Origin: Candidatus Sumerlaeota bacterium
GTDB lineage: Bacteria; CG03; SLGR01
Direction: 5' to 3'
DNA: 7,132 nt
Assembly (NCBI GenBank): GCA_007136585.1
Contig: SLGR01000081.1
Location: 1-7,132 of the forward strand
In this document: piece after piece, positions 1 to 7,132 of the stretch
Numbering within the stretch: position 1 is the first letter of the stretch
How the letters are laid out: every line of letters begins with the position of its first letter
Notes under the pieces: generated by a model
Told to the model about the DNA's origin: nothing
The model's database searches: none
Seen by the model: the letters and a program-made list of their open reading frames with translations, nothing else
Made by a program: the position numbers and the translations under genes

Positions 1-1
1 T

Positions 2-3000
2 AGTCTCTATACTTCCCCTGTACCACCATCCCCGGGGCAGAGAGACGCTTCCGGCAAGGTTAAGTTTTCTTGACCGGTCTCCCCTTACCGGGTTCTCCAG
101 AAGCCACCCCGAAAGCTCCTGCAGAAAAGCTGCGGAGGCGTGACCCAGTTCGTGAACGGCTGTAACCGGCGAAAGGAGTAAGAGCGGAATCCTGCCGCGG
201 CGGGATATAAGCTCCGCCAGCGAGGAACGCAGCCCGCCGGGTCCTTCATCCATTAACAGCAACTCTTTCTCTTTAAGCGCTTCCTCAAGACCCTCTTCGG
301 CACCCTTGTCCTCCGGGATGCTCATACTCAACCTTCCCTTGATCTCGCTGATATCAATAATTGTTTTGTACTCAACAGCTTCTTTGAATTTTTCAATTGA
401 AAGGTTTAAAAGCTTCAGCCGTTTATCCGGAGATTTCTCCGCCCTGCTCATTAAAAGCAGCGCGCGCCCCATACCTTTACGTGAAAGAAGAAGCATAGAT
501 AACCCTTCTGAATCCGAGGCCTTTTCATAAGCTGCCCGGGACTTATCCAGAATCTTGTATCTTTCGCGGCTGTCGGAGAGGCTCAGAGCTTTTTCCAATA
601 AAGCGTTTCCAAGTTTTATATAATCAGGTTCGGAACCTGTAAACCCGGCAAGGCGCTCATAGGCCTCAACCATCCGGTCTGTGATTCTCACTTTTTCCGC
701 AGAGTCTTTTTCCAGTTCCAGCAGTTCAGAAAGAGCTTCGCCGATACCGGAGTAGGCAACCGGAAAATACCTGTTAAGGGAAACCGAATGTTCAAAATAT
801 TTCAGGGCTCTTTTCACCAGATGTCTTCTCTCTACCGGGTCATCCGTGTTCAGCCTGCTTTGATGAAGCAGGTTAAAACCGGCGTTATTGTATATGGAAG
901 CATCAGCCTCATTATTAAGTATCACTATAGACCTCTGAAGTTCATCCAGAGCCCGGCTGTATAACTCCGCCTTCCTGCCGGGATCAGTCTCCAGAACACC
1001 TGCATAAAACAGCTGCCCTCCTATGTGTTCGTGTAGAGCATTGAGTATTCCTCCGGTAAACCGGGAAATACTTAAAATCCGGCTATGGGCAAACTGCTGT
1101 CTAAGCGGCCTGGGAAGTTCTATATAAAGAGTATGCCTTTCTCTAAGGTTTTCGGACAGATACCCCGCAGAGATAGTTTTGAGGCGTTTATTATACACTG
1201 AACCGGTCGGCTCAGCGTACAGGTATGACTTATCAGATAGCTCAATAACCGGAAATATATGTCCTGGGAAACTACCGGCATATATTCTGTCTTCGCTCAC
1301 CCCTATCTCATTTAATATCCTGGAGGTGAGCATAGTTTTACCCAGGCAGCAGAGTTCGCCCGTGCGACAGGTAAACTCGGGAGCCCAGTCTAAAGGAACC
1401 GTATCTTGCATACCCGGAAACCTCTCAACTTCCCGGCAGACCTCTCTGATAACCTTTATCTCTTCATCTGTATCTCCGTTCTCTGCGGCCGCCTCTAACC
1501 GCTGCTTCCATTCATCAAGTGGAAGAGTCTCCTTAAAGTGAATACCCGCAGAAGTCGGCGCGGAAAGACCTTCAAACATCCGCTCCAAGCCTTTAAGCAG
1601 AATAATATATTCCAGCTGATTTTTTACAATCTCAGCCGCCTCCCGGGCTATTATGCCTGAAGAGGTATCCGCCCACGCTCTCAGCTTCTCCGGGTTATTT
1701 ACGGTTTCAAATGAGAGCCCAAGATTCCGGCTGAGATATTCCCGCACGGTATTCTCATCACCCTCAAAACCCCGCGCCCTTATTTTCTCATACGGGATAC
1801 TTTCGTAAGCAGCAGCCGGACCGATTCTTTGGCCAAGGTAATAGAGAGTTTCCACAACCCTGCGCATCTTATCGGCTAAACCTTTATCCAGGGATTCCAT
1901 ATCTATATTCCGCGCAAGATAAATCGCGGAGGCCCTCAGCCTTGCAGACGGAATCCCGGGTATACCCTCCCCTGCGGGTATATCCCCAATTGTGGAGTGT
2001 ATATCCTCAAAAAGGTGTATTATCTCTCCGAGAGTTGCATCTTCAGGAAGGATATACCTGGTCAGACCGTCTTTCTCCGATTTCAGGAAAGGCTTATATT
2101 TTCCGTCAGCCCTGTACTTCCCCTCCGAGGTAAGAAGCGGGTTTCTCTCATTAAACTCGGCCCTGGAGATAAAACTTACTTCTGTACCTCCGACTGCACC
2201 GGTCCAGCTCATATCAACCTCTACAGCCTCCCTGCCGCGGAAACGGGTCTCTATAATACCGCTCCGCCTCAGGGTGTCTAAGAGCTCCGCGGCTATCTTC
2301 TCTTCAATTACCTTGAAATCCTCCACCGGTTCCAGAAGTGGACGGCCCGACGGAAACTCTTCAAGCCTCTTCTCAAACTCACCCCTTATCTCTTCCGGAA
2401 GAAGCACGCGTCTTTCTACCGGTACAGTATCAGACACCGGAGTATCCGGTTCCGGGGCCACAGGTGAATCAGGGGAATACCCTTCGGCCCTCAACCGGGA
2501 TATATAACCGTATATAACCTGTTTCTCAAAATATTCAAAGGATCTTTCATACTCCCGGGTCTCAGGCGAATGGTTTTCCTCTAATGCGGCTTTAAAGAGT
2601 TCCCCAGGCTTGAACGGCAGCCCCTTTTCCACAATCTCATCCTCCAGCCACTTCAGCGTTGCCCGGGCTGTCCTGTGAGATTCAAGGTCCTCCGGGCGAT
2701 TAAGAAGACTCAGCGCAGCTTTCCGGTAGCTTACATCCCCGGTCTCTTTTCTCGTTTCAAGAGCCCGGGCCCATACTCCGGCTGCCGCATCTTTTTCACC
2801 AGCGGCCAGACTGAGATTTTCTAATGCGGTCATCTCGCCCAAGTCGGCTATAAACTCTGAAACGGATCTGGACTCTTTTACCGGCATTTTAACTATATTA
2901 TGTGCCACTTCGTGAGCCAGCGTGCTTATAAATAACTCCCGTCCCTCACGGCTGATAAAAGGTATCCCGTATTTTAATCCGGCATCAGCCTGGTCGTAGT

Positions 3001-6000
3001 TCTCAATAAATGCGGATTTTTCCAGTATCTTGTCCCTTACTTCCTCATATTTTTCGGGCGTAACAACCCCTTCAGGGCTGAGCACCTGGAATATTTTAAG
3101 AAGAGCCAGCTGATAGAGCTTTAGATATTTTTCCCGGTCTGCCCGCGGCAGGAGTTCCCGTGGTCCCATTGAGTCAAGAAGTACGGCAAGAGATTTTTCC
3201 ATTGCGTATTCCGGGGTATCATAACTTAGAAGAAAACCGTAATTCTCCGAAAATTCATCACGTATGCGTAAAATCTGGCTCAGGTACTCATAGTACGAAA
3301 AAAGGATTAACGAATTTATATCAAAATCCTCTTCAGACGCCGACTCTTCTGTCCTTCGTTTCAGTATCCTTAGCAGATCGGCCGGTATAACGGCCCCGTG
3401 CCCTACTCCGCTTTGCTTATCGGCATCTTCCATCTTACGCAGCATCTCGTAGCTTATAAAATTCCGGCTGAGGTTTTTCAGAAGGAGTTCTCTCCGGCCT
3501 GAGGCCGTACTGACTTCCGCCTTTAACGTTTCTGCGGACGGATCAAGAGGACGCAGCCCCGCTCTGGTAATATCGGCGATGAAATACTTCCGGCCTTCAT
3601 CCGGCTTAAACCCGGCTTCGTGTTTATCAGGGTTAAACCCGCTCCCCATAGACGGAATTATAACTTCACCCCCGAACTCCGCCTTTATATAACCGGAGAG
3701 GGCCTCCTTAAAATAGTTGTTTGCCAGACCCGCGTACGAAGCGTTCTGGGTTCTTTTACCTGCCTCGGCGGCGACCCTGAGGCAGGCATCAAGGTCAAGG
3801 CTCCCGCTCAGACCCTCCGCCAGAGAATTGAACTGCAGGTCAAACTCACCCATCTTCCCGATAAGTTCGGCCTTGGGATAATCCTTCAGGACCTCATCCG
3901 GAACCTCCTCTCCGGTGGCCAGCGCCAGGATTACTTTAAGCTCGTGGCTGTTTAAATCACTCCCGGAAAGCTCTCCCGCGGCGGCCGCCTCCTTCACCTC
4001 TTCACGGGTTAAACGCCAGGTTTCAGGCCCGGGCGCGGGTTTTCTTTCAGTAAAGACAAGACCTTCCGCTTTTCTCTCAAACACGGGTCTTTTAAATTCT
4101 GTTATCATAGCCGCAGCCTCAGCGTAATCAGGACGCTGCTCGGGATCTTCGGAGGTCATCTCGCTCAGAAGACCAACTATCCGCCCGTGGAACGAGGTGT
4201 CTTCCGCGGGGCGGCCTTCTATTTCAGATTCAATGTAGCCGGAGAAAACCGGATCGCTTTCAAGAAGGAAAAGCATGAAGGAACCGATATTATATATATC
4301 GCTCTGGGGGTATATGACAGGGTTCGGAGACTCTACCAGCTCCGGCGGCCCCCAATCATCGGCCCCGGCGTTGTTATACCCGGGCTCTTCCGAAAAATTA
4401 TGGGCCAGCCCGAAATCTATAAGTTTTACGGCGGGCTTGCCTGCTCTGTCTGTTGTCACTATGAAGTTTTCCGGCTTTATATCGTTATGGGAGTACCCGC
4501 GCGAGTGTACCCCTTCCAGCGCAATAAGGGCCTGCTTCAGTATATCAGCAACAAACTCCGGCTTGAGCTCCCCCCTGGCAGCAAGCTCCCTGAAGATAAA
4601 CTCCGAAAGGTCCGTTCCCTCGTAGTAATCCATTATTATCGCCTTCTCTCCCCTATAATCAATCAGCTCCGCCTGAGGGATGCCGCTTATCCCTTCCAGG
4701 TCCTTCAGAGCCCTGATCTCCCTGGCGATGGTCCTTCTGTCAACTTCGGGCGATAAGGAAGAGGCCTTTATCAGCTTCATGGCTTTCTCTTCCCCTTTAT
4801 AAACAACCCTGAAAATATCGCCGTATGAACCGCTGCCGATATGTTTGAGTATCTCCGGCTCTTCCGTGATGGATGCTGAAGGAAGCCCCAGCCGCGGTGC
4901 CGCCAGGTTGTAGGCCCGATGGATAATACTCACTGCAAGAAACCCCGCAAGGATACCCGGTATACCCGAAAGGGTAAGCGCGCACAGGATAAACCCCGCG
5001 CTCATTACAAACCCGGCGGCAAATATTGCCGTCCGGTCCGGAAGAGTTGATTCCCGCACCACGCCTTCCTTCAGAACCCGGGTGTGAAGGTAGGCGAATA
5101 TCCCCGCACCTAAAGAAGCCAGCCCTCCAAGAAGGGGTGCCGAGGAGATGAACTCCGGAATAAAGGAGAGAGTTTCCGCTCCGAGCTCATTTCCGGCAAG
5201 CAGGGTAAAAGGGACCAGGACGGAGGCAAGGAGGGCGTTTTCTTTTAATTCCCGCAGAAACTCTTCTCTCGCTCCTTCAGCGCGGGCCGAGGGAAGTTTA
5301 TCGTCCGGAGTTATAATTTCCTTACCAGGGGCTTCCAGCGCCGCGGTATATTCTTCGTTATCAGTCAGGCTCAGGGTGGAGTCGGAGATCTCTCTTCTCA
5401 GGGTGTATACGGTCTCAGTTGTGCCTTTTTTAATGGGTTTAACGGATATCTGAATAAGCCAGGCCCTGCCGTCGGAACTCACAGCCGGATCTCTTACCCG
5501 GACTCCCTCCCAGGAACTGCTGTGCCTGTTTAAGGCCTTCCTGAGCTGCCTTATATCATCAACTTCACCCAGGATTTCAGATATCTCCACCATTGTTCTG
5601 AAAGCGGCCCGGTTTACCTGATCCTGGTTTAGAAATATAGAGCCCACGGCCAGGCGCTCGTCTATAAGCTGCTGATAAGTAAGGGTTTTCTCGCCCCTGA
5701 GAAGCCTGTAGTAGGTCTCCATCATTGAAGGAGTATGCTCTGCCGCCCTTGGCATAACAAGGCTGTAGGAGATTCCCCGGTCCCGCAAAAGGTTTGTTAC
5801 CCCTTCCGAATGAAACCCCCCGAGGAGCATAACCGAAACCCTGTTTTCTTCCGGATTATCCGCGGCAAAGTTATTTACAAAATACTTATCCCTCCTGAGC
5901 GCTTTCTCATAGAAGGCGCTCATCTCCTCCGCGTAAGGAGCCAGGGAACTGAGTATCCCGTCTAAACGTGAAACCTCACTTCCGCGGGTACGTTTAAGAC

Positions 6001-7132
6001 GATCAAACCTCACACTGAACTCCCAGGAGACCTCTTCAAAGTTTTTCAGTTCTTCCCGGGTTACCTGGTTTAAAAGAAATTTTGTAAGAAGCTGTATATA
6101 ATCAGATACGAAAAGAAGGTCCTTCTCCTCCCTGTTACGGCATAGTGCTCTGCTTATACCATCAATTACTTTCTGCTCCTCTCCGATCAGGCGGTAGGTA
6201 TTTATACGGCTCATAGCTTCCATTGCCTGTATATACTCTCTTAACTCCGCATACTGGTTTCCGGAGTATATCTGTCTTACTATACTCTCGTAAACCGGTT
6301 CCGGAGCGCGGAAGATATCAGTAAACTGCTTGAACGGACTCATATCAACCGGGTTTATATGTCTTACCAGGTGGTCATACTGGCGCCTGATCCTTCTCTC
6401 GTCAAGGCCTGCCAGTTTTTCGGAAACCTCCGTGTACCTTGAGTACCCCGGGGATATATCTCCTAAGCTCACTCCGGCATACTCGCCCCAATCTCGCAGG
6501 TACCTGCGGAAGAGATGTCCGGAGATCTTCTCCTGCCTGTAAAGCGCAAGCTGTGTTCTGAACCTTCTCAGAGCGGTAGAGAATACGCTGCTTTCAAGGT
6601 CTCCGAGAAGACCGGAGGCATCCTGAAGAAGGCGGACCGTTTTTTCCCTGTTATTAAGAGACGAGATAAGGATATCAAGGTTCTTATCGTAAAGTTCGGG
6701 GTTCTCTATTCCTGTAAGGGGTGGTGATTTTCCGGGGTTGAGTATACTGTAGGCTTCGGGGCCGCTTACCATCCCCTTCCTCATAAAATAATCAAGAACC
6801 CTCTCTCTTACTCTCTCGTCTGGTATGGTAGAGATTATGGAGGTATCTATTTCCTCTCCGGAAGGGTCCCCTTCAAGGCCTACCCTGGTTACAGGAGCGC
6901 TCCGGCAGATAGCTCCGATCAGTTCTTTTATTCTGCGCTGGACCTCATAATTGGCGTGCAGATCCTTTATTATCACAACCTGCGGGTCTTCACCGCCGGG
7001 TCGAAACTCATCAACAACCTGCCCCAGCTTTAAAGGAATATCAAACCGGGTCTCCGATGCAGCAAGGGTGGCCGAAGCATGGGAGTAATCTGCTATGACG
7101 TAAGTGAAGAACATCGCCCCCGCAAGCAGGCA
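2..7132 (-). CDS. Giant multidomain membrane protein with Ser/Thr kinase, HExxH and transglutaminase-like modules (partial at both ends)
   Basis: A single minus-strand frame runs through the whole window with 2377 sense codons and no stop; neither the start nor the stop codon is inside. Codon-by-codon translation gives a convincing protein throughout, with recognisable motifs in the same frame at both ends and in the middle, so no frameshift is needed. Domain order: signal-peptide-like end, D-L-H-A-N-Y-E / G-G-F-H-S-E-G domain (27-465), hydrophobic cluster (630-738), protein kinase (760-1012), HEVAH site (1407-1411), transglutaminase-like module (1915-1982), TPR-like repeats (2038-2257), HELGH site (2327-2331). 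The chain is at least about 260 kDa. Isoleucine is very often ATA and arginine often AGG, AGA or CGG, evenly along the gene, so nothing suggests a recently inserted segment. The overall function is unknown. Known fact: very large ORFs are reported in Omnitrophota; assigning this gene to that phylum is inference. Confidence 0.93.
83..211 (-). other. Second HExxH motif behind a hydrophobic run, possibly M50-like
   Basis: Residues about 2308-2350. A hydrophobic stretch (I-P-L-L-L-L-S-P-V-T-A-V, 2315-2326) leads into H2327-E2328-L-G-H2331-A-S-A-A-F. HELGHA at the end of a hydrophobic segment is typical of M50 (site-2 protease) membrane metallopeptidases, although many other zincins have HELGH too. 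The chain continues to the left edge (W-W-Y-R-G-S-I-E-T at 2369-2377), before a third zinc ligand or an M50 'DG' motif could be seen. Zinc binding by the two His is likely; the family is a guess. Confidence 0.5.
362..1021 (-). other. TPR-like helical repeat region
   Basis: Residues about 2038-2257 form a series of amphipathic helix pairs. Clear examples are A-L-D-E-L-Q-R-S-I-V-I-L followed by A-S-I-Y-N-N-A-G-F-N-L-L; then A-L-K-Y-F-E-H-S-V-S-L-N followed by F-P-V-A-Y-S-G-I-G-E-A-L; then M-V-E-A-Y-E-R-L-A-G-F and Y-I-K-L-G-N-A-L-L-E-K-A; then S-R-A-A-Y-E-K-A-S and K-G-M-G-R-A-L-L-L-M; and finally K-F-K-E-A-V-E-Y. The alternation of 'A-x-x-x-F/Y-x-x-A/S' and 'G-x-A-L' helices is the TPR pattern, with insertions of charged sequence between units, as in degenerate bacterial TPRs. 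It probably serves as a protein-binding scaffold next to the Cys module. Confidence 0.7.
1187..1390 (-). other. Transglutaminase-like (papain-fold) module with Cys-His-Glu
   Basis: Residues about 1915-1982. The segment T-G-E-L-C1928-C1929-L-G-K-T-M-L-T-S-R-I-L-N-E-I-G1944 has the transglutaminase-core pattern in which the catalytic Cys starts a helix and a Gly follows 15 residues later; C1929 fits this spacing. Then come A-G-S-F-P-G-H1958-I-F-P-V-I-E-L, matching the 'G-H-x-W/F-x-E' strand with the catalytic His, and Y-L-Y-A-E1974-P-T-G-S, where the family usually has an Asp-Pro-Thr. So the triad would be Cys1929, His1958, Glu1974. Such domains act as proteases, deamidases or acyltransferases; which applies here is unknown. 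Glu in the third position is unusual and might reduce activity. It sits between helical sequence and the TPR-like repeats. Confidence 0.65.
1391..2827 (-). other. Unassigned region between HEVAH site and transglutaminase-like module
   Basis: Residues about 1436-1914. The first 110 residues are helical, with A-A-G-E-K-D-A and W-A-R-A-L-E type sequence that could be one or two helical repeats. After a Pro/Asp linker at 1552-1572 comes a compact stretch with mixed strands and helices (about 1590-1720), including M-S-W-T-G-A-V-G-G-T-E-V-S-F and H1706-L-F-E-D-I-H1712. The rest is helical up to the Cys module, with W-K-Q-R-L-E-A-A-A-E-N-G near 1875. I cannot assign a family to any part. Confidence 0.4.
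2417..2479 (-). other. Pro/Asp/Val-rich interdomain linker
   Basis: Residues 1552-1572 read Y-S-P-D-S-P-V-A-P-E-P-D and then T-P-V-S-D-T-V-P-V. The recurring Pro with acidic residues and no hydrophobic periodicity is typical of an extended, disordered hinge. It separates the helical part that follows the HEVAH site from the mixed alpha/beta stretch upstream of the Cys module, so it probably marks a domain boundary. Confidence 0.6.
2828..2941 (-). other. HEVAH zinc-metallopeptidase-like active-site region
   Basis: Residues 1398-1435. The sequence E-L-F-I-S-T-L-A-H1407-E1408-V-A-H1411-N has the hydrophobic lead-in and HExxH helix typical of zincin peptidases. Fourteen residues after the last His comes S-E1426-F-I-A-D1430, an ExxxD pattern of the kind that supplies the third zinc ligand (Glu) in gluzincin-type enzymes. 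The spacing is short, closer to compact ImmA-like peptidases than to thermolysin, and I cannot name the family. What is seen is the motif; peptide hydrolysis is inferred. With the N-terminus exported and three helices before the kinase, this site would be cytoplasmic. A role in cleaving the giant chain itself is conceivable but unsupported. Confidence 0.6.
2942..4096 (-). other. Unassigned helical region after the kinase
   Basis: Residues about 1013-1397. It starts with a Pro/Lys-rich hinge (about 1020-1036) and continues as mostly helical sequence rich in Glu, Leu, Ala and Lys, with few Gly or Pro except a loop near 1160-1185 (G-S-G-F-N-P-D-K-H). The stretch about 1270-1390 is Tyr- and Leu-rich (for example Y-Y-E-Y-L-S-Q-I-L-R-I-R) and leads directly into the HEVAH helix, so it may be the N-terminal half of that peptidase-like domain. 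No known domain signature recognised. Confidence 0.4.
4097..4855 (-). other. Hanks-type Ser/Thr protein kinase domain, non-RD, apparently catalytically complete
   Basis: Residues about 760-1012. All core kinase elements are visible in order: glycine loop G766-S-G768-S-Y-G771; beta-3 lysine K786 in K-A-M-K-L-I; helix-C glutamate E805 in A-R-E-I-R-A-L; catalytic loop H882-N-D884-I-K886-P-E-N889; metal-binding D906-F-G; P929-P-E931 in place of APE; S-D945-I-Y-N-I-G, the helix F aspartate; and a terminal R1000-P in the usual subdomain XI place. The length of about 250 residues is normal. It should transfer phosphate from ATP to Ser or Thr. The residue before the catalytic Asp is Asn, not Arg (HND), and the segment from D906 to E931 contains no Thr, one Ser and one Tyr. 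This argues against the usual activation-loop phosphorylation control. The adjacent membrane cluster suggests a membrane-tethered kinase. Substrate unknown. Confidence 0.92.
4919..5245 (-). other. Cluster of three to four predicted transmembrane segments
   Basis: Residues about 630-738 hold hydrophobic runs at roughly 633-647 (short, with Pro641), 661-682 (Gly-, Leu- and Ala-rich), 702-721 (Phe-, Ala- and Gly-rich) and 723-737 (Gly-Ile-Pro-Gly start). A charged loop with Arg, Lys and Glu lies at about 683-701. Histidine 738 and Arg739 close the block, about 20 residues before the kinase begins. This matches a membrane anchor placed directly ahead of a kinase domain. The helix count is uncertain because the first run is short and the last two nearly touch. 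With the N-terminus exported, an odd number of helices puts the kinase in the cytoplasm. Confidence 0.65.
5246..5737 (-). other. Unassigned segment between the N-terminal domain and the membrane cluster
   Basis: Residues about 466-629. It begins with helical, Met- and Tyr-rich sequence (for example M-M-E-T-Y-Y-R-L-L-R), then contains a possible beta-rich stretch with alternating polar and hydrophobic residues (A-W-L-I-Q-I-S-V-K-P-I near 545-556). It ends in a charged Glu/Arg helix that runs into the first hydrophobic segment. The first part may complete the N-terminal domain. I recognise no family motif. Confidence 0.4.
5738..7054 (-). other. N-terminal domain with DLHANYE and GGFHSEG motifs, possibly TraB/ChaN/Tiki-like
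   Basis: Residues about 27-465. It opens with a beta-strand-like V-V-I-I (52-55) leading into K-D57-L-H59-A-N61-Y62-E63-V-Q65. Next comes V-G-L-E87-G-D89, then a long helical region rich in Arg, Glu and Leu (about 130-420). It closes with V-S-V-M-L-L-G-G-F-H441-S-E443-G and I-S-Y456-S-L-V-M-P-R (454-462). Two strand-plus-His motifs bracketing a helical middle, the second resembling 'hydrophobic strand-GxxH-xxG-xxxLL', recall the TraB/PrgY, ChaN and Tiki superfamily. I also associate this pairing with large uncharacterised proteins of Omnitrophota, from memory. If the signal peptide is real, this domain lies outside the cytoplasm. Metal binding or hydrolase activity through His59, Glu63, Glu87 and His441 is a hypothesis only. 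Confidence 0.5.
7070..7132 (-). other. Signal peptide C-terminal part or N-terminal membrane segment
   Basis: Residues 2-14 are an uninterrupted hydrophobic run (LLAGAMFFTYVIA), followed by a polar stretch ending S-H-A-S-A at 17-21. The small residues at 19 and 21 fit an AxA-type signal peptidase I site. A polar linker and the first conserved motif follow at once. This is what the h- and c-regions of a Sec signal peptide look like, with the positively charged n-region and start codon just past the right edge. The alternative is an uncleaved transmembrane helix of a protein that extends further upstream; the window cannot separate these. Met at residue 7 (7112-7114) would cut the hydrophobic core in half and is an unlikely start. 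Confidence 0.55.

Follow-up and report, generated by a model that had tools for sequence, protein, structure and literature searches.

Organization of the open frame

The window analysed here is a 7,132-bp stretch of DNA that makes up one entire contig (C178) of a fragmented genome (G000; 1.88 Mb, 88% complete). A single minus-strand frame of 2377 codons runs through the whole 7132-bp window without a stop. The frame is open at both ends and the window is the whole contig, so the encoded chain is truncated on both sides. What remains is the N-terminal and part of the internal region of a giant mosaic protein that belongs to a family. The following features were predicted. Residues of protein P0001 are numbered from the ATG at position 7114 and are 6 lower than in a preliminary description of this DNA, which counted from base 7132.

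2..7132 (-), single open frame, giant-protein fragment, open at both contig ends
7070..7132 (-), remaining C-terminal portion of the signal peptide, CLLAGAMFFTYVIADYSHASA, from alignment with the complete N-termini of relatives, e.g. MKFLSSIYTKIICWTVSGAMFFTSVINNYAHA
5615..7060 (-), constant head, EreA/ChaN-superfamily-like, P0001 19-500 (head profile, AF2, VIA)
6956..6958 (-), head H53 of the DLH motif, possible counterpart of EreC H50, invariant in 17 heads
6872..6874 (-), head E81 of the LEG motif, 28 residues C-terminal to H53, the spacing of EreC H50-E78
5810..5812 (-), head H435 of the GGFH motif, possible counterpart of EreC H289
4880..5209 (-), hydrophobic segments that separate head and kinase, probably forming a membrane hairpin (hydropathy)
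4115..4852 (-), complete Hanks-type Ser/Thr kinase, P0001 755-1000 (PF00069, E 5.2e-30)
2465..4057 (-), HEVAH module, P0001 1020-1550, also present in further giant chains
2900..2914 (-), HEVAH zinc-site motif, H1401-H1405; H, E and H invariant in 6 copies
2843..2857 (-), EFIAD (ExxAD), candidate third ligand; E, A and D invariant in 6 copies
2663..2677 (-), HRTAR, conserved downstream motif with H1480 and R1484; H and R invariant in 6 copies
1085..1852 (-), transglutaminase-like Cys-His-Glu module, 48% identical to the start of chain C123
1346..1351 (-), Cys1922/Cys1923 (GELCC)
245..1087 (-), putative helical TPR-like stretch, 32% identical to C123
140..154 (-), HELGH, P0001 2321-2325, in a hydrophobic setting; M50-like beginning of a domain that the end of the contig truncates

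The preliminary description had placed a kinase, HEVAH, a Cys-His-Glu set and HELGH on one polypeptide, and all four are present on this frame where it located them. The range it gave (83-4855) covers these sites and leaves out the conserved head of about 480 residues at 5615-7060.

Nucleotide differences between the window and relatives in the same genome were compared by codon position. The values for the first, second and third positions are 0.32/0.19/0.56 in the head, 0.42/0.36/0.61 in the HEVAH module and 0.49/0.38/0.61 in the module joining the Cys site and the TPR-like stretch (TG-TPR). Because the differences lie mostly at third codon positions in the three modules compared, the frame is translated and under selection. 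Neither a reassigned stop codon nor a missing stop was accepted as the source of the long frames, as adjoining ordinary genes have normal lengths and stops. The window is only 7.1 kb long, compared with a giant-gene criterion of an ORF >20 kb; in one relative that shares this head, the open frame measures 35.6 kb (11,860 aa). A search with the full protein for related loci returned no match.

The head domain and the window's enzyme modules

The first ~20 residues of the signal peptide lie outside the window, as judged from alignment with relatives. The head that follows (~480 aa) is the best conserved part of the window chain. A head profile matched 13 of 290 genomes, and the head is N-terminal in every chain whose start is present. 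Relatives with names that carry the head are 'Elusimicrobia bacterium' MAGs. Relatives of the head or of the HEVAH module were not found among the viral contigs searched.

Pfam and PDB sequence profiles fail to detect the head. Membership of the EreA/ChaN/Tiki superfamily was predicted from the DLH, LEG and GGFH motifs ahead of the fold searches. EreC, BcR135, ChaN and HopBA1 form one fold group, and H50, E78 and H289 are the residues discussed as catalytic in EreC (PMC7979712). The corresponding His, Glu and His are invariant across 17 heads, five of which come from genomes outside the window's phylum. An AF2 model of the head built from six sequences (pLDDT 76.9) was aligned by VIA to ChaN (Z 8.5), EreC (Z 8.0), BcR135 (6.7), HopBA1 (6.6) and RRSP (5.5), where a Z near 8 is borderline. 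These five matches span the whole head model, and the helical-bundle matches mostly cover only its middle. Foldseek with the head model gave no significant match by itself (E above 0.01), and the assignment to the EreA/ChaN superfamily, with a predicted fold and a candidate active site, is therefore probable and not proven. The head resembles EreA/EreC, ChaN, BcR135, HopBA1 and RRSP in the predicted full-length fold, in the His/Glu/His motifs and in the 28-residue His-Glu spacing, but differs from them in having a long helical insertion, in its predicted export and in its fusion to giant chains.

The strongest hydrophobic segment between head and kinase comprises frame residues 703-721 (hydropathy). 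In several members positively charged residues lie on either side of the hairpin, a pattern that does not decide its topology. The kinase scores 105 bits against PF00069 (cut-off 31.7) and covers profile positions 3-257 of 263. Alignment with other bacterial kinases identified GSGSYG, the Lys, the alphaC Glu, HND, the Asn, DFG and PPE. The catalytic domain is thus as complete as in bacterial Hanks-type kinases (PF00069), from which it differs by being non-RD, with HND replacing HRD, and by its position within a giant chain with a signal peptide.

The HEVAH module was identified in five other chains with different neighbours (C161, C150, C26, G001 and G003), which are 27-41% identical to the window copy. 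The preliminary description had made its reading of the site depend on whether these residues are conserved in homologues; HExxH, together with the other metal-site-like residues of ExxAD and HxxxR, is invariant in all six diverged copies. Two HExxH motifs occur in the window protein, against 0.056 expected from its composition. Comparison of the module with M48 by hhalign gave a probability of 75%, over 45 columns only. The window copy has no Pfam M48 match and reaches SprT-like only at E 0.2, and PDB profiles contained no meaningful relatives of the module. Judged by the conserved residues, the module is probably a real gluzincin metalloprotease.

The candidate residues of the Cys site are C1923/H1952/E1968. 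The TG-TPR module was found in only one other chain, C123, in which the Cys and His are kept and the Glu is replaced by Asp. The Cys module has no Pfam match, with no hit to Transglut_core at E 10; its hhalign probability against transglutaminase, using two sequences, is 0.07%, and AF2 on the single sequence yielded no usable fold (pLDDT 38). PDB profiles contained no meaningful relatives of TG-TPR. The proposed site is thus retained as far as its Cys and His in one relative, and the papain or transglutaminase fold is unconfirmed. The TPR-like repeats of the preliminary description did not hold up against Pfam: the best TPR signal is below the cut-off (15.7 bits versus 23.5, E 0.024) and falls at 1867-1895, outside the presumed TPR stretch. 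HELGH lies 46 residues from the contig end with a weak match to PF13398 (M50B; E 0.041), and the remaining domain would lie beyond the window. An HExxH in a similar hydrophobic setting also occurs in C123 and C150.

Constant tail, variable cargo and tandem giant genes

All-against-all comparison of the chains identified a common C-terminal tail of about 300 aa, which ends no more than 7 residues from the stop in all 13 examined chains that have a stop. Eleven copies were detected in the window's genome and eleven in G001, and the tail is also present in G003 and G004. PDB profiles contained no meaningful relatives of it. The tail profile gave no match in nine other head-bearing genomes, which may reflect a lineage-specific tail or excessive divergence. 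Two tails from one genome (L015:1056-1961 and L018:2417-3322) are 93% identical, compared with about 30% for other tails; this similarity suggests that ends of giant genes were duplicated or recombined recently.

Four contigs carry a chain that ends in the tail and, next to it in the same orientation, a chain that begins with the head, and a fifth contig, C243, has the tail-then-head arrangement by coordinates. Gaps of about 0.5-2.2 kb separate tandem giant genes in L015 (G000:C24), L014, L018, L057 and G003:C25, and one gap between tandem giant genes holds a response regulator gene. A minimal protein of 1098 aa in G001 consists of head and tail with little between, and lies mid-contig among tandem chains. 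Head-bearing open frames reach 9931 and 11,860 aa in G003 and 13,841 aa in G102, and two consecutive chains on one G003 contig have minimum lengths of 13,409 and 11,860 aa, respectively. The length of a further head-bearing frame in G242:C22 (L206-L209), nominally 24,620 aa, was discarded, since it is mostly masked N. In the window's genome 19 giant frames were collected, with 41,108 residues in total. Most relatives, like the window itself, are only fragments on contigs, and no chain in the window's own genome spans head to tail.

A diverse set of enzyme domains was identified in the middles of family members, including pyruvate kinase, adenylate kinase, PPDK, SecA, asparaginase, topoisomerase IB, GH94 and GH130. 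Further cargo comprises cation efflux, gyrase A C-terminal repeats, FHA, M23, metallophosphatase, HD, SNF2, ABC1 kinase and methyltransferase domains. Catalytic residues are kept where checked, and the embedded pyruvate kinase and adenylate kinase retain their catalytic motifs. A stand-alone adk is also present in the window's genome. A giant chain (L016, G000:C123, residues 2241-2573) holds the sole pyruvate kinase identified in this genome, which is 88% complete; two relatives have the enzyme as a stand-alone protein. L213 (G000:C226), a giant chain of 6000 residues with the constant tail at its end, contains a SecA-like motor at residues 4266-4784, with DEAD, preprotein-binding and P-loop domains (E 1.8e-73).

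A conserved domain architecture was rejected, as modules are shuffled among chains. The preliminary description had proposed a search for homologues sharing the window's domain order; this search retrieved the HEVAH module in the five chains with other neighbours and TG-TPR in one. Its remark that no described protein has this order is probably correct, although relatives do not conserve the order. Sequence comparison across the family shows the open frame, the constant ends and the shuffling of modules between members.

Possible roles of the giant chains

We consider it somewhat probable that the window belongs to an exported, envelope-tethered giant mosaic multi-enzyme chain, with a constant head, variable enzymes and a constant tail. 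Each member consists of a signal peptide with an EreA/ChaN-like head, usually a hydrophobic hairpin, variable enzyme modules and the tail of ~300 residues. The signal peptide would direct the chain into the Sec pathway and the hydrophobic segments would anchor it in the envelope. The enzyme modules, joined or cleaved apart, would act outside the normal cytosolic pool of the producer, either at the cell surface or in a partner or prey cell. In the window member the working parts would be the kinase, the HEVAH gluzincin and the transglutaminase-like site. It counts against this reading that most of the cargo depends on ATP or cytosolic metabolites, a need that points to a place inside the cell or to delivery into another one. 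A more general proposal, which we offer tentatively, is that the family represents a bacterial export frame used on partner or prey cells, in which a signal peptide with an Ere/ChaN-like head and a tail bracket an interchangeable cargo of captured, diverged cytosolic enzymes, such as kinases, glycolytic enzymes, SecA, topoisomerase and proteases, encoded in tandem giant genes.

One alternative is a receptor-like chain, whose head senses the outside and whose hydrophobic segments cross the membrane, with the kinase, protease and further modules at work in the producer's own cytosol. The order of signal peptide and head, hydrophobic segments and ATP-dependent kinase is consistent with this arrangement, as is the recurrence of hydrophobic segment and kinase as a unit in chain C13. 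The cargo, however, varies from pyruvate kinase to SecA, GH94 and others, unlike a signalling output, and the two hydrophobic segments of several members would return the tail to the side of the head. We regard a receptor role as unlikely. Somewhat less likely still is a polyprotein that is cleaved, by its own or other proteases (the HEVAH gluzincin, the M50-like module or the Cys site), into soluble enzymes serving the producer. Protease-like modules do recur across several giant chains, and the embedded enzymes resemble whole domains with catalytic residues; yet no protease module was detected in some of the chains, and a separate adk exists in the genome anyway. The proposal of the preliminary description, that the kinase governs proteolysis or crosslinking on its own chain, starts from modules sharing one chain but is without support and very improbable, because the kinase and the HEVAH/TG-TPR modules are not kept together across chains, the latter being found in fragments with no detected kinase (C161, C150 and C123), and the kinase is non-RD.

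The proposed exported, envelope-tethered chain shares features with known systems. Polymorphic toxins and MARTX-type multi-effectors combine constant delivery parts and variable enzyme parts in one long chain. The window family likewise joins constant parts and variable enzyme parts, but differs from these toxins in that no known secretion-system marker was seen, in cargo rich in metabolic and housekeeping enzymes, and in having constant regions at both ends. Giant proteins are reported to be common in Omnitrophota, Elusimicrobia and CG03 (PMC12057145). These giants of related lineages (PMC10066038; PMC12057145) are likewise very long single ORFs, several per genome, with membrane segments and few recognised domains, and action on partner cells has been proposed for them. 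Their descriptions emphasise adhesin, carbohydrate-degrading and coat-like features (PMC10066038; PMC12057145), whereas in the window family the signal peptide, head and tail stay constant and the cargo is similar to enzymes of the cytosol. No published description of the head-cargo-tail frame was found in the open-access literature; giant proteins of such lineages are already known.

Giant proteins of uncultured lineages are known but mostly opaque. The constant head and tail provide a handle on them, as targets for searching, folding and tagging, and the cargo can be read between these ends. The presence of SecA, pyruvate kinase, adenylate kinase and PPDK inside giants with signal peptides is unexpected and makes the role of these giants directly testable.
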